DNA from: Chitinophagaceae bacterium PMP191F
GTDB taxonomy: Bacteria > Bacteroidota > Bacteroidia > Chitinophagales > Chitinophagaceae
Assembly: GCA_001302245.1 (NCBI GenBank)
Contig: LGYU01000004.1
Coordinates: 62,001-126,000 of the forward strand
Direction: 5' to 3'
DNA length: 64,000 bases
Part shown: in pieces, positions 1 to 64,000 of the stretch
Layout: each line of letters opens with the position of its first letter
How positions within the stretch are numbered: position 1 is the first letter of the stretch
Translations under genes and position numbers: made by a program
Notes under the pieces: model-generated
What the model saw: only the letters and a program-made list of their open reading frames with translations
Database searches by the model: none
What the model was told of the DNA's origin: nothing

Positions 1-355
1 ACTGCAATTTGCAATATTTTTTGCAGCCTGCACAATGCCCGTCCAACAAAAGCCCGGTAGTACTTTTACCGCCAACAATACTGCACTTTTTACTGAGCCT
101 GTAATGCTGCATACACCATTCTGTAATATAGCATTGTTCTGCTGTACTACGTATGTTTATTACAAATAAAGGATCGCAGATAAGGTTTAAAATACGGCAG
201 TAGTAAGATATTGTCGTACACGCTGTAATCATTCATCAATGATGCAGGCAACAAAAGACGAATTTTTATGCCAGAATTCAATAAACTGCCGGAATGGGGA
301 AAACATGCGCTGCAACAGGCACCAGGATACCATAGCTGGTTGACACACTACATAC
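1..355. other. Left-edge region without a supported gene
   Basis: This stretch lies downstream of the tryptophan dioxygenase gene, which ends at 356 on the minus strand. Frames on both strands run open to the left edge: on the plus strand to about 170, and on the minus strand from about 172 and about 225. None has a convincing start and product together, and I recognise no domain. The 5' part of a plus-strand ORF beginning at 268 lies here, but it soon runs antisense into the dioxygenase gene and looks spurious. A partial gene extending off the left edge cannot be excluded. Confidence 0.3.
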
Positions 356-1405
356 TTATTGTACAAAACCAAGCCTGTGCTCCATTTCTGGGCTCAGTAC
401 CGGCAACTTTCTCCGCTCAAAAAGGAAACTGGTCAAACGGGCTATTTCTGCAAAGATGTAGTGTTTATCCAACGCGCCTTTCAGATAGTCACGCCCTGTA
501 CTGCCACCGGTTCCTACACGGCTGCCTATTGTACGATGCACCATATTCATGTGCCGGTAGCGCCAGGTGCTCAGTTGTTCGTCTATTTCAAGTAAATTAT
601 TCAGCAGTTGGAAGGGTAATTGCAGCATGGGGTAACCCCGGTATAACATAATGAACAATGCAGCCCTGCAGGCTTTGGGCGAGAGCTGCCTGCTATGATC
701 GTTTGCCGCAGCATCCATAAATACAGCTTCAAAATACTGGCGGTTGGCCTGTTCCGCATCGGCCAGGCTGTTAATATATACCTGCCGGTAATCAGTCCAG
801 AAAGGCCCATAAGACGTATTGGCAGCAGACAGGTCTATATTGCTTACCGGATGATAATTTTTCCAGTTGGCAGGCTCATCAAAAAATGGCATTCTTTCCA
901 GCCAGGTGTTCAGCAGTTCCAGTAAAGAAGGTTGTTGTTCGCCCTTTTTAATGGTATCAACTTCCTCTTTTCTTAGTTGTGAGATGTAATATTCCTGTCC
1001 GTAGCGATGCTCGTATTTTAATCCCAGCCTTGCTTCCAGCAGTTTGAACTGCCAGCTCTGGAAACCGGAAGCCGGACGCAGCATATCCCGGAAATCAAGA
1101 AAATCCATGGCAGTCATGGTCTCCATTACATCAATCTGGTGCACCAGTACTTTTAATATGGTAACCATCCGCGAAAGCCGGTGTACCACGGTTTGCAGCT
1201 CGGGCGAATTATCGTTCACAGAAGGTTTTTGCATAATGGCAATCACCGAATCTGCTTCATACATCAATTGTTTAAACCATAGTTCATATGCCTGGTGAAT
1301 AACAATAAACAGCATTTCGTCATGTGCATGCTGCTCCCGTTTATCGCTTTCGGGAAATTGCGCATTCAATATTTTATCCAGTTGCAAGTAATCGCTGTAG
1401 TGCAT
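356..1405 (-). CDS. kynA: Tryptophan 2,3-dioxygenase
   Basis: Haem enzyme that opens the indole ring of L-tryptophan to N-formylkynurenine, the first step of the kynurenine pathway. The 349-aa product shows the family blocks: IHQAYELWFKQL (about residues 36-47, with the distal-pocket His) and, near the C-terminus, YRHMNMVHRTIGSR followed by GTGGSTG, which carry the haem-ligand region and the substrate-binding loop. I start at the ATG at 1405 (MHYSDYLQLDKIL), where family similarity begins. The 29-residue upstream extension looks like untranslated sequence. No other kynurenine-pathway gene is adjacent, although nadC lies about 8 kb away. The cytosolic location is inferred from the absence of a signal peptide. 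Confidence 0.95.
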   Translation of the reverse strand: MHYSDYLQLDKILNAQFPESDKREQHAHDEMLFIVIHQAYELWFKQLMYEADSVIAIMQKPSVNDNSPELQTVVHRLSRMVTILKVLVHQIDVMETMTAMDFLDFRDMLRPASGFQSWQFKLLEARLGLKYEHRYGQEYYISQLRKEEVDTIKKGEQQPSLLELLNTWLERMPFFDEPANWKNYHPVSNIDLSAANTSYGPFWTDYRQVYINSLADAEQANRQYFEAVFMDAAANDHSRQLSPKACRAALFIMLYRGYPMLQLPFQLLNNLLEIDEQLSTWRYRHMNMVHRTIGSRVGTGGSTGRDYLKGALDKHYIFAEIARLTSFLFERRKLPVLSPEMEHRLGFVQ

Positions 1406-1519
1406 AATAAAACAGTTTCGCGTTGCGGGTGTTGGTTTTTGGTGTAAGTGGTCAGCAGTAACGATTAGAATACTCTGTTCACCTATCAACATATCAACTT
1501 TTTCTATGGCTTTCAGACC

Positions 1520-2800
1520 TTATTCAAATTCGTACCCGATATCCCTTCTGTAGTACATTCCTTCAAAATCTATATCCTGTAATACTTTGCGCGATTTAGC
1601 CACGGCATCTGTTACCGTATTGCCAAAGGAAGTAACACACAAAACCCTACCACCACTGGTTACTACGGCTCCATCTTTCAATGTAGTGCCTGCATGGAAC
1701 ACCAGGCTATCGGCAGCAAATGCAGCATCCAGGCCAGAAACAGGGAACCCTTTTTCGTACGAACCAGGATAGCCGCCGCTTACTGCCATAATGGTGCAGG
1801 CTGTACGCGGATCCTGCTGAACTGTTGCAGTATCCAGCTTGCCGGCAGCCGTTGCTATCAGCAGTTCCACCAGGTCGCTCTGCAAACGTGGCATTACCAC
1901 TTCTGTTTCCGGGTCGCCCATGCGGCAATTGTATTCTATTACCAGCGGTTCATCTCCAACCTTAATAAGACCAATGAATACGAAACCTTTATAATCGATA
2001 TTTTCAGCTTTTAGTCCTTCAATAGTAGGTTTAACTATTTTGCTTTCCACTTTGGCCATGAAAGCAGCATCAGCAAAAGGAACAGGGCTTACCGCACCCA
2101 TACCGCCGGTATTTAATCCTTTATCGCCTTCTCCCACACGTTTATAATCCTTTGCAGAAGGTAGTTCCACATAATTTCTGCCGTCTGTCAACACAAACAC
2201 GCTCATTTCAATTCCATCCAGGAACTCTTCTACCACCACTTTTTTACCGGCATCGCCAAATTTGCTTTGCTGCAACATCAGTTCAAACTCTGCCATAGCC
2301 TCTACATGCGAATGACAGATCAGTACACCCTTTCCGGCAGCCAGCCCATCGGCTTTCAGTACAATAGGCAGGCTGTGTTGTTGCAGGTATGGAATACCTT
2401 CTTCATAATTTTCGGTATTGAACTCGCGGTATTTTGCCGTAGGAATGTTGTGACGCATCATAAACTGTTTAGCAAATGCCTTACTGCCTTCCAGTTGTGC
2501 GCCATATTGGGAAGGACCAATGATAGCAATATGTTGCAACTGCTTATCATTCCTGAATGCATCTACAATACCTTTTACCAGTGGTTCTTCAGGCCCTACC
2601 ACTACCAGCTCTACCTGTTTATCAAGCGCAAATTGTTTAACAGCTGCAATGTCGGTGGCGGCAATGTTCACATTCGTTCCGCAAAGTGCTGTGCCGGCAT
2701 TACCAGGCGCTATATACAGTTGACCACAAAGTTTGCTTTGAGCCACTTTCCATGCCAGTGCATGTTCGCGGCCGCCTGAACCCAGAAGTAGAATATTCAT
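1520..2800 (-). CDS. purD: Phosphoribosylamine-glycine ligase (GARS)
   Basis: Second step of de novo purine synthesis: ATP-dependent joining of glycine to 5-phosphoribosylamine to give GAR. The 426-aa length is typical of a monofunctional bacterial PurD. The N-terminal nucleotide-fold domain opens with MNILLLGSGGREHALAWK. The ATP-grasp part includes VLKADGLAAGKGV and EFLDGIEMSVFVLTDG, and the metal-binding end reads EYNCRMGDPETEVVMPRL. It stands on the same strand as kynA, about 115 bp upstream, with no other pur gene nearby, so it is probably transcribed on its own. The start ATG at 2800 is the only sensible one because it begins the Rossmann motif. Confidence 0.96.
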   Translation of the reverse strand: MNILLLGSGGREHALAWKVAQSKLCGQLYIAPGNAGTALCGTNVNIAATDIAAVKQFALDKQVELVVVGPEEPLVKGIVDAFRNDKQLQHIAIIGPSQYGAQLEGSKAFAKQFMMRHNIPTAKYREFNTENYEEGIPYLQQHSLPIVLKADGLAAGKGVLICHSHVEAMAEFELMLQQSKFGDAGKKVVVEEFLDGIEMSVFVLTDGRNYVELPSAKDYKRVGEGDKGLNTGGMGAVSPVPFADAAFMAKVESKIVKPTIEGLKAENIDYKGFVFIGLIKVGDEPLVIEYNCRMGDPETEVVMPRLQSDLVELLIATAAGKLDTATVQQDPRTACTIMAVSGGYPGSYEKGFPVSGLDAAFAADSLVFHAGTTLKDGAVVTSGGRVLCVTSFGNTVTDAVAKSRKVLQDIDFEGMYYRRDIGYEFE

Positions 2801-2943
2801 AGTGTAAATGGAGCGTTTTAGCAGTCGCGAATTTCGGGATTCAGTGTGGCATTAACCAATTTTAGTTTTAATCTGCGTTTTCGATGTTTATTTATCTGTA
2901 TTTTACGCCGATATTCCATACTGAAAACATAACCAATCAACGT

Positions 2944-4659
2944 ATGAGTCAACACCCCGGCAAAAGTCACCCTAAAGGTTTATACATTCTTTTTGCTACG
3001 GAAATGTGGGAGCGTTTCAACTATTATGGTATGCGTGCCATATTGGTGCTGTTCATGACGCAGGCCCTGTTATTTGACAAAGTATTTGCATCCAACCTTT
3101 ACGGCAGCTATATCAGCATGATCTACCTTTCCGGGCTTGTTGGCGGTTACGTGGCCGATCGTTACTGGGGCAACCAACGCTCTATTATTGCCGGTGGTAT
3201 TGTGATGGCCATTGCTGAACTGATCCTGTTCTTCTGCGCTTCCTGGTATAATAGCGACCCGGGGCTGGCTTCCATTCTTTTTTATTGCGGATTGGGTACC
3301 ATGATTGCCGGCAACGGTTTTTTCAAACCCAATATCTCCGCCATGGTGGGACATTTATATGCAGATAACGACAAACGTAAAGATTCTGCCTATACCATAT
3401 TCTACATGGGTATCAACCTGGGTGGGGCTATCGGCCCCTTTGTTTGTGGTTGGGTGGGCAATACCGGTAATCCGGCCGATTTTAAGTGGGCCTTTCTGGT
3501 ATCGGCCGTTGCTATTATCATCAGTGTAATTGTACAAATGACCTTCCACCATAAATATGTTACTGATCCAAACGGTAAAGTACTGGGACTTGTTCCTGCC
3601 AATACCCCTAAATCATTGTTATCGCCGGTGGTAACCATTCTGGGTTTAGGTATCCTGTCTGCTGCCGTTATTGGTCTTTTTTATATTGATGTAAAGCAAT
3701 TCAGCTATCTTTTTTACCTGCTGATAGCCTGCTGTGTTATTATTCCTACCATTATATATACAGACAAAACATTGACCGCTGCTGAAAAAAGACAAGTGGC
3801 AGTTATTATTGTAGTATGCTTTTTTGTAATCTTCTTTTGGAGCGCCTACGAACAAACGGGGGCCTCACTAACCTTTTTTGCAGATGAGCAAACCAACCGC
3901 GTATTGAACCTGCATACACCTGTGTGGCTTATTGTGGCCATTTCAGTGGGCTTGGTCGTATACCTGGTTACCCTGTTCAAAAAAACAGCTGCCAACCTGG
4001 CCGGTGAATTTCATAAAGAACTCCGGTTAACCATTTATGCGTTGATGGGACTGGCAGTGGTAGGCATTGTAGCCGGCAATATTTCCCTACTTTCAAAAGG
4101 TCAATCTGTCGTTGTATTGGATGAGATTCCTACCAGTTGGTTCCAGTCGCTAAACTCCGTATTCATTGTAACCTTTGCACCTTTCTTTGCCTGGTTCTGG
4201 TTAAAGTTGGGTAAGTATGAACCTTCCTCTATCACCAAAATGGCCTGGGGCCTGCTATTGATGGGCATCGGCTATCTCTGGATCGCCTGGGGTGTAAATA
4301 ATATACAACCAGGTCTTAAAGTAAGTATGATGTGGCTGGTGGTACTGTATGCATTGCATACCTGCGGTGAAATGTGCTTATCGCCCATCGGTTTATCGCT
4401 GGTAAATAAATTATCTCCCGTTAAATTTGCGTCCTTATTAATGGCCGTATGGTTTACAGCCAATGCTTTTGGCAACAAACTGGCCGGTTCATTAAGCGCC
4501 CTGTACCCTGAAAACGGTAAAACCACTTCTTTCCTGGGCTACCACATGAGTTCGCTGTACGACTTCTTCATGCTATTTGTATTCATGTCGGGCATTACAG
4601 CATTAATCTTGTTTGCATTAACCCGCAGATTGCAAAAAATGCTGCCTGCAAAGGTTTAA
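2944..4659 (+). CDS. POT/PTR-family proton-coupled peptide transporter
   Basis: Inner-membrane major-facilitator symporter that takes up di- and tripeptides with protons. The 571-aa protein starts with the hallmark ExxERFxYYG motif (EMWERFNYYGMRAIL). It also carries the PTR2 signatures GGYVADRYWGNQRS and FYMGINLGGAIGPFV, and about a dozen or more hydrophobic segments can be read. I start at the ATG at 2944 (MSQHPGKSHPKGLY). The 20-residue extension from 2884 has no family match. It precedes an unrelated OPT-type oligopeptide transporter by about 80 bp on the same strand, so the two may be co-transcribed. Family assignment is firm; exact substrates are not. Confidence 0.92.
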   Translation: MSQHPGKSHPKGLYILFATEMWERFNYYGMRAILVLFMTQALLFDKVFASNLYGSYISMIYLSGLVGGYVADRYWGNQRSIIAGGIVMAIAELILFFCASWYNSDPGLASILFYCGLGTMIAGNGFFKPNISAMVGHLYADNDKRKDSAYTIFYMGINLGGAIGPFVCGWVGNTGNPADFKWAFLVSAVAIIISVIVQMTFHHKYVTDPNGKVLGLVPANTPKSLLSPVVTILGLGILSAAVIGLFYIDVKQFSYLFYLLIACCVIIPTIIYTDKTLTAAEKRQVAVIIVVCFFVIFFWSAYEQTGASLTFFADEQTNRVLNLHTPVWLIVAISVGLVVYLVTLFKKTAANLAGEFHKELRLTIYALMGLAVVGIVAGNISLLSKGQSVVVLDEIPTSWFQSLNSVFIVTFAPFFAWFWLKLGKYEPSSITKMAWGLLLMGIGYLWIAWGVNNIQPGLKVSMMWLVVLYALHTCGEMCLSPIGLSLVNKLSPVKFASLLMAVWFTANAFGNKLAGSLSALYPENGKTTSFLGYHMSSLYDFFMLFVFMSGITALILFALTRRLQKMLPAKV

Positions 4660-4737
4660 AAATAGCCATGGAACAGGCCGGAACAACAACCGGACTGTAT
4701 TTTATTTATCTTTCTGTTTAAACCCAATATAATTGCT

Positions 4738-6780
4738 ATGTCAGGAAAGAACTTCCAGCCTTTTATAGCTCCTGAAACCAGGATGGCCGAGTTTACGATC
4801 AAGTCAGTAGTAGTAGGTTCCATCTTCGGGATCATTTTTGGTGCATCCACTGTGTATCTCGCATTAAAAGCGGGGTTAACAGTTTCCGCATCTATCCCTA
4901 TTGCTGTAATGGCCATTACACTCAGCCGTTTGTTTTTGCGTACCACCATCCTGGAAAACAATATCATCCAGACAACAGGCAGCGCCGGTGAAAGTATTGC
5001 AGCCGGTGTGGTATTTACACTGCCCGGATTTCTTTTTCTGAGCAATCCTTCAAGCGCGGATAACTTCAATTACATTACCATCCTCATTCTGGCCATCTTT
5101 GGTGGTATCCTAGGTACGTTGATGATGATACCGCTGCGCCGTGCATTGATAGTAAAAGAGCATGAAACACTTCCTTATCCGGAAGGAACCGCCTGTGCCT
5201 CTGTATTAAAGGCGGGTGAAAAAGGCGGAGATGTTGCAAAAACAGCCTTCTGGGGCTTAGGAGTAGCAATGATTTATGCTTTTCTGCAAAAAGTATTACA
5301 TCTGATTGCAGAAACTCCTTACTATATGACTAAGCAAGCCAACAAATATTTTCCCTCTGCACGCCTCAGTGGAGAGATTACCCCTGAATATCTCGGCGTG
5401 GGTTATATTGTAGGCCCTAAGATCGGAGGCATTTTGGTAGCAGGTAGTGTGTTGTGCTGGTTTGTATTTATACCATTACTGGCTACATTGGTTCCCGCGG
5501 ATATGATTGCTACCCAACTTGTAAAACTGGGATATTTGCACTCAATTACAGAATCTGGTGCAGGTTGGGATGCTGTAAATCATACATTTAGTGATTACTC
5601 AACTGCTATTTATAAGGCTTATGTCCGCCAGATAGGTGCGGGAGCTGTTGCTGCCGGAGGCTTCATTACACTGATTAAAACAATTCCAACGATCATTTCT
5701 TCATTTAAAGGTAGCCTTGGATCTCTCAAAAAAGAAGACGGAACAACAGAATCCGTATCCCGTACAGAAAAAGATCTTTCAATAAAAATTGTTGGTATAG
5801 GCAGCCTTGTTCTGGTTTTATTGATTGCCATTATGCCACAGATTCCCGGTGAAGGTATTGGCAGCAAATTATTACTGAGTTTATTGATAGTAATTTTCGG
5901 AGCGTTCTTTGTTACCGTATCATCACGCATTGTAGGTTTGATCGGTTCTTCCAACAACCCTATCAGCGGTATGACCATTGCTACGATTATGGGCACCTGT
6001 CTCGTATTTGTTGCAGTAGGATGGACCGGAAAAACATATGAACCAATGGCATTGGTAGTCGGTGGGATTATCTGTATAGCGGCAGCCAATGCAGGCGGTA
6101 CTTCACAAGATCTTAAAACCGGGTATATAGTTGGTGCAACACCTAAATATCAGCAATACGCATTGTTTATCGGAGCTATCGTATCCTCTATCGCCATTGG
6201 CTTCACTATAAAAGTATTGGATACCCCTACAGCAGAAATGGTTAAACAAGGTATTAATCATGCAATCGGAACTGAAACCTATTCTGCTCCGCAAGCCACT
6301 TTAATGGCAACCCTTATTAAAGGAATACAATCATCCAATCTTGACTGGCAGTATGTTCTGGTAGGCGTTTGTATTGCCATCACTATGGAGCTGTGCGGCA
6401 TTAAAGCATTATCTTTCGCTATTGGCATTTACCTGCCGCTGGCTACTACTCTTCCCATTTTTATTGGTGGTGCAATCAGAGGTCTGGTTGACAGAAAAAA
6501 GAAGAAAAAAGGTGAAGTGGAAGAAGAAGAGGATTTAAGTAAAGGTAATCTCTTTGCAACCGGTCTTGTAGCAGGTGGTGCTATTGCAGGGGTTATTGTT
6601 GCATTCCTATCTGCCAGAGGCTCTATAAAGGCTGGGTTACAAAAATTGAGTATTGAAGAGTTTTTGTCCGGAACAAACAGCCTTGGCATAAATGGATATT
6701 ACCTGCTGGGAATCATCCTCTTTGCTTTAATGGGATTCATGTTGTATAAAGTAGGTATGAATAAAGAAAAGACGGAATAA
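4738..6780 (+). CDS. OPT-family oligopeptide transporter
   Basis: A 680-aa polytopic membrane protein of the oligopeptide transporter (OPT) family, which moves peptides or metal-chelating peptides across the inner membrane. The N-terminal block FGASTVYLALKAGLTVSASI and the nearby TTGSAGESIAAGVVFTLPG are typical of bacterial OPT proteins. Around 14-16 hydrophobic segments are visible. A strongly charged cytoplasmic loop (a Lys run followed by a Glu run) lies near residue 585. It directly follows the POT transporter gene, and a rho-independent terminator follows at 6805. The substrate is unknown. Bacterial OPT members are poorly characterised compared with the fungal and plant ones. Confidence 0.9.
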   Translation: MSGKNFQPFIAPETRMAEFTIKSVVVGSIFGIIFGASTVYLALKAGLTVSASIPIAVMAITLSRLFLRTTILENNIIQTTGSAGESIAAGVVFTLPGFLFLSNPSSADNFNYITILILAIFGGILGTLMMIPLRRALIVKEHETLPYPEGTACASVLKAGEKGGDVAKTAFWGLGVAMIYAFLQKVLHLIAETPYYMTKQANKYFPSARLSGEITPEYLGVGYIVGPKIGGILVAGSVLCWFVFIPLLATLVPADMIATQLVKLGYLHSITESGAGWDAVNHTFSDYSTAIYKAYVRQIGAGAVAAGGFITLIKTIPTIISSFKGSLGSLKKEDGTTESVSRTEKDLSIKIVGIGSLVLVLLIAIMPQIPGEGIGSKLLLSLLIVIFGAFFVTVSSRIVGLIGSSNNPISGMTIATIMGTCLVFVAVGWTGKTYEPMALVVGGIICIAAANAGGTSQDLKTGYIVGATPKYQQYALFIGAIVSSIAIGFTIKVLDTPTAEMVKQGINHAIGTETYSAPQATLMATLIKGIQSSNLDWQYVLVGVCIAITMELCGIKALSFAIGIYLPLATTLPIFIGGAIRGLVDRKKKKKGEVEEEEDLSKGNLFATGLVAGGAIAGVIVAFLSARGSIKAGLQKLSIEEFLSGTNSLGINGYYLLGIILFALMGFMLYKVGMNKEKTE

Positions 6781-6804
6781 AGTTATCCTGTTATAAACAA
6801 GAAG

Positions 6805-6842
6805 GCCATGAGTGGTGGAGTTACCCTGCTCATGGCTTTTTA
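6805..6842 (+). terminator. Rho-independent terminator of the peptide-transporter genes
   Basis: The 8-bp inverted repeat GCCATGAG (6805-6812) and CTCATGGC (6829-6836) is followed directly by TTTTTAT. It lies 25 bp after the OPT stop codon. Confidence 0.8.
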
Positions 6843-6892
6843 TTTTCAGAACAATGAAGACGGTGGTAGAAAAGTGAAAAACCCGTGTAAAC

Positions 6893-7279
6893 TTAGTTCA
6901 TCTTAAACGGCACAATCATTTCAAAAACAGGAATATTCACCTCAAAGGTGAGCTTATTATTCAGGTTTTCCATCAGGTAGGTACCATACATTTTCCCCAT
7001 TTCACTACGCAGATTGCAACCGCTTACATATTGGTAGCGTTCGCCCGGTTGCAATGAAGGTTGTACGCCTACAACCCCTTCCCCTTCTACTTCACGGTTA
7101 CTACCATTGCTATCAGCAATAAACCAATGGCGGCGGTGCAGTTTTACAGGGAAATTATTATGATTTTCAATTGTTATGCGGTAGGCAAACATGTATTCCC
7201 CGGAAACGGGATTTGAATAATCCGGCTGGTAAAACGTTTCCACGCTTACTTCAATTCCTTCAGAGATTTTCGATACCAT
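6893..7279 (-). CDS. apaG: ApaG-domain protein (Co2+/Mg2+ efflux-associated family)
   Basis: The 128-aa protein consists almost entirely of one ApaG/DUF525 fold, an FnIII-like beta sandwich. The segments EYMFAYRITIENHNNFPVKL, RRHWFIADSNG and GEGVVGVQPSLQPGERYQY match the family in order and spacing, including the conserved glycine-rich turn. ApaG was linked to cobalt and magnesium resistance in enterobacteria, but its biochemical role is still unsettled. It lies alone on the minus strand between two plus-strand genes and is divergent from icd, with about 134 bp shared upstream. It is probably cytosolic. Confidence 0.9.
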   Translation of the reverse strand: MVSKISEGIEVSVETFYQPDYSNPVSGEYMFAYRITIENHNNFPVKLHRRHWFIADSNGSNREVEGEGVVGVQPSLQPGERYQYVSGCNLRSEMGKMYGTYLMENLNNKLTFEVNIPVFEMIVPFKMN

Positions 7280-7360
7280 GCGCTACTGTTTGGAATTTAA
7301 AGTTAATTAAAAATAACTGCCCTTTCACTGTAAAAAAGGGGGATTTGACAGGAATGATGC

Positions 7361-7368
7361 TAATTTTG
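7361..7368 (+). promoter_or_regulatory. Candidate -7 box of the icd promoter
   Basis: TAATTTTG matches the Bacteroidota -7 consensus TAnnTTTG and lies 45 bp before the icd start. The nearest TTTG upstream (7344-7347) is only 13 bp away, shorter than the usual 19-21 bp, so the -33 element is unresolved. Confidence 0.35.
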
Positions 7369-7413
7369 CGCAATTCTCAGCAACTCGTACCACTCAAATA
7401 AATCATTTTTTAT

Positions 7414-8865
7414 ATGAAAATAGCCGTAGCAAAAGGAGATGGAATAGGCCCGGAAATTATGGATGCTGTACTTAAGATCTTCAATGCCAATAAAGTTCCT
7501 GTAGAGTATGAAACAGTAGAAATGGGCAAATGGGTGTTTGACAAAGGTTTTTCCAATGGTATGACCCCCGATGCCCAGAAAACCATTGAATCTCTGGGTA
7601 TCCTGTTCAAAGGCCCCATGGAAACCCCCAAAGGAAAAGGCGTAAAAAGCGTAAACGTTACTGCCCGCAAAACCTGGAACACATACGCTAACAAACGCGT
7701 TTTCCAGACACTACATGGGGTAGACACTGTTTTTTCAAAAGCCGGTATTCCCATTGATATTACAGTAGTGCGTGAGAACATCGAGGACACATATGGTGGT
7801 GTGGAACACATGCTTACCCACGACGTGGCACTGAGCCGTCGCTTTATTACACGCCCCGGTAGTATCCAGGTAATTAAATACGCGTTTGAAATGGCCCGCA
7901 AAAACCATTCACGCCGTATTACCTGCGGACATAAGGCCAACATCATGAAAATTACGGATGGCCTGTTCCTGGAATGCTTTTACGAAGTAGCTAAAGATTA
8001 TCCCGAACTGAAAGCTGATGATGTAATTGTGGACGATCTGTGTATGAAACTGGTTACCCGTCCCGATGCATTTGATGTAGTGGTACTGACCAACCTGCAG
8101 GGTGATATTGTATCTGATCTTTGCGCAGGTCTGGTAGGTGGATTGGGCTTTGCCCCTTCTGCCAACATTGGTGACCATATCTGTATTTTTGAAGCTGTTC
8201 ACGGCACCGCTCCTGACATTGCCGGTAAAAATATTGCCAACCCCACAGCATTGCTGTTAAGCGGTATTGCTATGCTGCGTCACCTGGGATTGATGGAAAA
8301 CGCTGCAATCATTGAAAATGCACTGCTGTACACACTGGAGCAGGGCATTCATACCGGCGATTTTGGTGATAAATCCAAACCATCTTTAAACACTACTGAG
8401 TTTGCAGATGCTATTATTGACAACTTTGGCAAAACGCCACAGGTCAATGCCAAGCCGCTGCTGCCCAATAAACCGGTTACCCAAACTGTATTCAAGCTGG
8501 ACAAAAACCCCATGCTGGTATCACAGGAACTGACAACCGAAAAGATCATCGGTGTGGATATGTTTATCGAAAGCGAAGAACAACCTGCTGCAATTGCAAA
8601 AAAATGTCAGCGTCATGCAGGTGTTAAATTCAACCTGGTAAATATCAGCAACCGCGGTACACAGGTATGGCCTACAGGCTCTGTATTTACCAACCTGGTA
8701 AACCAGTATAACGTACGTTTTGAAAGCCTGGATGGCGAGCCATTGAACCAACAGGATATCATTGGTCTGTACGTGAGCTTAAGCGGCAACTTCAAGATCT
8801 GTTCTTCTGAACTGCTGAATATGTGGGGTGATAAAAAGGCTTACTCCCTGGCACAAGGACAGTAA
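7414..8865 (+). CDS. icd: Isocitrate dehydrogenase, NADP-dependent (Thermus-type, C-terminally extended)
   Basis: TCA-cycle oxidative decarboxylation of isocitrate to 2-oxoglutarate. The catalytic part (about residues 1-335) has GDGIGPE at residues 8-14, the signature stretch TNLQGDIVSDLCAGLVGGLG and the coenzyme-site segment HGTAPDIAGKNIANPTALLL. About 140 further residues form a C-terminal domain, as in the longer Thermus-like isocitrate dehydrogenases. NADP preference is family knowledge, not read from the sequence. The gene has its own terminator and is not in an operon. The chosen ATG starts the protein exactly at the first beta strand (MKIAVAKGDG). Confidence 0.93.
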   Translation: MKIAVAKGDGIGPEIMDAVLKIFNANKVPVEYETVEMGKWVFDKGFSNGMTPDAQKTIESLGILFKGPMETPKGKGVKSVNVTARKTWNTYANKRVFQTLHGVDTVFSKAGIPIDITVVRENIEDTYGGVEHMLTHDVALSRRFITRPGSIQVIKYAFEMARKNHSRRITCGHKANIMKITDGLFLECFYEVAKDYPELKADDVIVDDLCMKLVTRPDAFDVVVLTNLQGDIVSDLCAGLVGGLGFAPSANIGDHICIFEAVHGTAPDIAGKNIANPTALLLSGIAMLRHLGLMENAAIIENALLYTLEQGIHTGDFGDKSKPSLNTTEFADAIIDNFGKTPQVNAKPLLPNKPVTQTVFKLDKNPMLVSQELTTEKIIGVDMFIESEEQPAAIAKKCQRHAGVKFNLVNISNRGTQVWPTGSVFTNLVNQYNVRFESLDGEPLNQQDIIGLYVSLSGNFKICSSELLNMWGDKKAYSLAQGQ

Positions 8866-8932
8866 ACTGTTCCGGGTTTGGAGTTTTGGGTTTATAACTG
8901 TAGACTTAAAATTCGCTTACTCATAAAATACA

Positions 8933-8966
8933 AAGCGGGATGCATTCATTGTATTCCGCTTTTTTA
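8933..8966 (+). terminator. Rho-independent terminator after icd
   Basis: The 9-bp stem AAGCGGGAT / ATTCCGCTT has one G-U pair and an 11-nt loop. It is followed by a T run and sits about 70 bp after the icd stop codon. Confidence 0.75.
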
Positions 8967-8982
8967 TTTGCTGTATGCATAT

Positions 8983-9216
8983 TTAACCAAAATAGATCAG
9001 TAATACAATCCAGAGCAGAAAGATAAGGACGGCAATAAGAGAAGCTATCAGGATTGTTTTCAAGGCGGAGCGCCGCTTCAATTCATTTTGCTCCTTCATT
9101 CCAATGCTATGCGCACGAAGACCTAGTACTATATAGAATATACAAATGCCAAACGGTATCAATAAAATAACCGTTACTGCCACAAGCGTAAAACCACCAA
9201 ACAAATAATCAAACAT
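8983..9216 (-). CDS. Small two-helix membrane protein, unknown function
   Basis: I do not recognise this 77-aa protein. Two hydrophobic segments (about residues 8-32 and 51-75) are separated by a charged loop containing KEQNELKRRSALK, which predicts a hairpin-like inner-membrane protein with the basic loop in the cytoplasm. It is followed downstream on the minus strand only by the convergent icd terminator. It lies downstream of the SUI1-like gene with a 66-bp gap. Composition and codon use look like the neighbouring genes, so I treat it as real, but it could be a lineage-specific small protein with no known relatives. Confidence 0.6.
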   Translation of the reverse strand: MFDYLFGGFTLVAVTVILLIPFGICIFYIVLGLRAHSIGMKEQNELKRRSALKTILIASLIAVLIFLLWIVLLIYFG

Positions 9217-9282
9217 GATAAATGCTATAGATGATCAGTGATAAATCAGCAACATTCATCTACATTTCCTCTCATGTGGGTA

Positions 9283-9624
9283 TTAGACCTTCTTCGTTTG
9301 TTTATACCCGTTTTTCAGCAACCATTGCAATACTTTTTCACGCTGATCGCCCTGAACAATAATTTCACTATCCTTGGCAGAACCACCTGTTCCGCAAAAA
9401 TTCTTTAGTTTCTTTCCCAGGTCTTCCAGGTCATCGGCTGTACCAATAAAACCATCCACCAGTGTTACGGCTTTACCGCCACGGTTCTTCGTCTCCAGTT
9501 TAACACGCAGTTTTTGCTGCGCCCGCGGCAATGTTTCTATATTTTCCTGGTTTTCTTCAAACTTAAAATCAGGGTCTGTGCTATAGACAAATCCCCTGTT
9601 ATCGGGTTTATTTTTCTTTGACAT
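9283..9624 (-). CDS. yciH: SUI1/eIF1-like translation initiation factor (YciH family)
   Basis: A 113-aa basic protein related to archaeal and eukaryotic initiation factor 1, which helps start-codon and initiator-tRNA discrimination on the small ribosomal subunit. The C-terminal SUI1 fold spans about residues 40-110 and shows KNRGGKAVTLVDGF, LKNFCGTGGSAKDSEIIVQG and a closing WLLKNGYKQTKKV. The N-terminal 40 residues are charged and probably disordered. The role in bacteria is not firmly established; the fold assignment is confident. It is on the minus strand between nadC and a small membrane-protein gene. Confidence 0.9.
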   Translation of the reverse strand: MSKKNKPDNRGFVYSTDPDFKFEENQENIETLPRAQQKLRVKLETKNRGGKAVTLVDGFIGTADDLEDLGKKLKNFCGTGGSAKDSEIIVQGDQREKVLQWLLKNGYKQTKKV

Positions 9625-9687
9625 ACTTTAAAACTTACGATTAATATACATAATGACCACCGGCTATACAAAGTTGAACAGCTTCCG

Positions 9688-10542
9688 TTAAACCACTACT
9701 GCTTTCAGGCTCAGGTCCAGGCTATGTGCCTGGTGTATCAATGCACCCACACTCACAAAATCAACACCGGTAGCAGCGTATGCTTCTATAGTATCCATAT
9801 TGATGCCACCACTGGCTTCCGTTTCATATTTACCATTGATCAACTGCAATGCTTCGCTGATCTGTTCGGGTGTAAAATTATCCAGCATAATACGGTTTAC
9901 TTTGCCAATAACCATTACCCTTTTTACTTCGTCCAGGTTACGTGTCTCTACCTCGATCTTTAAGCCGGGTTTAACCTGCTGTACATATCGCCATGCACGT
10001 TCAATAGCGTTTTCCAGCCCACCGGCATAGTCAATATGATTATCCTTCAGCATGATCATATCGTAAAGACCCATACGATGATTTAAACCACCACCAATAC
10101 GCACTGCTTCTTTTTCCAGCAACCTGAAGTTGGGCGTTGTTTTACGCGTATCCAGCACCCGTGTATGATAGTTTTTGATCTTCTCAGCATACTGATGGGT
10201 AAGTGTGGCAATACCACTCATGCGCTGCATACAGTTCAGCACCAGGCGTTCACATTGCAAAATAGTATATACAGATGCAGATACTTCAAAGGCAATTTCG
10301 CCCGGGTGCATTACATCACCATCTTTTTTAAAAGCTGTAAACTGTATATCGGGTTGCTGGTAACGAAATATTTTTTCAGCCACTTCCACACCAGCCAGTA
10401 TGCCTGTCTGTTTAATTTTTAACACAGCTTTCCCTTTGGCATCGGCAGGTATGGCAGACAATGTTGAATGATCACCATCGCCAATATCCTCACGCAATGC
10501 AGCGTTGATCAGTATCTGTAATTGTTCGTCGAACGTAAGCAT
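9688..10542 (-). CDS. nadC: Nicotinate-nucleotide pyrophosphorylase (carboxylating), QAPRTase
   Basis: Converts quinolinate and PRPP to nicotinate mononucleotide, the entry from de novo quinolinate to NAD. The 284-aa product carries the core motifs of the family: RMSGIATLTHQYAEKI, VLDTRKTTPNFRLLEKEAV, GGGLNHRMGLYDMIMLKDNH and a late GGINMDTIEAYAATGVDFVS. The TRKT and NHRMGL segments bind substrate phosphate and quinolinate in known structures. No nadA or nadB is adjacent. The start at 10542 gives the usual N-terminal domain. It is cytosolic and monocistronic as far as can be seen. Confidence 0.95.
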   Translation of the reverse strand: MLTFDEQLQILINAALREDIGDGDHSTLSAIPADAKGKAVLKIKQTGILAGVEVAEKIFRYQQPDIQFTAFKKDGDVMHPGEIAFEVSASVYTILQCERLVLNCMQRMSGIATLTHQYAEKIKNYHTRVLDTRKTTPNFRLLEKEAVRIGGGLNHRMGLYDMIMLKDNHIDYAGGLENAIERAWRYVQQVKPGLKIEVETRNLDEVKRVMVIGKVNRIMLDNFTPEQISEALQLINGKYETEASGGINMDTIEAYAATGVDFVSVGALIHQAHSLDLSLKAVVV

Positions 10543-10661
10543 GTAGCAAAACTAATGAAGAAAGTCAGAAAAATGTGCAGATCAGCAAATGCGCAGATAT
10601 CAATAATAACCCTGGTCAGTACGATCTTATTAAATCCCTAAACCTGTGTTATAATCTGCGT

Positions 10662-10696
10662 AAAAAAAAGACCCTCAACATTGCTGTTAAGGGTCT
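10662..10696 (-). terminator. Rho-independent terminator after the DUF4783 gene
   Basis: On the minus strand a 12-bp stem (plus-strand AGACCCTCAACA at 10669-10680 and TGTTAAGGGTCT at 10685-10696, one wobble) is followed by a run of eight T. It lies 25 bp after the stop codon at 10721. Confidence 0.85.
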
Positions 10697-10720
10697 GTTG
10701 CGTTTTCAGGGATAATATGT

Positions 10721-11113
10721 TTATTCTACCAGTTCAAAGACCAGTTCCTGCACCACCTGCGTATCACCTTTCTGTTTCATAAAAAACTTGGTGCGGTAGC
10801 TGCCATTACGGGTTAGCAGTACGCCAATGCAGAATTGAGAACCGCTTTGTTCTCCCTTGTGTTTAACCTGGAAACTCTTTACCTCGTTGGTGGAGAAAAA
10901 ATCTTTCAGAATCATTTCAGCCTGGCTTTTACTGTAATTGTCATTCTTGCCGGGTAATGAAATGTCCACACGGGCATCAAAGTATTTTGACAACTGGCTG
11001 GCGTTGCCGCTTTTCATGGCAGTTATCACGTCATCAATCGAATAAAAATCCGGAGTAAATGACACCAGGAAAAGCGAGAGAAAGAGGATCGCAAATCCCA
11101 GGGATTTTTTCAT
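10721..11113 (-). CDS. DUF4783-type exported protein (NTF2-like)
   Basis: The 130-aa protein has an N-terminal signal peptide (MKKSLGFAILFLSLFLVSF) and a single small domain resembling the Bacteroidota DUF4783 family, an NTF2-like or lumazine-type fold by analogy. Recognisable parts are SIDDVITAMKSGNASQLSKY, the acidic ARVDISLPGKNDNYS and FFMKQKGDTQVVQELVFEL. No catalytic residues are evident and the function is unknown. It is probably periplasmic. It is divergent from gpmI, with about 135 bp between them, and ends in a strong terminator, so it is a single-gene unit. Confidence 0.8.
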   Translation of the reverse strand: MKKSLGFAILFLSLFLVSFTPDFYSIDDVITAMKSGNASQLSKYFDARVDISLPGKNDNYSKSQAEMILKDFFSTNEVKSFQVKHKGEQSGSQFCIGVLLTRNGSYRTKFFMKQKGDTQVVQELVFELVE

Positions 11114-11199
11114 ATATATTTTTTTTCTGCTCTCAAAGTTGCGAAAAACATGCCAAAGTAAGATTGCGTTGAAAAAATACTATCAACCACCTATTGCCT

Positions 11200-11207
11200 T
11201 ACCTTTG
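11200..11207 (+). promoter_or_regulatory. Candidate -7 box of the gpmI promoter
   Basis: TACCTTTG matches TAnnTTTG and stands 41 bp before the gpmI ATG. No convincing TTG is seen at the expected distance upstream. Confidence 0.4.
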
Positions 11208-11248
11208 TAACACTTCTAATAATAAATTCAACACAATCACATCGTTAT

Positions 11249-12772
11249 ATGCCTGCTTCAAAAGTCATTCTTGTTATCATGGATGGTTGGGGACTTGGAA
11301 AAGTACAGTCTGCAGATGCTATCCAACATGCAAAAACTCCGTTTGTAAGCTCCTTATATGCCAAATATCCCAACAGCACGCTGGTTACCTGTGGCGAACA
11401 GGTAGGCTTACCTGACGGGCAGATGGGCAACAGCGAAGTAGGCCACCTGAATCTTGGCGCCGGCCGCATTGTGTACCAGGAACTGCAACGCATTAACGTA
11501 GCTATCCGCGATGAATCGTTTTATAAAAATCCTGCGTTGCTCAATGCCATTCACTACGCTATTGAAAATAAAAAACCTTTACACCTGCTGGGCCTGGTAA
11601 GCGATGGCGGTGTTCACTCACATACCAATCACCTGAAAGCCATCGTTTCGCTTTGTTATAAAGAAGGGTTAAAAGATGTGTTTATACATGCTTTTACTGA
11701 TGGACGTGATACTGACCCGAAAAGCGGACTGGGTTTTCTGACTTCATTGCAACAACACCTCAATGCCACTACCGGTAAAATTGCTACAGTAAGCGGTCGC
11801 TACTATGCTATGGATCGTGATAAACGCTGGGAGCGTGTAAAACTTGCTTACGACGCTCTGGTAAATGGCATTGGTGAAAAAGCAACCGACGGACTGGCTG
11901 CAGTAGAACAATCTTATGCACATAACATCACCGATGAGTTTATTAAACCCACCGTGATCATTGGCGCCGATCAACTGCCCATTGCCACCATCAAAGATGG
12001 CGATGTTGCCATTTGCTTCAACTTCCGTACAGACCGTTGCCGTGAAATAACACAGGTACTGACACAAACTGATTTTCCTGAACAGAACATGAAACATCTG
12101 TCATTGCATTATACTACCATGACAGAGTACGATAAGACCTTCAAAAACGTACACATCGTTTTTGAAAACGATAACCTGAATAATACACTGGGCGAGATCA
12201 TTGCCGCCAATCATAAAAAACAGATCCGTATTGCGGAAACGGAAAAATATCCGCACGTATCTTTCTTTTTCAGTGGCGGACGTGAAGTACCATTTGAAGG
12301 CGAACGCAGGATCATGGTGCCTTCACCCAAAGTAGCTACATACGATCTCAAACCGGAGATGAGCGCAGTAGAACTTACAGACGCTATTGTTCCCGAACTG
12401 GAGCAGGAAACTGCCGATTTTATTTGTCTCAACTATGCCAATGCTGATATGGTAGGCCATACCGGCATTTTTTCGGCTGCTATCAAAGCAGTAGAAACTG
12501 TAGACAAATGCGTGGAAAGAGTGGTTACAACCGCCCTGGCACACGGATATGCCGTATTTCTGACGGCAGACCACGGTAATGCTGATTTCATGATAAATGC
12601 AGACGGTACCCCCAACACTGCCCATACCCTGAACCTGGTACCTTTCTTTATTATTGATAAAGACTGGAAAGGCACTATTAAACCCGGTAAGCTGGGCGAT
12701 ATAGCTCCTACTATTCTCACCTTTATGCATCTACCCATTCCGGCCGAAATGACCGGCAATGTGCTGATATAA
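11249..12772 (+). CDS. gpmI: 2,3-bisphosphoglycerate-independent phosphoglycerate mutase
   Basis: Interconverts 3- and 2-phosphoglycerate in glycolysis and gluconeogenesis by a two-metal phosphoserine mechanism. The 507-aa length is standard. Asp12 in VIMDGWG and the phospho-acceptor Ser62 in GQMGNSEVGHLNLGAGR are present. The metal-binding C-terminal motifs NYANADMVGHTG and FLTADHGNADFM are intact. The insert between them (about residues 80-310) is the phosphotransferase domain typical of this class. A terminator follows directly, so it is a single-gene unit expressed from its own promoter. Confidence 0.96.
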   Translation: MPASKVILVIMDGWGLGKVQSADAIQHAKTPFVSSLYAKYPNSTLVTCGEQVGLPDGQMGNSEVGHLNLGAGRIVYQELQRINVAIRDESFYKNPALLNAIHYAIENKKPLHLLGLVSDGGVHSHTNHLKAIVSLCYKEGLKDVFIHAFTDGRDTDPKSGLGFLTSLQQHLNATTGKIATVSGRYYAMDRDKRWERVKLAYDALVNGIGEKATDGLAAVEQSYAHNITDEFIKPTVIIGADQLPIATIKDGDVAICFNFRTDRCREITQVLTQTDFPEQNMKHLSLHYTTMTEYDKTFKNVHIVFENDNLNNTLGEIIAANHKKQIRIAETEKYPHVSFFFSGGREVPFEGERRIMVPSPKVATYDLKPEMSAVELTDAIVPELEQETADFICLNYANADMVGHTGIFSAAIKAVETVDKCVERVVTTALAHGYAVFLTADHGNADFMINADGTPNTAHTLNLVPFFIIDKDWKGTIKPGKLGDIAPTILTFMHLPIPAEMTGNVLI

Positions 12773-12790
12773 GATTTTCATATACAATAC

Positions 12791-12836
12791 AAAAAGCGGC
12801 TGCAGAATAGAATCTTCAGCCGCTTTTTGCTTTTAT
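12791..12836 (+). terminator. Rho-independent terminator after gpmI
   Basis: The perfect 12-bp stem AAAAAGCGGCTG (12791-12802) / CAGCCGCTTTTT (12817-12828) lies about 20 bp after the stop codon, with a T-rich tail. Confidence 0.85.
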
Positions 12837-13012
12837 TTTACTGCTTTAGGACTGGGGATTTCAAATCCGCACATTGACATATTCATTCATTTGCTCATCC
12901 CATTCACGTGTTTTTCCTAAGTTTTTTTTCTACAACCGGGCGTCTTTTTTACTTATAAAGCAGCAATTGCATCTGAAAATTGTCTAAATTACAGGGCAAC
13001 CAAACGGTTAAT

Positions 13013-13594
13013 ATGACCGAAGACGCCATTTTACAAGGCTGTTTACAGAATAGCGCGACTGCCCAAAAGGAGTTATACCAACGGTATAGCGCCAAAATGC
13101 TGTCTGTCTGCTACCGTTTTGCCCATAACAGAGAAGATGCTGAGGATATGCTGCAGGAAGGTTTTATCAAAGTATTTTCACAGATACATACCTTCCAGAA
13201 TAAAGGCGCTTTTGAGGGATGGATCAGGAGAATTATAGTACACACCTGTATCAATCACCTGAAAAAGAACCGCAAGTTCAATGAAAGCGTGGACCTTATA
13301 CACGCCAGCAGTATCCAGGTCCGTGAAGAGTCAGTACCGTCCATTGTTCAGGCAAAACAGGTGGTAGAGTGCATAAGGCTATTGCCTATTGGGTATAGAA
13401 CTGTATTGAACCTGTACGCTGTAGAAGGATATTCGCACAAGGAGATTGCCGTGATGCTGGATATTGAAGAAAGTACCAGTCGTTCACAGTATACCCGCGC
13501 GAAACAAATGCTGGAAGAAATATTAATTAAGAAAAAAATTATCCAGAAGCCAAAAGAAAAAATCAGTTGGCTGAAAGTAGTTACCGGACGATAA
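13013..13594 (+). CDS. ECF RNA polymerase sigma factor (sigma-70 family)
   Basis: A 193-aa group 4 sigma factor. Region 2 is read in LYQRYSAKMLSVCYRFAHNR and EDAEDMLQEGFIKVFSQIHT. Region 4 is VLNLYAVEGYSHKEIAVML followed by the helix-turn-helix tail ESTSRSQYTRAKQ. I start at the ATG at 13013 (MTEDAILQGC); an upstream TTG at 12980 would add 11 unsupported residues. The stop codon overlaps the ATG of a 22-codon ORF (TAATG), and a membrane-anchored beta-barrel gene follows. This sigma/barrel order is common in Chitinophagaceae. No FecR-type anti-sigma factor is adjacent, so control is probably exerted by the next protein or another locus. Confidence 0.93.
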   Translation: MTEDAILQGCLQNSATAQKELYQRYSAKMLSVCYRFAHNREDAEDMLQEGFIKVFSQIHTFQNKGAFEGWIRRIIVHTCINHLKKNRKFNESVDLIHASSIQVREESVPSIVQAKQVVECIRLLPIGYRTVLNLYAVEGYSHKEIAVMLDIEESTSRSQYTRAKQMLEEILIKKKIIQKPKEKISWLKVVTGR

Positions 13595-13662
13595 TGAATT
13601 GTTATAAAGACCATATTGAGAAGATTCTATCCTTTGAAAATTATACCCGTACAAATCATTAG
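13594..13662 (+). CDS. Coupled 22-residue ORF between sigma factor and barrel protein
   Basis: The ATG at 13594 overlaps the sigma-factor stop as TAATG, and the ORF ends with TAG 5 bp before the ATG of the barrel gene. The peptide (22 aa, beginning MNCYKDHIEKILSF) is predicted to have a short amphipathic helix and no signal sequence. The tight packing suggests translational coupling, either as a relay for ribosomes to the next gene or as a real micropeptide. At this length the open frame could be chance, and I know no family for it. Confidence 0.35.
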   Translation: MNCYKDHIEKILSFENYTRTNH

Positions 13663-13667
13663 CCGTT

Positions 13668-15155
13668 ATGCAGCGAGGTTTCTACCATGATGATTTTGAA
13701 GATCTCCTTAAAGAAAAGGCAGACCAGTACAAAATGTACCCTTCAGATCAGGTATGGAAAAAAATTTATAAAGCACTTCACACCCGTAAAAAATGGTACC
13801 TTGTAGGGTTTGTGCTTTTCTTCGCCGGTCTTGCATATTACACGATTATTGAACTCATCACTCCTTCTTCACACAAACCACTTGCTACCAAAGATCCTTC
13901 TGCAATGACTGCCGCCTCTTCTGCAGCAGCCGAAAAAGCGATCATTGTTCCATTTACCAACAACAGCCGACAAAGTCAACATACAACCGGCAATTCCAGC
14001 CGCACACATTCTTTTGTTATCAGTCCCGACCATGTAGATAGCCCTGCGCTGAATAATACTGTAGTGACCAGCATAGTTGAAGAACATACCAATGCAGCTG
14101 ACGCACCATCTACTGCCCCGGTATACGATCTGCTTACGGGCATGCGTAAAGCAGAAGCCAAAACAATTATTGCCGGTGAAGCTACTGCTATTACCAATCA
14201 TTCATCGGGTATAACACAACATACCAGTGAAACTTCAGAACAGAATATGCTGGCAGATGCTGATTCAGATAAAACCGCCGATCACGCTGTCAATACATCC
14301 ATTGCTTCACGGGTTCCGGATCAGCAGCAACTGATGAATCTGGCAGAGGCAGAAAAACAGCAGAAACTGGACCGCTTGCCGGTAGAAGTTGCTTATGAAT
14401 ATGCGTTGCCACGCACCAAACGTTTAAGCTGGCAATGGTCATTCACACCTACCATGAATTACCGTAAGCTGACAGGTGATCCCAATGCTAATATCAAATC
14501 CAACCTGAACAATGTACCACTGGCTTTAAATATTGAAGGAGATCCTGATAAGCTGGTCAATCACAAACCGGCTATGGGTTTTGAGATCGGTACGCATGCT
14601 TTATACGCATTGAACAAAAACCTGGCTGTACGCGCAGGATTGCAATTCAACTATTCACGATACAATATACAGGCCTATAGTTCCCGTACTGCTGATGTGG
14701 CAACTATTACACTCAGCAATTCATCGGGCTATCGTCCGGAATCCATTACCAGCTATACCCGCATTCACAATTTTGGTGGCGACCAGGCTGAGCAATTACA
14801 AAACCAGTATTTCCAGCTATCTGTTCCGGTAGGACTTGAATACCGCGTATTGGGTAATGAAAAATTACAATTGAAAGTAGGCGGTACTTTACAGCCCACT
14901 TACCTGCTGAACCGTAATTCATACCTTATTACCAACGATTATACCAATTATACCCGTGAACCATCACTGGTAAGGAAATGGAACCTGAATGCCAGTGCAG
15001 AAGCATTTATCGCCTACAAAACCGGCGATCTTCAGTGGCAGGTGGGTCCACAATTCCGTTATCAACTGTTTTCCAGTTATGTAAACAAATATCCCATTCG
15101 TGAATACCTGATGGAATATGGTATCCGGATCGGAGTAGCCAAGACTATCCGCTAG
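13668..15155 (+). CDS. Inner-membrane-anchored protein with C-terminal beta-barrel-like domain (sigma partner)
   Basis: The 495-aa protein has three parts. Residues 1-41 are a cytosolic-type segment (DDFEDLLKEKADQYKMYPSD, then VWKKIYKALH). A single hydrophobic helix spans about residues 43-64. A long Ser/Thr/Ala-rich linker runs to about 250, followed by an outer-membrane beta-barrel-like region with alternating strands such as WSFTPTMNYRKL and a final MEYGIRIGVAKTIR. Similar N-termini recur after ECF sigma genes in Chitinophagaceae. By position the N-terminal part could be the anti-sigma element, but this is inference. No Sec signal with cleavage site is seen; the helix looks like a stop or anchor. 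No enzymatic motif was found. Confidence 0.8.
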   Translation: MQRGFYHDDFEDLLKEKADQYKMYPSDQVWKKIYKALHTRKKWYLVGFVLFFAGLAYYTIIELITPSSHKPLATKDPSAMTAASSAAAEKAIIVPFTNNSRQSQHTTGNSSRTHSFVISPDHVDSPALNNTVVTSIVEEHTNAADAPSTAPVYDLLTGMRKAEAKTIIAGEATAITNHSSGITQHTSETSEQNMLADADSDKTADHAVNTSIASRVPDQQQLMNLAEAEKQQKLDRLPVEVAYEYALPRTKRLSWQWSFTPTMNYRKLTGDPNANIKSNLNNVPLALNIEGDPDKLVNHKPAMGFEIGTHALYALNKNLAVRAGLQFNYSRYNIQAYSSRTADVATITLSNSSGYRPESITSYTRIHNFGGDQAEQLQNQYFQLSVPVGLEYRVLGNEKLQLKVGGTLQPTYLLNRNSYLITNDYTNYTREPSLVRKWNLNASAEAFIAYKTGDLQWQVGPQFRYQLFSSYVNKYPIREYLMEYGIRIGVAKTIR

Positions 15156-15175
15156 TATTTTAGCATCAATCTTAT

Positions 15176-15207
15176 AAAGCTGCCGTTGAAACACATGGCA
15201 GCTTTTT
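15176..15207 (+). terminator. Rho-independent terminator of the sigma/barrel operon
   Basis: The 9-bp stem AAAGCTGCC (15176-15184) / GGCAGCTTT (15197-15205) has a 12-nt loop and continues into a T run. Confidence 0.85.
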
Positions 15208-15283
15208 CATTTAAAAACGTGTGCGGTATTTTACCACATTATGAGAATATCATTGTTATCTGCGTTTCAGTTAATTTTACGTC

Positions 15284-15898
15284 ATGAAATCTGCCGTTTT
15301 ACTTTTATCGACCATTTTACTTACAACCTTCTTATCCTGCAAAAACAACCAACAGACAGCCGGCAACAGCGATGTTCAGGATACCACAGCACAATCTTCG
15401 CCTTTTTTGCCAGTGGGCGCCATTTTAAATAACGATAAAAAACTGGCCGATACGTTTGCTACCGCTTTTCTGAAACGTGTTGAAACCGGTAGTCATAAAG
15501 ACTCTGCTTTCATTAATCCTGCCGAGTTCAACCGGCTCAGCATGGCCTTTTTTCCGTCGGTACTGATGGATTCAGCTGCCTTCCGGCAACATTACAATGA
15601 ATCATCTATTATGGATGAAACTACCGGTCTGCTGAATTTTATTTATACTGCCAAAGATGTATCTGACTCCCTGCACCAGGTGGTGGTTTATATTTCGCCC
15701 ACACAAACCACCGATCAGACCAACAGGGTGTACATGGAGCGTGCATTTAAACAGGGAGATACACTGGTACAACAAAAACTGACCTGGAAACTGAAACAGT
15801 ACTTTTACATACTTACCATCAGGCAGCCGGCAACAGGCGACGCTGTAATTACCAACGAAAAAGTTATCTGGAATCCTGAAAAATTCCGGGAAGATTAG
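15284..15898 (+). CDS. Hypothetical lipoprotein upstream of uvrC
   Basis: A 204-aa protein with a clear lipoprotein signal: MKSAVLLLSTILLTTFLSC with Cys19 as the lipidated residue. The mature part is polar, rich in Thr and Asp, and alternates beta and helical segments (AFFPSVLMDSAAFRQHY, QVVVYISPTQTTDQTNRVYM). I recognise no family. It ends 9 bp before uvrC on the same strand, so the two are probably co-transcribed, but there is no functional reason to link an envelope lipoprotein with DNA repair. The start is supported by the signal peptide. Confidence 0.7.
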   Translation: MKSAVLLLSTILLTTFLSCKNNQQTAGNSDVQDTTAQSSPFLPVGAILNNDKKLADTFATAFLKRVETGSHKDSAFINPAEFNRLSMAFFPSVLMDSAAFRQHYNESSIMDETTGLLNFIYTAKDVSDSLHQVVVYISPTQTTDQTNRVYMERAFKQGDTLVQQKLTWKLKQYFYILTIRQPATGDAVITNEKVIWNPEKFRED

Positions 15899-15907
15899 GA
15901 GAGTATT

Positions 15908-17758
15908 ATGACCGCACAGGAATTTCAACAGATTGCACATACCATACCCGTAAACCCGGGTATTTATAAATATTATGACAGCCAGGACGAACTGGTGTAT
16001 GTAGGAAAAGCCAAAAGCCTCCGCAAACGCGTAAGCTCTTATTTCACCAAAACATTCACATCGTACAAAACGCATGAGCTGGTGCAACGGATCCGGCGCA
16101 TCGAGTTTACCATTGTCAATTCAGAGCAGGATGCTTTTTTACTGGAAAACTCTCTGATCAAACAATACCAGCCTAAGTACAATATCAACCTGAAGGATGA
16201 TAAGACCTATCCCTATATCGTTATCAAAAAAGAACCCTTTCCGCGCATTTTTCTTACCAGGCGTAAAATTGCTGATGGTTCTGAATACCTTGGACCTTTT
16301 ACTTCTGTTGCCAAAGTACGTGAGCTGATCGATTTTGTACGGCATAATATTCCTTTACGTACATGCAAGCTCAATTTAACAGACAACAACATACGAAAAG
16401 GGAAGTTTAAAGTGTGCCTGGAATATCACCTGGGCAATTGTAAAGGCCCCTGTGAAGGATTGCAGACACCCGAAGATTACCAGGATGGACTACAACAGAT
16501 CCGCGATATACTCAAAGGCAACCTTACACCTGTAATACAGCATTTTAAAACAGAAATGCGTGCAGCAGCAGAATCATTGCTGTTTGAAAAAGCAGAGATC
16601 GTTAAAAAGAAAATAGAACATCTTGAGCAGTACCAGGCCCGGTCGGTAGTAGTAGGCAGCAGGTTCATCAATGCAGATGTATTTTCTATGCTTCGCGATG
16701 GTGATATTGCGTATGTCAATTACCTGATGGTGCAGAATGGCTCTATCGTACAAACACATACTTCGCAACTGGAAAGGCACCTTGATGAAACAGATGAAGA
16801 GATCCTTGCATTTGCAGTAGCGCAACTACGCGCCACATTCAACAGTTTGTCTACTGAAATTGTATTGCCATTTGAAATAGAGTATCCTGATAAGGAAGTA
16901 ACCATTATCATTCCTAAAAGTGGTGATAAGAAAAAGCTGCTGGATCTTTCTGAAACCAATGTGAACTATTTCCGTGAAGAGATCAGGAAACGTAAGATGC
17001 TGCAACTGGAAGGACGTGATGATATGGAGCGTAAAAAAGTATTGTACCAGTTGCAACAGGACCTGCAGTTACCACTGGTACCGGTGCATATTGAATGTTT
17101 TGATAATTCCAACTTCCAGGGTAGTTATCCTGTATCGGCCATGGTGTGTTTTAAAGATGGTATGCCCAGTAAAAAAGATTACCGTCATTTCAATGTAAAA
17201 ACAGTAGAAGGCATCAATGACTTTGCCACTATGAAAGAAGTGGTATACAGGCGTTATAAACGTCTGCAGCAGGAACAACAGCCATTACCTCAACTGGTGA
17301 TCATTGACGGAGGTAAAGGTCAGTTGGGTGCGGCACTGGAAAGTATACGCGAATTGAATTTAACAGGCGCTATGACAGTAGTAGGCCTGGCAAAGAATGA
17401 AGAAGAAATATTTTTTCCCGGCGACCAGGAATCACTGAAGCTTCCATATAGCAGTGAAAGCCTTAAACTGATTCGTCGTATACGCGATGAAGTGCATCGC
17501 TTTGGTATTACTTTTCACAGACAGAAAAGAAGTAAAGGCACTTTTAAAAATGAATTGGAATCAATAAAAGGTATTGGAAAAAGCACTGCTGATCAGTTAT
17601 TGCGTCAATACAAATCTGTAAAGCGCATCAAAGAATTGAATGAAGCAGAGTTAACCACTGCTATAGGCGCATCAAAAGCATTGCTGGTATGGAACTTTTT
17701 CCATAGCACACATGATAACAATAATCATAGCAATGAAGTGCCGGTAGAAAACAACTGA
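15908..17758 (+). CDS. uvrC: Excinuclease ABC subunit C
   Basis: Nuclease subunit of nucleotide-excision repair that makes the 3' and then the 5' incision at lesions marked by UvrA and UvrB. The 616-aa protein has the usual order. The GIY-YIG domain is at about residues 14-95 (NPGIYKYYDSQDELVYVGKA). The Cys-rich linker follows (CKLNLTDNNI ... CLEYHLGNCKGPC), then a UVR motif near residue 210. The RNase H-like endonuclease half contains HIECFDNSNFQGSYPVSAMV and VIIDGGKGQLGAA, and the C-terminal helix-hairpin-helix is ESIKGIGKSTADQLL. No uvrA or uvrB is nearby. Confidence 0.97.
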   Translation: MTAQEFQQIAHTIPVNPGIYKYYDSQDELVYVGKAKSLRKRVSSYFTKTFTSYKTHELVQRIRRIEFTIVNSEQDAFLLENSLIKQYQPKYNINLKDDKTYPYIVIKKEPFPRIFLTRRKIADGSEYLGPFTSVAKVRELIDFVRHNIPLRTCKLNLTDNNIRKGKFKVCLEYHLGNCKGPCEGLQTPEDYQDGLQQIRDILKGNLTPVIQHFKTEMRAAAESLLFEKAEIVKKKIEHLEQYQARSVVVGSRFINADVFSMLRDGDIAYVNYLMVQNGSIVQTHTSQLERHLDETDEEILAFAVAQLRATFNSLSTEIVLPFEIEYPDKEVTIIIPKSGDKKKLLDLSETNVNYFREEIRKRKMLQLEGRDDMERKKVLYQLQQDLQLPLVPVHIECFDNSNFQGSYPVSAMVCFKDGMPSKKDYRHFNVKTVEGINDFATMKEVVYRRYKRLQQEQQPLPQLVIIDGGKGQLGAALESIRELNLTGAMTVVGLAKNEEEIFFPGDQESLKLPYSSESLKLIRRIRDEVHRFGITFHRQKRSKGTFKNELESIKGIGKSTADQLLRQYKSVKRIKELNEAELTTAIGASKALLVWNFFHSTHDNNNHSNEVPVENN

Positions 17759-17834
17759 TCAGGAAAAGCGGATGCAGTAGATAGTAATGTTTGCAGACTA
17801 AAAACACTAACGCAGAAACGTATAAAAAGAAAAA

Positions 17835-17865
17835 GGGGCCAGGATAGAAATCCAGCCCCGTTTTT
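17835..17865 (+). terminator. Rho-independent terminator after uvrC
   Basis: GGGGC (17835-17839) pairs with GCCCC (17855-17859), with an inner GGAT/ATCC stem, followed by GTTTTT. Confidence 0.75.
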
Positions 17866-18012
17866 AAAATCCAATATCCTATGAAAAACCATTGTAAAAA
17901 TAGTGAAACAAACCCATAAAACAATACCTGTTTATGGGTATTTTATAAAATTTATCAGGTATCGCTAACCACCAATCGCTTTCATTCAGAAGGCTTTATA
18001 TACCCCAAAAAC

Positions 18013-18042
18013 AAAGGGCATCGTATTTTTACGATGCCCTTT
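18013..18042 (-). terminator. Terminator of the gldKLMN operon
   Basis: The perfect 12-bp inverted repeat AAAGGGCATCGT (18013-18024) / ACGATGCCCTTT (18031-18042) has a 6-nt loop. It lies 20 bp after the gldN stop, and on the minus strand the tail reads GTTTTTGG. It could act from both sides. Confidence 0.8.
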
Positions 18043-18062
18043 TATTGTAAATAGTCAATTGC

Positions 18063-19100
18063 TTAGTAAGACCAGAGATCCTGCTCATAATTAAAGATGC
18101 GCTCTTTAATGTTCTCACCTTCTAACAGGGCGAGGATAGGATCTTTAATGAACGTTTTAATGAAGATATCGTTCGGGTTATTGATGGTGGATTTAATGAT
18201 CCTGCTGGCAAACATGCGGCTTTCAAACAGCTCTTCCCAGCTCATACGTGCACCATAGTTTTTGCCATTGTACACTTCGTGTTTGGCAAATACCGGACGC
18301 AGATCGGGGTAATACACCCAAAATACGGGAGTTACGTCCCTGAATGAACCATCATCGTTAGTGATAGTTTTGAGCGGAGCTATACCAAGAATGCGCACAT
18401 AAATCCTGGAAGATTCTTTGTCGAACACCCAGTCTTCTTTAACCCAGTAACGTTCAACTTTGTCAGGATTAAATTCTTCGGAAATGGTAGTATCCTTGAA
18501 TATTCCTTTTGAACCATCCGGATCTTTTGCCAGGTCAGGTACAGTAATGATTTTAGGTTTACCTACCAGCTTTTCAGCTATATCTTTAAACGTAATGGGA
18601 GTAGTGAACCTGTCGTCTTCAGCGCTGAAAGCAGTGATGCTGTCATTTTTAATAGCATTCAACAGAATGTAAATAAAACGCTGGTTACCCTGGTCGCCAT
18701 CTGCTCTGTAAACAAAAGGCAGGTTCAGTTTTTCATGTACATCTATTTCGCGCCATACACGCTGTACGTAGGCCGCATCATCTTCGCGGATGTGTTCGTA
18801 AGCCAGTGGCGTTCTGTCTTTCACCAGGTTACGCTCAATAGCGTTATCATTTCTCAATGATTTTTTAACCGGCGCTATTTCCAGTTTAGCCTCTACCGGA
18901 GCTGGTTTTACTGTATCAACAGGTGGAGCAATTGCTGCGGCTGCAGCATTGTTGTTCTTATTGGTAGTTGCACCTTTTTTAGCAGGCGTGGGTCTCTTCT
19001 GTGAAGAGCGCGAAGGCTTTTTTGCCTGTGCGTTCACCGCTTCTGCAGAAACTGTTAATACAGCCAGCAACAAACACAACTTAACGATACGGTTTCTCAT
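18063..19100 (-). CDS. gldN: Gliding/type IX secretion protein GldN (PorN)
   Basis: A periplasmic component of the type IX secretion core. With GldK it forms the ring beneath the outer membrane. The 345-aa protein has a signal peptide ending near AVNAQA, a basic and Ala/Pro-rich low-complexity stretch (to about residue 85), then the conserved domain. That domain opens with RNLVKDRTPLAYEHIREDDA and AAYVQRVWREIDVHEKLNLP and includes YYPDLRPVFAKHEVYNGKN and the C-terminal FIKDPILALLEGENIKERIF. Its position as the last gene of gldKLMN confirms the call. A terminator follows at once. Confidence 0.95.
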   Translation of the reverse strand: MRNRIVKLCLLLAVLTVSAEAVNAQAKKPSRSSQKRPTPAKKGATTNKNNNAAAAAIAPPVDTVKPAPVEAKLEIAPVKKSLRNDNAIERNLVKDRTPLAYEHIREDDAAYVQRVWREIDVHEKLNLPFVYRADGDQGNQRFIYILLNAIKNDSITAFSAEDDRFTTPITFKDIAEKLVGKPKIITVPDLAKDPDGSKGIFKDTTISEEFNPDKVERYWVKEDWVFDKESSRIYVRILGIAPLKTITNDDGSFRDVTPVFWVYYPDLRPVFAKHEVYNGKNYGARMSWEELFESRMFASRIIKSTINNPNDIFIKTFIKDPILALLEGENIKERIFNYEQDLWSY

Positions 19101-19118
19101 TATTCCCTGTTTAAAAAA

Positions 19119-20717
19119 TTATTTAAGCGTGAATTTCATTGGGGCAATATCCCTTTCTTTTCCATCAGGGCCCACAACTTTGATATCATCAAAAAATACG
19201 GTAGTGCCTGGGCCTGCACGGCCAATCAATGCAGCAGCTTTACCACCCCACCTGTTTCCTTCGTTGGTTTCCATGCTATAAATAGCGATAGGACCACCCA
19301 CTGCAGAAACAGAATAGCTTACTACGCGGAAACCAGCTTCAAAGTCAGATTCATCATAACGGGCAATTACACCACCCATTGCTTTGAACTCAGCTGAAGA
19401 GATAGACGCGCCGCTTTTCTTAGTACCTACAAATGCTGTAGGAGGAGGCAGGTTTTTGAGACGCATCGGGAACTCGAAAGTTTTTCCGTCAGCAACTACA
19501 ATTACTTTTGAAAGACCTGCGTGCGAAGGCTTGGCGATGTATTTGTCGCCGCTTGCTTTGGTAATAGAACCATCACCTGCGGGTAAGCTTACTTTTACTT
19601 TTTCAGCACCTACACTACCACCAGAGATGGTAATAGGGTTATCAACACCAACATACATTACGTTCATCTTTTCGAGGAACACGGATGCACCGGAAGGAAC
19701 ACCTACAGTATATTTAACTACTTTGTTTACAGTTGCAATAGTTCCATCAGGTTTAGCATATTCAATTTTTACATCCACTGCTTTGTCACCAACGCCATTG
19801 GCAGTTGTTTTCCAGATAGCAGTACCTTCCGGAGTGAGCGGTTGTAACTGACCACCGATGTAAACTTTAGGCTGAGCCTGTGCGCTGAAAGCGCCGATAC
19901 CTGCAGTGATTTCAATAGCATCACCAGGCATAGCATAAGTAGTGTTTGACTGAGCGATAGCCTGGAATTTGTCGAAGATCACTTTTACAGAACCGATCTG
20001 TTTAAGGCAATAATCAATTACCTGGGCTTCAGAATTCTTAACGTCATTCTGAAATTTGCTCAGAATGGTCAGGGCAGCAATAGTAGGCGTCATGTGGAAA
20101 TAGTTGGTGGTCCAACCTTTCGCATCATTTGGCTGATCTTTACCGCTCTGGCTTTTAGGCACGCTCATGTCCAGTGGCAGCGCTTTCTGCAAAGCAGCGA
20201 TGTCTGCTACCAGTTGATCGTGTAATTTGGGGTTGCCGGCAAAAGCAGGATCTTCAGGATTGATAACTGCTACGATCTTTTGTTTGAAAGCATTCAGTCT
20301 GTCGTACAGTTCTTTGCCCTTACCTTCTTTGTCCATCAGACGCGTAGGTGCGTCCAGGTTATCTTCCTTAAAGTTTTCTTTACCATTTTCAACTCTTAAG
20401 TCAGAAGCTTTTTTCATGTCCTGCTTAAGATTTTCAATGTAAGTAAACATTTCTGCAGATAAGCCCTTGGCCTCTTCGGCTTTAGGACCCCAGATCATCG
20501 CATTTGCTTTTGTCTGAGGATCTTCTTTCGCTGCTGTAAAGGAAGCGTAAGTGGCGTTATTTTTATCTCCAATCAGATTGTTAGAGGCCGTGATACTTGT
20601 ATTAACGGTTTTGAAGGCATTTAACACCTCTGCAGACACGTTCAGTGCCAGCATGGCTGTTAACACGAGGTACATCATGTTAACCATCTTCTGCCTGGGC
20701 TCCTTAGGTAAAGCCAT
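19119..20717 (-). CDS. gldM: Gliding motor protein GldM (PorM)
   Basis: Inner-membrane-anchored, mostly periplasmic part of the GldLM proton-driven motor that powers type IX secretion and gliding. The 532-aa protein begins MALPKEPRQKMVNMMYLVLT, with the single N-terminal transmembrane helix (about residues 12-35) that packs with GldL. The long periplasmic part contains beta-rich domains; VYIGGQLQPLTPEGTAIWKT and FLEKMNVMYVGVDNPITISG are characteristic of them. It lies between gldN (18 bp) and gldL (83 bp). The length fits the family. Confidence 0.96.
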   Translation of the reverse strand: MALPKEPRQKMVNMMYLVLTAMLALNVSAEVLNAFKTVNTSITASNNLIGDKNNATYASFTAAKEDPQTKANAMIWGPKAEEAKGLSAEMFTYIENLKQDMKKASDLRVENGKENFKEDNLDAPTRLMDKEGKGKELYDRLNAFKQKIVAVINPEDPAFAGNPKLHDQLVADIAALQKALPLDMSVPKSQSGKDQPNDAKGWTTNYFHMTPTIAALTILSKFQNDVKNSEAQVIDYCLKQIGSVKVIFDKFQAIAQSNTTYAMPGDAIEITAGIGAFSAQAQPKVYIGGQLQPLTPEGTAIWKTTANGVGDKAVDVKIEYAKPDGTIATVNKVVKYTVGVPSGASVFLEKMNVMYVGVDNPITISGGSVGAEKVKVSLPAGDGSITKASGDKYIAKPSHAGLSKVIVVADGKTFEFPMRLKNLPPPTAFVGTKKSGASISSAEFKAMGGVIARYDESDFEAGFRVVSYSVSAVGGPIAIYSMETNEGNRWGGKAAALIGRAGPGTTVFFDDIKVVGPDGKERDIAPMKFTLK

Positions 20718-20800
20718 GGATGTAGGTTTTTCAGTTAAACTAAATAAAATTCACACTATTCAAGGGGTACCGGATATTGGCGTTAATTGAACATTACAGA

Positions 20801-21568
20801 TTAACGGCCCTGCATTGCAGTCAGCATGTTACCATAAACGGTGTTCAGGCTGCTGAGGTTGCCGGCCAGTTTAGCGATCTGCTCATGTGCTTTCTTAGCA
20901 TCATCAACGCTGCTCTGCATTGTCTGAGAAGCCTGCGCCAGATTACCATAGAAGCTGTTCATTGCTTTCAGATGGTTATTGGTATCCTGCAGTTCCAGTT
21001 CATAAATAGCGTTCAGTGAACCTAAGTTTTTAGTCAGCACCTGTACCTGCTCATGGAATTGTTTAGTGCTATCTGCAGCTGCATTGAACTGAGAGATAGT
21101 GCTGGTAGCACCCTGGTAAGCATTTTTCATTGCATCCAGTGCAGTTGCAGCTTCTTTTGTTTTGGCAGAGTAATCGCTGGTAGCTTTTACTGCGTCAGAA
21201 ACATCAGCAATTTTATCTACAGAAGTGCCTAATTTTTTGAAACCGGCGCTCAGTTTTTCAAGATTTGCAGGAGTAATGTCTGCATCGTGCAGCATTTTAT
21301 CCAATTTTTCTACAGCCGGATTTCCTGCAGAAGCTCCACCGGCTAATTTGGGCAGTGCTTCAGCAATAGCATGCATTTCAGATCCGGGAGGAGGTAAAAT
21401 TGCATATACAACGAAGATCAATGCCTCGGTTAACAAACCGGCAGTTAAGAAAAAGTCAGCTAATGCCTGGTGTGTGATTTTTTGCCATGCACCAAAGATT
21501 ACAATTGCGGCGCCCATACACACCACTATGTTTACAATACGTTCTGTTGATTTGGAAGCTCCAGCCAT
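20801..21568 (-). CDS. gldL: Gliding motor protein GldL (PorL)
   Basis: Inner-membrane motor subunit that, with GldM, converts the proton gradient into motion of the type IX machinery. The 255-aa protein has two N-terminal transmembrane helices (VNIVVCMGAAIVIFGAWQ and FFLTAGLLTEALIFVVYAIL). The second helix contains the conserved Glu implicated in proton transfer in family members. A long cytoplasmic helical tail rich in Ala, Gln and Asn follows, probably a coiled coil. It is preceded by gldK with a 141-bp gap. Confidence 0.96.
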   Translation of the reverse strand: MAGASKSTERIVNIVVCMGAAIVIFGAWQKITHQALADFFLTAGLLTEALIFVVYAILPPPGSEMHAIAEALPKLAGGASAGNPAVEKLDKMLHDADITPANLEKLSAGFKKLGTSVDKIADVSDAVKATSDYSAKTKEAATALDAMKNAYQGATSTISQFNAAADSTKQFHEQVQVLTKNLGSLNAIYELELQDTNNHLKAMNSFYGNLAQASQTMQSSVDDAKKAHEQIAKLAGNLSSLNTVYGNMLTAMQGR

Positions 21569-21709
21569 AGGTTTAATTTTTAAATAGTTAGGAAAACGGA
21601 TTTTAATTTGGGGTTAAGAGAATACAAGCCTATTTTGATTTTTAAATGAAATCAATTCTATTAACGGGAATTCCCGCCGGAAATTTTACTCGTAAGCAGA
21701 AAGATTTTA

Positions 21710-22981
21710 CTACTTCTTCATGGGAGGCAAATCAATTACACAGCGGAAGCCGATGTAAGATTTAGCAGTATCCATGTACTCATAGTTACGTGCACTGGTT
21801 TGCAGGTAAAAGCCTACATCTTTCCAGCTACCGCCACGAAGAACTTTACGTTTCATACGGGGAGGATCTGCGTCATTGGCATTGAACCTGATATCAGGGT
21901 TCATATCGTGCTGGAAGTTATAAGCACCTTCGTAGAACAGCGATGAAGTCCATTCTGCTACGTTACCTGCCATACAGTACAGGCCAAAGTCGTTGGGCCA
22001 GTAAGCATCGGCACGGGCAGTGTAAAAGGCACCGTCTTCAGGATAGTTACCACGGCCGGGTTTAAAGTTGGCCAGTAAGCAACCTTTACGGTTACGCAGG
22101 TATGGGTTACCCCAGGGGAACATTGACTGTGAACGACCACCGCGGGCTGCATATTCCCATTCTGCTTCTGTTGGCAGACGGAAATCAGATTCTGTAGCCC
22201 TGTTCTTAGATTCCAGGAAGGCGTTCAGGTAGTGCGTTCTCCATTCGCAGAAGGCTGTAGCCTGTTTCCAGTTTACACCTACAACGGGATAGTTTCCAAA
22301 AGACGGATGAGAGAAATAACGTTTGGTCATCGGCTCATTGTAAGAATAGCTGAAGTCGCGTATCCATACCAGTGTGTCGGGATAAACACGTACATTTTTC
22401 TTAACGATGAACTGTGAGCGTGGTTTGCCGGTATTTTCTCTTTTAGCAGCTTCTTTGAGGTCGAATATTTCTGAATGGAATTCTAACTTGTAAGGATCGA
22501 TCTCTTTCTTTCCAAACACCCTGTTCTCAGGAGACAGGATCAACTGATCGATCTTTTCGATAGTAGCTTTATCGCCGTACTTGATGGTAGATGCCTTTTT
22601 CCAGTCGATAACAAATACACCGTCCACTTCTTTACCATATTGTAATAAGGTAGCGGCGGTAGAATCGCGTACCCAGTTTACGAACTGACGGTATTCGTTA
22701 TTTGTTATTTCAGTTGCATCCATCCAGAATCCGTTGATGGACACCTGTTTATTTCTGGCGTTGTAAGAATAGTTTACATCTTCATCGCTTGCACCCATAT
22801 GGAAGGTTCCAGGTGGGATATACACCATTCCGGGCGGCTTTGTAAGATTATACTTAGCTCCGGGAGCAACTCCGTGTAGCTGTCCGTCATTAGGCAAACC
22901 TTTAGATTTGCCCATGCCGCAACCTGCAGCAACAGTCATTGCCACCAGGGCTGTCATGGCGGATAGGTTCTTCATTTTCAT
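21710..22981 (-). CDS. gldK: Gliding/type IX secretion lipoprotein GldK (PorK)
   Basis: Outer-membrane lipoprotein that builds the periplasmic ring of the type IX secretion system with GldN. The lipobox is VAAGC with Cys21 when translation starts at the ATG at 22981 (MKMKNLSAMTALVAM). The fold is formylglycine-generating-enzyme/SUMF1-like but not catalytic: GMVYIPPGTFHMGASDED, INGFWMDATEITNNEYRQF, FRLPTEAEWEYAARGGRSQS and VLRGGSWKDVGFYLQTSARN. A 16-residue longer start at 23029 would lie inside the -33 region of the predicted promoter and is rejected. It is the first gene of gldKLMN. Confidence 0.96.
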   Translation of the reverse strand: MKMKNLSAMTALVAMTVAAGCGMGKSKGLPNDGQLHGVAPGAKYNLTKPPGMVYIPPGTFHMGASDEDVNYSYNARNKQVSINGFWMDATEITNNEYRQFVNWVRDSTAATLLQYGKEVDGVFVIDWKKASTIKYGDKATIEKIDQLILSPENRVFGKKEIDPYKLEFHSEIFDLKEAAKRENTGKPRSQFIVKKNVRVYPDTLVWIRDFSYSYNEPMTKRYFSHPSFGNYPVVGVNWKQATAFCEWRTHYLNAFLESKNRATESDFRLPTEAEWEYAARGGRSQSMFPWGNPYLRNRKGCLLANFKPGRGNYPEDGAFYTARADAYWPNDFGLYCMAGNVAEWTSSLFYEGAYNFQHDMNPDIRFNANDADPPRMKRKVLRGGSWKDVGFYLQTSARNYEYMDTAKSYIGFRCVIDLPPMKK

Positions 22982-23000
22982 AATATTAAAGGGTATTGGG

Positions 23001-23031
23001 CAAAAATAATGTTTTACCGACTTCATCACAA
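23001..23031 (-). promoter_or_regulatory. Predicted promoter of the gldKLMN operon
   Basis: On the minus strand, TTG (23029-23031) is followed after 20 bp by TATTTTTG (23001-23008). This fits the Bacteroidota pattern TTG-N19-21-TAnnTTTG. Transcription would start near 22994, about 13 nt before the gldK ATG at 22981. Confidence 0.55.
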
Positions 23032-23129
23032 GTTTAGAATTTATTTTTTGAAACGCAATCCAAGCGATACAAGCTCAGATTTAAACGGTACCGGAAATCA
23101 AATTATTGTATACAGCAAAATTTTAAGTT

Positions 23130-25184
23130 TTACACATTCTTTAACTGCTGTAACAGGCTATGTACCTCATTTACAGGCCGTTGACATGCATACTGACGGC
23201 ATAGAAAAAGCCATGTGCCGGAAGTATTGTTTTTTTGAGCCAGTAACGGGAAACCCTGAACCTCCTTTTCGGCTGATTGTAACACTTTTAATGGCAGAAA
23301 AGCACGTAAAAGTTCCTTCCTTACTTCAGTAGCATTACTACCGGTTATTACTATCTCAGGAATACCATACGTTAGTGACATCAGCAGGGTTGCCCACAAG
23401 CCAAATGACGATGGATACCTGTTCACTGCCTGGTGCAATAAACCGGTCATTTTCATGGACCGCTCACGCCATGCAGAAATATCAAAAATCACACCTAAAC
23501 TATACAGGTTTACCGCCATCATTGCATTACCAGACGGCACAGCCCCGTCGTACAGCTCTTTTTTGCGTACAATAACGTCCTGCTGGTCTTTGTGCGTATA
23601 ATAGAAATAGCCCGTTTCTTCCTCGCTGAACCGCTCTGTCACCCATTCGGTCAGGGCACGTGCGCGGTGCAGGTAATCCGTATTGCCGGTTACCTCCTGC
23701 AATTGCAGCAGTGCCTGGATCAGGTAGCTGTAATCGTCCAGGAATGCAGGGTAACGGGCAGTTCCGTTTTTGGTAGTGTGGTAAAAGCCTTCCGGGCCGG
23801 CATCGAACCGGGTAAGCATAAAATGCATGTTCCTTTCGGCCAGTTTCAGGTAATGTTCATTTCCGGTTGCTGTACAGGCATTACAGCAGGCTATATTCAT
23901 CAGTGCGTTCCATCCCAGCAATAACTTATCGTCCAGCAAAGGGCGTATGCGTTTGCTGCGGGCTTGCAGCAACTTTACGCGTCCCTCATTGATTATACGC
24001 AGTAATTCATCAACAGGCATTCCCCGGCGGACGGCAAATGTTTCGGGGTCTTCCTTCACCTGTAATATATTCGTATGTTCCCAGTTACCGGTTGGGCTAA
24101 TGTCAAAAAATGCAGTAAATACCGGTGCATCTTCCTGCAGCAGCGCATCTACCTCTGTTTTATTCCACACATAAAATTTACCCTCTACACCTTCGCTGTC
24201 TGCATCCAGTGCAGAATAAAAACCACCGTCGGGCAACAATAACTCACGCTCTATAAACTCCATGGTTTGCTCAATTGCCTGCCGGTACAACGGCTTTCCG
24301 GTAAGCTGATACGCTTCGCTCATTACCGATACCAGCAACGCATTATCGTACAGCATTTTTTCAAAATGCGGTATCAGCCATTCATTATCCGTGGCATAGC
24401 GGGCAAAGCCCCCTCCTACCTGATCATAAATACCGCCCCGGATCATTCTATCCAGGCTGAGGCAGGCCTGTTGCAACGCTTCCTCATTTCCGGTGTGATA
24501 ATGGTAGTGCAGCAGGTAGCGGATAACAAAGGTTTGCGGAAACTTGGGTGCTTTACCAAACCCGCCATCTTCCTTATCAGCATTGCGCATGATATTGGCA
24601 AACATCAGGTGCACCTTGTCCTTTGTAAACATTTGCTCAGCCGGCAACAGGTCCTTTACTGCCTGCTGGCCAAAGCCGTTTGACTGATCAATATGCCGGG
24701 TAAGATTTTCAGCCTGAGTATTGACCTCCTCACGTTTTTCGTTGAAAGTACGCCACACTCCCTGCAATGTATCAACCCACGAGGCGCGGTTAAATGCCGG
24801 GCGGGGCGGGAAATAGGTACCTCCGTAAAAAGGCTTGCCTTCAGGGGTAAGAAATACATTTAGCGGCCAGCCACCACTACCCGTCATGGCCTGTACAGCA
24901 TCCATATAAATATGATCAAGATCCGGTCTTTCTTCCCGGTCGATCTTGATGTTTACAAAACGTTCGTTCATTACGGTAGCTGTAGCCTCATCCTCAAAGC
25001 TCTCTTTCTCCATTACATGGCACCAGTGGCAGGCAGCATAGCCAATGCTGACAAGTACAGGCTTATCTTCCTGGCGGGCTTTTTCAAAAGCCTCGTCGCC
25101 CCATGGATACCAATCCACGGGATTGTGAGCATGCTGTAAAAGATATGGACTGGTTTCTTTTGCCAGCCTGTTGGTATGCGTCAT
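23130..25184 (-). CDS. Thioredoxin-domain protein of the YyaL/SPATA20 family (DUF255)
   Basis: A 684-aa protein with an N-terminal thioredoxin-like domain, seen in [17 protein letters not shown] and [20 protein letters not shown]. The CxxC-like site here is CHWC. An (alpha/alpha)6 glycosidase-like or cellobiose-epimerase-like toroid follows, with [55 protein letters not shown] and [12 protein letters not shown]. The family is widespread and its reaction is unknown; some members are annotated as N-acylglucosamine 2-epimerase-like. No signal peptide is seen, so it is probably cytosolic. It stands upstream of gldK on the same strand, with a separate gldK promoter between them. Confidence 0.9.
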
Positions 25185-25446
25185 TGTTATTTACATTGCA
25201 GGAAAAGGGACAGGAAAAGGTATATACAGTACGGAATCCGGGCAGTACAGGTAATGAAGGTATTGAGTTTATAGCAGAAGAAAACATGATCTGTTCCCTG
25301 CCGGGGGAGAATATGAGTCCGATCTGCATGAAAGCAGCTTTCAACGGGTGGAAATACAACAGAAAGATAACGATTCTATAAAGCAGGCAATGTTATTGCG
25401 CGGATTTATTTTTCCGCTATCGCAAATCTGCCAGTCTAGTGTCCTC

Positions 25447-26247
25447 CTATTTCTTCTTCATAATAGCTGACAGGTATTGCTCCAGCGCAGCTACCATAGA
25501 AGGTGCCTGAGGCTGTGGCGCTTTAATATCCAATGTTAAACCGGCTTCTTCAACAGCTTTTGATGTATTGCTTCCAAATGCGCCGATACGGGTACCATTT
25601 TGTTTGTAAGCAGGAATGTTGTCGAACAAACTTTTTACGCCGCTGGGAGTGAAGAAACAGATGATATCGTAGCCATTTTTATTAAGAATCTCTTTTACAT
25701 CATTGCTGGCTGTGCGGTACATAAATGGCGTGGCAAACCCGCAATTGTGGTGTTTAAGCCAGTTGATGATCTCGTTGTCCTGCTGATTCTCCGAACAAGG
25801 GTACAGGAACTTTTCATTTTCCTTGTGCTTGTTAATAACATCAAACATGCTTTTGTTGGTACCATCTGCTCCATAGAAAACTTTGCGTTTACGATAGAGG
25901 ATGAACTTTTGCAGGTATAATGCCACCGCTTCGGTGATACAGAAATACTTGGTATCCTGCGAAACGCTTACTTTCATTTCCTCGCAGATGCGGAAAAAGT
26001 GATCAATAGCATTACGGCTGGTGAAGACAACCGCGGTGAACTGTGCTATTTCAATTTTTTGCTTCCGGAAATCCTTGGCAGGTATACCTTCCAGGCGAAT
26101 AAAAGGATGGAAGTCAAGTTCAACACTATACTTCTTTGCCAGCTCGAAGTAAGGAGACTTGTCGGTTTCCGGCCTGGGTTGAGTTATTAAAATCTTTTTA
26201 ATTGTACTGGTAGCTGTCGCCACGTTTTTAGCCCCGTTTTTAACCAT
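25447..26247 (-). CDS. hemD: Uroporphyrinogen-III synthase
   Basis: Cyclises hydroxymethylbilane with inversion of ring D to uroporphyrinogen III, the branch point to haem, sirohaem and corrinoids. HemD proteins are poorly conserved. The 266-aa product has the two-lobe pattern of the family with KKILITQPRPETDKSPYFEL, TAVVFTSRNAIDHFF and GYDIICFFTPSGVKSLFDNI, and a late IGAFGSNTSKAVEEAGL. I start at the ATG at 26247 (MVKNGAKNV), because the longer start at 26292 overlaps the preceding gene. It follows a DUF4271 gene, an arrangement common in Bacteroidota. Confidence 0.88.
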   Translation of the reverse strand: MVKNGAKNVATATSTIKKILITQPRPETDKSPYFELAKKYSVELDFHPFIRLEGIPAKDFRKQKIEIAQFTAVVFTSRNAIDHFFRICEEMKVSVSQDTKYFCITEAVALYLQKFILYRKRKVFYGADGTNKSMFDVINKHKENEKFLYPCSENQQDNEIINWLKHHNCGFATPFMYRTASNDVKEILNKNGYDIICFFTPSGVKSLFDNIPAYKQNGTRIGAFGSNTSKAVEEAGLTLDIKAPQPQAPSMVAALEQYLSAIMKKK

Positions 26248-26272
26248 ATTTGTTAAGTATGGATTCACTAAA

Positions 26273-27331
26273 TTAATAACTTCTTTCCACAAAGATCAAT
26301 AACACCTTGTAAATCAATAAAAGGGGTGCTATTTCGAAGGCGCAAAGGTAAACAAAAAAATGCAATCTATTCACCTTTATTTCATTTCGCACTGGCTTAT
26401 ACGATATTATAAATCTATAAATGTATAATATGAACAATATCATGAAAGCAAGGGTAAATACCACCGGGTATAAAGGCTGATATGGAAATGCCAATAACAC
26501 CGTTACCGGTAACAGAAATATACCAATGATCTTATTGACAAGAAAGACGATAAAGATGTAGGTATCGGTGGCATGGCTTATATTAAATATCCATCCCGTT
26601 ATTTTCAGCAACAGGAATTTGCCAAGATAGATCAGTAACAATAAAGCTGTACAGTACAACTGCAGCAACCAAATGTTAATACTACCCGGTACTATTTTAT
26701 AATGCAGGCATACGAAACTCAGGAACAGTCCACCACTCAGCAGGAAAAGAATATTCAGCAACAATGACGGAAGCGGCGATTGCAACAACTGTTCACGGAT
26801 CTGCTGCTGCCGCAGCGTAGCCCTGAAAAAGAGTGTAATGACGTTTGCCAGGTACTTTTCAAACAACAGCCTGATAAGTCCCATATACAGTAACAACCCC
26901 AGCAGAAAATAGAACAGGCCATCTTTATCGTTGACCTTTTTTTCCAGCATACGCGAATTAAGCGGAGTGCCGAAAAAATTATAATACGGATGATCTCTCA
27001 ATACATGTTGAAATACAGCTATTGAATAATGCCGTGTAATTGTTTGCGGAGCCTGTGTTACAGTTTGTATAACCGGTACGGAATCCTTTACTGCCGCAGA
27101 ATCTTTTGCCTGTAATACTGTGGAATCAGTTACTATGGGCACTGTTTTCTTTCTTACCGGCCTGAGGCTATCCGGTAATGATATTTTCCGGGTAATGGTA
27201 TCCTGTACGGGTGTAGTATCTTTTTGCCGTACAGCACTGTCTGTTTCGCTTTGGGCAAACACAACAACTGAAATACAACAACACCATAAAAGTGATAGAA
27301 TTTTCTTCACCGGCTTTGATTGGATGTGCAA
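26273..27331 (-). CDS. DUF4271-type membrane protein
   Basis: A 352-aa protein with an N-terminal signal or anchor ending near VVVFAQ, then a Thr/Val-rich linker (to about residue 100). A C-terminal region has about seven or eight hydrophobic segments, for example YFLLGLLLYMGLIRLLFEKY and IVFLVNKIIGIFLLPVTVLL. This matches the Bacteroidota DUF4271 family, which is repeatedly found next to hemD. The function is unknown. It overlaps neither neighbour: hemD starts 25 bp downstream and the next gene upstream is a BamA-like protein gene. A role in haem or polyprenyl-linked envelope metabolism is guesswork from position only. Confidence 0.85.
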   Translation of the reverse strand: MHIQSKPVKKILSLLWCCCISVVVFAQSETDSAVRQKDTTPVQDTITRKISLPDSLRPVRKKTVPIVTDSTVLQAKDSAAVKDSVPVIQTVTQAPQTITRHYSIAVFQHVLRDHPYYNFFGTPLNSRMLEKKVNDKDGLFYFLLGLLLYMGLIRLLFEKYLANVITLFFRATLRQQQIREQLLQSPLPSLLLNILFLLSGGLFLSFVCLHYKIVPGSINIWLLQLYCTALLLLIYLGKFLLLKITGWIFNISHATDTYIFIVFLVNKIIGIFLLPVTVLLAFPYQPLYPVVFTLAFMILFILYIYRFIISYKPVRNEIKVNRLHFFVYLCAFEIAPLLLIYKVLLIFVERSY

Positions 27332-27423
27332 AAGTATTGTAGTAAACGGATTTATTTGTATTTGTGTGTACCGCAGAAGCGCTTTTTTTCCGGAAGTGGA
27401 AAAGAAATGAATATCCTGCCGGT

Positions 27424-29190
27424 TTAAAAATAGTTTACATATCCAATATGGATCTTCGACTGGCGCAGGTTCAGTTTTGCATCGTCTCTTTTACCGGCAG
27501 CGTACGATATATTAAAAATACCCGCTTTGGTTTCGAGCGCCATGCCCAGGCCCGCCCCCAGGAACACATTCTGTGTGTTGGCAATAGTAGAATTATTCCT
27601 CACCCACGCACCGTCTATAAATGTGAACAGATAGGAATTGCGGCCTATCAGGTAACGGTATTCTACAGTACCGGCAGCATACTGTGACGCATAAATGCTC
27701 TCTTCGTCAAAACCACGCAGCAGGCGGTAACCACCTATCTGGAATAATTCATTCCTGAATATTTTCGGGCTTTCGTACCAGCCTATATTGGCGCCTGTTT
27801 TGATGGTGGAAACACCCAGCTTAAAATAGTGCGCAATGATCGCTTTTATCCTGAACTGGTATGAACCGAGCTTGACTGTATCGTACAGACTGTTGAAGTG
27901 GAATGACGGATCATTATCATCTACCAGCTTTACGATGGCATTGTTTTTACGGATCGTTTTGGTACCTACAGCGGCATTGATCTGCCATTCAGTTCCTTTA
28001 CGGGGATTGATGCGGTAATCGGTATGGAACCACTGATAGTTGACACCCAGGTTTACAGAACTGAGGTCTGCTGCATCGGGCAGTTTGCGCGAAAGCTTGA
28101 TACCAATGGTATCTATCGTGAGCAGGTTGGTGCGGAAATTCTGCAAATAAACGCTTCCCGACTGGTCGGCAGATCCCGTGTATTGTGCACCCAGCTGCAT
28201 ATCTATATTGAGGAACGAAGAATCTTTTTTGAACAGGTTGAAATTGAACAACACTCCAAAAGGTGATCCAAACAGGTAAGGCTGTTGAAAATTGATGTCC
28301 AGGCGCGGTGATTTATTCTGCAACTGTTGCCAGTTCAACCCAATGGTTTCACCGCCCCCCAGTGCATTTTTTAAGTTGATAGTAGCCTCCCCGATCACTT
28401 TCAGTTTGGTTCCGGTAGAAGAGCTGTCCGGCAGAAAACCTACCAATACGTTTACCTGGCTGCTTTTCCTGGATTCCAGGTCAAGATTGAGTACAGAGCC
28501 GGTTCCCAGCATTTCAAGACTCCAAGGTCTTTTTTCATACACATAGGGCAGATCGTTCAGTTTTTTACTGACAGTCTGCAACTTTTCCTTTTTATAAATA
28601 CTACCGTTCATAATGCCCAGGTAGCGCTGCAGAAAACCTGTTGAAAGGCTGGCTGTACCTGTGTTACGGATACTGTCAATTTTATACAGCGGCCCCCGGT
28701 CAATCTTTAACCTGGCATGCAATACTTCTTTGCTTTCCTGTAAACTGTCCAGTTCAATATGAGCAAAAGGATAACCGTTGTTTTCAAAATAATCCAGCAG
28801 GCTTGTTTGCATATCCTGCATCTGCTGATAGCTCATAGCCTGCATTTCTACATTCTTTTTTTCACGCATCAGCATACTCACCAGTGCCCTGTCGGCTGAA
28901 TCTATGTGTAGTTGTATCCACCGCAATTGTTCACCCACATACAGCTCCATTACTGCCGAAAGGGAATCATAGCGCACGCTGTCTACAGAAGCAGCGTCGT
29001 ATCCCCTGGCCTGCAACATTGCAGGCAGTTTACTTACATACTGGGCACAGGTAAACTGGTTGTTGAAACTGTTCTGCAGTTTTAATGTGCCGTAAATGAA
29101 AGCTGAATCTTTGTCAACGGGGATAATGCGTAAACGATACTGTGCAAGCATGGTAACAGGCAGCAGCAACATGACCAGCAGCATCCACAT
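27424..29190 (-). CDS. BamA/TamA-like outer-membrane beta-barrel protein
   Basis: I choose the start at 29190 because MWMLLVMLLLPVTMLAQYRL is a clean signal peptide; the in-frame ATG at 29223 would add 11 residues in front of it. The 588-aa protein has POTRA-like repeats in its first half (MQDMQTSLLDYFENNGYPFA, then FLQRYLGIMNGSIYKKEKLQ). Its C-terminal 16-strand-type barrel includes GETIGLNWQQLQNKSPRLDI, YRLLRGFDEESIYASQYAAG and ends in IHIGYVNYF with a terminal Phe. This fits the Omp85/TamA superfamily and suggests outer-membrane protein or lipid handling. Partners are not encoded nearby. Confidence 0.85.
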   Translation of the reverse strand: MWMLLVMLLLPVTMLAQYRLRIIPVDKDSAFIYGTLKLQNSFNNQFTCAQYVSKLPAMLQARGYDAASVDSVRYDSLSAVMELYVGEQLRWIQLHIDSADRALVSMLMREKKNVEMQAMSYQQMQDMQTSLLDYFENNGYPFAHIELDSLQESKEVLHARLKIDRGPLYKIDSIRNTGTASLSTGFLQRYLGIMNGSIYKKEKLQTVSKKLNDLPYVYEKRPWSLEMLGTGSVLNLDLESRKSSQVNVLVGFLPDSSSTGTKLKVIGEATINLKNALGGGETIGLNWQQLQNKSPRLDINFQQPYLFGSPFGVLFNFNLFKKDSSFLNIDMQLGAQYTGSADQSGSVYLQNFRTNLLTIDTIGIKLSRKLPDAADLSSVNLGVNYQWFHTDYRINPRKGTEWQINAAVGTKTIRKNNAIVKLVDDNDPSFHFNSLYDTVKLGSYQFRIKAIIAHYFKLGVSTIKTGANIGWYESPKIFRNELFQIGGYRLLRGFDEESIYASQYAAGTVEYRYLIGRNSYLFTFIDGAWVRNNSTIANTQNVFLGAGLGMALETKAGIFNISYAAGKRDDAKLNLRQSKIHIGYVNYF

Positions 29191-29211
29191 TTTATTATGG
29201 TCATATACTTC

Positions 29212-29219
29212 TACCTTTG
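29212..29219 (+). promoter_or_regulatory. Candidate -7 box of hemW promoter
   Basis: TACCTTTG matches TAnnTTTG, 58 bp upstream of the hemW ATG at 29277. It overlaps the longest open frame for hemW (from TTG at 29217) and thus argues for the downstream start. No clear -33 TTG was seen. Confidence 0.4.
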
Positions 29220-29276
29220 TCATACCAGATTTTCATCAATTGCGATGTAATATTCGATAAAAAAATACGGAATACA

Positions 29277-30413
29277 ATGGCAGGCATTTACATACACGTT
29301 CCTTTTTGTAAACAGGCCTGTTATTACTGCAATTTCCATTTTTCTACATCGCTGAAAGGTAAAAACGCTTTTCTGGCTGCTTTATTGAAAGAGATCGCCC
29401 TGCAGAAAGATTATCTTGCCAGCGAAGAAGTATCTACCATCTATTTTGGGGGCGGCACCCCCTCGCTGCTTACCGCCGGTGAGCTGAACAGCATACTTGA
29501 CCAACTACACCAGCATTTCTCCATTCAACCGGCAGCAGAAATAACACTGGAAGCCAACCCGGATGATATCAACAACGAGATCATTGCGCACTGGAAACAA
29601 ACCGGCATTAACCGGCTCAGCATCGGGGTACAATCTTTTTTTGAAGAAGATCTGCTATGGATGCACCGTGCGCACACCGCAACACAGGCTACCGCCTGCA
29701 TACAAAGTGTACAGGATGCCGGCTTCAACAATCTTACCATTGACCTGATCTATGGCACTCCTACGCTGCCGGACGAGAATTGGCACTATAATGTTCAGCA
29801 TGCTATCAGCCTGGGTATTCCCCATCTTTCCTGCTATGCGCTGACCGTGGAGCCACAGACAGCCCTGGATACCCTGATCCGCAAACACAAAATGCAGCCG
29901 GTGGATCCTGATGCCCAGGCACGCCAGTTTTTATTGCTGATGGACTGGATGCAGCAGGCCGGGTATGAACATTATGAAATTTCTAATTTTGCACAACCGG
30001 GTATGCGCAGCAAACACAACAGCGCATACTGGCAGCGGAAAAAATACCTGGGCCTGGGCCCATCAGCCCATTCTTTTAACGGTACAGAACGGCAATGGAA
30101 TATTGCCAACAATGCCTTGTATGCACAGGCACTGGAAAAAGATAACATTCCTTTTGAAAAGGAGCTACTGACGCCTGTTCAAAGAGTGAATGAATATATT
30201 ATGACGGCACTACGAACGTCGGAAGGAATAGACCTTTCTTTTACCTCAGCACATTTCAGTACAGCCGTTACTCAACAACTGGAACGCGAAAGCCTGCGTT
30301 TTATCAGCCAGGGAACACTAACTAACGAAAATGGCCATCTGGTATTAACACGGGAAGGAAAACTGCTGGCAGACGGTATCGCCGCTGACCTGTTCCTGGA
30401 AGAAGATATGTAA
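29277..30413 (+). CDS. hemW: HemW-type radical SAM haem chaperone
   Basis: A radical SAM protein that binds haem and hands it to haem proteins. It was formerly annotated as coproporphyrinogen III oxidase HemN-like. The 378-aa protein opens with MAGIYIHVPFCKQACYYCNF, giving the CxxxCxxC cluster Cys11-Cys15-Cys18. It continues with STIYFGGGTPSLL, EITLEANPDD and NRLSIGVQSFFEEDLLWMHR. The C-terminal part contains NEYIMTALRTSEGID and EGKLLADGI, typical of HemW. The extra cysteine that marks true HemN is absent. The ATG at 29277 is used; the TTG at 29217 lies in the promoter. It is divergent from the BamA-like gene. Confidence 0.95.
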   Translation: MAGIYIHVPFCKQACYYCNFHFSTSLKGKNAFLAALLKEIALQKDYLASEEVSTIYFGGGTPSLLTAGELNSILDQLHQHFSIQPAAEITLEANPDDINNEIIAHWKQTGINRLSIGVQSFFEEDLLWMHRAHTATQATACIQSVQDAGFNNLTIDLIYGTPTLPDENWHYNVQHAISLGIPHLSCYALTVEPQTALDTLIRKHKMQPVDPDAQARQFLLLMDWMQQAGYEHYEISNFAQPGMRSKHNSAYWQRKKYLGLGPSAHSFNGTERQWNIANNALYAQALEKDNIPFEKELLTPVQRVNEYIMTALRTSEGIDLSFTSAHFSTAVTQQLERESLRFISQGTLTNENGHLVLTREGKLLADGIAADLFLEEDM

Positions 30414-30516
30414 ATGCGTGTATACATATTTTTTATGCATATGGTATTAAAGCGTTAGAGCATTCTTTGTATATTACCAGACACGCCATCACAAAATATT
30501 AAAGCACCCCGTTTCT

Positions 30517-31458
30517 ATGCGATTTATATTCACCCTCATTTGCAGCCTGTTTATTTCCGGCATCTTTGGTCAGAGAAGTATAGTAATAAAAGAAGATACC
30601 GTATCTCTGTCCATTCCTGAAGGAAAGGTCAAAGGCACATTGTTATACCCCGTTAGTAAACAAAAGGTCCCATTAGTTATATTTATTTCAGGATCGGGTG
30701 CTACTGACAGGAATGGCAATGGACCAGGTTTTCAGAACAACAGCCTGAAAATGCTGGCTGATAGTCTTGCCCAGGCAGGCATTGCCACACTGCGGTATGA
30801 TAAAAGAGGCGTAGGAGAAAGTAACAACACCCTTTCGGATGAGCGCGAGATAAGCATTGATAAGTATATTAAAGATGCAACAGCCTGGTTCGCATTATTT
30901 CAGGCAGATAAAAGGTTTTCATCTACTTCCTTCCTGGGGCATAGTGAAGGATCATTAATAGGTATGGTAGCCGCCAGGCAGGCAGGTGCAGCAAAATTTA
31001 TTTCCGTAGCAGGGTCAGGGTTAAGAGCCAGCGTATTGTTGAAAAAGCAACTTGCCAACCTGCCCGGCACATTAAAAGAAGAGGCCTTTATATCTCTTGA
31101 CAGTCTTGCAGAAGGACATTTGTTACAACACGCTACACCGCCATCGCTGGGCGCTCTTTTACGCCCCAGTGTTCAACCTTACCTGATATCCTGGTTTGCT
31201 TATGATCCTGCAGCAGAGATCGCTAAACTTACCATTCCTGTTTTAGTGATCCAGGGTAGTAATGACCTGCAGGTAGGTACAGACCAGGCAGATCTGCTGG
31301 CGGCATCAGTTCATCAAAAAGCTGTCATTATTGATAAAATGAATCATGTACTGAAAGCTGTAGAAACACGAGAACAAAACCAGCAGGCATACAACAATCC
31401 CACTTTACCGCTAATACCTGCTTTTGTACAAAACATTATCCGCTTTGTAAAACAATAA
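30517..31458 (+). CDS. Exported alpha/beta-hydrolase (serine hydrolase)
   Basis: A 313-aa protein with a signal peptide (MRFIFTLICSLFISGIFGQR) and an alpha/beta hydrolase fold. Landmarks are the oxyanion-hole stretch FISGSGATDRNGNGPG and RYDKRGVGES. The nucleophile elbow GHSEG is in FLGHSEGSLIGM. The late acid and His motifs are VLVIQGSNDLQVGTDQ and DKMNHVLKAVETRE. Catalytic Ser, Asp and His are therefore all present. The family resembles esterases or lipases acting outside the cytosol; the substrate is unknown. It stands alone, flanked by hemW upstream and a convergent gpsA downstream. Confidence 0.88.
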   Translation: MRFIFTLICSLFISGIFGQRSIVIKEDTVSLSIPEGKVKGTLLYPVSKQKVPLVIFISGSGATDRNGNGPGFQNNSLKMLADSLAQAGIATLRYDKRGVGESNNTLSDEREISIDKYIKDATAWFALFQADKRFSSTSFLGHSEGSLIGMVAARQAGAAKFISVAGSGLRASVLLKKQLANLPGTLKEEAFISLDSLAEGHLLQHATPPSLGALLRPSVQPYLISWFAYDPAAEIAKLTIPVLVIQGSNDLQVGTDQADLLAASVHQKAVIIDKMNHVLKAVETREQNQQAYNNPTLPLIPAFVQNIIRFVKQ

Positions 31459-31729
31459 CCTGTTTAAAGGTTACTATCAGATCACGAAAGACTGATGAAA
31501 TTTTTCGTTGCCGGTTACATTAGCAGGTTAATGCCCGCTGTTGTGATGCATCCGCTTGCGTAAGTACTTTACAGCTTCTGCAACTGTCAAGATCGCAATC
31601 ATTACAAAGATTGCAGTGGGGCCATATGATTGAATAGAAAAGGGCATAATTCAATTGTAAGATACACCTTTTGATGCAGTATCGCCAGGTATACATTGTT
31701 AAAATTACAATGGCTATTATATCAGCCTT

Positions 31730-32767
31730 TTATACCAATACCTGTTCAATTTGCCTGAAACCTTCTGCCGGTTTTACATTTTCCCATAAAATGCGGTACA
31801 GGGTACCGGCAATCGGCATATCGGCCTGTACGGTTTGGTTGATCTGGTACATAAATTTGCTGGCGTTATATCCCTCTGCCACCATATTCATTTCCAGTTT
31901 GGTGGCGGTAACCGAATATCCTTTACCGATCATATTACCAAACGTACGGTTACGGCTGAATAGCGAATAGCAGGTTACCAGCAGATCACCCATATATACT
32001 GAAGCTGCGTAATTAGGCGTTTTGCGGTGCGTAACGGGATCTTCACCATCGTGAATACCCACCTTCATGTGTTGTATACCTACTTTATGCAGAAAGCTGG
32101 CCATTTCATCGGCACAATTGGCAATCAGTACACTCAGAAAATTATCACCATATTCCAACCCATGAGCAATACCGGCACCTAAGGCATATATATTTTTTAG
32201 CACTGCTGCATATTGCACACCGTATACATCCGTATTGACTACTGTATTGAGATATTCTGTATTGAAGCAGGAGGCAATACCGGCAACAGCAGTTGCATCT
32301 ATACCAGAGAATGTAAGATAGGAGAGCTTTTCAGCGGCTACTTCTTCGGCATGACAAGGTCCCATTACTGTAAAGTAATCAGACAGCGCCACATCATATC
32401 GTTGTTTGAGATAATCGTTTAACAACAGGTTATCCTGCGGCAGAATGCCTTTAATGGCAGAAAGGATCTTTTTCTGTTGCCATACAGATTTGTCCAGTTC
32501 ACTGATGGTATCCAACACGTACGCAGATGGGATTGCAATGAGGATAGTATCGTTGCCCTCCATTGCTTCTGCAGCATTGGTGGTAAGCTGCAAAAGGCGG
32601 GTATCAAAATTTACAGAACTTAAATAGTTGGGATTGTGATGCCGCTGCTGCAAATGTTTCACCATTGCTTCTGTACGCACACACCAGCTTACTATCTGCT
32701 CATTATCTGTCAGCACTTTTACCAATGCAGTAGCCCAGCTTCCACTACCTATAACTGCCCATCTCAT
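31730..32767 (-). CDS. gpsA: Glycerol-3-phosphate dehydrogenase [NAD(P)+]
   Basis: Reduces dihydroxyacetone phosphate to sn-glycerol 3-phosphate for phospholipid synthesis. The 345-aa protein begins with the dinucleotide fold MRWAVIGSGSWATALVKVL; Ala replaces the usual Gly in the GSWGTA motif. It contains FTVMGPCHAEEVA, the catalytic-helix region AVLKNIYALGAGIAHGLEY, and GDLLVTCYSLFSRNRTFG. The start at 32767 places the Gly-rich loop at the N-terminus; the 30 extra residues of the longer frame have no counterpart. A -7 box lies 18 bp upstream on the same strand. Flanks are unrelated genes. Confidence 0.95.
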   Translation of the reverse strand: MRWAVIGSGSWATALVKVLTDNEQIVSWCVRTEAMVKHLQQRHHNPNYLSSVNFDTRLLQLTTNAAEAMEGNDTILIAIPSAYVLDTISELDKSVWQQKKILSAIKGILPQDNLLLNDYLKQRYDVALSDYFTVMGPCHAEEVAAEKLSYLTFSGIDATAVAGIASCFNTEYLNTVVNTDVYGVQYAAVLKNIYALGAGIAHGLEYGDNFLSVLIANCADEMASFLHKVGIQHMKVGIHDGEDPVTHRKTPNYAASVYMGDLLVTCYSLFSRNRTFGNMIGKGYSVTATKLEMNMVAEGYNASKFMYQINQTVQADMPIAGTLYRILWENVKPAEGFRQIEQVLV

Positions 32768-32784
32768 GTGTTTCCTGTTTTGCC

Positions 32785-32792
32785 CAAAAGTA
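32785..32792 (-). promoter_or_regulatory. Candidate -7 box of gpsA
   Basis: On the minus strand TACTTTTG matches TAnnTTTG and stands 17 bp before the gpsA ATG at 32767. It supports the short start. No -33 element is evident. Confidence 0.4.
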
Positions 32793-32851
32793 AGGGTTTC
32801 AAATGTAATGTGTAAAGGGAGAACAGATAAGCGACAATGTGAAAGGGTTAT

Positions 32852-32881
32852 AAACAAAAAGCCAGGCTTAACAGCCCGGCT
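32852..32881 (-). terminator. Terminator of the TolC/adaptor operon
   Basis: On the minus strand a 9-bp stem (AGCCGGGCT / AGCCTGGCT, one G-U pair) with a 4-nt loop is followed by TTTTTGTTT. It lies 30 bp after the stop codon of the adaptor gene. Confidence 0.8.
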
Positions 32882-32910
32882 CTTCTTATATGATGGTGAT
32901 TATTCAACCA

Positions 32911-34284
32911 TTAATTTTTCTTCACATCAAACAGTTTGTCCTGTGGCACTACTTTTACTTTCATGCCATCTTTCAGTGTTTTGCTGATGATGCTGTAAGG
33001 TGCTACCACAATTTCATCGCCTTCTTTCAATCCTGACATCACTTCAATATAATTGATATCCTGTACACCGGTGGTCACTTTAACTTTTTTCACAGTTCCG
33101 TCAGGCTTCAATACAAAAACTACTTCATCCATATCACTGGTGGTGGTATTTTTATTTTCTTCCTGCATTCCGGGGTCAGCTTCTTTATTCTGTTTTGCAG
33201 CATCTACAGTTTTATCAGACCCTTTTTCACGTGGAGTAACGGCATAGATCACTGCACCCAATACATTCTGCCTGGTCCTTGTCTGTATATCTGCACTGGC
33301 ATTCATACCCGGACGGAAAGGGAACTTCCTGGCCTGGTGTGAACCTTGCAGATCTTTATACGAATCCGGCAATAAGCGGATATGTACTTTGTAGTTGGTA
33401 ACATCACTGGAAGATGCAGTGGCCTGTCCGGCAGTAGTGTTGCTGCTGGCAATTTTGGTAACAATGCCTTTAAACTTACGGTTGTTGTAAGCATCTATTT
33501 CCACCAGGGCAGAATCACCCAGTGTTACTTTAGGAATATCGTTCTCACCTACATCAACCTGTACTTCGATAATATTCATATCTGCAATACGCATCATTTC
33601 GGTACCCGCCATCATAGAGTTACCTACTACCCTTTCACCTTTTTTTACATTCAGTAAGGAGATCACACCACTCATAGGTGCCAGTATGGCTGTACGGCTA
33701 AGATCTTTATCTGCTTTTTCCAGGTTGGCGCGTGCGCTCTGAATGGCAGCCTCACCGCTACGGATACCCTGGAGGGCTGCATTATAATTAGATTGTGCAG
33801 AAGCCAGTGCGTTCTGGGCCTGTTCAAATTCTGCGGCAGAGATCACTTTGCTGGCGAGCAGTTGTTTCTGTCTGTCGTGCGTACGCTGTGCAAGATCCAA
33901 TGCTGACTTTAAGCTGGATAACTGAGCCCTGTTGTTTTCTACAGAAGCCTGTTGCTGATCAAGCTGTGCAGCGGCCTGGTTGCGTTGTGTAGAATAGATA
34001 TCGGCATAAATTTTAGCCAGTATTGTACCTCTGCGCACACTATCTCCCTCTTCTACATTCAGTTCAACTATTTCACCTGAAATATCCGGGCTTACCTTCA
34101 CTTCTACTTCAGGATATACTTTACCGCTTGCATTTACTGTTTCAATGATGGTTCTGCGCGTCACTTTTTCCGTAGCCACTTTTACCCCTTCATCTTTGCC
34201 GATAACACCACCCGCTTTTAATGCAAGCAGTGCTACTATCACCACAATGAGCAAGACAATAATCCATAACAATTTCTTCTTCAT
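32911..34284 (-). CDS. Efflux periplasmic adaptor (membrane-fusion protein, HlyD/MacA type)
   Basis: The 457-aa protein begins with an uncleaved helix (LLWIIVLLIVVIVALLALKA, about residues 4-23) that anchors it in the inner membrane. A lipoyl/barrel-sandwich half (PEVEVKVSPDISGEIVELNV) and a long coiled-coil hairpin (about residues 85-195, QRNQAAAQLDQQQASVENN) follow. The second lipoyl half is ILAPMSGVISLLNVKKGERV, and beta-barrel and membrane-proximal domains complete it. It links an inner-membrane pump to TolC; the TolC gene is directly upstream (27 bp). No pump gene (ABC or RND) is adjacent: gpsA follows. Confidence 0.9.
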   Translation of the reverse strand: MKKKLLWIIVLLIVVIVALLALKAGGVIGKDEGVKVATEKVTRRTIIETVNASGKVYPEVEVKVSPDISGEIVELNVEEGDSVRRGTILAKIYADIYSTQRNQAAAQLDQQQASVENNRAQLSSLKSALDLAQRTHDRQKQLLASKVISAAEFEQAQNALASAQSNYNAALQGIRSGEAAIQSARANLEKADKDLSRTAILAPMSGVISLLNVKKGERVVGNSMMAGTEMMRIADMNIIEVQVDVGENDIPKVTLGDSALVEIDAYNNRKFKGIVTKIASSNTTAGQATASSSDVTNYKVHIRLLPDSYKDLQGSHQARKFPFRPGMNASADIQTRTRQNVLGAVIYAVTPREKGSDKTVDAAKQNKEADPGMQEENKNTTTSDMDEVVFVLKPDGTVKKVKVTTGVQDINYIEVMSGLKEGDEIVVAPYSIISKTLKDGMKVKVVPQDKLFDVKKN

Positions 34285-34311
34285 AATTCATTTATTAGAG
34301 ATGTGTGTTAC

Positions 34312-35781
34312 TTACTTTAAACGGATACCCAGTCCTTTATAGAATTCCAGCACTTTCATTTTGAATACATAATCAAACCGTGAATAGGCCATATCATATC
34401 TCGCTTTGGTAAGATTATTCTGGCTGGTGAGCAGGTCGAAGATATTCAGCAATCCCAGCTCATATCTTTTAGTAGCAAAATCATAGGTTTTTTGTGATGC
34501 GCTTACAATTTTCTGGGTAGCATTATATTTTTCCAGGGCAGCACTGGCATTATAGTAAGCCTGGTAAATATCATTTTTAAGTTTCTGGTTGGCCTGCTCA
34601 ATAGTGATCTCTGCATTTTTGTAATTAAGCTTGGCTCTTTCATAACCAAATTTGGCAGTTCCTCCGCTAAGGATGGGTACGTTGATGGATAATCCAATGT
34701 TCTGACCAAAGTTGTTATTGATCTGTGTTCCCCATCCGGACCAGTACTGACCAAATGATTTTTTACTTTGTACATAATGATATTCTGCTGAATATACCGG
34801 GTAGTCAGTACCTGCTACATTTACAATAGTACCGGGAATGGGATTGAAGCCAACAAGCTGCACATCTGTTACCCTTTTATCTGTACTGGCAAAGTTGGTT
34901 CCCAAAGCACCGCCCACAGAAATAGTAGGATAAAATACCGCTTTGGCTGCTTTCTTAGAAGCTTCCAGGGATTTCAGCCGTAGTTCATTGGCTTTCTGGG
35001 CCGGCTGGTTTTTCATAGCAATGCCAAACACACTTTCCGGCATTAACTGTAATATTGGCTCTACCGGTATCTGTTCAATAGGCGGTGTTTCCACATCAAA
35101 GGGTGCTGAAGCATCTACATTCAGCAATCCTTTTAATTGTAACAGGTTAATATCTGCCGTTGCCTGGGCGCTGATATAGTTGGAACTATCGTTTGCATAC
35201 TGTCCTTCCAACGACAAGGCATCCAGTTCAGGAGCAGCGCCTGCATCTACTTTTTTACGTGTAAGCTGATACTGGCTGCGCGTTTGTTCCATCTGTACTT
35301 TGGCAATATCTACCTGCTGGCGCGATAACAGAACCTGCAGGTAATAGGTAGCCACATTGAGTGCTATATCATTTTTTATTTTTTCAACGTCCGCGCGGGA
35401 TGCATCTGCCTCATAACGGGCTGCCGTAATGTTGCTGGTAATGCGATGCCAGTTAAAAACGTCGATACCTGCAGAGAGGCTGAATGTCTGTGACAACAGT
35501 TGGTTACTGGTAAACTGGTTGGTGGTAGGGTCAATGGACCGGCCAAAACGCATACCGGTAGTATTGCTGAAGTTAGCATTGGGCAGTTGCGACCATTGGG
35601 CCTGTTTTAACTGCAGGGCCGAAATACGGGCCTGGATGTCGCTTTGCTTTACAGAAATATTATTTACCCATGCATACTCTACGCATCGCAACAGATCCCA
35701 TTTATCCTGACCGTTTACAACGCTAACAAGACAGGTTATAACAATCACCGGTAACAGTACTTTCCTTTTCTTCATAAACAT
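34312..35781 (-). CDS. TolC-family outer-membrane efflux channel
   Basis: A 489-aa protein with a signal peptide ending near VNGQD, then two homologous halves of alpha-helical hairpin and beta-strand typical of TolC. The first half includes ALQLKQAQWSQLPNANFSN and VNVATYYLQVLLSRQQV-like helices. The second includes PAQKANELRLKSLEASKKA and LLNIFDLLTSQNNLTKARYD. It forms the trimeric outer-membrane channel of a tripartite pump with the adaptor encoded 27 bp downstream. The substrate is unknown. Confidence 0.9.
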   Translation of the reverse strand: MFMKKRKVLLPVIVITCLVSVVNGQDKWDLLRCVEYAWVNNISVKQSDIQARISALQLKQAQWSQLPNANFSNTTGMRFGRSIDPTTNQFTSNQLLSQTFSLSAGIDVFNWHRITSNITAARYEADASRADVEKIKNDIALNVATYYLQVLLSRQQVDIAKVQMEQTRSQYQLTRKKVDAGAAPELDALSLEGQYANDSSNYISAQATADINLLQLKGLLNVDASAPFDVETPPIEQIPVEPILQLMPESVFGIAMKNQPAQKANELRLKSLEASKKAAKAVFYPTISVGGALGTNFASTDKRVTDVQLVGFNPIPGTIVNVAGTDYPVYSAEYHYVQSKKSFGQYWSGWGTQINNNFGQNIGLSINVPILSGGTAKFGYERAKLNYKNAEITIEQANQKLKNDIYQAYYNASAALEKYNATQKIVSASQKTYDFATKRYELGLLNIFDLLTSQNNLTKARYDMAYSRFDYVFKMKVLEFYKGLGIRLK

Positions 35782-35899
35782 TTAGTAGTTGTAATGTAGG
35801 GAGAGATCGCTTTTATAAATGGTTTATCCCGTATATCGTCACAAAATAAAGGGTGTTGGCTGAAACCTGAAAAAATACTGGTTAAATTAGTGCCAAATA

Positions 35900-37066
35900 C
35901 TACACCAGCGTGGCTAAAGCCTGACCGATGTCGTTTATAAGATAATCAGCATCTTCCAGCCCCACATAAAAACGCAGCATCCTATGCTCAGGATTGGCAG
36001 CGTTAAAATCAGCATCCTGCACTGACGCACAGCGTGGAATTACCAGGCTTTCATAACCACCCCAGCTCACAGCCATCAGTATATGTCGCAATGACTCACA
36101 AAAGGTTACAATCTGCTGCCTTTTTTCTGCTTTCAGCACTACGGTGAGCAGACCACAAGCTCCTTTCATTTGCTGCTTTGCCAGTTCAAATTGCGGAAAA
36201 GAAGGATGAAAAGGGAAAATTACGGATTCTATTTGCGGTTGTTGCTGCAGAAATTCCAACACTTTGCCTGTGGTATGCGTAATCCTTTCCAGGCGGGCAG
36301 GCAGGGTACGCAACCCCCGCAACAGTAGCCAGGCATTGAACGGGGAAATGCCATTTCCCATATTCAGCAGTTCACTGTCGAAGATCTTTTTCATCATATC
36401 CCGGCAGCCTGTCAGTACCCCGGCTACCACATCGCTATGTCCTCCGATATATTTGGTGGCCGATTGTAACGACATATCAATGCCCAGGGCAATGGGCTGT
36501 TGGAACAGCGGCGTACAATAACTGTTGTCGCAAATAGTAATAATGCCTTCTGCCCTGGCCAGCTCGGCTACAGCCTGTAGATCCTGTAAAGCAAAATCCC
36601 AGCTATTGGGCGACTCAAGATAAATTACGCGTGTATTAGGCAGTATTGCCCGTTCAAAATTTTCAATTCTGGTACCATCTACATAAGTAGTAGCTACTCC
36701 AAAGCGGGGCAATACATTATTGAACATTTTCTGCGCCCAGGTATAAGGGCTTCTGACAGAAACAATGTGATCGCCGGATTGTACATTGGCAAAAACTGAA
36801 GCAAAAATAGCAGAGGCTCCGCTGTTAAAAACCAGGCAATCTTCGGCTCCGTCAAGGGCAGCAAGCTTTTTACGCAGGATGTCAACCGTAGGATTCAGCC
36901 CTCGGCTGTACAGATAATCACTGTACTCATCTTCAAAAACCTTCCGCAGATCATCTACCTTTTCGAAAGCAAAATTGCTGGTTTGAATAATAGGCGGCGC
37001 TATGGCCCGGAAATACTGCTCACGGTCTTCTCCCAGTTCATTTAAGATAAATGAAAGCTCATCCAT
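35900..37066 (-). CDS. Cys/Met-metabolism PLP-dependent enzyme (trans-sulfuration family)
   Basis: A 388-aa fold-type I PLP enzyme of the cystathionine gamma-synthase / beta- or gamma-lyase group. Seen are YSRGLNPTVDILRKKLAALD (early phosphate-binding region) and LVFNSGASAIFASVFAN. IITICDNSYCTPLFQQPIAL carries the aspartate that pairs with the PLP ring nitrogen. The lysine motif is SATKYIGGHSDVVAG. Distinguishing synthase from lyase needs substrate-site comparison, which I cannot do here. It lies beside an amino-acid permease gene (7 bp downstream of the permease stop), so the pair is likely one operon for import and conversion of an amino acid. Confidence 0.88.
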   Translation of the reverse strand: MDELSFILNELGEDREQYFRAIAPPIIQTSNFAFEKVDDLRKVFEDEYSDYLYSRGLNPTVDILRKKLAALDGAEDCLVFNSGASAIFASVFANVQSGDHIVSVRSPYTWAQKMFNNVLPRFGVATTYVDGTRIENFERAILPNTRVIYLESPNSWDFALQDLQAVAELARAEGIITICDNSYCTPLFQQPIALGIDMSLQSATKYIGGHSDVVAGVLTGCRDMMKKIFDSELLNMGNGISPFNAWLLLRGLRTLPARLERITHTTGKVLEFLQQQPQIESVIFPFHPSFPQFELAKQQMKGACGLLTVVLKAEKRQQIVTFCESLRHILMAVSWGGYESLVIPRCASVQDADFNAANPEHRMLRFYVGLEDADYLINDIGQALATLV

Positions 37067-37073
37067 GCATTAT

Positions 37074-38417
37074 TCAGTTTATGGCTTTGTTATTAGTTGT
37101 TTTTTTAAAGAATTGCAACACGAAGTACAATATAAAAAATACCATGAATACCAGCACACTTACTTTTGCGGCTTTGGGTGTATTAATGGCAATACTGGCA
37201 CCAACAAACAAATAGGTTGCAATAAATATTACAGGCAAAAGCGGATACCATTTGGTGGTATACAGCTCTTTTCCTTCCTGTTTTACATTCTTTTTCCGTA
37301 ATATAAATATTGTAGCGGCAGAAGTAGCCATACCAATACTATCGAGAAAAATAGTATGGTTCAGGATCTCATCAAATGTTTTTCCGTAAAAAAGCGTAAT
37401 GATACACAATGCTGCAAAAGTGGATAAGGAAGTAAGCATTACATTTCTGCGGGGAGACTTTTTACGAAAAACCGCGGGTAGCACACCTTCCTCGCTCATA
37501 GCATACATTACGCTAGGATTACTCATCAGCAACACATTTACATAAGCCAGTACCGATAAAAAGAGCAGTAGCGACAGAATAGTAAATCCTCTTTCCCCGA
37601 ACAGTTTTGCTGCAAGAATTGCCGCAATAGATTCCGCTTCTTTCAGGTTGCCAAAGCCTATTACCTTGTAGTATGTATAATTGATAGCCAGGTATAATAC
37701 AGTAATGATGGCAATACCCAAAAAGATACTCCGTGGCATTACGCGGGAAGGGTTGCGTACTTCTCCGCCAAAATTGATCGTTTGCTGGTAACCACCAAAC
37801 GTAAAACTTACAGCCACCAGGCATGCGCCAAAGGCTTTTAATGAATCTTTCCAACTGTTACCCGGAGCCGTAACCGATGTAAACGTATTGGCATAATCAC
37901 CGGTGAACAATGCACCGATCAGCAATACGACCAGTCCTATTTTAATAATGGTCAATATATTTTGTGTATAGGCACTCATTTTCAGGCCCAGCAGGTTTAC
38001 ACCATAAAAAATAACAATTGCCAGGGTGGATATCGTTAGCTTAATAGTATCAGCGTGTGCCGACCCTTTGAAAAAGATATTGGCCAGGTATTCTGAGCCG
38101 ATCAATGCTACCCCTGCCAGCGATGCAGCATTTGATACCAGGATAATACAGTTTATGGCAAAAGCAATGGAAGGATGGTAGCAGTAAGAAAATATTTTAT
38201 AGTACCCACCGGTAACAGGGTAACGGGAGCCGATCTCTGCATAGGTAAGCGCCCCGCATAAAGCCACTACGCCACCAATGATCCAGGCAAGAAAGAACAT
38301 ATCGGCCGAACCTGCCTGGGCGGCAACATTTTTCGGTGTGCGAAAAATGCCCATCCCTATAACAAGGCTCACCACGATCATTGTAAGATCGAACATATTG
38401 AGCTTGGAGGACTTCAT
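37074..38417 (-). CDS. APC-family amino-acid permease
   Basis: A 447-aa inner-membrane transporter with about 12 hydrophobic segments. The N-terminal unwound first helix reads MIVVSLVIGMGIFRTPKNVA, with the Gly-rich substrate motif. GALTYAEIGSRYPVTGGYYK is another family hallmark, and SFTFGGYQQTINFGGEVRNP is the TM6-region signature. The start at 38417 (MKSSKLNMF) is chosen over 38492, which would add 25 residues without family support. It is upstream of and probably co-transcribed with the PLP enzyme gene. Substrate range is unknown; an exchanger or proton symporter mechanism is typical. Confidence 0.9.
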   Translation of the reverse strand: MKSSKLNMFDLTMIVVSLVIGMGIFRTPKNVAAQAGSADMFFLAWIIGGVVALCGALTYAEIGSRYPVTGGYYKIFSYCYHPSIAFAINCIILVSNAASLAGVALIGSEYLANIFFKGSAHADTIKLTISTLAIVIFYGVNLLGLKMSAYTQNILTIIKIGLVVLLIGALFTGDYANTFTSVTAPGNSWKDSLKAFGACLVAVSFTFGGYQQTINFGGEVRNPSRVMPRSIFLGIAIITVLYLAINYTYYKVIGFGNLKEAESIAAILAAKLFGERGFTILSLLLFLSVLAYVNVLLMSNPSVMYAMSEEGVLPAVFRKKSPRRNVMLTSLSTFAALCIITLFYGKTFDEILNHTIFLDSIGMATSAATIFILRKKNVKQEGKELYTTKWYPLLPVIFIATYLFVGASIAINTPKAAKVSVLVFMVFFILYFVLQFFKKTTNNKAIN

Positions 38418-38512
38418 TTGGGGAAGATAAAAAATATTTGGCTTTACTTTTGTGCCGGATATTACTGATTTTCTTTTCCCGGAGATGACCACCTGGCCGG
38501 GGAAAGTAGCAG

Positions 38513-38540
38513 TTGTAATGCCTTAAATAGCTTTACCTTG
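38513..38540 (+). promoter_or_regulatory. Candidate promoter of the TonB receptor
   Basis: TTG (38513-38515) is followed after 18 bp by TACCTTG (38534-38540), one base short of the TAnnTTTG box. The ATG follows at 38583. Confidence 0.35.
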
Positions 38541-38582
38541 CAACAAACACATCATCTTCCCTGCCAAAACAGACGATTTTTT

Positions 38583-40652
38583 ATGATGCGCTGCTTCCAG
38601 ATTTCTGTGATTGCCTTCTTTGCCTTTTTTAATACCCTATTACTGTCTGCCCAAACCCAACAGGATTCATCGCATGTGCTGCCGCAGGTAATAATACAGG
38701 CTTTCGGGCAAAACCGGCAACAAAAAGAGGTTTCCGCTGCTATCAATATTATTGAGCAGGCACAAATAGAACGCTATAATAATACCTCGTTGCTGCCCGC
38801 CATTAACAGTACACCCGGCATACGCATGGAAGAGCGCTCCCCCGGCAGCTATCGTATCAATATACGCGGCACATCGCTACGCTCGCCTTTTGGCGTACGC
38901 AACGTAAAAATATACTGGAACGGCATTCCTTTTACCGATCCGGGTGGCAATACCTATCTCAATCAACTCAGCTATTACAATGTCTATTCCATGGAGGTGA
39001 TCAAGGGTCCGGCTGGTAGCATGTACGGAGCAGGAACCGGTGGTGTAATTCTGCTGAATAGTTTACCCGATACACGGACCGCAGGTGCCGATGTTGCATA
39101 TCAATATGGCAGCTTTGGGTTGCATAACATTAATGCTCAGGTGCGGACAGGCAAAGAAGAACATCATGATATATTTTCTTACTCCCATTTACAAAGTGAT
39201 GGCTACCGTGATCACAGCAATATGCGCCGGGATGTTGCAACCTGGGAAACCCGTATCCGGATCAATGACAAACAACAGCTCAGTGCGTCTGTACTATATG
39301 GCAATCTTTATTATCAGACACCGGGGGCACTGACCAGGGCCGAATACAATAACAATCCCAAAGCCGCACGCCCCGCTGCCGGCGCATTTCCCAGTGCCGA
39401 TGGTGCCAGGGCTGCTATTTACCAACAAACCTTTCTGGCTGGCATTACCCACAATTATTGCCTGACAGAACAACTGCAAAACCAGACTGTGGTATACGGC
39501 GCATTTTCACTGGTTAAAAATCCTACCTTTCGCAATTTTGAAAAACGTACAGAACCCCATTTCGGCGGCCGTTCTGTATTTACCTGGCAACATAACATTG
39601 ATCAGACCGGATTACAGGTACTGATAGGCGGAGAGGCACAACAGGGCTTTTTTAATACCAAAACCTTCCAGAACAAAAACGGCAATCCCGATACGCTTAT
39701 GACTGACGACGACATCAGCAACCGTATTATTTCAGGTTTTGTACAAACCGATATCCGTTTCCCGTTCGGGTTTACTATTAATGCAGGTGTAAGTATTAAC
39801 CACTCTGCAGTGACCGTTACAAGACTTTCTGTTCCTTCTTTTATTCCATTGAAAAGAGCCTATAACAGTGAATGGGCACCACGATTGGCCCTTTCACAGA
39901 AACTGGGTTCACACATGCAGGTATATACCAGCATTTCCCGTGGTTTTTCACCGCCCACTACTCAGGAAATATTGCCCTCCACCTCTGTTATCAGCCTGGG
40001 ACTGGAAGCAGAACATGGTATTAATTATGAAGCAGGCATTAAAAGTTCCTGGCTGCAACAACGGTTATATATTGAAGTGAACACCTTCTGGTACCAGTTG
40101 AAAAATGCCATTGTACAACGCAGAGATGCTTCCAATGCTGATTACTTTGTAAATGCCGGTTCTACACGTCAACAGGGTATTGAATCACAGGCATCCTATT
40201 ACTGGCTACGTAATGAAACCGGGTTGTTTACCCAGGTTCGCACCTGGGCAGCTTACACCTATAATCATTTCCGGTATCATGATTTTAAACAGCTCAATAC
40301 AGACTTCTCAGGCAATAAATTACCCGGAGCCGCTACCAACACTTTTTCAGCCGGAGCAGACATCACTACAAAGCCTGGTTTATATACCAACCTCACCTGG
40401 TTTTACAGCGATCCTATTGCGCTGAATGATGCTAATACAGATATTGCCTCATCTTACAACCTGTTTGGAGGCAGGATCGGCTGGCGTAAAACATATCACA
40501 AAACTACGCTGGATATTTTTGCCGGCGCCGATAACCTGTTCAATGTCCGCTATAGCCTGGGTAACGATATCAATGCCACCGGCGGACGTTATTATAATAC
40601 GGCACCGGGAACTGCTTATTTTGCGGGAATCATTGTACGGCCTGGTTTTTAG
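38583..40652 (+). CDS. TonB-dependent outer-membrane receptor
   Basis: A 689-aa receptor without an N-terminal STN or carboxypeptidase-like domain. A signal peptide (MMRCFQISVIAFFAFFNTLL, cleavage near LLSAQ) precedes the plug, seen in PAINSTPGIRMEERSPGSYR, SYYNVYSMEVIKGPAGSMYG and AGTGGVILLNS. A 22-strand-type barrel follows, ending GIIVRPGF with terminal Phe. It precedes the cobalamin riboswitch and the B12 operon, so vitamin B12 or cobinamide is an attractive substrate. The riboswitch lies downstream, however, so the receptor itself would not be under its control, and a siderophore receptor is equally compatible with the sequence. The longer start (TTG, 38538) is rejected. Confidence 0.92.
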   Translation: MMRCFQISVIAFFAFFNTLLLSAQTQQDSSHVLPQVIIQAFGQNRQQKEVSAAINIIEQAQIERYNNTSLLPAINSTPGIRMEERSPGSYRINIRGTSLRSPFGVRNVKIYWNGIPFTDPGGNTYLNQLSYYNVYSMEVIKGPAGSMYGAGTGGVILLNSLPDTRTAGADVAYQYGSFGLHNINAQVRTGKEEHHDIFSYSHLQSDGYRDHSNMRRDVATWETRIRINDKQQLSASVLYGNLYYQTPGALTRAEYNNNPKAARPAAGAFPSADGARAAIYQQTFLAGITHNYCLTEQLQNQTVVYGAFSLVKNPTFRNFEKRTEPHFGGRSVFTWQHNIDQTGLQVLIGGEAQQGFFNTKTFQNKNGNPDTLMTDDDISNRIISGFVQTDIRFPFGFTINAGVSINHSAVTVTRLSVPSFIPLKRAYNSEWAPRLALSQKLGSHMQVYTSISRGFSPPTTQEILPSTSVISLGLEAEHGINYEAGIKSSWLQQRLYIEVNTFWYQLKNAIVQRRDASNADYFVNAGSTRQQGIESQASYYWLRNETGLFTQVRTWAAYTYNHFRYHDFKQLNTDFSGNKLPGAATNTFSAGADITTKPGLYTNLTWFYSDPIALNDANTDIASSYNLFGGRIGWRKTYHKTTLDIFAGADNLFNVRYSLGNDINATGGRYYNTAPGTAYFAGIIVRPGF

Positions 40653-40737
40653 AAAAAACAGTAACAGATCACTTAGCAGCAAACCTTTATCTCCGGAGGT
40701 ATTAAAAAAATATTTATCATCATCCGCACTTCATCTG

Positions 40738-40745
40738 TACATTTG
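40738..40745 (+). promoter_or_regulatory. Candidate -7 box of the B12 operon promoter
   Basis: TACATTTG matches TAnnTTTG. A start a few bases downstream would begin the transcript at or just inside the predicted riboswitch P1 stem, so the P1 boundary and this box cannot both be taken at full length. Confidence 0.4.
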
Positions 40746-40746
40746 T

Positions 40747-40951
40747 TGGGTAATTGGTTCTTAGCCCGGCACTATGCCAGACTAAGATGAAAAGGGAAAC
40801 CGGTGTAAATCCGGTGCTATTCCCGTAGCTGTAAGCAACTGTGAACCTTTGTGTTCACAAACTGCCCGATCTTCACACCACTGTTGCACATTAAGCAGCG
40901 GGAAGGTATCGGGGGTGGTAAGCAAGCCAGAAGACCTGCCAGTTATACCCA
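40747..40951 (+). promoter_or_regulatory. Cobalamin (adenosylcobalamin-type) riboswitch
   Basis: The aptamer is recognisable from its conserved blocks in order: AAAGGGAAACCGGTGTAAAT (40791 onward), the region GTAGCTGTAAGCAACTGTGA (about 40826-40845), and the B12 box AGCCAGAAGACCTGCC (40925-40940). A closing stem TGGGTA (40747-40752) pairs with TACCCA (40946-40951), with TGG/CCA inside. The element lies about 150 bp upstream of the first gene of the B12 operon. By family knowledge, corrinoid binding would lower downstream expression. A further inverted repeat downstream may be part of the expression platform. Confidence 0.93.
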
Positions 40952-40983
40952 TGCATCAACAGGCTTTCGGGAAAAAAGGCCAG

Positions 40984-41032
40984 GATGAAATCCACTCTAT
41001 GGCAGAAGATCTGTCTCTGCCTGCATTTCATC
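40984..41032 (+). promoter_or_regulatory. Long hairpin after the aptamer, possible expression platform
   Basis: GATGAAAT (40984-40991) can pair with ATTTCATC (41025-41032), and inside it GGCAGA (41001-41006) with TCTGCC (41016-41021). No U-tract follows directly, so translational control or transcript stabilisation is more likely than termination. It overlaps a 19-codon signal-peptide-like ORF, so the pairing may be partly accidental. Confidence 0.4.
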
Positions 41033-41044
41033 TTTACCGGATAA
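40985..41044 (+). other. Signal-peptide-like 19-codon ORF just after the riboswitch
   Basis: The ATG at 40985 is preceded by AGG and opens a frame encoding MKSTLWQKICLCLHFIFTG, then TAA. A basic N-terminus followed by a hydrophobic core is the pattern of a secretion signal. In Bacteroidota a cobalamin riboswitch commonly precedes a TonB-receptor gene. This may be the leftover start of such a gene whose body has been deleted, or it may be a short leader peptide. A second frame (40951-41091, 46 codons) also spans this interval; only one, if either, is likely translated. Confidence 0.35.
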
Positions 41045-41101
41045 ATATACCTGAACTGACCTGCACACGACTGTATACTATTCGCCTATAAAAAACGCAA
41101 T

Positions 41102-41683
41102 ATGTCATTGAAGAAATTTAATCCGCGTTCTGTTATACTACTTGCTTTTATGCTGGCAGTAGCAGCTATTCGTGTGTTGCTAAGCTGGCAACCAGATATT
41201 TCTCCCATGTCAAATTTTACTCCGCTGGCTGCTATAGCATTGTTTGGCGGTGCCTATTTTACCAAAAACACCAAGGCATATTTCTTCCCGCTTATTACTT
41301 TATGGCTGGGAGACATTGTACTGAATAAACTGGTTTTCTATCATGAATGGCGACTGCTTTACGACGGCTGGTACTGGACCTATGGATCATTTGCACTAAT
41401 GGTGCTTACAGGGAAACTAATGATCAAAAAAGCAAATGTTGCCAATGTTGGTTTATCAGCAATTGTTGCTACGTTTATTCACTGGCTAGGTACCAGCCCT
41501 GCCTGTCTGTTGATAAAAGGCTCTATGTATCCCCGGACATTTAATGGCTGGATCACCAGCCTGATAGCTGCAATTCCCTACGAATGGAATATGCTGGTAA
41601 GTACACTTATATTCTGTGGCGTTTTGTTTGGGGGATTTGAATTGCTACAACGCAGATACAGCTCTTTACAACCTGCTGTTTAA
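41102..41683 (+). CDS. DUF6580-type membrane protein, first gene of the B12 operon
   Basis: A 193-aa polytopic membrane protein with five or six hydrophobic segments (VILLAFMLAVAAIRVLLSW, LAAIALFGGAYF, GSFALMVLTGKLMI, NVGLSAIVATFIHWLGTSPA, and a last one near LVSTLIFCGVLFGGFELL). The set resembles the DUF6580 'putative transport protein' family and the small S-components of ECF-type vitamin transporters. Because a cobalamin riboswitch lies directly upstream, I infer a role in moving a corrinoid or a B12 precursor across the inner membrane. No ATPase or T-component is encoded here, so the transport mode is open. Confidence 0.75.
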   Translation: MSLKKFNPRSVILLAFMLAVAAIRVLLSWQPDISPMSNFTPLAAIALFGGAYFTKNTKAYFFPLITLWLGDIVLNKLVFYHEWRLLYDGWYWTYGSFALMVLTGKLMIKKANVANVGLSAIVATFIHWLGTSPACLLIKGSMYPRTFNGWITSLIAAIPYEWNMLVSTLIFCGVLFGGFELLQRRYSSLQPAV

Positions 41684-41706
41684 AATAACTCATCCAACAT
41701 CCGTAT

Positions 41707-41749
41707 AAATGAGGAAGCGCTACGGCAGTCTTCCTCATTTCTTATTTTT
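41707..41749 (+). terminator. Intra-operon terminator or attenuator
   Basis: The perfect 10-bp stem AAATGAGGAA (41707-41716) / TTCCTCATTT (41731-41740) has a 14-nt loop and is followed by CTTATTTTT. It lies between the DUF6580 gene and the BtuF-like gene and could reduce transcription of the downstream salvage genes. Confidence 0.65.
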
Positions 41750-41769
41750 CTCATCAAATTTTTCATTTC

Positions 41770-42708
41770 ATGACAGCTTCATCCTTCCTTCCTGCTGCTA
41801 CGCAAATGATTTATGATATGGGCCTGCAATACCTGTTGCAGGGAGTTACATTTGAATGTCCGCCGGAAGCGCTGGCAGAAAAAAGCAAAGTGGTACGGTG
41901 TGTACTGGAAGGAAAGACCTACAGCAGTCAGGAGATTGATAGAATATTTTCAGCCTCCAAGGCACAAGGCAAAAGCCTGTACTATGTAGATGAAAAATTG
42001 TTGCAATCCATCAATCCTGATATCATTTTTACACAGGATGTTTGTGAAGTTTGCCAGATAGATACCGCCTGCACCGCAGCAGCAGTGGCAAAACTTCCTA
42101 AAACACCACAACTCATTCCGCTCTCGCCCAATACATTGCAGGATGTTTTCCAGACTGCAGTTACTATTGCCACTGCGTTGGGTAAAGAAGAAGCAGCATA
42201 TAGCTATCTCGGCACTTTACAGCAAAGAATAGATGCTGTTACAGATGCACTGCGCAAACACAGAACGCCTTTACGCCGTGTAATGCTGATGGAGTGGATA
42301 CAACCGATCTATAACTGCGGGCATTGGATCCCTTACCAGGTGGCACATGCAGGTGGTGTGGATATGCTCTCTAATCCCGGAGGCGACAGTATTGTAACCC
42401 AATGGGAAAAAATAGTACGTTATGATCCGGAGGTATTGGTAATAGCTCCCTGTGGATTTACCACGGGAAGGACGAAAGAAGAATTACACCTGCTTACACA
42501 AAAACAGGAATGGGCAACACTGGCAGCAGTCAAGAACAAAGCCATATTCCTGGCAGATTATGATCTGTTTACACAACCCAGTGCAGGCACACTAACAGAC
42601 GGCATTGAATTGCTGGCATCCCTATTTCACCCGAACATTTTTGAAGTACCACAGCACCTGCAGGTAAAATATTCTTCATTCTTTCAAACATCCGTTGCCC
42701 ATGTGTAA
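41770..42708 (+). CDS. BtuF-like corrinoid-binding protein without signal peptide
   Basis: A 312-aa protein of the TroA/BtuF periplasmic-binding fold. It begins directly with the first strand of the mature domain (SFLPAATQMIYDMGLQYLLQ, then GVTFECPPEALAEKSKVVRC). Other matches are FTQDVCEVCQIDTACTA (Cys-rich loop), LMEWIQPIYNCGHWIPYQVA, GGVDMLSNPGGDS and DPEVLVIAPCGFT. There is no signal peptide or lipobox, and no earlier in-frame start could add one within the gap after the hairpin. BtuC and BtuD genes are absent. It may bind corrinoids in the cytosol as a buffer or delivery protein. The stop overlaps the next gene by 8 bp. Confidence 0.85.
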   Translation: MTASSFLPAATQMIYDMGLQYLLQGVTFECPPEALAEKSKVVRCVLEGKTYSSQEIDRIFSASKAQGKSLYYVDEKLLQSINPDIIFTQDVCEVCQIDTACTAAAVAKLPKTPQLIPLSPNTLQDVFQTAVTIATALGKEEAAYSYLGTLQQRIDAVTDALRKHRTPLRRVMLMEWIQPIYNCGHWIPYQVAHAGGVDMLSNPGGDSIVTQWEKIVRYDPEVLVIAPCGFTTGRTKEELHLLTQKQEWATLAAVKNKAIFLADYDLFTQPSAGTLTDGIELLASLFHPNIFEVPQHLQVKYSSFFQTSVAHV

Positions 42709-42922
42709 GCACGAAGAAAAAAAGTGTCCCCGGTGTGGCAAAGCATTTGAATGCAAAGTGGGCAATGTGTCTCAATGTCATTGCAACAATGTTACACTTA
42801 CAGACGCAGAACGCAATTTTATAGCACAACGCTACCAGGATTGCCTGTGTCACAAATGTCTTACAGACCTGAAGCAAGGCGCTGTTTTATTCATAGAAAA
42901 ATACCTGCAGAATGCCCGGTAA
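42701..42922 (+). CDS. Small cysteine-rich CWC-type protein
   Basis: A 73-aa protein with eight to ten cysteines in zinc-ribbon-like pairs: KKCPRCGKAFECK, SQCHCNN and DCLCHKCL. It fits the cysteine-rich CWC family, small proteins of unknown function often found near cobalamin genes. The ATG at 42701 lies inside the end of the BtuF-like gene (ATGTGTAA, 8-bp overlap), and the end overlaps cobU by 11 bp, so it is translationally coupled on both sides. A metal-binding or corrinoid-handling accessory role is inference. Confidence 0.8.
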   Translation: MCKHEEKKCPRCGKAFECKVGNVSQCHCNNVTLTDAERNFIAQRYQDCLCHKCLTDLKQGAVLFIEKYLQNAR

Positions 42923-43436
42923 AATAGTGTTCATTACTGGCGGTGCACGCAGCGGTAAAAGCCGTTATGCGCAAACAAAAGCATTACAGCTTAGCAGTAA
43001 TCCTGTATATATTGCCACTGCCCGCCATTGGGATATTGAATTTGAACAACGTATTCAACAGCATCGCTCAGACAGAGATGAACGATGGACCAGCATTGAA
43101 GAAGAGAAATTCATCAGCAAAACCAATATTGCCGGAAAAGTAGTAGTGATCGATTGTGTTACTTTATGGCTTACCAATTTTTTCGTGGATCTTAGTAATG
43201 ATATTGATCAATGCCTGGAAGCCTGCAAAAACGAACTCCAGGCACTTGCTTCTGTTGATGGTACTTTTATTATCATCAGCAACGAAATTGGTATGGGGGT
43301 CCATGCTGAAACAGAGATCGGAAGAAAATTTACTGATCTGCAGGGATGGGTCAATCAATACATAGCAGAAATGGCTGAACAGGTTGTTCTGATGATCAGC
43401 GGCATTCCGGTTATTATTAAAGAGAAAACTGTATGA
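42912..43436 (+). CDS. cobU: Adenosylcobinamide kinase / adenosylcobinamide-phosphate guanylyltransferase
   Basis: Phosphorylates adenosylcobinamide and then adds GMP, activating it for attachment of the lower ligand. The 174-aa protein has the P-loop ITGGARSGKSRYA (residues 8-20). The guanylylation region around PVYIATARHWDIEFEQRI includes the conserved His-type segment. VVIDCVTLWLTNFF is a conserved block, and the late IIISNEIGMGVHAETEIGRK fits the family. It overlaps the Cys-rich gene upstream and the PP-loop gene downstream (4 bp), so the operon is tightly coupled. The substrate would be salvaged cobinamide or its adenosylated form. Confidence 0.95.
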   Translation: MPGKIVFITGGARSGKSRYAQTKALQLSSNPVYIATARHWDIEFEQRIQQHRSDRDERWTSIEEEKFISKTNIAGKVVVIDCVTLWLTNFFVDLSNDIDQCLEACKNELQALASVDGTFIIISNEIGMGVHAETEIGRKFTDLQGWVNQYIAEMAEQVVLMISGIPVIIKEKTV

Positions 43437-44149
43437 TGAAGGCTTACATGAACTGGAGCGGAGGCAAAGACTCTTCTCTATGTCTTTACCGCATCTTACA
43501 GCAAAAGCAATACAATGTGGATTGCCTGCTTACCAGTGTAAATGCTACCTACAACCGCATTTCAATGCATGGAGTGAGAAGGGAATTGCTGGAAGCACAG
43601 TCACACACATTGGGAATTAATCTGACCACTATCGAATTGCCGGAACAGCCTTCTATGCAACAATATGAATCAGAATTGCTGCAAAAGATAAGTTCCTTGA
43701 AAAATACAGGATATACCCATTCTATATTCGGAGATATTTTTTTGGAAGACCTGCGGCAATACCGTGAACAACAGTTGGAGCAAGCCGGTATCACAGCCGT
43801 ATTTCCCTTGTGGAAGGTCCCTACATCACAATTGATGCAGGAGTTTCTGGCAGCAGGCTTTCAGGCTATTGTGGTTTGTGTAAATGAGCAGTTCCTGGAT
43901 AAAAGTTTCTGTGGCAGGCTGATAGACGAATCTTTTGTACATGATTTGCCTGCCAATGTTGATATATGCGGCGAAAACGGCGAATACCATTCCTATGTAT
44001 TTAATGGGCCCGTTTTTAAACATCCAATACACTATTCAAAAGGAGAGATCATATATCGCCGCTATGATACTCCTCTTTCTGTTTCAACTGATATGGACCA
44101 GCCCTCACAATACGGGTTTTATTTCTGTGACCTGTTGCCTGTAGGTTAG
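43433..44149 (+). CDS. PP-loop ATP pyrophosphatase (Dph6-like) in the B12 operon
   Basis: A 238-aa ATP-pyrophosphatase related to diphthine-ammonia ligase (COG2102 type). The PP-loop SGGKDSSLCLYRIL lies at about residues 9-22. Other family segments are SMHGVRRELLEAQSHTLGI, IFGDIFLEDLRQYREQQLE, VVCVNEQFLDKSFCGRLID and DICGENGEYHSYVFNGPVF. Bacteria lack diphthamide, so the eukaryotic substrate does not apply. Amidation or ligation of a corrinoid-related carboxylate is a reasonable guess from its position between cobU and cobT. The 4-bp ATGA-type overlap with cobU implies coupled translation. The true reaction is unknown. Confidence 0.85.
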   Translation: MMKAYMNWSGGKDSSLCLYRILQQKQYNVDCLLTSVNATYNRISMHGVRRELLEAQSHTLGINLTTIELPEQPSMQQYESELLQKISSLKNTGYTHSIFGDIFLEDLRQYREQQLEQAGITAVFPLWKVPTSQLMQEFLAAGFQAIVVCVNEQFLDKSFCGRLIDESFVHDLPANVDICGENGEYHSYVFNGPVFKHPIHYSKGEIIYRRYDTPLSVSTDMDQPSQYGFYFCDLLPVG

Positions 44150-44177
44150 AACGCACTTAACATCAATAATATTTTCT

Positions 44178-45200
44178 ATGCCGCTGAAAGAAGAACTTCA
44201 ACTGATCATTGATAATAAAACCAAGCCGCCGGGTGCGCTGGGTGAGCTTGAAAATATTGCATTACAAGCAGGCCTGATACAACAGACCACCCGGCCACAC
44301 ATTACACAACCACATATTGTTGTATTTGCCGGCGATCATGGTATTGCTCGAACAGGGCTTGTAAATCCCTATCCGCAGGAAGTAACAGCACAGATGGTAC
44401 AAAACTTTCTTCACGGTGGTGCAGCCATCAATGTATTCTGCAAACAGCACCAGATCGTTCTGAAAGTGGCCGATGCTGGTATACAGTCTGACATCATATC
44501 GGACAACCCGATGTTTATTAATGCTAAAATGGGTTATAGCACCCGCAACTATCTTGAAGCAATAGCTATAGATGAACCCGTTGTATTACAAGTCATCGAA
44601 AAGGGAAAGGCCATTGTAAAAGAGATTGCACAAAACGGTTGCAATTGTATAGGCTTTGGAGAAATGGGCATTGGTAACACCTCTTCGGCTGCCCTGATCA
44701 TGAGCGCTATTACAGGTTTACCAGTGGAGCAATGTACAGGAAGGGGTACTGGTGTTAATGATCAGCAATTGCAGGTAAAGATCCGGACGCTGCAACAGGT
44801 ATATGATAAACATCAGCTATATCTATACAAAGATCAGCCGGTTGCTTTATTGTCAAAGATCGGAGGTTTTGAACTTGCCATGCTTACCGGCGCCTACCTG
44901 GAAGCTGCAACGCAAAAAATGATCATTGTAGTAGATGGTTTTATTACTACTGCTGCGTTATTGCTGGCACAACAACTTCGTCCTTCCATACTTCGATACT
45001 GCATTTTTGCCCATACCAGCGGCGAACAGGGGCATGAGAAAATGTTATCCTATCTGCATGCCACGCCACTTTTGCAACTGGGCATGCGATTGGGTGAAGG
45101 CACTGGTGCCGCACTGGCCATTCCCCTCATTCAATCTGCTGTTCTTTTCTTAAATGAAATGGCTTCTTTTACAACTGCCGGTGTTTCCGGCGCACAATAA
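44178..45200 (+). CDS. cobT: Nicotinate-nucleotide-dimethylbenzimidazole phosphoribosyltransferase
   Basis: Makes alpha-ribazole phosphate from nicotinate mononucleotide and a lower-ligand base, for nucleotide-loop assembly of B12. The 340-aa protein starts with IDNKTKPPGALGELENIALQ. It contains HIVVFAGDHGIARTGLVNPY, CIGFGEMGIGNTSSAALIM and, near the end, GMRLGEGTGAALAIPLIQSA, whose Glu is the catalytic base in the family. It lies 28 bp after the PP-loop gene and 6 bp before cobS. Confidence 0.96.
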   Translation: MPLKEELQLIIDNKTKPPGALGELENIALQAGLIQQTTRPHITQPHIVVFAGDHGIARTGLVNPYPQEVTAQMVQNFLHGGAAINVFCKQHQIVLKVADAGIQSDIISDNPMFINAKMGYSTRNYLEAIAIDEPVVLQVIEKGKAIVKEIAQNGCNCIGFGEMGIGNTSSAALIMSAITGLPVEQCTGRGTGVNDQQLQVKIRTLQQVYDKHQLYLYKDQPVALLSKIGGFELAMLTGAYLEAATQKMIIVVDGFITTAALLLAQQLRPSILRYCIFAHTSGEQGHEKMLSYLHATPLLQLGMRLGEGTGAALAIPLIQSAVLFLNEMASFTTAGVSGAQ

Positions 45201-45206
45201 TATCTC

Positions 45207-46022
45207 ATGATAAAGAGCGAGCTTCGCATTTTTTTTACCGCTGTAATGTTCCTTACACGGTTGCCTGTTCCTGCATTCACTGATCATTCGCAGGACTATC
45301 TCGAAAAATCCACGCGTTACTTTCCTCTCATAGGGTGGATAACAGGTGCTATCAGCGCACTCACCTTTATCATTTTCAGTAAATATATTGGTACCGATAT
45401 TGCCATACTGGCCTCCATTATTGCGGGTATTCTTACCACCGGTGCATTGCATGAAGACGGTTTTGCCGATGTGTGTGACGCATTTGGCGGTGGATGGACC
45501 AAAGAAAAGATTCTGCTTATTATGAAAGACAGCAGGCTGGGCACTTTTGGTGTTATAGGTTTGATATGCGTACTGGGCGCCAAATTCCTGCTTCTGAAAG
45601 AGCTTCCCACTTTTATGCCCGATCTTTCCAGTCCTACCACCAACGTTCTTTTTAATTACCGTTATTTTCTACTCATCGTCATTGCTGCACATAGCATCAG
45701 TCGTTTGATGAGCGTACTTACCATCAATCTTTTTGACTATGTTACAGATCCGGATACCAGCAAATCAAAACCGGTTACCAGTCGCAAACCTACTGCCGGT
45801 ATCATTGTTGTTGCCTGTGTTTTTGGGTTACTCCCCCTGACACTGCTGGACTGGCATTTTTTATTCTGTCTCATACCCGTAATGTATGCCGGTTACCAGC
45901 TAGCATGCTATTTTAAAAAATGGATCGGTGGTTACACCGGCGATTGCCTGGGGGCCATTCAGCAGGTAAGTGAACTTACTTTTTATCTTTGTGCCATCAT
46001 TGTATGGAAATATTTTCCATAA
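45207..46022 (+). CDS. cobS: Adenosylcobinamide-GDP ribazoletransferase (cobalamin synthase)
   Basis: An integral membrane enzyme that joins adenosylcobinamide-GDP with alpha-ribazole (phosphate), the last assembly step of the nucleotide loop. The 271-aa protein has the family opening FFTAVMFLTRLPVPAF. The catalytic motif is GALHEDGFADVCDAFGGG, with LIMKDSRLGTFGVIGL downstream. Several hydrophobic segments follow, and the end contains KKWIGGYTGDCLGAIQQ, also a signature. It follows cobT by 6 bp. Confidence 0.96.
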   Translation: MIKSELRIFFTAVMFLTRLPVPAFTDHSQDYLEKSTRYFPLIGWITGAISALTFIIFSKYIGTDIAILASIIAGILTTGALHEDGFADVCDAFGGGWTKEKILLIMKDSRLGTFGVIGLICVLGAKFLLLKELPTFMPDLSSPTTNVLFNYRYFLLIVIAAHSISRLMSVLTINLFDYVTDPDTSKSKPVTSRKPTAGIIVVACVFGLLPLTLLDWHFLFCLIPVMYAGYQLACYFKKWIGGYTGDCLGAIQQVSELTFYLCAIIVWKYFP

Positions 46023-46042
46023 TCACTCTTATCAACTGGATT

Positions 46043-46642
46043 ATGCCCATTTACCTGATACGTCATACAGCTCCTGCAGTTGAAAAAGGTATCTGTTACG
46101 GACAGGCTGACATTGATGTGCTGGATACGTTTGAAACAGAGGCAACAATCATCCGGCAGCATTTGCCTGTTAACCTGCAACATGTTTACAGCAGTCCTCT
46201 TCAACGTTGCCGGAAACTGGCAGACTGGTTATTTCCGGATACAAATATCGTTAACGAGCCTCTTTTGAAAGAGATACATTGCGGTGAATGGGAATTGCAA
46301 CACTGGGATGCTATTCCCAAGGAAATTATTGATCCCTGGATGAATGATTTTGTCAATGTGGCTATACCTGGGGGTGAAAGTTATGTTGCCCTGCATCAAC
46401 GAGTAACACGTTGCTTTGAGCAGATCTGCCACCGGCATTCCAATGCAGTCATTGTAACACATGGAGGAGTGATCAGAAGTATATTGGCACATATCACACA
46501 AACGCCGCTGAAAGATTCCTTTGGCGCATTTGCTATTCATTACGGCTGTGTTATTCAACTGGACCAGACAGATGGTAAATTCACATATCAGCCACTTTCC
46601 AATATTGCCACGCCCAAAGAACAACACAAACCTACCCGGTAA
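46043..46642 (+). CDS. cobC: Alpha-ribazole phosphatase-like histidine phosphatase
   Basis: A 199-aa histidine-phosphatase (phosphoglycerate-mutase superfamily) protein. The catalytic RHxx motif is in MPIYLIRHTAPAVEKGICYG. VYSSPLQRCRKLADWLF carries the second Arg, and VIVTHGGVIRSILAHI the second catalytic His. Position at the end of the cobUTS operon identifies it as the enzyme that dephosphorylates alpha-ribazole phosphate or cobalamin 5'-phosphate. I start at the ATG at 46043, 20 bp after cobS; the longer frame from 45989 would overlap cobS without adding family sequence. Confidence 0.9.
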   Translation: MPIYLIRHTAPAVEKGICYGQADIDVLDTFETEATIIRQHLPVNLQHVYSSPLQRCRKLADWLFPDTNIVNEPLLKEIHCGEWELQHWDAIPKEIIDPWMNDFVNVAIPGGESYVALHQRVTRCFEQICHRHSNAVIVTHGGVIRSILAHITQTPLKDSFGAFAIHYGCVIQLDQTDGKFTYQPLSNIATPKEQHKPTR

Positions 46643-46692
46643 ATCAATTTTCCGGATGTACGTTATTCATATATTTGCCCAAATCAGTGGTT

Positions 46693-47271
46693 ATGCCATT
46701 AAAAATGGATGATATCATCACCGTAACATTTACCCTGTTCGCTATTATTGATATTATTGGCTCTATTCCCCTGCTGATTTCATTGAAACAGAAAATGGGT
46801 GGCATACACGAAATGCAGGCCACACTTATTTCCGGCGGATTGATGATCCTTTTTCTGTATGCTGGCGAAAAATTTCTGGGCGTATTGGGGCTGGATGTAA
46901 AATCCTTTGCTGTAGGGGGTTCTATTGTCATTTTTATCCTGGGACTCGAAATGGTATTGGGCATTGAATTTTTCAAAAGCGACAACAATTCCAAAGCTGG
47001 CACTATTGTTCCTATAGCCTTTCCGCTGATTGCAGGTTCGGGAACACTTACTACGGTGATATCACTGCCAGCCAACTATCATAAAACTGTGATCCTTATC
47101 GGGATATTGATCAACCTGATAATCATTTATATTGTTTTAAAGTCCTTAAACTATATTGCAAAACTTTTGGGACCGGCAGGATTAATCGCAATCAGAAAGT
47201 TTTTTGGCGTAATTTTGCTGGCCATTGCCGTAAAGATCTTTGTAACCAATGTAAGCGGGCTGATCAAATAA
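46693..47271 (+). CDS. MarC-family integral membrane protein
   Basis: A 192-aa polytopic inner-membrane protein of the MarC/UPF0056 family. Landmarks are FTLFAIIDIIGSIPLLISL, GEKFLGVLGLDVKSFAVGGS and PIAFPLIAGSGTLTTVISL, with about six hydrophobic segments. Once named for multiple antibiotic resistance, MarC is not shown to transport antibiotics and its function is open. The ATG at 46693 starts at MPLKMDDI; a TTG at 46675 adds six residues without reason. It lies 50 bp after cobC on the same strand and may read through from the B12 operon, but the function is not related. The tRNA-Arg gene follows. Confidence 0.88.
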   Translation: MPLKMDDIITVTFTLFAIIDIIGSIPLLISLKQKMGGIHEMQATLISGGLMILFLYAGEKFLGVLGLDVKSFAVGGSIVIFILGLEMVLGIEFFKSDNNSKAGTIVPIAFPLIAGSGTLTTVISLPANYHKTVILIGILINLIIIYIVLKSLNYIAKLLGPAGLIAIRKFFGVILLAIAVKIFVTNVSGLIK

Positions 47272-47290
47272 CCTGCTAACGCAAATAAAT

Positions 47291-47362
47291 GGCTTCGTAG
47301 TACAATGGATAGTATGAGAGTTTCCGAAGCTCCAGATCCAGGTTCGATTCCTGGCGAAGCCA
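47291..47362 (+). tRNA. tRNA-Arg, anticodon CCG
   Basis: The cloverleaf folds by hand. The 7-bp acceptor stem is GGCTTCG (47291-47297) / CGAAGCC (47355-47361). The D-stem is GTAC/GTAT and the D-loop contains GG. The anticodon loop TTCCGAA (47322-47328) reads CCG. The T-arm is CCAGG-TTCGATT-CCTGG (47338-47354). Position 27-43 is an A-C mismatch, otherwise the anticodon stem pairs. No 3' CCA is encoded. It reads the arginine codon CGG. Confidence 0.93.
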
Positions 47363-47366
47363 CACA

Positions 47367-47406
47367 TTCAAAAGGGCTTTCAGCAATTGCTGAAAGCCCT
47401 TTTGAA
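47367..47406. terminator. Perfect 40-nt palindrome, terminator of the tRNA gene
   Basis: Two 20-base arms (47367-47386 and 47387-47406) are perfectly complementary, containing AAAAGGGCTTTCAGC and its complement, and are followed by TTTT on the plus strand. It starts 5 bp after the tRNA. It may also end transcripts from the opposite, minus-strand gene that stops at 47430. Confidence 0.8.
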
Positions 47407-47429
47407 TTTTACATATTTCTAAAAGATCA

Positions 47430-48731
47430 TTACAGCTTCAATACAACCTTCTTCACACTTTCTTTTCCATTTACCACCCTGAAATAAAGCGCACCGGATG
47501 GCATTTCTGCAATTGATATATTGGTAACAGCCGCTGTTAGTTTAACAGTTTTCCGTTTTACCATAGCATTATCATAGATTTCTAACACTGTATTTTCAGC
47601 CGGTGTAAATGGCAGTTCAATACGTACCACACCCACTGCCGGGTTGGGATATATCTTCGGCTCGGTGATCTTTATTTCATCATCAGCACGCGGCTTATCT
47701 GATGGTTTTTGTGCAATTCTCCAATCTTGTGGTGGCGTACCACAATCTGCAATGGTCATATACACTGTATAATTTTCACCGGGTCCGCAAACACCGGTAG
47801 CATCTAAACGCACCATGGCTGTTGAACCAATAGGACCGTTGAACAGTACACCGTTTGTATTATTGTATGAACAGTTAGCAAAACTCCATGACAAAGAATA
47901 GTATGCCCCACTGGGGTAAGTAGGATGCAGGTACACCTGCATAAATCCACCCGAGTATTGACAAACAGGATCCGGGAAGCCGCCACCATTATAAGTAACA
48001 TGGCTGAGAATAGGCCCATTACCCATGTTGATCGCTTTGGTGGCCCCTACAGTAGTACCGGCACAGGTAGGTGACATATTCACCGACAAAGAGCTTACAC
48101 CACTATAAGGAGTACTGGCGGTAAATGTACTGCTACTGCTGATTTGGGAAGAAGGACTAATACCACTACCAGCTGTCCATGTATACGATGAGACTCCACT
48201 GGATGTGATAGTGCTGTAATTTTCAGATCCCGAACAGATAAACCGCGCACCAGTGATAGGAATGCTATAATACTTCAATCCTGAGCTGTTATAAGGACTA
48301 TAAGTCGGTGCATGCTGCATCAAAGGCCAGCTACCCCATTTTGAAACAAACAGGTTAGTATTGCTGGTAGTAACCGCGGAATGATCTCCGTTTGGATAAG
48401 AAACCTTGGTGGCATAAGGCAATGCCTTATCGCTTACTTCCACGTAGCTACCGTCTGTCCAGTAAGTATCATCACCTGGCGAATCAATCCAATAAGTAGA
48501 ACCGCCATCAGATTTATTCCATGCATAATTGTGACAATTATAAGTAGCAGATGCATTGGCCAAAAATGTAGCGTTGGGGTAACTGCTGGTAGCCTGGTTA
48601 TTCAGGTATGCAATTTCAGATGGTGTAAATTCAGAAATAGAATAAGCAGTTATATAAGTGCATTTGGGGGTATATACCTGTGCATTGATGGTGCAGGGTA
48701 TAAAAAAGCAGAATAGTAATAAAATTCTCAT
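47430..48731 (-). CDS. Secreted protein with NCHNYAW domain and type IX sorting domain
   Basis: The 433-aa protein has a signal peptide (MRILLLFCFFIPCTINAQ). An N-terminal globular region (about residues 30-150) contains ATYNCHNYAWNKSDGG, a Cys-His pair followed by YPNGDHSAVTTSN. This layout suggests a papain-like amidase or a CHAP/DUF7689-type fold, which I infer without an alignment. The middle holds Ser/Thr-rich immunoglobulin-like segments. The C-terminal part (from KIYPNPAVGVVRIELPF to VKKVVLKL) is a type A sorting signal for type IX secretion, so it should end on the cell surface. The next gene upstream is a secreted partner (48748-49452). Confidence 0.82.
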   Translation of the reverse strand: MRILLLFCFFIPCTINAQVYTPKCTYITAYSISEFTPSEIAYLNNQATSSYPNATFLANASATYNCHNYAWNKSDGGSTYWIDSPGDDTYWTDGSYVEVSDKALPYATKVSYPNGDHSAVTTSNTNLFVSKWGSWPLMQHAPTYSPYNSSGLKYYSIPITGARFICSGSENYSTITSSGVSSYTWTAGSGISPSSQISSSSTFTASTPYSGVSSLSVNMSPTCAGTTVGATKAINMGNGPILSHVTYNGGGFPDPVCQYSGGFMQVYLHPTYPSGAYYSLSWSFANCSYNNTNGVLFNGPIGSTAMVRLDATGVCGPGENYTVYMTIADCGTPPQDWRIAQKPSDKPRADDEIKITEPKIYPNPAVGVVRIELPFTPAENTVLEIYDNAMVKRKTVKLTAAVTNISIAEMPSGALYFRVVNGKESVKKVVLKL

Positions 48732-48747
48732 AGAAAGAGTTTTAAAA

Positions 48748-49452
48748 TCAGCGAATAAAAGTTCTGTTCACCTCAGCTGCAGCTTCGCCGGTTTTTAATA
48801 AACCGGTATCAAGAAAGTCAAGTGTTTCCCGGGTGAATGATGCTTTGTAGTGATAGCGATACAGGTTACCTGCCAGCCTGGTGGTATAGCTGGTACTGAT
48901 AGGGCTGAATACCTCTTTATTGGCAGCTTTATAATCCTGTGCCAGTCCTATTGCAGTCTTTAAGCGTAATGCTGTAGGTTCATCCACTTTGTCCTGTACG
49001 CTTTGTTGTGACAGTAATAGTTCAATAAAAGATAGCTGGAATGAAAACCTGCCCTTTTCAACCAGGCTGTTCAGACTACGCAACTCTGTTGTCAGCAACT
49101 TTCTATACACTGTCAGTAATTTATCTGCAACATCTTTTCTTTCTATAAGGTTTTGCAATCCTTTAAAATTTTCACGCATAGCTTCTATTCCTTTTTGGGG
49201 AGAATTATACGCCCATATTTCGGCCAGTAACGGATAATCAAGACAGGATTCCAGCAATGCTGCCGTAGTAAGATCGGTCAGTATTTTATCGGGAATGGCG
49301 CATGCTTCCACCATTTGCTGGTGCGAAGTAAAACTCTTCCACTCCGAAGACTCCTGTTTTACGGGATAACTGTATTTGCGATCGGTATTTTGTGCAACCG
49401 CCAGATAGCACATAGCATGGGCTATCAAAAGAATAAGCATTCTTTTTTTCAT
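48748..49452 (-). CDS. Hypothetical secreted protein paired with the NCHNYAW protein
   Basis: A 234-aa protein with a signal peptide (MKKRMLILLIAHAMCYLAVA, then QN). The mature part is largely helical and charged, with HQQMVEACAIPDKILTDL, EIWAYNSPQKGIEAMRENF and an internal AAALLESCLDYPLLA-like region. No motif is recognised. It lies 17 bp upstream of the type IX-sorted gene on the same strand, so they are probably one operon. Pairing of a small helical secreted protein with a Cys-His-domain protein invites an immunity or partner role, but nothing in the sequence proves it. Confidence 0.72.
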   Translation of the reverse strand: MKKRMLILLIAHAMCYLAVAQNTDRKYSYPVKQESSEWKSFTSHQQMVEACAIPDKILTDLTTAALLESCLDYPLLAEIWAYNSPQKGIEAMRENFKGLQNLIERKDVADKLLTVYRKLLTTELRSLNSLVEKGRFSFQLSFIELLLSQQSVQDKVDEPTALRLKTAIGLAQDYKAANKEVFSPISTSYTTRLAGNLYRYHYKASFTRETLDFLDTGLLKTGEAAAEVNRTFIR

Positions 49453-49702
49453 ACATAATTTTTGAGTGTCAGTAAATAGAATGTATACCCCTGCGCAGGA
49501 GGGTATGAAATCAGAAAAAAATTATCCCGGGAAAACGCCGAAGGAGAGTGCTGTATTCAAATTATAACAAAATAGCACAACCGACAAATTTATCATGAAC
49601 ACTACCAGTTAAATACACACTAAACAATATCGAAGCCGCTGAAATACAGTCAGTAAGTTTTCAGAAGAAAAATTCCAGGTAAAAGAGACAGGCAATCCAC
49701 AA

Positions 49703-50749
49703 TCAGGTTTCCTCATCAAAAAAGATCTTGTAGTATTTTTTACCACTCATTTCGTCATATCCTTTTTCAATCAGGTCTCTGCGCCCGTGGATGTAGATAT
49801 GAAAGTTTTTATCCAGCTTTAATACCGTCTTAAATACACGCTGTTGTTTCTTTACCGCAGACAAGTGTATATCAAATTCATCTTCAATCTCAAAATTACG
49901 TGATGATTCAAAGTTCTTTTTATAGTCCATGAAAGTGTCTACCACTTCCTGGTGATGCATTACCTCTTCTGTAAATTCCTTCATGTTGAACTGTTCTTTG
50001 GTCTTAAAATAATCCATTGAACGGTTCAGCAGATCTATCTGGTCACTTTTGCTTACATCAAATTTCTCAGGATACTCGTTGGTAATAAAGTTTTTACACA
50101 AACTCAGGTAATTATTGGTATTGTGATAACTATCCGCATATGGCTGTACCTGCAGGAAATCAGTTACCCAATATTGCGCATCATTCTGTTTATTGGTATT
50201 ATCAACTACACATACTTTATAGCCCTCTACGGTATTGGTTTTAAATATCAGGCACCCTTTGTCCAGCTTATTGATGTTTACGCCTTCTTCCTGTATCACT
50301 TCCCAACTCTGCCCATGAGAAAACACTTTCAGAAAGGTTTCTTTGGTCTCAGATTTAAAAATACCAATTGCCTGAATGGTTTCTCCTTCAAACGGCACAT
50401 CATCAAACAATACTACGTACAGCTCACCTTCTTTTACCTTACTATGGGTTGATTTACTATACAGAAACTGGGCAAGAAAAACAGACTGATCTGTAAAAGC
50501 GCTTTTATCCTCAAATATCCGGCGCACATACATGTACACTTCATTCAGCTCTATATCACTGAGATGGGTAAAATGATACAGTTCATTTTCATTAAAGGCG
50601 CCCAGAAAATATTTGGTCAGCAGTCCTTTTACTATTTCATCATTCAGCGTCAGCGGATTTACCGATAATTTCAGCTCCTCTCCCCTGCTGGGGTTACCTA
50701 CTTTATGTACAATTACCTGTTGCAGTAATACATTATCAATTCCTGTCAT
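49703..50749 (-). CDS. NdpA-like 37-kDa nucleoid-associated protein
   Basis: A 348-aa protein of the nucleoid-associated NdpA (YejK) family. Matches are LTKYFLGAFNENELYHFTHL at the start, FVFLAQFLYSKSTHSK-like helices and GELYVVLFDDVPFEG, and a late FDVSKSDQIDLLNRSMDYF. A role in chromosome organisation is taken from the family; DNA binding is not demonstrated by any motif I can read. It is flanked by a 250-bp intergenic region on one side and the promoter of the surface module on the other. Some members are encoded near defence genes, but I see none here. Confidence 0.85.
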   Translation of the reverse strand: MTGIDNVLLQQVIVHKVGNPSRGEELKLSVNPLTLNDEIVKGLLTKYFLGAFNENELYHFTHLSDIELNEVYMYVRRIFEDKSAFTDQSVFLAQFLYSKSTHSKVKEGELYVVLFDDVPFEGETIQAIGIFKSETKETFLKVFSHGQSWEVIQEEGVNINKLDKGCLIFKTNTVEGYKVCVVDNTNKQNDAQYWVTDFLQVQPYADSYHNTNNYLSLCKNFITNEYPEKFDVSKSDQIDLLNRSMDYFKTKEQFNMKEFTEEVMHHQEVVDTFMDYKKNFESSRNFEIEDEFDIHLSAVKKQQRVFKTVLKLDKNFHIYIHGRRDLIEKGYDEMSGKKYYKIFFDEET

Positions 50750-50948
50750 ATAATCCCGTTCTTGAGGTCGCGAAGATAAGGGAGAAGCTTTTCAGGGAGC
50801 TAATTTTCCGAAAGGCAATAATCTTATCTATATATCTCCGTTCAACACAACACATTTGATTTATTTATTATTTAAAGTATCCTGAAAATGAATAATAATA
50901 TCAAAAACCCATTACCGCCTTTATATTTCAACCAGATTTTAATGCGCG

Positions 50949-50981
50949 TTTGTACAGGTGTTATATATATGGTGTAATTTG
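50949..50981 (+). promoter_or_regulatory. Candidate promoter of the surface module
   Basis: TTTG (50949-50952) is followed after 22 bp by TAATTTG (50975-50981), one base short of the usual TAnnTTTG. It is 44 bp before the first ATG of the operon. Confidence 0.35.
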
Positions 50982-51024
50982 ATTGCTTTCTGCCTGCAAC
51001 GTATGCAATTAGCTGATTGTCATA

Positions 51025-51792
51025 ATGCAGTCGCAACCAAAAGCTATAAAAACAGATTTCCTGCTTATGTTACAACGTGTAATGTATACCCTGTGTCTTA
51101 TTACGGCAGGGTATAGCATCAAGGCCCAGGATATTTCCGCTGACACAAGTTTCGTCAGGGCCGCCTATACCAATGCAGTTTCATTGTATTACCAGTTTAC
51201 CGACAAACAAGCCAGATTATACAATGGTATAGAGCATTTGGGTTATCCTTCCAGTTATATAGGCCATGCTTACTTTCTTACCAACGAACTACAAAAAGGG
51301 AACCTGGTGTATGATGGGTTGGCCTTTAAAGATGTACCTATGTTGTATGATATGTATAAGGATGAACTTATCATATTACACTTCAACAACTATACTAAAA
51401 TTGCTCTGCTGAATGAAAAGTTACAAACATTCCTGTTGAACGGGCACCAGTTTGTATACCTCGTTCGCGATAGTCTTCGTGTTCCACTGGCAACTGGTAT
51501 ATATGATAAGCTGTACAGTGGCAGCACCACTGCCTTTGTCAAAAGATCAAAGATCGTTGAAGAAAGGGTTACAGATCATATTGAAAGAGAATTTACGGAG
51601 CACAGTTCCTACTACATCGTAAAAGACGGAACGTACCATTCCATAAAAACTTACAAAGGATTACTGAGTGTTTTTAAAGATAGATCACGCGAGATCCGCC
51701 AGTACCTCCGGAAGAACGATATTAAATTCAGAAAAAATCCAGAAGCTGCCATTGTTAATGCTGCTACGTATTATGACGCTCCAAAAAAATAA
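51025..51792 (+). CDS. Hypothetical exported protein, first gene of the surface module
   Basis: I do not recognise this 255-aa protein. A hydrophobic N-terminal region (FLLMLQRVMYTLCLITAGYS, ending near IKAQ) is a likely signal peptide; translation could also start at 51067. The mature part has aromatic- and Tyr-rich segments (NAVSLYYQFTDKQARLYNG, GHAYFLTNELQKGNLVYDGL) and a C-terminus enriched in Lys and Arg (KDRSREIRQYLRKND). It ends 1 bp before the start of the STN receptor gene, strongly suggesting a shared transcript and a joint function at the cell surface. Candidate roles are a periplasmic or outer-membrane accessory of the receptor. Confidence 0.72.
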   Translation: MQSQPKAIKTDFLLMLQRVMYTLCLITAGYSIKAQDISADTSFVRAAYTNAVSLYYQFTDKQARLYNGIEHLGYPSSYIGHAYFLTNELQKGNLVYDGLAFKDVPMLYDMYKDELIILHFNNYTKIALLNEKLQTFLLNGHQFVYLVRDSLRVPLATGIYDKLYSGSTTAFVKRSKIVEERVTDHIEREFTEHSSYYIVKDGTYHSIKTYKGLLSVFKDRSREIRQYLRKNDIKFRKNPEAAIVNAATYYDAPKK

Positions 51793-51793
51793 C

Positions 51794-54556
51794 ATGCGAA
51801 CTACAGCCAATATTGTACTGCTTTTTACAACTATCTTCTTTCTTCCGCTGATTGCACTGTCGCAGGAAACAAAGAAAGTTACCGCCGAATTCTCTGACGC
51901 ACACATCGCTGCCTTTGTGCAAACACTTGAGCAACAAACGGGTTATCACTTTTATTATGATGCCGTAAAGTTTGACAGTGTACGTATCAATCTGTCCGTC
52001 ACTAACCAGCCACTTACCAGTGTACTGGAGCAGGCCTTTGCCAATACTGAATATCATTTTGCCATTGATATAGAACAAAAGACCGTTTTCCTTACCCGCA
52101 ATTTTATTATCAAAACGACATTGCCACAAGGCTTTTTTGCACGTAAAACCGGCGATTCGCTACACGCTGATATAGCCGGTGATTATGGCGACAAAAAGAA
52201 GGTAAAAGTGGATGCCTCTATCGAAAACAAACTGTTTGAGATCGGTATTAAAAACAATGCCACCGGAAAAGTAACGCTGGCAGGATACATCCGCAACAGT
52301 AAAAGCGGCGAACCTGTTACCGGTGCATCCATCTTCCTTGAAAACAGCAGCCTGGGTACATCTACAGACCAGTACGGCTATTATTCGCTGGTTATCAACA
52401 AAGGCCGTTACGTAATGAATATCCAGGGCATTGGCATGAAAGACACCAAACGCCGTGTACAGGTAAATGCCGATGGCAAATTCAATATTGATATGGAAGA
52501 AACAGTTACGTCGCTGAAAGAAGTAATTGTTTCTGCACAGAAAGTAGCCAATGTAAGAAAAGTGGCTATGGGTATGGAAAAACTGAACATTAAGAATATC
52601 AAGCAGATGCCCTCTCTGTTCGGCGAGGCGGATGTACTGCGTGCGGTAACCACATTGCCGGGTGTAAAAACCGTTGGCGAGGCCAGCACAGGCTTCAACG
52701 TACGCGGTGGTTCTGCTGATCAGAACCTGATCCTGTTCAATGATGCAACTATCTTTAACCCTTCTCACTTCTTCGGTTTCTTCTCTGCCTTCAACCCCGA
52801 TGTGGTAAAAGATGTGGAACTGTACAAAAGCAGCATTCCTCCCAAATATGGCGGTCGCTTAGCTTCTGTGCTGGACATCACCAGCCGTGAAGGCAATAAA
52901 AAGAATATTACAGGTACTGCCGGTATTGGTTTGCTTACCAGCCGTGTTAATCTTGAAGGACCCATTATTAAGGATAAAATGTCTTTCATTTTAGGTGGCC
53001 GTACTACCTATGCAAACTGGCTGTTGAAAAAACTGCCAGATGAATACAAACACAGCAAGGCAAATTTTTATGATGTAAACCTTTTGCTGAGCTACCAGAT
53101 TAACAACAAGAACAACCTGTATTTTACCGGTTATCTCAGTAAAGACCGCTTCAATCTGAACAGCGATACCGCTTACAATTACAGTAACAAGAACCTTTCA
53201 CTGAAATGGAAACACACGTTCACCAATAAATTGAACAGTGTGGTAACCGGAGGTTATGATCGCTATGATTATAGCATTTCCAGTGACAAAATTCCCATCA
53301 ACGCCTATAAACTTGGTTTTGACATTGGCCAGATATATGGTAAGGCTGACTTTAACTGGTATTGGGCCAGCAAGCATACTGCAGATTTCGGGATCAGCTA
53401 TATCCGCTATAAACTTACCCCTGGTTTATATGAACCGCTAGGCAAGGGATCGCTGGTAGTACGCGATGAGATGGAAAAAGAACAGGCACAGGAAAGCGCC
53501 ATTTACCTGAATGATCGCTGGAATATTACCCAGGACCTGTCACTGCACCTGGGTGTTCGCTATTCATTGTATAACTATCTCGGTCCTAAAACTGTGAAAT
53601 ATTATGCTGATGGTGTTCCTAAAACAGATGAAACACTTATTGAAACAGTGAAATACGGTAGCGGTAAGTATATTAAAAATTATGGTGGCCCGGAAATCCG
53701 CGTCTCTGCCCGCTATAGCGTTACCAACGACTTTTCTATTAAAGCCGGTTATAACTCACAACGCCAGTATATCCACATGCTGTCCAACACTACAGCTATT
53801 TCTCCCACGGATATATGGAAGTTGAGTGATCCCAACATCAAACCACAATATGGAGACCAGATCTCATTAGGTTTCTATAAGAACTTCCGTTCCAACACTA
53901 TCGAAACTTCTGTGGAAGTTTATTATAAACGCATCAAAAACTACCTGGACTATAAGAGCGGTGCTTCATTGGTGATGAATCATCATATAGAGACAGATGT
54001 AACCGGTACCCGTGGCAAAGCTTATGGTATAGAGGTAATGGTAAAAAAACAGGCTGGTAAACTCAATGGCTGGATCAGCTATACGTACTCACGTGTGATG
54101 CTGAAACAAGATGACCCGGCTGTAAGTGAAATTATCAATCGTGGTGAATACTACCCTGCCAACTATGATAAACCACATGATATTACGCTGGTGAGCAACT
54201 ATAAGTTCTCACACAGGTTCAGCATTTCACTGAACACTACTTACAGCACAGGCAGACCTATTACCCTGCCCATCGGAAGATTTTTCTATGCAGGCTCACA
54301 ACGCGCACTTTATTCAGACAGAAATGCTTACCGCATTCCAGACTACTTCCGTACAGACTTTTCTATGAACATTGAAGGCAATCATAAAGTACACCAGAAA
54401 ACACATAACTCCTGGACATTCGGCTTATACAACGTATTTGCCAGGAAGAATCCATACTCGGTGTATTACACTTCCGAAAACGGGGTTATTAATGGCTATA
54501 AACTATCCATTTTCGGAACCATTTTGCCATTTGTAAATTATAACATCAGATTTTAA
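51794..54556 (+). CDS. TonB-dependent receptor with STN and carboxypeptidase-like domains
   Basis: A 920-aa outer-membrane receptor. A signal peptide (residues 1-23) precedes an STN domain at about 28-105 (TAEFSDAHIAAFVQTLEQQT), the secretin/TonB N-terminal domain that contacts FecR-type regulators. A CarboxypepD_reg-like domain is at about 160-235 (GYIRNSKSGEPVTGASIFLE). The plug follows (LRAVTTLPGVKTVGEASTGF, FNVRGGSADQNLILFNDA), and then the barrel, ending VNYNIRF. The start at 51794 (MRTTANIVLL) is used; the longer frame from 51668 overlaps the previous gene. The next gene starts with TAATG overlap. The substrate is unknown. Confidence 0.94.
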   Translation: MRTTANIVLLFTTIFFLPLIALSQETKKVTAEFSDAHIAAFVQTLEQQTGYHFYYDAVKFDSVRINLSVTNQPLTSVLEQAFANTEYHFAIDIEQKTVFLTRNFIIKTTLPQGFFARKTGDSLHADIAGDYGDKKKVKVDASIENKLFEIGIKNNATGKVTLAGYIRNSKSGEPVTGASIFLENSSLGTSTDQYGYYSLVINKGRYVMNIQGIGMKDTKRRVQVNADGKFNIDMEETVTSLKEVIVSAQKVANVRKVAMGMEKLNIKNIKQMPSLFGEADVLRAVTTLPGVKTVGEASTGFNVRGGSADQNLILFNDATIFNPSHFFGFFSAFNPDVVKDVELYKSSIPPKYGGRLASVLDITSREGNKKNITGTAGIGLLTSRVNLEGPIIKDKMSFILGGRTTYANWLLKKLPDEYKHSKANFYDVNLLLSYQINNKNNLYFTGYLSKDRFNLNSDTAYNYSNKNLSLKWKHTFTNKLNSVVTGGYDRYDYSISSDKIPINAYKLGFDIGQIYGKADFNWYWASKHTADFGISYIRYKLTPGLYEPLGKGSLVVRDEMEKEQAQESAIYLNDRWNITQDLSLHLGVRYSLYNYLGPKTVKYYADGVPKTDETLIETVKYGSGKYIKNYGGPEIRVSARYSVTNDFSIKAGYNSQRQYIHMLSNTTAISPTDIWKLSDPNIKPQYGDQISLGFYKNFRSNTIETSVEVYYKRIKNYLDYKSGASLVMNHHIETDVTGTRGKAYGIEVMVKKQAGKLNGWISYTYSRVMLKQDDPAVSEIINRGEYYPANYDKPHDITLVSNYKFSHRFSISLNTTYSTGRPITLPIGRFFYAGSQRALYSDRNAYRIPDYFRTDFSMNIEGNHKVHQKTHNSWTFGLYNVFARKNPYSVYYTSENGVINGYKLSIFGTILPFVNYNIRF

Positions 54557-55728
54557 TGGGCATTCACATGAAAAAAATATTATACTTCCTGATAGCAGTG
54601 ATTGTACTGGCAGCCTGCAAAGAATCTTACAAACCGAATATTTCCTACCCGGAAACAGGTTACCTGGTAGTAGAGGGATTTATTAATTCCAGACCTGCCG
54701 GTGTTACCAGCATCAAGTTGTCACGCACAGTAAAGCTGGACACCAATATCAATACCAGAAGAGAAAATTTTGCCAAAGTAACCATAGAAGGAGATAACAA
54801 TAGCTCTTATGCGTTAACGGGCAACAACTCTGGCACATATAGCTCAGGACAACTGAATTTGAGCAGCACCGCCAAATACAGGTTACGTATTATTACTTCG
54901 GACGGTAAAACATACCTGTCAGATTATGCTACTGCTGTAAAAACACCACCTATTGACAGTGTCAATTTTAAAATGGAAAACAATGGTCTGCAATTGTATA
55001 TCAATACACATGATCCTAAAAACAGTACCTGGTATTACAGGTGGGAATATGATGAAACCTGGGAATATCACTCACTATATATGCCGGCATTAAGGTATAA
55101 AAAAGATGCTGCGGGCATTCCCAATGGTATTGAATATATCAATGCTGATCAGACAGTAGATACCAGCAAATTCAAATGCTGGCAATTTTTCAGTTCTACC
55201 AACATTATTACCGGCACCTCCACTAAACTAAGTGAAGACAAGATCACACTTCCATTATTATTTATAGATGAAACATCCTGGAAAATAAGCGTATTGTACA
55301 GTGTTAATGTAAGACAATACGGACTTAGCCGTAATGGGTACGATTTCTGGCAGAAAATGAAACGCAACACAGAACAACTCGGTTCTATTTTTGATGCACA
55401 GCCTTCAGAGATCACCGGCAATGTTCATTGCGTGTCAAACCCATCAGAACCAGTAATCGGGTATGTTGAAGTGGCTGATGGCCAGGAAAAACGCGTTTTC
55501 ATTTCAAGAGCACAGGTTCCTGACTGGAAATACCGTTCAGACTGTATATTCCAGGAAGTGACCAATCAAAAAGACAGCATTCAGGCATATTCATACCTAC
55601 TGCCTATTGACGGTACTCAATTTGGCGCCTCACCCAATATAATCCTGGCCTTTGGGGCCTCCACGCCAGGCTGTGTTGATTGTACAACACGTGGTGGCAC
55701 TAATGTTAAACCTTCCTACTGGCCATAA
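54556..55728 (+). CDS. DUF4249-type outer-membrane lipoprotein
   Basis: A 390-aa lipoprotein with lipobox VLAAC (Cys21 from the first ATG; the ATG at 54568 is the alternative). The mature part begins SYKPNISYPETGYLVVEGFI, followed by a beta-rich FnIII-like domain (RPAGVTSIKLSRTVKL). Mid-protein it contains WYYRWEYDETWEYHS and the Cys-rich end STPGCVDCTTRGG. This matches the Bacteroidota DUF4249 family, usually next to STN-type TonB receptors and thought to act as their surface partner. The stop of the receptor overlaps this start (TAATG). Confidence 0.9.
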   Translation: MGIHMKKILYFLIAVIVLAACKESYKPNISYPETGYLVVEGFINSRPAGVTSIKLSRTVKLDTNINTRRENFAKVTIEGDNNSSYALTGNNSGTYSSGQLNLSSTAKYRLRIITSDGKTYLSDYATAVKTPPIDSVNFKMENNGLQLYINTHDPKNSTWYYRWEYDETWEYHSLYMPALRYKKDAAGIPNGIEYINADQTVDTSKFKCWQFFSSTNIITGTSTKLSEDKITLPLLFIDETSWKISVLYSVNVRQYGLSRNGYDFWQKMKRNTEQLGSIFDAQPSEITGNVHCVSNPSEPVIGYVEVADGQEKRVFISRAQVPDWKYRSDCIFQEVTNQKDSIQAYSYLLPIDGTQFGASPNIILAFGASTPGCVDCTTRGGTNVKPSYWP

Positions 55729-55777
55729 AATAATTATCGTGTTCAATTTACAGCAATACGAATCAAGCAAATTACAG

Positions 55778-58138
55778 ATGATACAGAAGATCACCTTCAT
55801 CACTATACTTACAATGTTTGCACTGCAACCATCACTGGTACAGGCACAAGTAAACAATACCGGCATACAGCAACAGTTTGACTATTACCGGAAAACAACC
55901 CTGTCTGAAAAACTCTACATGCATACCGATAAAAACTTTTACCTGGCTGGTGAGATCCTGTGGTGGAAGCTTTATTATGTGGATGGCGTTTTTCACAAAC
56001 CTCTTGACATCAGCAAAGTAGCCTACATAGAAATACTGGATAGTAAAAACAAACCGGTAATGCAGGCAAAAGCAGCATTGAAAAAGGGAGATGGTAATGG
56101 TTCTTTCTATCTACCCGTATCTCTCAGTTCGGGTAACTATACTATCAGGGCATACACCAACTGGATGAAGAATTTCGGTGCTGATTACTTTTTTGAAAAA
56201 CAGATCACCATTGTTAATTCACTGAAGCCTTTGAATACACCAGCCATTATACCTCCTGTAACTTACGATATACAGTTTTTCCCCGAAGGAGGCAACCTGG
56301 TTCGCAACATTCAAAGCAAAGTAGCCTTCAGGGTTACTGATCAATATGGAAAAGGGCAAAACTTTACCGGTGCGCTGGTGAATGATAATAACGATACTAT
56401 AGCACGTTTTACGCCATCAAAATTTGGCATCGGTCAGTTCACTTTTACACCATCCGGCACACAAAGCTATAAAGCTGTATTGCAGATGGCCAATGGCCCT
56501 GCTATTACCAAGGCATTACCGGCAGCGTACGAAAAAGGATATGTAATGAGCCTGTCTGAAGGCAGCAATGGCAATATCCAGGTGAAAGTAACTACCAATA
56601 TGCAGGTACCAGGTGTGTTTCTTTTTGCACATACCCGCCAGGTGGTAAAAGCAGCTGCTAACGGATCTTTTTCAAATGGGATTACAGAATTCAATATACC
56701 TGTCAGCCAACTGGGTGATGGCATTTCTCATATTACCATTTTTGATGTAAACCAGCAGCCTGTTTGTGAACGTCTGTATTTCAAAAAACCAGAACGCCTG
56801 TTACAAATAGATGCATCCAGTGATGCGCAACAATATACGGCACGTCAGAAAGTAAACCTGTCTGTGCACACGCCAGTGCCGGCAGATATGTCAATGGCTA
56901 TTTACAAACTCGATTCATTGCAGTCTGCAGATGATAATACTATCCAAAGCTACCTGTGGCTTACTTCCGACCTCAGGGGCGGAATAGAATCTCCCGGGTA
57001 TTATTTTTCAGCCAATAATAACACAGTTAAAGAAGCAACAGACAACCTGATGCTGACACACGGCTGGAGAAAATTTAACTGGGACAGTGTTTTAAGAAAC
57101 CCTTACACGTATACATATATTCCTGAGTACGATGGACATATTGTTTCCGGTAAAGTAGTAAACGTTACCACCAACAGACCCACGCCTGAGATCAAAACAC
57201 ATTTGTCTGTGCCGGGTTTACAGGTTCAGTACTACACTGCATTAAGTGATGCCAATGGCAATGTGCACTTTGATGTTCGTGATTATTACGGTCAAAATGA
57301 AGTAATTGTAGATGCAGAAGGCAGCAAAGGTGCCAGTTATAAAGTAGATGTCAATAATCCTTTTTCGGAACAATATGCAGCAGTACCGGTACCGGCATTC
57401 AACCTGGATGAGCTGGTACAGGGTACGCTGAACAAATCCAGTATTGGAATGCAGGTACAGAATGCATACAGCAGTGAGCAGCTCAGTCATTTTGCATCTC
57501 CCAATATTGACACTCTGCCCTTCTTCGGCAAACATGGTACAAAGTATATGCTGGATGATTACGTGCGTTTTGTAACAATGGAAGAGGTGTTGCGCGAATA
57601 TGTATTTGAAGTTGGTATACGTCGCGTAAGCGGTCAACCACACCTGCTGGTATCTGATATGCAGAATAAAGGATTTTATTCGGGTGAACCGCTTATCCTG
57701 TTAGATGGCATACCAGTTACACACGAAGCCATCCTGGCCTACGATCCGCTGAAAGTAAGAAACCTGTGGGTAGTACCTTCCAGGTACATCATCGGCCAGT
57801 TTGTATATGATGGTGTTGTAAGTTTCACCACTTATGAAGGTATACATGAGGCTTTAAAAATAGATCCACAGGCAGTTTCACTGGACTATAACGGCCTGCA
57901 GATGAAACGTGAGTTCTACTCGCCGGTATATGCAACAGCAGCACAGGCTGAGAGCCGACTGCCAGATTTCAGAAATGTATTGTACTGGTCGCCGGATGTG
58001 CGTACTGACCACACCGGCAATGCTAAGATCAACTTTTATACTTCTGATGTAAAAGGTAAATATGTAGTTGTGCTGCAAGGTTTAGATGCTGCCGGAAATG
58101 CAGGCAGCCAGGCATTTACTTTTGAAGTAAATCAATAA
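55778..58138 (+). CDS. Large MG2/plug-like surface protein
   Basis: A 786-aa protein with a signal peptide (MIQKITFITILTMFALQPSL, VQAQ). The N-terminal half has macroglobulin-like (MG2-type) beta-sandwich segments: KLYMHTDKNFYLAGEILWW, SGNYTIRAYTNWMKNFG and FFPEGGNLVRNIQSKVAFR. Later come NLMLTHGWRKFNWDSVL and GHIVSGKVVNVTTNRPTP, a carboxypeptidase-regulatory-like turn. A TonB-plug-like end follows: EPLILLDGIPVTHEAILA, then GQFVYDGVVSFTTYEG. The start at 55778 is chosen for the signal peptide; the longer frame overlaps the DUF4249 gene. It ends the plus-strand operon at a strong terminator. Family names vary (carboxypeptidase-like, TonB plug-like); the function is unknown. Confidence 0.82.
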   Translation: MIQKITFITILTMFALQPSLVQAQVNNTGIQQQFDYYRKTTLSEKLYMHTDKNFYLAGEILWWKLYYVDGVFHKPLDISKVAYIEILDSKNKPVMQAKAALKKGDGNGSFYLPVSLSSGNYTIRAYTNWMKNFGADYFFEKQITIVNSLKPLNTPAIIPPVTYDIQFFPEGGNLVRNIQSKVAFRVTDQYGKGQNFTGALVNDNNDTIARFTPSKFGIGQFTFTPSGTQSYKAVLQMANGPAITKALPAAYEKGYVMSLSEGSNGNIQVKVTTNMQVPGVFLFAHTRQVVKAAANGSFSNGITEFNIPVSQLGDGISHITIFDVNQQPVCERLYFKKPERLLQIDASSDAQQYTARQKVNLSVHTPVPADMSMAIYKLDSLQSADDNTIQSYLWLTSDLRGGIESPGYYFSANNNTVKEATDNLMLTHGWRKFNWDSVLRNPYTYTYIPEYDGHIVSGKVVNVTTNRPTPEIKTHLSVPGLQVQYYTALSDANGNVHFDVRDYYGQNEVIVDAEGSKGASYKVDVNNPFSEQYAAVPVPAFNLDELVQGTLNKSSIGMQVQNAYSSEQLSHFASPNIDTLPFFGKHGTKYMLDDYVRFVTMEEVLREYVFEVGIRRVSGQPHLLVSDMQNKGFYSGEPLILLDGIPVTHEAILAYDPLKVRNLWVVPSRYIIGQFVYDGVVSFTTYEGIHEALKIDPQAVSLDYNGLQMKREFYSPVYATAAQAESRLPDFRNVLYWSPDVRTDHTGNAKINFYTSDVKGKYVVVLQGLDAAGNAGSQAFTFEVNQ

Positions 58139-58169
58139 CATACACCAACCGGCCGGTTCCGGTTCAAAT

Positions 58170-58217
58170 AAAAAGAACAGGCAGGAAGCTAATGCTTACC
58201 TGCCTGTTCTTTTTTTA
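58170..58217. terminator. Strong bidirectional terminator between surface module and FecR gene
   Basis: The perfect 16-bp stem AAAAAGAACAGGCAGG (58170-58185) / CCTGCCTGTTCTTTTT (58199-58214) has a 13-nt loop, with A-rich and T-rich flanks that give a U-tract in both directions. It separates the two convergent operons. Confidence 0.9.
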
Positions 58218-58242
58218 TAAGTATCCCTATTGCCAGAAAATA

Positions 58243-59484
58243 CTAATAAGGCATTACTGTTATTTTGCGACCCTCTACTACAAAACGAACTTCACCGGTC
58301 AATTGCAACATGTCCAGTACTTTAGTTACATTAATATTGCGAGACATACTTCCACTGAAATGCACATTATTCATATCTCCTTCAAAAGCAACATCCACAT
58401 CATACCAGCGTGCAATCTGTCGCATAATCTCCTTGATATCAGCTTTTTCAAACCTGAATTCACCTTTTTTCCAGGCCACAGCTTCGTCAGTATCCTGTTC
58501 TTTGCTCACTTTTATTTCACCGGATTTATTAACTTCCGCCTGTTGTCCTGGTTTCAAAATACTTGACTTATTATTCTGTGTAATTTTTACTGCACCTTCC
58601 AGTAAAGTTGTTTTAACACTGCCTTCGTCACCATAAGAACTCACATTAAAATGAGTACCCAAAACTTCTACCGCGGAATTGTTACCCACTTTCACTTTAA
58701 AAGGAACCTTATGGCCATCTATCTTCTGGCTTGCTACTTCAAAATAAGCTTCTCCGGTTAATTCGATCACCCTGTTATTACCGGTAAATGCTACCGGGAA
58801 CCTGATAACAGTAGCCGCATTTAACCAAACCATACTTCCATCTGGCAGCTTTACATGGAACTGACCTCCTGCCGGAGTTTTCAATGAATTAAATCCTTTG
58901 GCGTCGCTACTCGCAGAAGCTGCAACATATTTATATTCCAGCTTACCGTTTCCTGTTTTACGAATAGCAATCCCTTCCTGCTCACTCAACAATCCTTCAC
59001 CTGCGTCATTCAATACGATCTCACTGCCATCTGCAAGTGTTAATCTTGCTTTGTTACTGCCGGGCTGTATATCGTTCTTATAAACAGATTTTCCATGTTT
59101 AACTTCTGGTGTTGAAGCTGTTGCAGATGGGATTGATGAAGAGCTATGAAGAAAGAAATACCATCCGCTTACTGCCAGCAACAGCGCTATAGCCGCTGCA
59201 ATAGCGTATAACTTCCGGTAACCGGCCTGGGGCTTCACAGATACCAAGGGCGTTTCTACGTCCACAGCAATTGCCACTTTACGCCAGCCAGCCTCCTGAT
59301 CGTAACGGGTAAACATATTTACACGCTCCGAAACTATGGCTTCATTGGTAAGCTCTTCAAACTTTCGTTGGTTAATCTCTGATTCTGAGCGCCATTGATC
59401 AAGGGCCTGTCGTTCAGCATCAGTCAACGTTTCGCGTAGGTACTTAATAACTAAAGACGATATGTAATCTACTTTTTCCTGCAT
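58243..59484 (-). CDS. FecR-type anti-sigma/sigma regulator with DUF4974 tail
   Basis: A 413-aa single-pass inner-membrane regulator. The cytoplasmic N-terminal part (about residues 1-88) resembles FecR anti-sigma segments with LTDAERQALDQWRSES. The transmembrane helix is at about 91-112 (KLYAIAAAIALLLAVSGWYF). The periplasmic FecR domain contains KTPAGGQFHVKLPDGSMVWL, and a C-terminal DUF4974 STN-contact domain follows (ADIKEIMRQIARWYDVDVAF). It relays receptor state to the sigma factor encoded just upstream on the same strand. The convergent STN-containing receptor at 51794-54556 is the obvious candidate partner. Confidence 0.95.
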   Translation of the reverse strand: MQEKVDYISSLVIKYLRETLTDAERQALDQWRSESEINQRKFEELTNEAIVSERVNMFTRYDQEAGWRKVAIAVDVETPLVSVKPQAGYRKLYAIAAAIALLLAVSGWYFFLHSSSSIPSATASTPEVKHGKSVYKNDIQPGSNKARLTLADGSEIVLNDAGEGLLSEQEGIAIRKTGNGKLEYKYVAASASSDAKGFNSLKTPAGGQFHVKLPDGSMVWLNAATVIRFPVAFTGNNRVIELTGEAYFEVASQKIDGHKVPFKVKVGNNSAVEVLGTHFNVSSYGDEGSVKTTLLEGAVKITQNNKSSILKPGQQAEVNKSGEIKVSKEQDTDEAVAWKKGEFRFEKADIKEIMRQIARWYDVDVAFEGDMNNVHFSGSMSRNINVTKVLDMLQLTGEVRFVVEGRKITVMPY

Positions 59485-59614
59485 TGCTACTTAATTATAG
59501 TATCAGAACCTGTTTTACTCTTTCTTAAAACAGCCACAGGTATAGCGGTAATTAAAAAGAAGGGATTAAATCTGGCACAAAAAACTTAATGAGGTAATAA
59601 TTTGCCCGGTACAG

Positions 59615-60208
59615 TTAGCCTGACCACCATTTGCTTACAAAGCCCAATAGCAGTAAAACGGTACGTTTTTTAAGCAATACTACCCGTATCAGTTGTAATG
59701 CGCGTGCACGTTGTGCACGTACAGTATGAACGGAGATATTCAGGCGGCCAGCAATTTCTTCGCTTCTTAATCCTTCTACATACAGCATTTTAAAAATGCG
59801 TTTGCACTTGGTAGGTAGTTCTTCTATTTCCTTATATACTTCATGCAGCACTTCAGCTTCTACCATTTCATTCAATACAAACTTGTCTTCTTCTTCTGAT
59901 ATATAAAGGATCTCTTTATGAATGGAGTTTTTGCGTTGCACCTGTTTCAGGTAATTAAAACAGGCATTGCGCGTAGTAATGTACAAAAATGCTTTGATGT
60001 TCTGCAGCGTTTCAAAATTGCCATGAATTTTCCAGAGCTTGATAAACGATTCAGCCACGATATCTTCAGCCTCATCTTTTTCATGGATCAGCTTTTCGGC
60101 AAAATAGCAAAGGGGATGATAGTGCAACTTATGTACATAACTTAATGCCTGAGGATTACCACTTTTAAATTCGGCGATCCAATATCGCTCGTGATGCTTT
60201 TGCTCCAT
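59615..60208 (-). CDS. ECF sigma factor (FecI-like) paired with FecR
   Basis: A 197-aa sigma-70 family ECF factor, FecI-like, in the standard order sigma then FecR. Region 2 lies around AEKLIHEKDEAEDIVAESFI and KLWKIHGNFETLQNIKAFLY. Region 4 contains LPTKCKRIFKMLYVEGLRSE and EIAGRLNISVHTVRAQRARA. I start at the ATG at 60208 (MEQKHHERYW); the longer frame to 60448 adds 80 residues with no sigma features. It is upstream of the FecR gene on the same strand (130 bp). No receptor follows on this strand; the STN receptor is convergent. Confidence 0.92.
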   Translation of the reverse strand: MEQKHHERYWIAEFKSGNPQALSYVHKLHYHPLCYFAEKLIHEKDEAEDIVAESFIKLWKIHGNFETLQNIKAFLYITTRNACFNYLKQVQRKNSIHKEILYISEEEDKFVLNEMVEAEVLHEVYKEIEELPTKCKRIFKMLYVEGLRSEEIAGRLNISVHTVRAQRARALQLIRVVLLKKRTVLLLLGFVSKWWSG

Positions 60209-60555
60209 GGGGCTGCTGTTGCTGTAAGTAGATTTAATTACATTTCTTGGTGCGGAAACAAGCTGATTTAAAGCTACTCCCGGATGTTCGCAGGAATAGC
60301 AGCCTTGAATTTTCCGAATGATGTAAGGAGTCCCCAGGAATGCGTGCTTAGCCCACATGAATGTACGCATTGAATGTAACGCGTAAAAAATAAAAAAACA
60401 AAACCTCCTATCCTGAACTTGACCCTTGGCAACAAATATAAACGACAAAAGTCAATTTTGTAGATGAGTGGCTACATTTATTGTAGATGTTTTTAGTGCA
60501 TTTAAAAGCCTTATGCTGAAACAGTTAAGCCATGCGAAACCTAATGTCCCCGCTA
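60209..60555. other. Gap between sigma gene and GH-like gene, includes possible sigma promoter
   Basis: On the minus strand TATATTTG (60433-60440) fits the TAnnTTTG box and would give a leader of about 220 nt before the sigma ATG at 60208. The closest TTG is only 12 bp upstream, so the -33 element is weak. I see no other gene. Confidence 0.35.
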
Positions 60556-62484
60556 TTAATGCATGATCACCAGCTTTTGCATCACCTTAATAATGTCTGT
60601 TTCAAACGAACAATAGTACACGCCAGCAGGCAGATCCATTACACCAGGTAATGTAATGGCATGCGAACCTGCCACAAATTTTCGGTTGGTTACAGGAGAT
60701 GCCACCCATTTGCCTTCTGTATTATACACTTTTACACTTACTGGCGCATTTGTTTTTAATGTAAACCGCAACGTTGGATTTACTGATGCAGGATTAGGAA
60801 ACACACTGACAGCAAACTCTTTTTCAGCAGGAGGTCTTGTTGTAGTAGTTGTATCAATAGGTAAAGGCTGAAGATTGTCATTTAAAAATACAGGCGCGCC
60901 TGTCAATGCAACATTTATACTCTGGATAGTAGCCGATGCGCCTGTAGCAGAGTAGTTCCACTCTTTGCGATACATCCATGGAGATACATTTACAGCAGCA
61001 GGGAAAGAATACGTTGCACTGGCCGCCTCTGTTTGATCAACAGTCGTCCTCGCCCACAATACATAGGTATAATTACCCTGACCATCATAAAAAGCACCAC
61101 CTCCTATATTTGCAGGAAGCTGCAAGGCATTTGTTCTTACAGAATCATAACGCCAGTGTAACAGCAGGTCCGACGTGGTTTTATAGCTGATACCTTCATC
61201 GGTATATTGTTGTTTGTACAATCCTCCATTGGTAGCAGGCCCAATACCTTCCAGTTTTTTATACAATCCCATCAGTGCAAACGGATCTGTTGCACCGGTC
61301 TCATCCTGTGCATTTCCCAATACAAACATATATGCCTGGAGAATGCCATTCTTTTGAGCATTCACCAACGCTTTGATCATGTAGTTGCGTTGCGCTTCTG
61401 CTGATCCTATCATATTATCGAACGACTGGCTGGGAATATTAAACTCAGTGCAGATAAACAGTTTTTTAGGATAGGTACTTCCATTATAACCGTGTAAGAT
61501 CAATACAGAATCAAAGCGGTTCTTTAAATTAATATAAGCATCTGCAGCAGCATCTGAATGACGCCAGAAAGCAAATCCGCCAATATTATTATCCCATGTT
61601 TTCAGATCGTACATAGGATAACTGTGAAAACTTAAAACATCAAAATATGCCCCTCCTTGCAAAGGATAATCTGCAGTAACACTGCCATCAACAGGATTAT
61701 CTGTATTACGCAGTAATGCATCCAGGAAACTGGCATAACCCAATCCGCCGGGAGCAACATAGGCTGTGGGGTCAACATACTTTATAACCTCATAGCTTAT
61801 GCGCAACATGTGTATATACATGTAAATGGGAATTTTCATATTGGTCAGTTCGCATGGAGATGGATTATTTTCCCACCAGTTGTCTGGCATACCCGGATCT
61901 TTCCATGCATTACCCGACCATGAAAAATCAGGTTCATTGACAATTTCCCAGAACTTTACATATGATTTATACCTGGTAACTGTTTTGTATACATATAATG
62001 CATAATAATTATTTTCATTTACAGGCGTACCATTGGCACCACCATCCCAAATGGGTTCATACATGTTTTTAAACATCAGCGATTCATCCGAGCAGCCACC
62101 ATACCTGGTATTGTCACGATGACTTTCAGAAGGAGAATTGAGCATTACGGTATTATCCAGCACGCCCAGCGAAGCATAATGATTAAATTCATTAATACGT
62201 ATATCATACCCGTAAAATTCCATGAAATACTCAGGCAGTGGAGGTCTGAAGGTTTTGGAACCAGCGCCTTTTACACCTTTTGAAGGATTTCCTGCGGCAA
62301 TATCAGCAATGCTTTTATCATCCCACGAAGTTCCATAATAGCCGCCATTGGTACCATACATAAAGTACCCGGTGTAAGCAGGTACACGACCTGCGTCATT
62401 TGCAGTAAAATTGATTTGTGAAAATAAAGCAGTTACATGCAGGCACAGCAATGCAGCAACACCTGACCACCAGAGATTTTTCAT
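60556..62484 (-). CDS. Type IX-sorted glycoside hydrolase-like protein (clan A-like)
   Basis: A 642-aa exported protein with signal peptide (MKNLWWSGVAALLCLHVTAL, then FSQ). The catalytic region resembles a clan A (beta/alpha)8 glycosidase: FWEIVNEPDFSW holds the likely acid/base Glu (E184), and KKLFICTEFNIPSQSF the likely nucleophile Glu (E347), with the FHSYPMYD strand between. A domain near residues 430-540 and a Thr/Pro linker (DTTTTTRPP) lead to a C-terminal type IX sorting domain (FAVSVFPNPASVNPTLRFTL ... MQKLVIMH). The GH family and substrate are unassigned. No polysaccharide-utilisation genes flank it. Confidence 0.85.
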   Translation of the reverse strand: MKNLWWSGVAALLCLHVTALFSQINFTANDAGRVPAYTGYFMYGTNGGYYGTSWDDKSIADIAAGNPSKGVKGAGSKTFRPPLPEYFMEFYGYDIRINEFNHYASLGVLDNTVMLNSPSESHRDNTRYGGCSDESLMFKNMYEPIWDGGANGTPVNENNYYALYVYKTVTRYKSYVKFWEIVNEPDFSWSGNAWKDPGMPDNWWENNPSPCELTNMKIPIYMYIHMLRISYEVIKYVDPTAYVAPGGLGYASFLDALLRNTDNPVDGSVTADYPLQGGAYFDVLSFHSYPMYDLKTWDNNIGGFAFWRHSDAAADAYINLKNRFDSVLILHGYNGSTYPKKLFICTEFNIPSQSFDNMIGSAEAQRNYMIKALVNAQKNGILQAYMFVLGNAQDETGATDPFALMGLYKKLEGIGPATNGGLYKQQYTDEGISYKTTSDLLLHWRYDSVRTNALQLPANIGGGAFYDGQGNYTYVLWARTTVDQTEAASATYSFPAAVNVSPWMYRKEWNYSATGASATIQSINVALTGAPVFLNDNLQPLPIDTTTTTRPPAEKEFAVSVFPNPASVNPTLRFTLKTNAPVSVKVYNTEGKWVASPVTNRKFVAGSHAITLPGVMDLPAGVYYCSFETDIIKVMQKLVIMH

Positions 62485-62915
62485 AGATTATTACGCATTG
62501 TATTTATAGGGCCTGCAATCGGATGGTAATTTCAGTTACCGGTTACTACGAGATAACACTTGTGATGAAGCATTTATTAAAACAGAATATCCTTTCCTTT
62601 ATCTTATTATTATGCTGCTGTTATTAAAACCAGCTCCTGCAATTACAATAGCATGAAATACTAACAATTATTCTGCCAAAATACAGTTGCAACAATCATT
62701 TCAGCAGATAAAACAGACCACTAAGAATAAAGTACTAGACAACGTACGTGGAAAGAAAGACTAATACGACAAGAGGTATCCATACTTTTACGACACACAC
62801 TATGTCCGGTTACAAACTGTAGCGAAACGTCAGTTGTAAAAAACACGTGAAGTAACCACACGCGCACAACAAAATATCATTTACCACGTTGCCGGTAACT
62901 GTATGCGTAACAATA
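62485..62915. other. Long intergenic region without recognised genes
   Basis: About 430 bp between the GH-like gene and idi. It has many stop codons in all frames, no strong hairpin with T run and no recognised RNA. It probably contains the promoter of the minus-strand GH gene. Confidence 0.6.
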
Positions 62916-63476
62916 TTACAAGGTACCTGAAGAAAGCGAAGCCGCTGTAGCGGCATTTTCACGGGCCCATGCAGCCACTTTAGGAAAGGCAAGATGAAAC
63001 CATGCAGTATATTTCTGAGGATGTGAAAGAAGCGATTCTTCTATATCGTACAACGGTTTATAGCAATAGTCCTTTACTTCTTCTGCATCAGGCATAATGA
63101 TGCCATCGTACCAGCCAACAAATACATGATCAAATTCGTGCTCTGATAAACCGTTTTCAAAATCGGATTTATATACAAAATCGAACACTTTGTGCAACTC
63201 TGTTGTGAAACCCATTTCTTCCAATAGCCGGCTGGTAGCGGCCTGTAGAGGTGTTTCATCAGGCAGCGGATGACTGCAACAGGCGTTTGTCCACAAACCT
63301 GCACTATGATACTTCTGTAATGCGCGTTGCTGCAGCAGCATTTCTCCTTTACGGTTAAAAATAAATATGCTGAAAGCACGATGCAGTAATGCTTTGCGAT
63401 GTGCTTCCATTTTTTCCATCACACCTACCACTTCGTCCTGTTCATTTACCAATACAACCTGCAGCCTTTTGTTCAT
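62916..63476 (-). CDS. idi: Isopentenyl-diphosphate delta-isomerase, type I
   Basis: A Nudix-fold isomerase that interconverts isopentenyl and dimethylallyl diphosphate for isoprenoids. The 186-aa protein shows the family landmarks LVNEQDEVVGVMEKMEAHRK, LLHRAFSIFIFNRKGEMLLQ and WTNACCSHPLPDETPLQAAT (with the catalytic Cys), and TSRLLEEMGFTTELHKV for the Nudix-like helix; a late EHEFDHVFVGWYDG carries catalytic residues. It is a single gene; no other isoprenoid gene is nearby. Confidence 0.95.
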   Translation of the reverse strand: MNKRLQVVLVNEQDEVVGVMEKMEAHRKALLHRAFSIFIFNRKGEMLLQQRALQKYHSAGLWTNACCSHPLPDETPLQAATSRLLEEMGFTTELHKVFDFVYKSDFENGLSEHEFDHVFVGWYDGIIMPDAEEVKDYCYKPLYDIEESLLSHPQKYTAWFHLAFPKVAAWARENAATAASLSSGTL

Positions 63477-63829
63477 AATGCAGTATTACTAGAATTAAGA
63501 AAACCTGATACCTGGCTTTTTCCGGGAACAACTTCAATGTTGCCAGTGCTGTAATAATTCCGGAAAAATCCCGCTATTATTACAATTTACTGTTTTTAAA
63601 ATATAACGGTCATTTTTTATACGTAAAAAATCAGCGGCATGTTCTTTTTAATTGATTCTTATACAAGTGCATACAAAATGATCTTTTTTATTACCTGATA
63701 AAAAGCCCGCTTACCATCACTTTTTTAATTTCCGGTTCTGAAGTTGCATCATCACTTTGCAGGCTGAAGCCAACAGATATAACAGTATTCAATACACGCT
63801 TTAGTGCCGGCCACAATTTTACATACAAA

Positions 63830-63864
63830 TACAAAAAAATAGTGTGCTGTTATGCACACTATTT
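63830..63864 (-). terminator. Terminator-like hairpin near the right edge
   Basis: The 11-bp stem AAATAGTGTGC (63837-63847) / GCACACTATTT (63854-63864) has a 6-nt loop, and on the minus strand the tail is a T run. It lies 22 bp after the stop of the 26-codon minus-strand ORF. Confidence 0.65.
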
Positions 63865-63885
63865 GACAAATATCATCAGTGGATC

Positions 63886-63966
63886 TTACAGATCCTGCGA
63901 AGGGTAAGGAATAAAACCAATGCCACCGGAATTACTCAAACACCATTTACCTTCTGCACATGGCAT
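63886..63966 (-). CDS. Possible 26-residue ORF before the right-edge terminator
   Basis: The ATG at 63966 to TAA at 63886 gives a 26-aa peptide beginning MPCAEGKWCLSNSGG and ending IPYPSQDL. It is followed by a good terminator. A second short frame (MTDSELVYNAMCRR) overlaps its start, so a single gene broken by a frameshift is another reading. Function unknown. Confidence 0.25.
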   Translation of the reverse strand: MPCAEGKWCLSNSGGIGFIPYPSQDL

Positions 63967-64000
63967 TATAAACTAATTCGCTGTCAGTCATTTATTACCC

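Follow-up and report, generated by a model that had tools for sequence, protein, structure and literature searches.

The DUF71 gene under study lies in the window, by which we mean the whole stretch of 64,000 nucleotides that was analysed, within a run of eight co-directional plus-strand genes (DUF6580, btuF-like, CWC, cobU, DUF71, cobT, cobS and cobC) headed by a cobalamin riboswitch. The coordinates of these features are collected in Table 1. The genes of the run overlap or are separated by gaps of less than 90 bp: the CWC gene has 8 bp in common with btuF and 11 bp with cobU, cobU shares the 4 bp ATGA at 43433–43436 with the DUF71 gene, and the distance from the end of DUF71 to the start of cobT is 28 bp. 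This is where an earlier, sequence-only reading had placed the gene, and the ORF, its Pfam match and the spacing all bear it out; the riboswitch was absent from that reading. Promoter and terminator scans gave no usable signal above shuffles.

Table 1. Positions of the features in the window, and of CobT fusions in five other loci
Feature	Position	Strand	Evidence and remarks
TonB-dependent receptor, immediately upstream of the riboswitch; probably serves outer-membrane uptake of corrinoids or the like	38538..40652	+	PF07715; same-place relatives in other B12 loci
Cobalamin riboswitch aptamer (RF00174), heads the run of co-directional genes	40738..40957	+	Rfam 105.8 bits, gathering 31.5
DUF6580 membrane protein, proposed inner-membrane B12 importer	41102..41683	+	PF20221; modelled ECF S-component fold, BtuM-like
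BtuF-like corrinoid-binding protein	41770..42708	+	PF01497; recurrent in B12 loci
Small cysteine-rich CWC protein	42701..42922	+	PF14375; ATG at 42701 (ORF tool: TTG 42695)
cobU, adenosylcobinamide kinase / guanylyltransferase	42912..43436	+	PF02283, NF004469 above cut-off
DUF71/COG2102 N-type ATP pyrophosphatase, very probably class I of the DUF71-B12 subgroup	43433..44149	+	PF01902 122.7 bits; SGGKDS, GENGEYH; full-length DUF71 fold
cobT, nicotinate-nucleotide:DMB phosphoribosyltransferase	44178..45200	+	TIGR03160 above cut-off
cobS, adenosylcobinamide-GDP ribazoletransferase	45207..46022	+	PF02654, NF001277 above cut-off
cobC, alpha-ribazole phosphatase	46043..46642	+	TIGR03162 above cut-off; ATG 46043, longer TTG ORF from 45989
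Nitroreductase-CobT fusions	L218:6770-8455, L219:6351-8045, L220:6505-8211, L221:7180-8859, L222:7126-8802		Pfam for three, alignment for all five

Directly behind the riboswitch stands DUF6580, the predicted model of which has the fold of an ECF S-component. The 20 best structure matches all belong to S-components or to CbiM, which is related to them, and the first unrelated match comes at Z 7.6; the B12 carrier BtuM is tied first at Z 13.3 (range 13.2–13.4 for BtuM and the other S-components). DUF6580 is present in 16 B12 loci (the window, L031, L032, L037, L039, L055, L057, L080, L106, L160, L170, L177, L179, L181, L182 and L185), none of which has BtuC, and BtuC is present in 14 loci, none of which has DUF6580. 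Judging from the modelled fold, DUF6580 would seem to be a solitary, BtuM-like importer of B12 in Bacteroidota; an open literature search found no paper naming it.

A CWC (or CWC-DUF5522) protein accompanies DUF71 and cobU in B12 loci, and in 18 loci, the window and 17 others, such a gene lies no more than ~0.6 kb from DUF71. CobT of the Flavobacterium type, which lies between cobU and cobS, carries a fused nitroreductase-family domain at its N terminus; this domain is probably a BluB-like DMB synthase. A locus of the Flavobacterium type is also encoded by L062, a contig titled Limnohabitans sp. MAG20, which appears to be a mislabelled bin.

The source genome (G000; 6.45 Mb, 99.99% complete) has a single PF01902 gene. 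It possesses CobU, CobS, PduO, MetH and four cobalamin riboswitches, and profile searches of the genome found no CbiB, CbiZ or full-length CbiP; therefore it is regarded as a cobinamide salvager.

Family, fold and classes of the DUF71 protein

The ORF starts with ATG and encodes a protein of 238 residues, whose sole Pfam match is PF01902 (Diphthami_syn_2; cut-off 23.2 bits, profile positions 1–200 of 219). SGGKDS is located at residues 9–14 and GENGEYH at residues 180–186 (CGENGEYH). The closest relatives come from Niastella, Longitalea and other Chitinophagaceae. Because these relatives are 65–68% identical over the full length and the order cobU-DUF71-cobT is retained in sequenced relatives, the gene is not a chance ORF.

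In both phmmer and fold comparison, PF0828 and PH1257, two N-type ATP pyrophosphatases, were the only full-length matches. The DUF71 fold extends across the entire predicted model (pLDDT 93.3), with Z 26.3 to PH1257 (2d13_A) and 25.3 to PF0828 (3rk1_A), and the next-ranking folds, those of argininosuccinate synthase, GMP synthase and other PP-loop enzymes, follow at Z ~12. A profile score above the curated cut-off, an N-type PP-loop and the two-domain fold thus place the protein in DUF71/COG2102, in agreement with the PP-loop, COG2102-type assignment made earlier.

PF0828 (PDB 3RK1) and PH1257 (PDB 2D13) represent Dph6, the diphthine--ammonia ligase, with which the window protein shares the two-domain fold and the ATP-site residues. 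Those named by de Crecy-Lagard et al. are all intact (S9, G11, K12, D13, H46 and the G180-E184 loop). In contrast, the position of the catalytic Glu188 of Dph6 is occupied by His186, and the score against the archaeal Dph6 equivalog of NCBIfam (TIGR03679) is 93 bits, far under the cut-off of 197.3. A role in diphthamide synthesis is rejected on these two grounds, as the sequence-only reading had done for its own reason; to our knowledge, bacteria make no diphthamide.

The bacterial PF01902 proteins with His in place of Glu were defined in 2012 as the DUF71-B12 subgroup, characterized by ENGE[FY]H instead of EGGE/DXE188 and by clustering with B12-uptake genes, and were predicted to serve B12 salvage, perhaps as an equivalent of CbiZ (PMC3541065). 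The gene of the window has both the motif and the clustering with B12 uptake and salvage genes, and is very probably a B12-linked member of this subgroup. Hence it is not the new B12-salvage enzyme that had been announced: the core idea of a B12-salvage DUF71 subgroup was already published in 2012, and what is added here is evidence against the proposed reactions in Bacteroidota. The 2012 set was clustered with BtuCDF and cbiB and tied to the distribution of CbiB and CbiZ, whereas the neighbours in the window are cobUTSC, and CbiB is absent from the source genome and from nearly all sampled relatives.

The DUF71 proteins fall into two paralogous classes, which share a core and differ in its conserved surroundings. 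Class I (~240 aa, GDIFLED..YR) includes the window protein; class II (~216 aa, GDIDLE.HREW) forms a clade with 99% support. H186 and D177 do not vary among the 71 class I and 10 class II sequences compared, and C179 hardly varies. Unlike these two bacterial classes, in which D177, C179, D101, Y78 and W8 are all strictly or almost strictly conserved, Dph6 has other residues at these five positions. The change from Glu to His at the position of Dph6 Glu188 may mean a different reaction.

Linkage and distribution in Bacteroidota

Two samples of genomes were used. The first consists of 178 evenly drawn Bacteroidota genomes, 46 of which carry the DUF71 family (PF01902); the second, a named sample, consists of 46 DUF71 carriers checked for CbiB. 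A search centred on the Limnohabitans-labelled contig drew Bacteroidota genomes again, with the family in 116 of 391, so that its frequency in sampled genomes is about a quarter to 30%.

A cobalamin riboswitch is located less than 6 kb upstream of the gene on the same strand in 14 of the 46 carriers of the first sample, vs 0.05 expected by position alone. The distance between the two is 97 bp in one genome (G074) and ~80 bp in an Ignavibacteriales contig (L057). B12 neighbours are found in several families and in both classes, and by parsimony the linkage changes about 12 times on the tree, only 2 of these changes being forced by strongly supported branches. The link to B12 drawn by the sequence-only reading thus recurs across many lineages.

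Class I genes also occur outside B12 loci as stand-alone genes in Flavobacterium, Chryseobacterium and Algoriphagus, and no B12 genes adjoin the plasmid copies with the His motif in Meiothermus, Priestia and Cetobacterium. The GENGEYH-type motif was considered as a marker of B12 linkage and rejected, since bacterial copies without B12 neighbours possess it as well; the His motif is a mark of bacterial DUF71 proteins generally rather than of B12 linkage. On an Aureibacter plasmid (L212), a DUF5522 gene (6651–7007) comes next after a class II-like gene, and the surroundings contain no annotated B12 genes.

All 10 class II loci examined have a B12 context. The slot between cobU and cobT is occupied by class I in the window, L032, L033, L037, L040 and L106, and by class II in L156, L167, L204 and L206. 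Two paralogous classes thus reached this slot independently, from which we infer selection for this activity beside nucleotide-loop assembly. Members of both classes are present in one locus in L099 (in tandem, 9983–11371), L106, L109 and L202, and their coexistence in the same B12 locus suggests two different substrates.

Among the 46 carriers of the first sample, CobU is present in 9 and CobS in 10, and none has CbiB, CbiZ or CbiP above the cut-off. As 37 of them lack CobU and 36 lack CobS, the carriers, being also devoid of CbiB and CbiZ, must mostly import complete cobamides. Uptake and use of finished cobamides is the trait common to all carriers. The sequence-only reading had held that occurrence of the gene in many genomes with no corrinoid use would refute a B12 role; instead, every one of the 46 has a cobalamin riboswitch and 45 have a PduO adenosyltransferase, both counted among the carriers only. 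MetH is near-universal (167 of the 178 genomes), so that B12 use by carriers is true but non-discriminating. The same 45 genomes with PduO lead to rejection of the DUF71 protein as a replacement of the adenosyltransferase. Dependence on CobU is likewise rejected by the co-occurrence counts: the association with CobU that had been suggested as a check is no higher than background, with 9 of 46 carriers and 39 of 132 non-carriers positive (p 0.25).

The co-distribution with CbiB on which the functional proposal of 2012 was based, a correlate rather than a sequence criterion, is not found here. DUF71 and CbiB are mutually exclusive in the first sample (Fisher p 8e-6), although 32 of the 36 CbiB genomes come from one family and the p value overstates the independent evidence. 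DUF71 is absent from all 39 genomes with CbiP above the cut-off. The sharpest single contrast is offered by one genus (g14), in which 8 of 9 sampled genomes have DUF71; the only one that lacks it is also the only one to have CbiB and CbiP. In the second sample, 1 of 46 carriers has CbiB; in this genome (G181, the source of L033), DUF71 occupies the same cobU-cobT slot.

Such scavenging is the rule in the phylum, with 0.6% of Bacteroidota predicted to produce corrinoids, 96% to use them and almost all to be scavengers (PMC6461909). The occurrence of DUF71-B12 in a quarter or more of the sampled genomes, often near a cobalamin riboswitch, therefore bears on how the phylum lives on the B12 of others.

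Possible reactions of the DUF71 protein

What does the DUF71 protein act on? Because most carriers lack CobU and CobS, and all those of the first sample lack CbiB, an intact corrinoid is favoured as the substrate, and we lean towards the view that the protein acts on the imported corrinoid as it arrives. For the same reason, a step on cobinamide, the aminopropanol linker or the lower ligand, which the sequence-only reading had put forward, would give a product useless in most carriers, and the distribution speaks against this part of the reading as the chief role of the family.

CbiP amidates four corrinoid side chains. The reaction type that we propose for the DUF71 protein, ATP-dependent amidation of corrinoid carboxylates, is that of CbiP/CobQ in de novo synthesis, but CbiP, a synthase that depends on glutamine, belongs to another family, and none above the cut-off was found in the sampled carriers. 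The nearest relative with an assigned reaction is Dph6, an ATP-dependent amide-forming ligase (PMC3541065). Amidation is proposed because the family is one of amide-forming ATP pyrophosphatases and the carriers are scavengers without the de novo amidases. The substrate of the DUF71 protein would be an imported corrinoid, and neither cobinamide nor the linker nor the lower ligand; a corrinoid carboxylate would be adenylated with ATP under release of PPi, and ammonia would then displace AMP, by which the carboxamide side chain would be restored. Hydrolysed or under-amidated corrinoids would thereby be re-amidated and made usable, in the present genome to be completed by CobU, CobT and CobS.

A DUF71-B12 enzyme that re-amidates imported corrinoids in a scavenger unable to make the ring is our best explanation overall, and a tentative one. 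The amidation step on a corrinoid carboxylate, suggested by the family chemistry and the absence of CbiP, is its least certain part and has to be regarded as somewhat doubtful. More speculative still is the idea that such a repair enzyme lets bacteria without CbiP use damaged B12, the two classes serving different side chains or corrinoids. Against re-amidation speak the stand-alone class I genes and the plasmid copies described above, and the exclusion of CbiP and CbiB comes from few independent lineages and has an exception in G181. A search of the open literature turned up neither biochemical nor genetic data on a DUF71-B12 protein, nor an experiment after 2012.

The same distribution and neighbourhood data would fit another ATP-dependent modification of the corrinoid that is not an amidation, such as trapping, conjugation or chaperoned processing, possibly with the CWC protein as a partner. 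CWC adjoins DUF71 in L034, L035, L038, L055 and L080, loci that have no CobU, and His in place of Glu suggests an altered chemistry. However, the analysis gives no pointer to a product, and we know of no modified corrinoid of the trapping or conjugation kind. We hold such a modification to be possible rather than probable, and about as likely as re-amidation.

It is unlikely that the protein is no corrinoid enzyme at all but a housekeeping or metabolite-repair ligase that sits in the B12 operons of some lineages. This would account for the stand-alone class I genes and the plasmid copies without B12 neighbours, but not readily for a linkage to B12 that has changed repeatedly on the tree and involves two paralogous classes, nor for the presence of a riboswitch immediately before the gene in two unrelated lineages.

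Could the protein be a soluble substitute for CbiB, ligating (R)-1-amino-2-propanol to cobyric acid at the expense of ATP and so providing cobinamide for CobU? The chemistry fits the fold, the cobU-cobT slot is occupied in 10 loci by the two classes, and among the 48 genomes with both CobU and CobS, 36 have CbiB without DUF71, 9 have DUF71 without CbiB, none has both and 3 have neither. Nevertheless, cobinamide is a dead end in the carriers without CobS or CobU, and G181 holds CbiB together with DUF71 in the very same slot, which makes this reading quite improbable. Action on the lower ligand or on its riboside, an idea prompted by the adjacency of cobT and by the nitroreductase-CobT fusions, is very improbable. 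In the five loci with these fusions (L218–L222) the slot is without DUF71, but the two are not exclusive, as L156, L167 and L204 have a class II DUF71 together with a CobT of the long, fused size, and an activated lower ligand would be of no use to the carriers without CobS.

We know of no route other than CbiB for the reuse of cobyric acid. The least probable reading is that of 2012, a CbiZ-like cleavage that turns (pseudo)cobamides or cobinamide into cobyric acid for remodelling: it was supported by the exclusion of CbiZ and the co-occurrence of CbiB in the genomes of that time (PMC3541065), and DUF71 is never found with CbiZ in the present sample either, but hydrolysis does not need an ATP pyrophosphatase site, and the role is disfavoured in Bacteroidota because cobyric acid needs CbiB, which is absent from the carriers of the first sample, the source genome included, and present in a single one of the second. 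The amidohydrolases of remodelling, CbiZ and CbiR, have in common with the DUF71 protein the scavenging context near corrinoid genes; they belong to another family, and their product needs the CbiB that is lacking here. The distribution thus removes a CbiZ-like reaction as the general answer for Bacteroidota and points to the intact imported corrinoid.

The carriers that have only uptake, adenosylation and a DUF71 gene are now named, and in these the function could be read by knockout. Plasmid DUF71 copies with the His motif (e.g. L208, L209, L210 and L212) are annotated by NCBI as 'diphthine--ammonia ligase', a database name that is misleading for bacterial DUF71 proteins.
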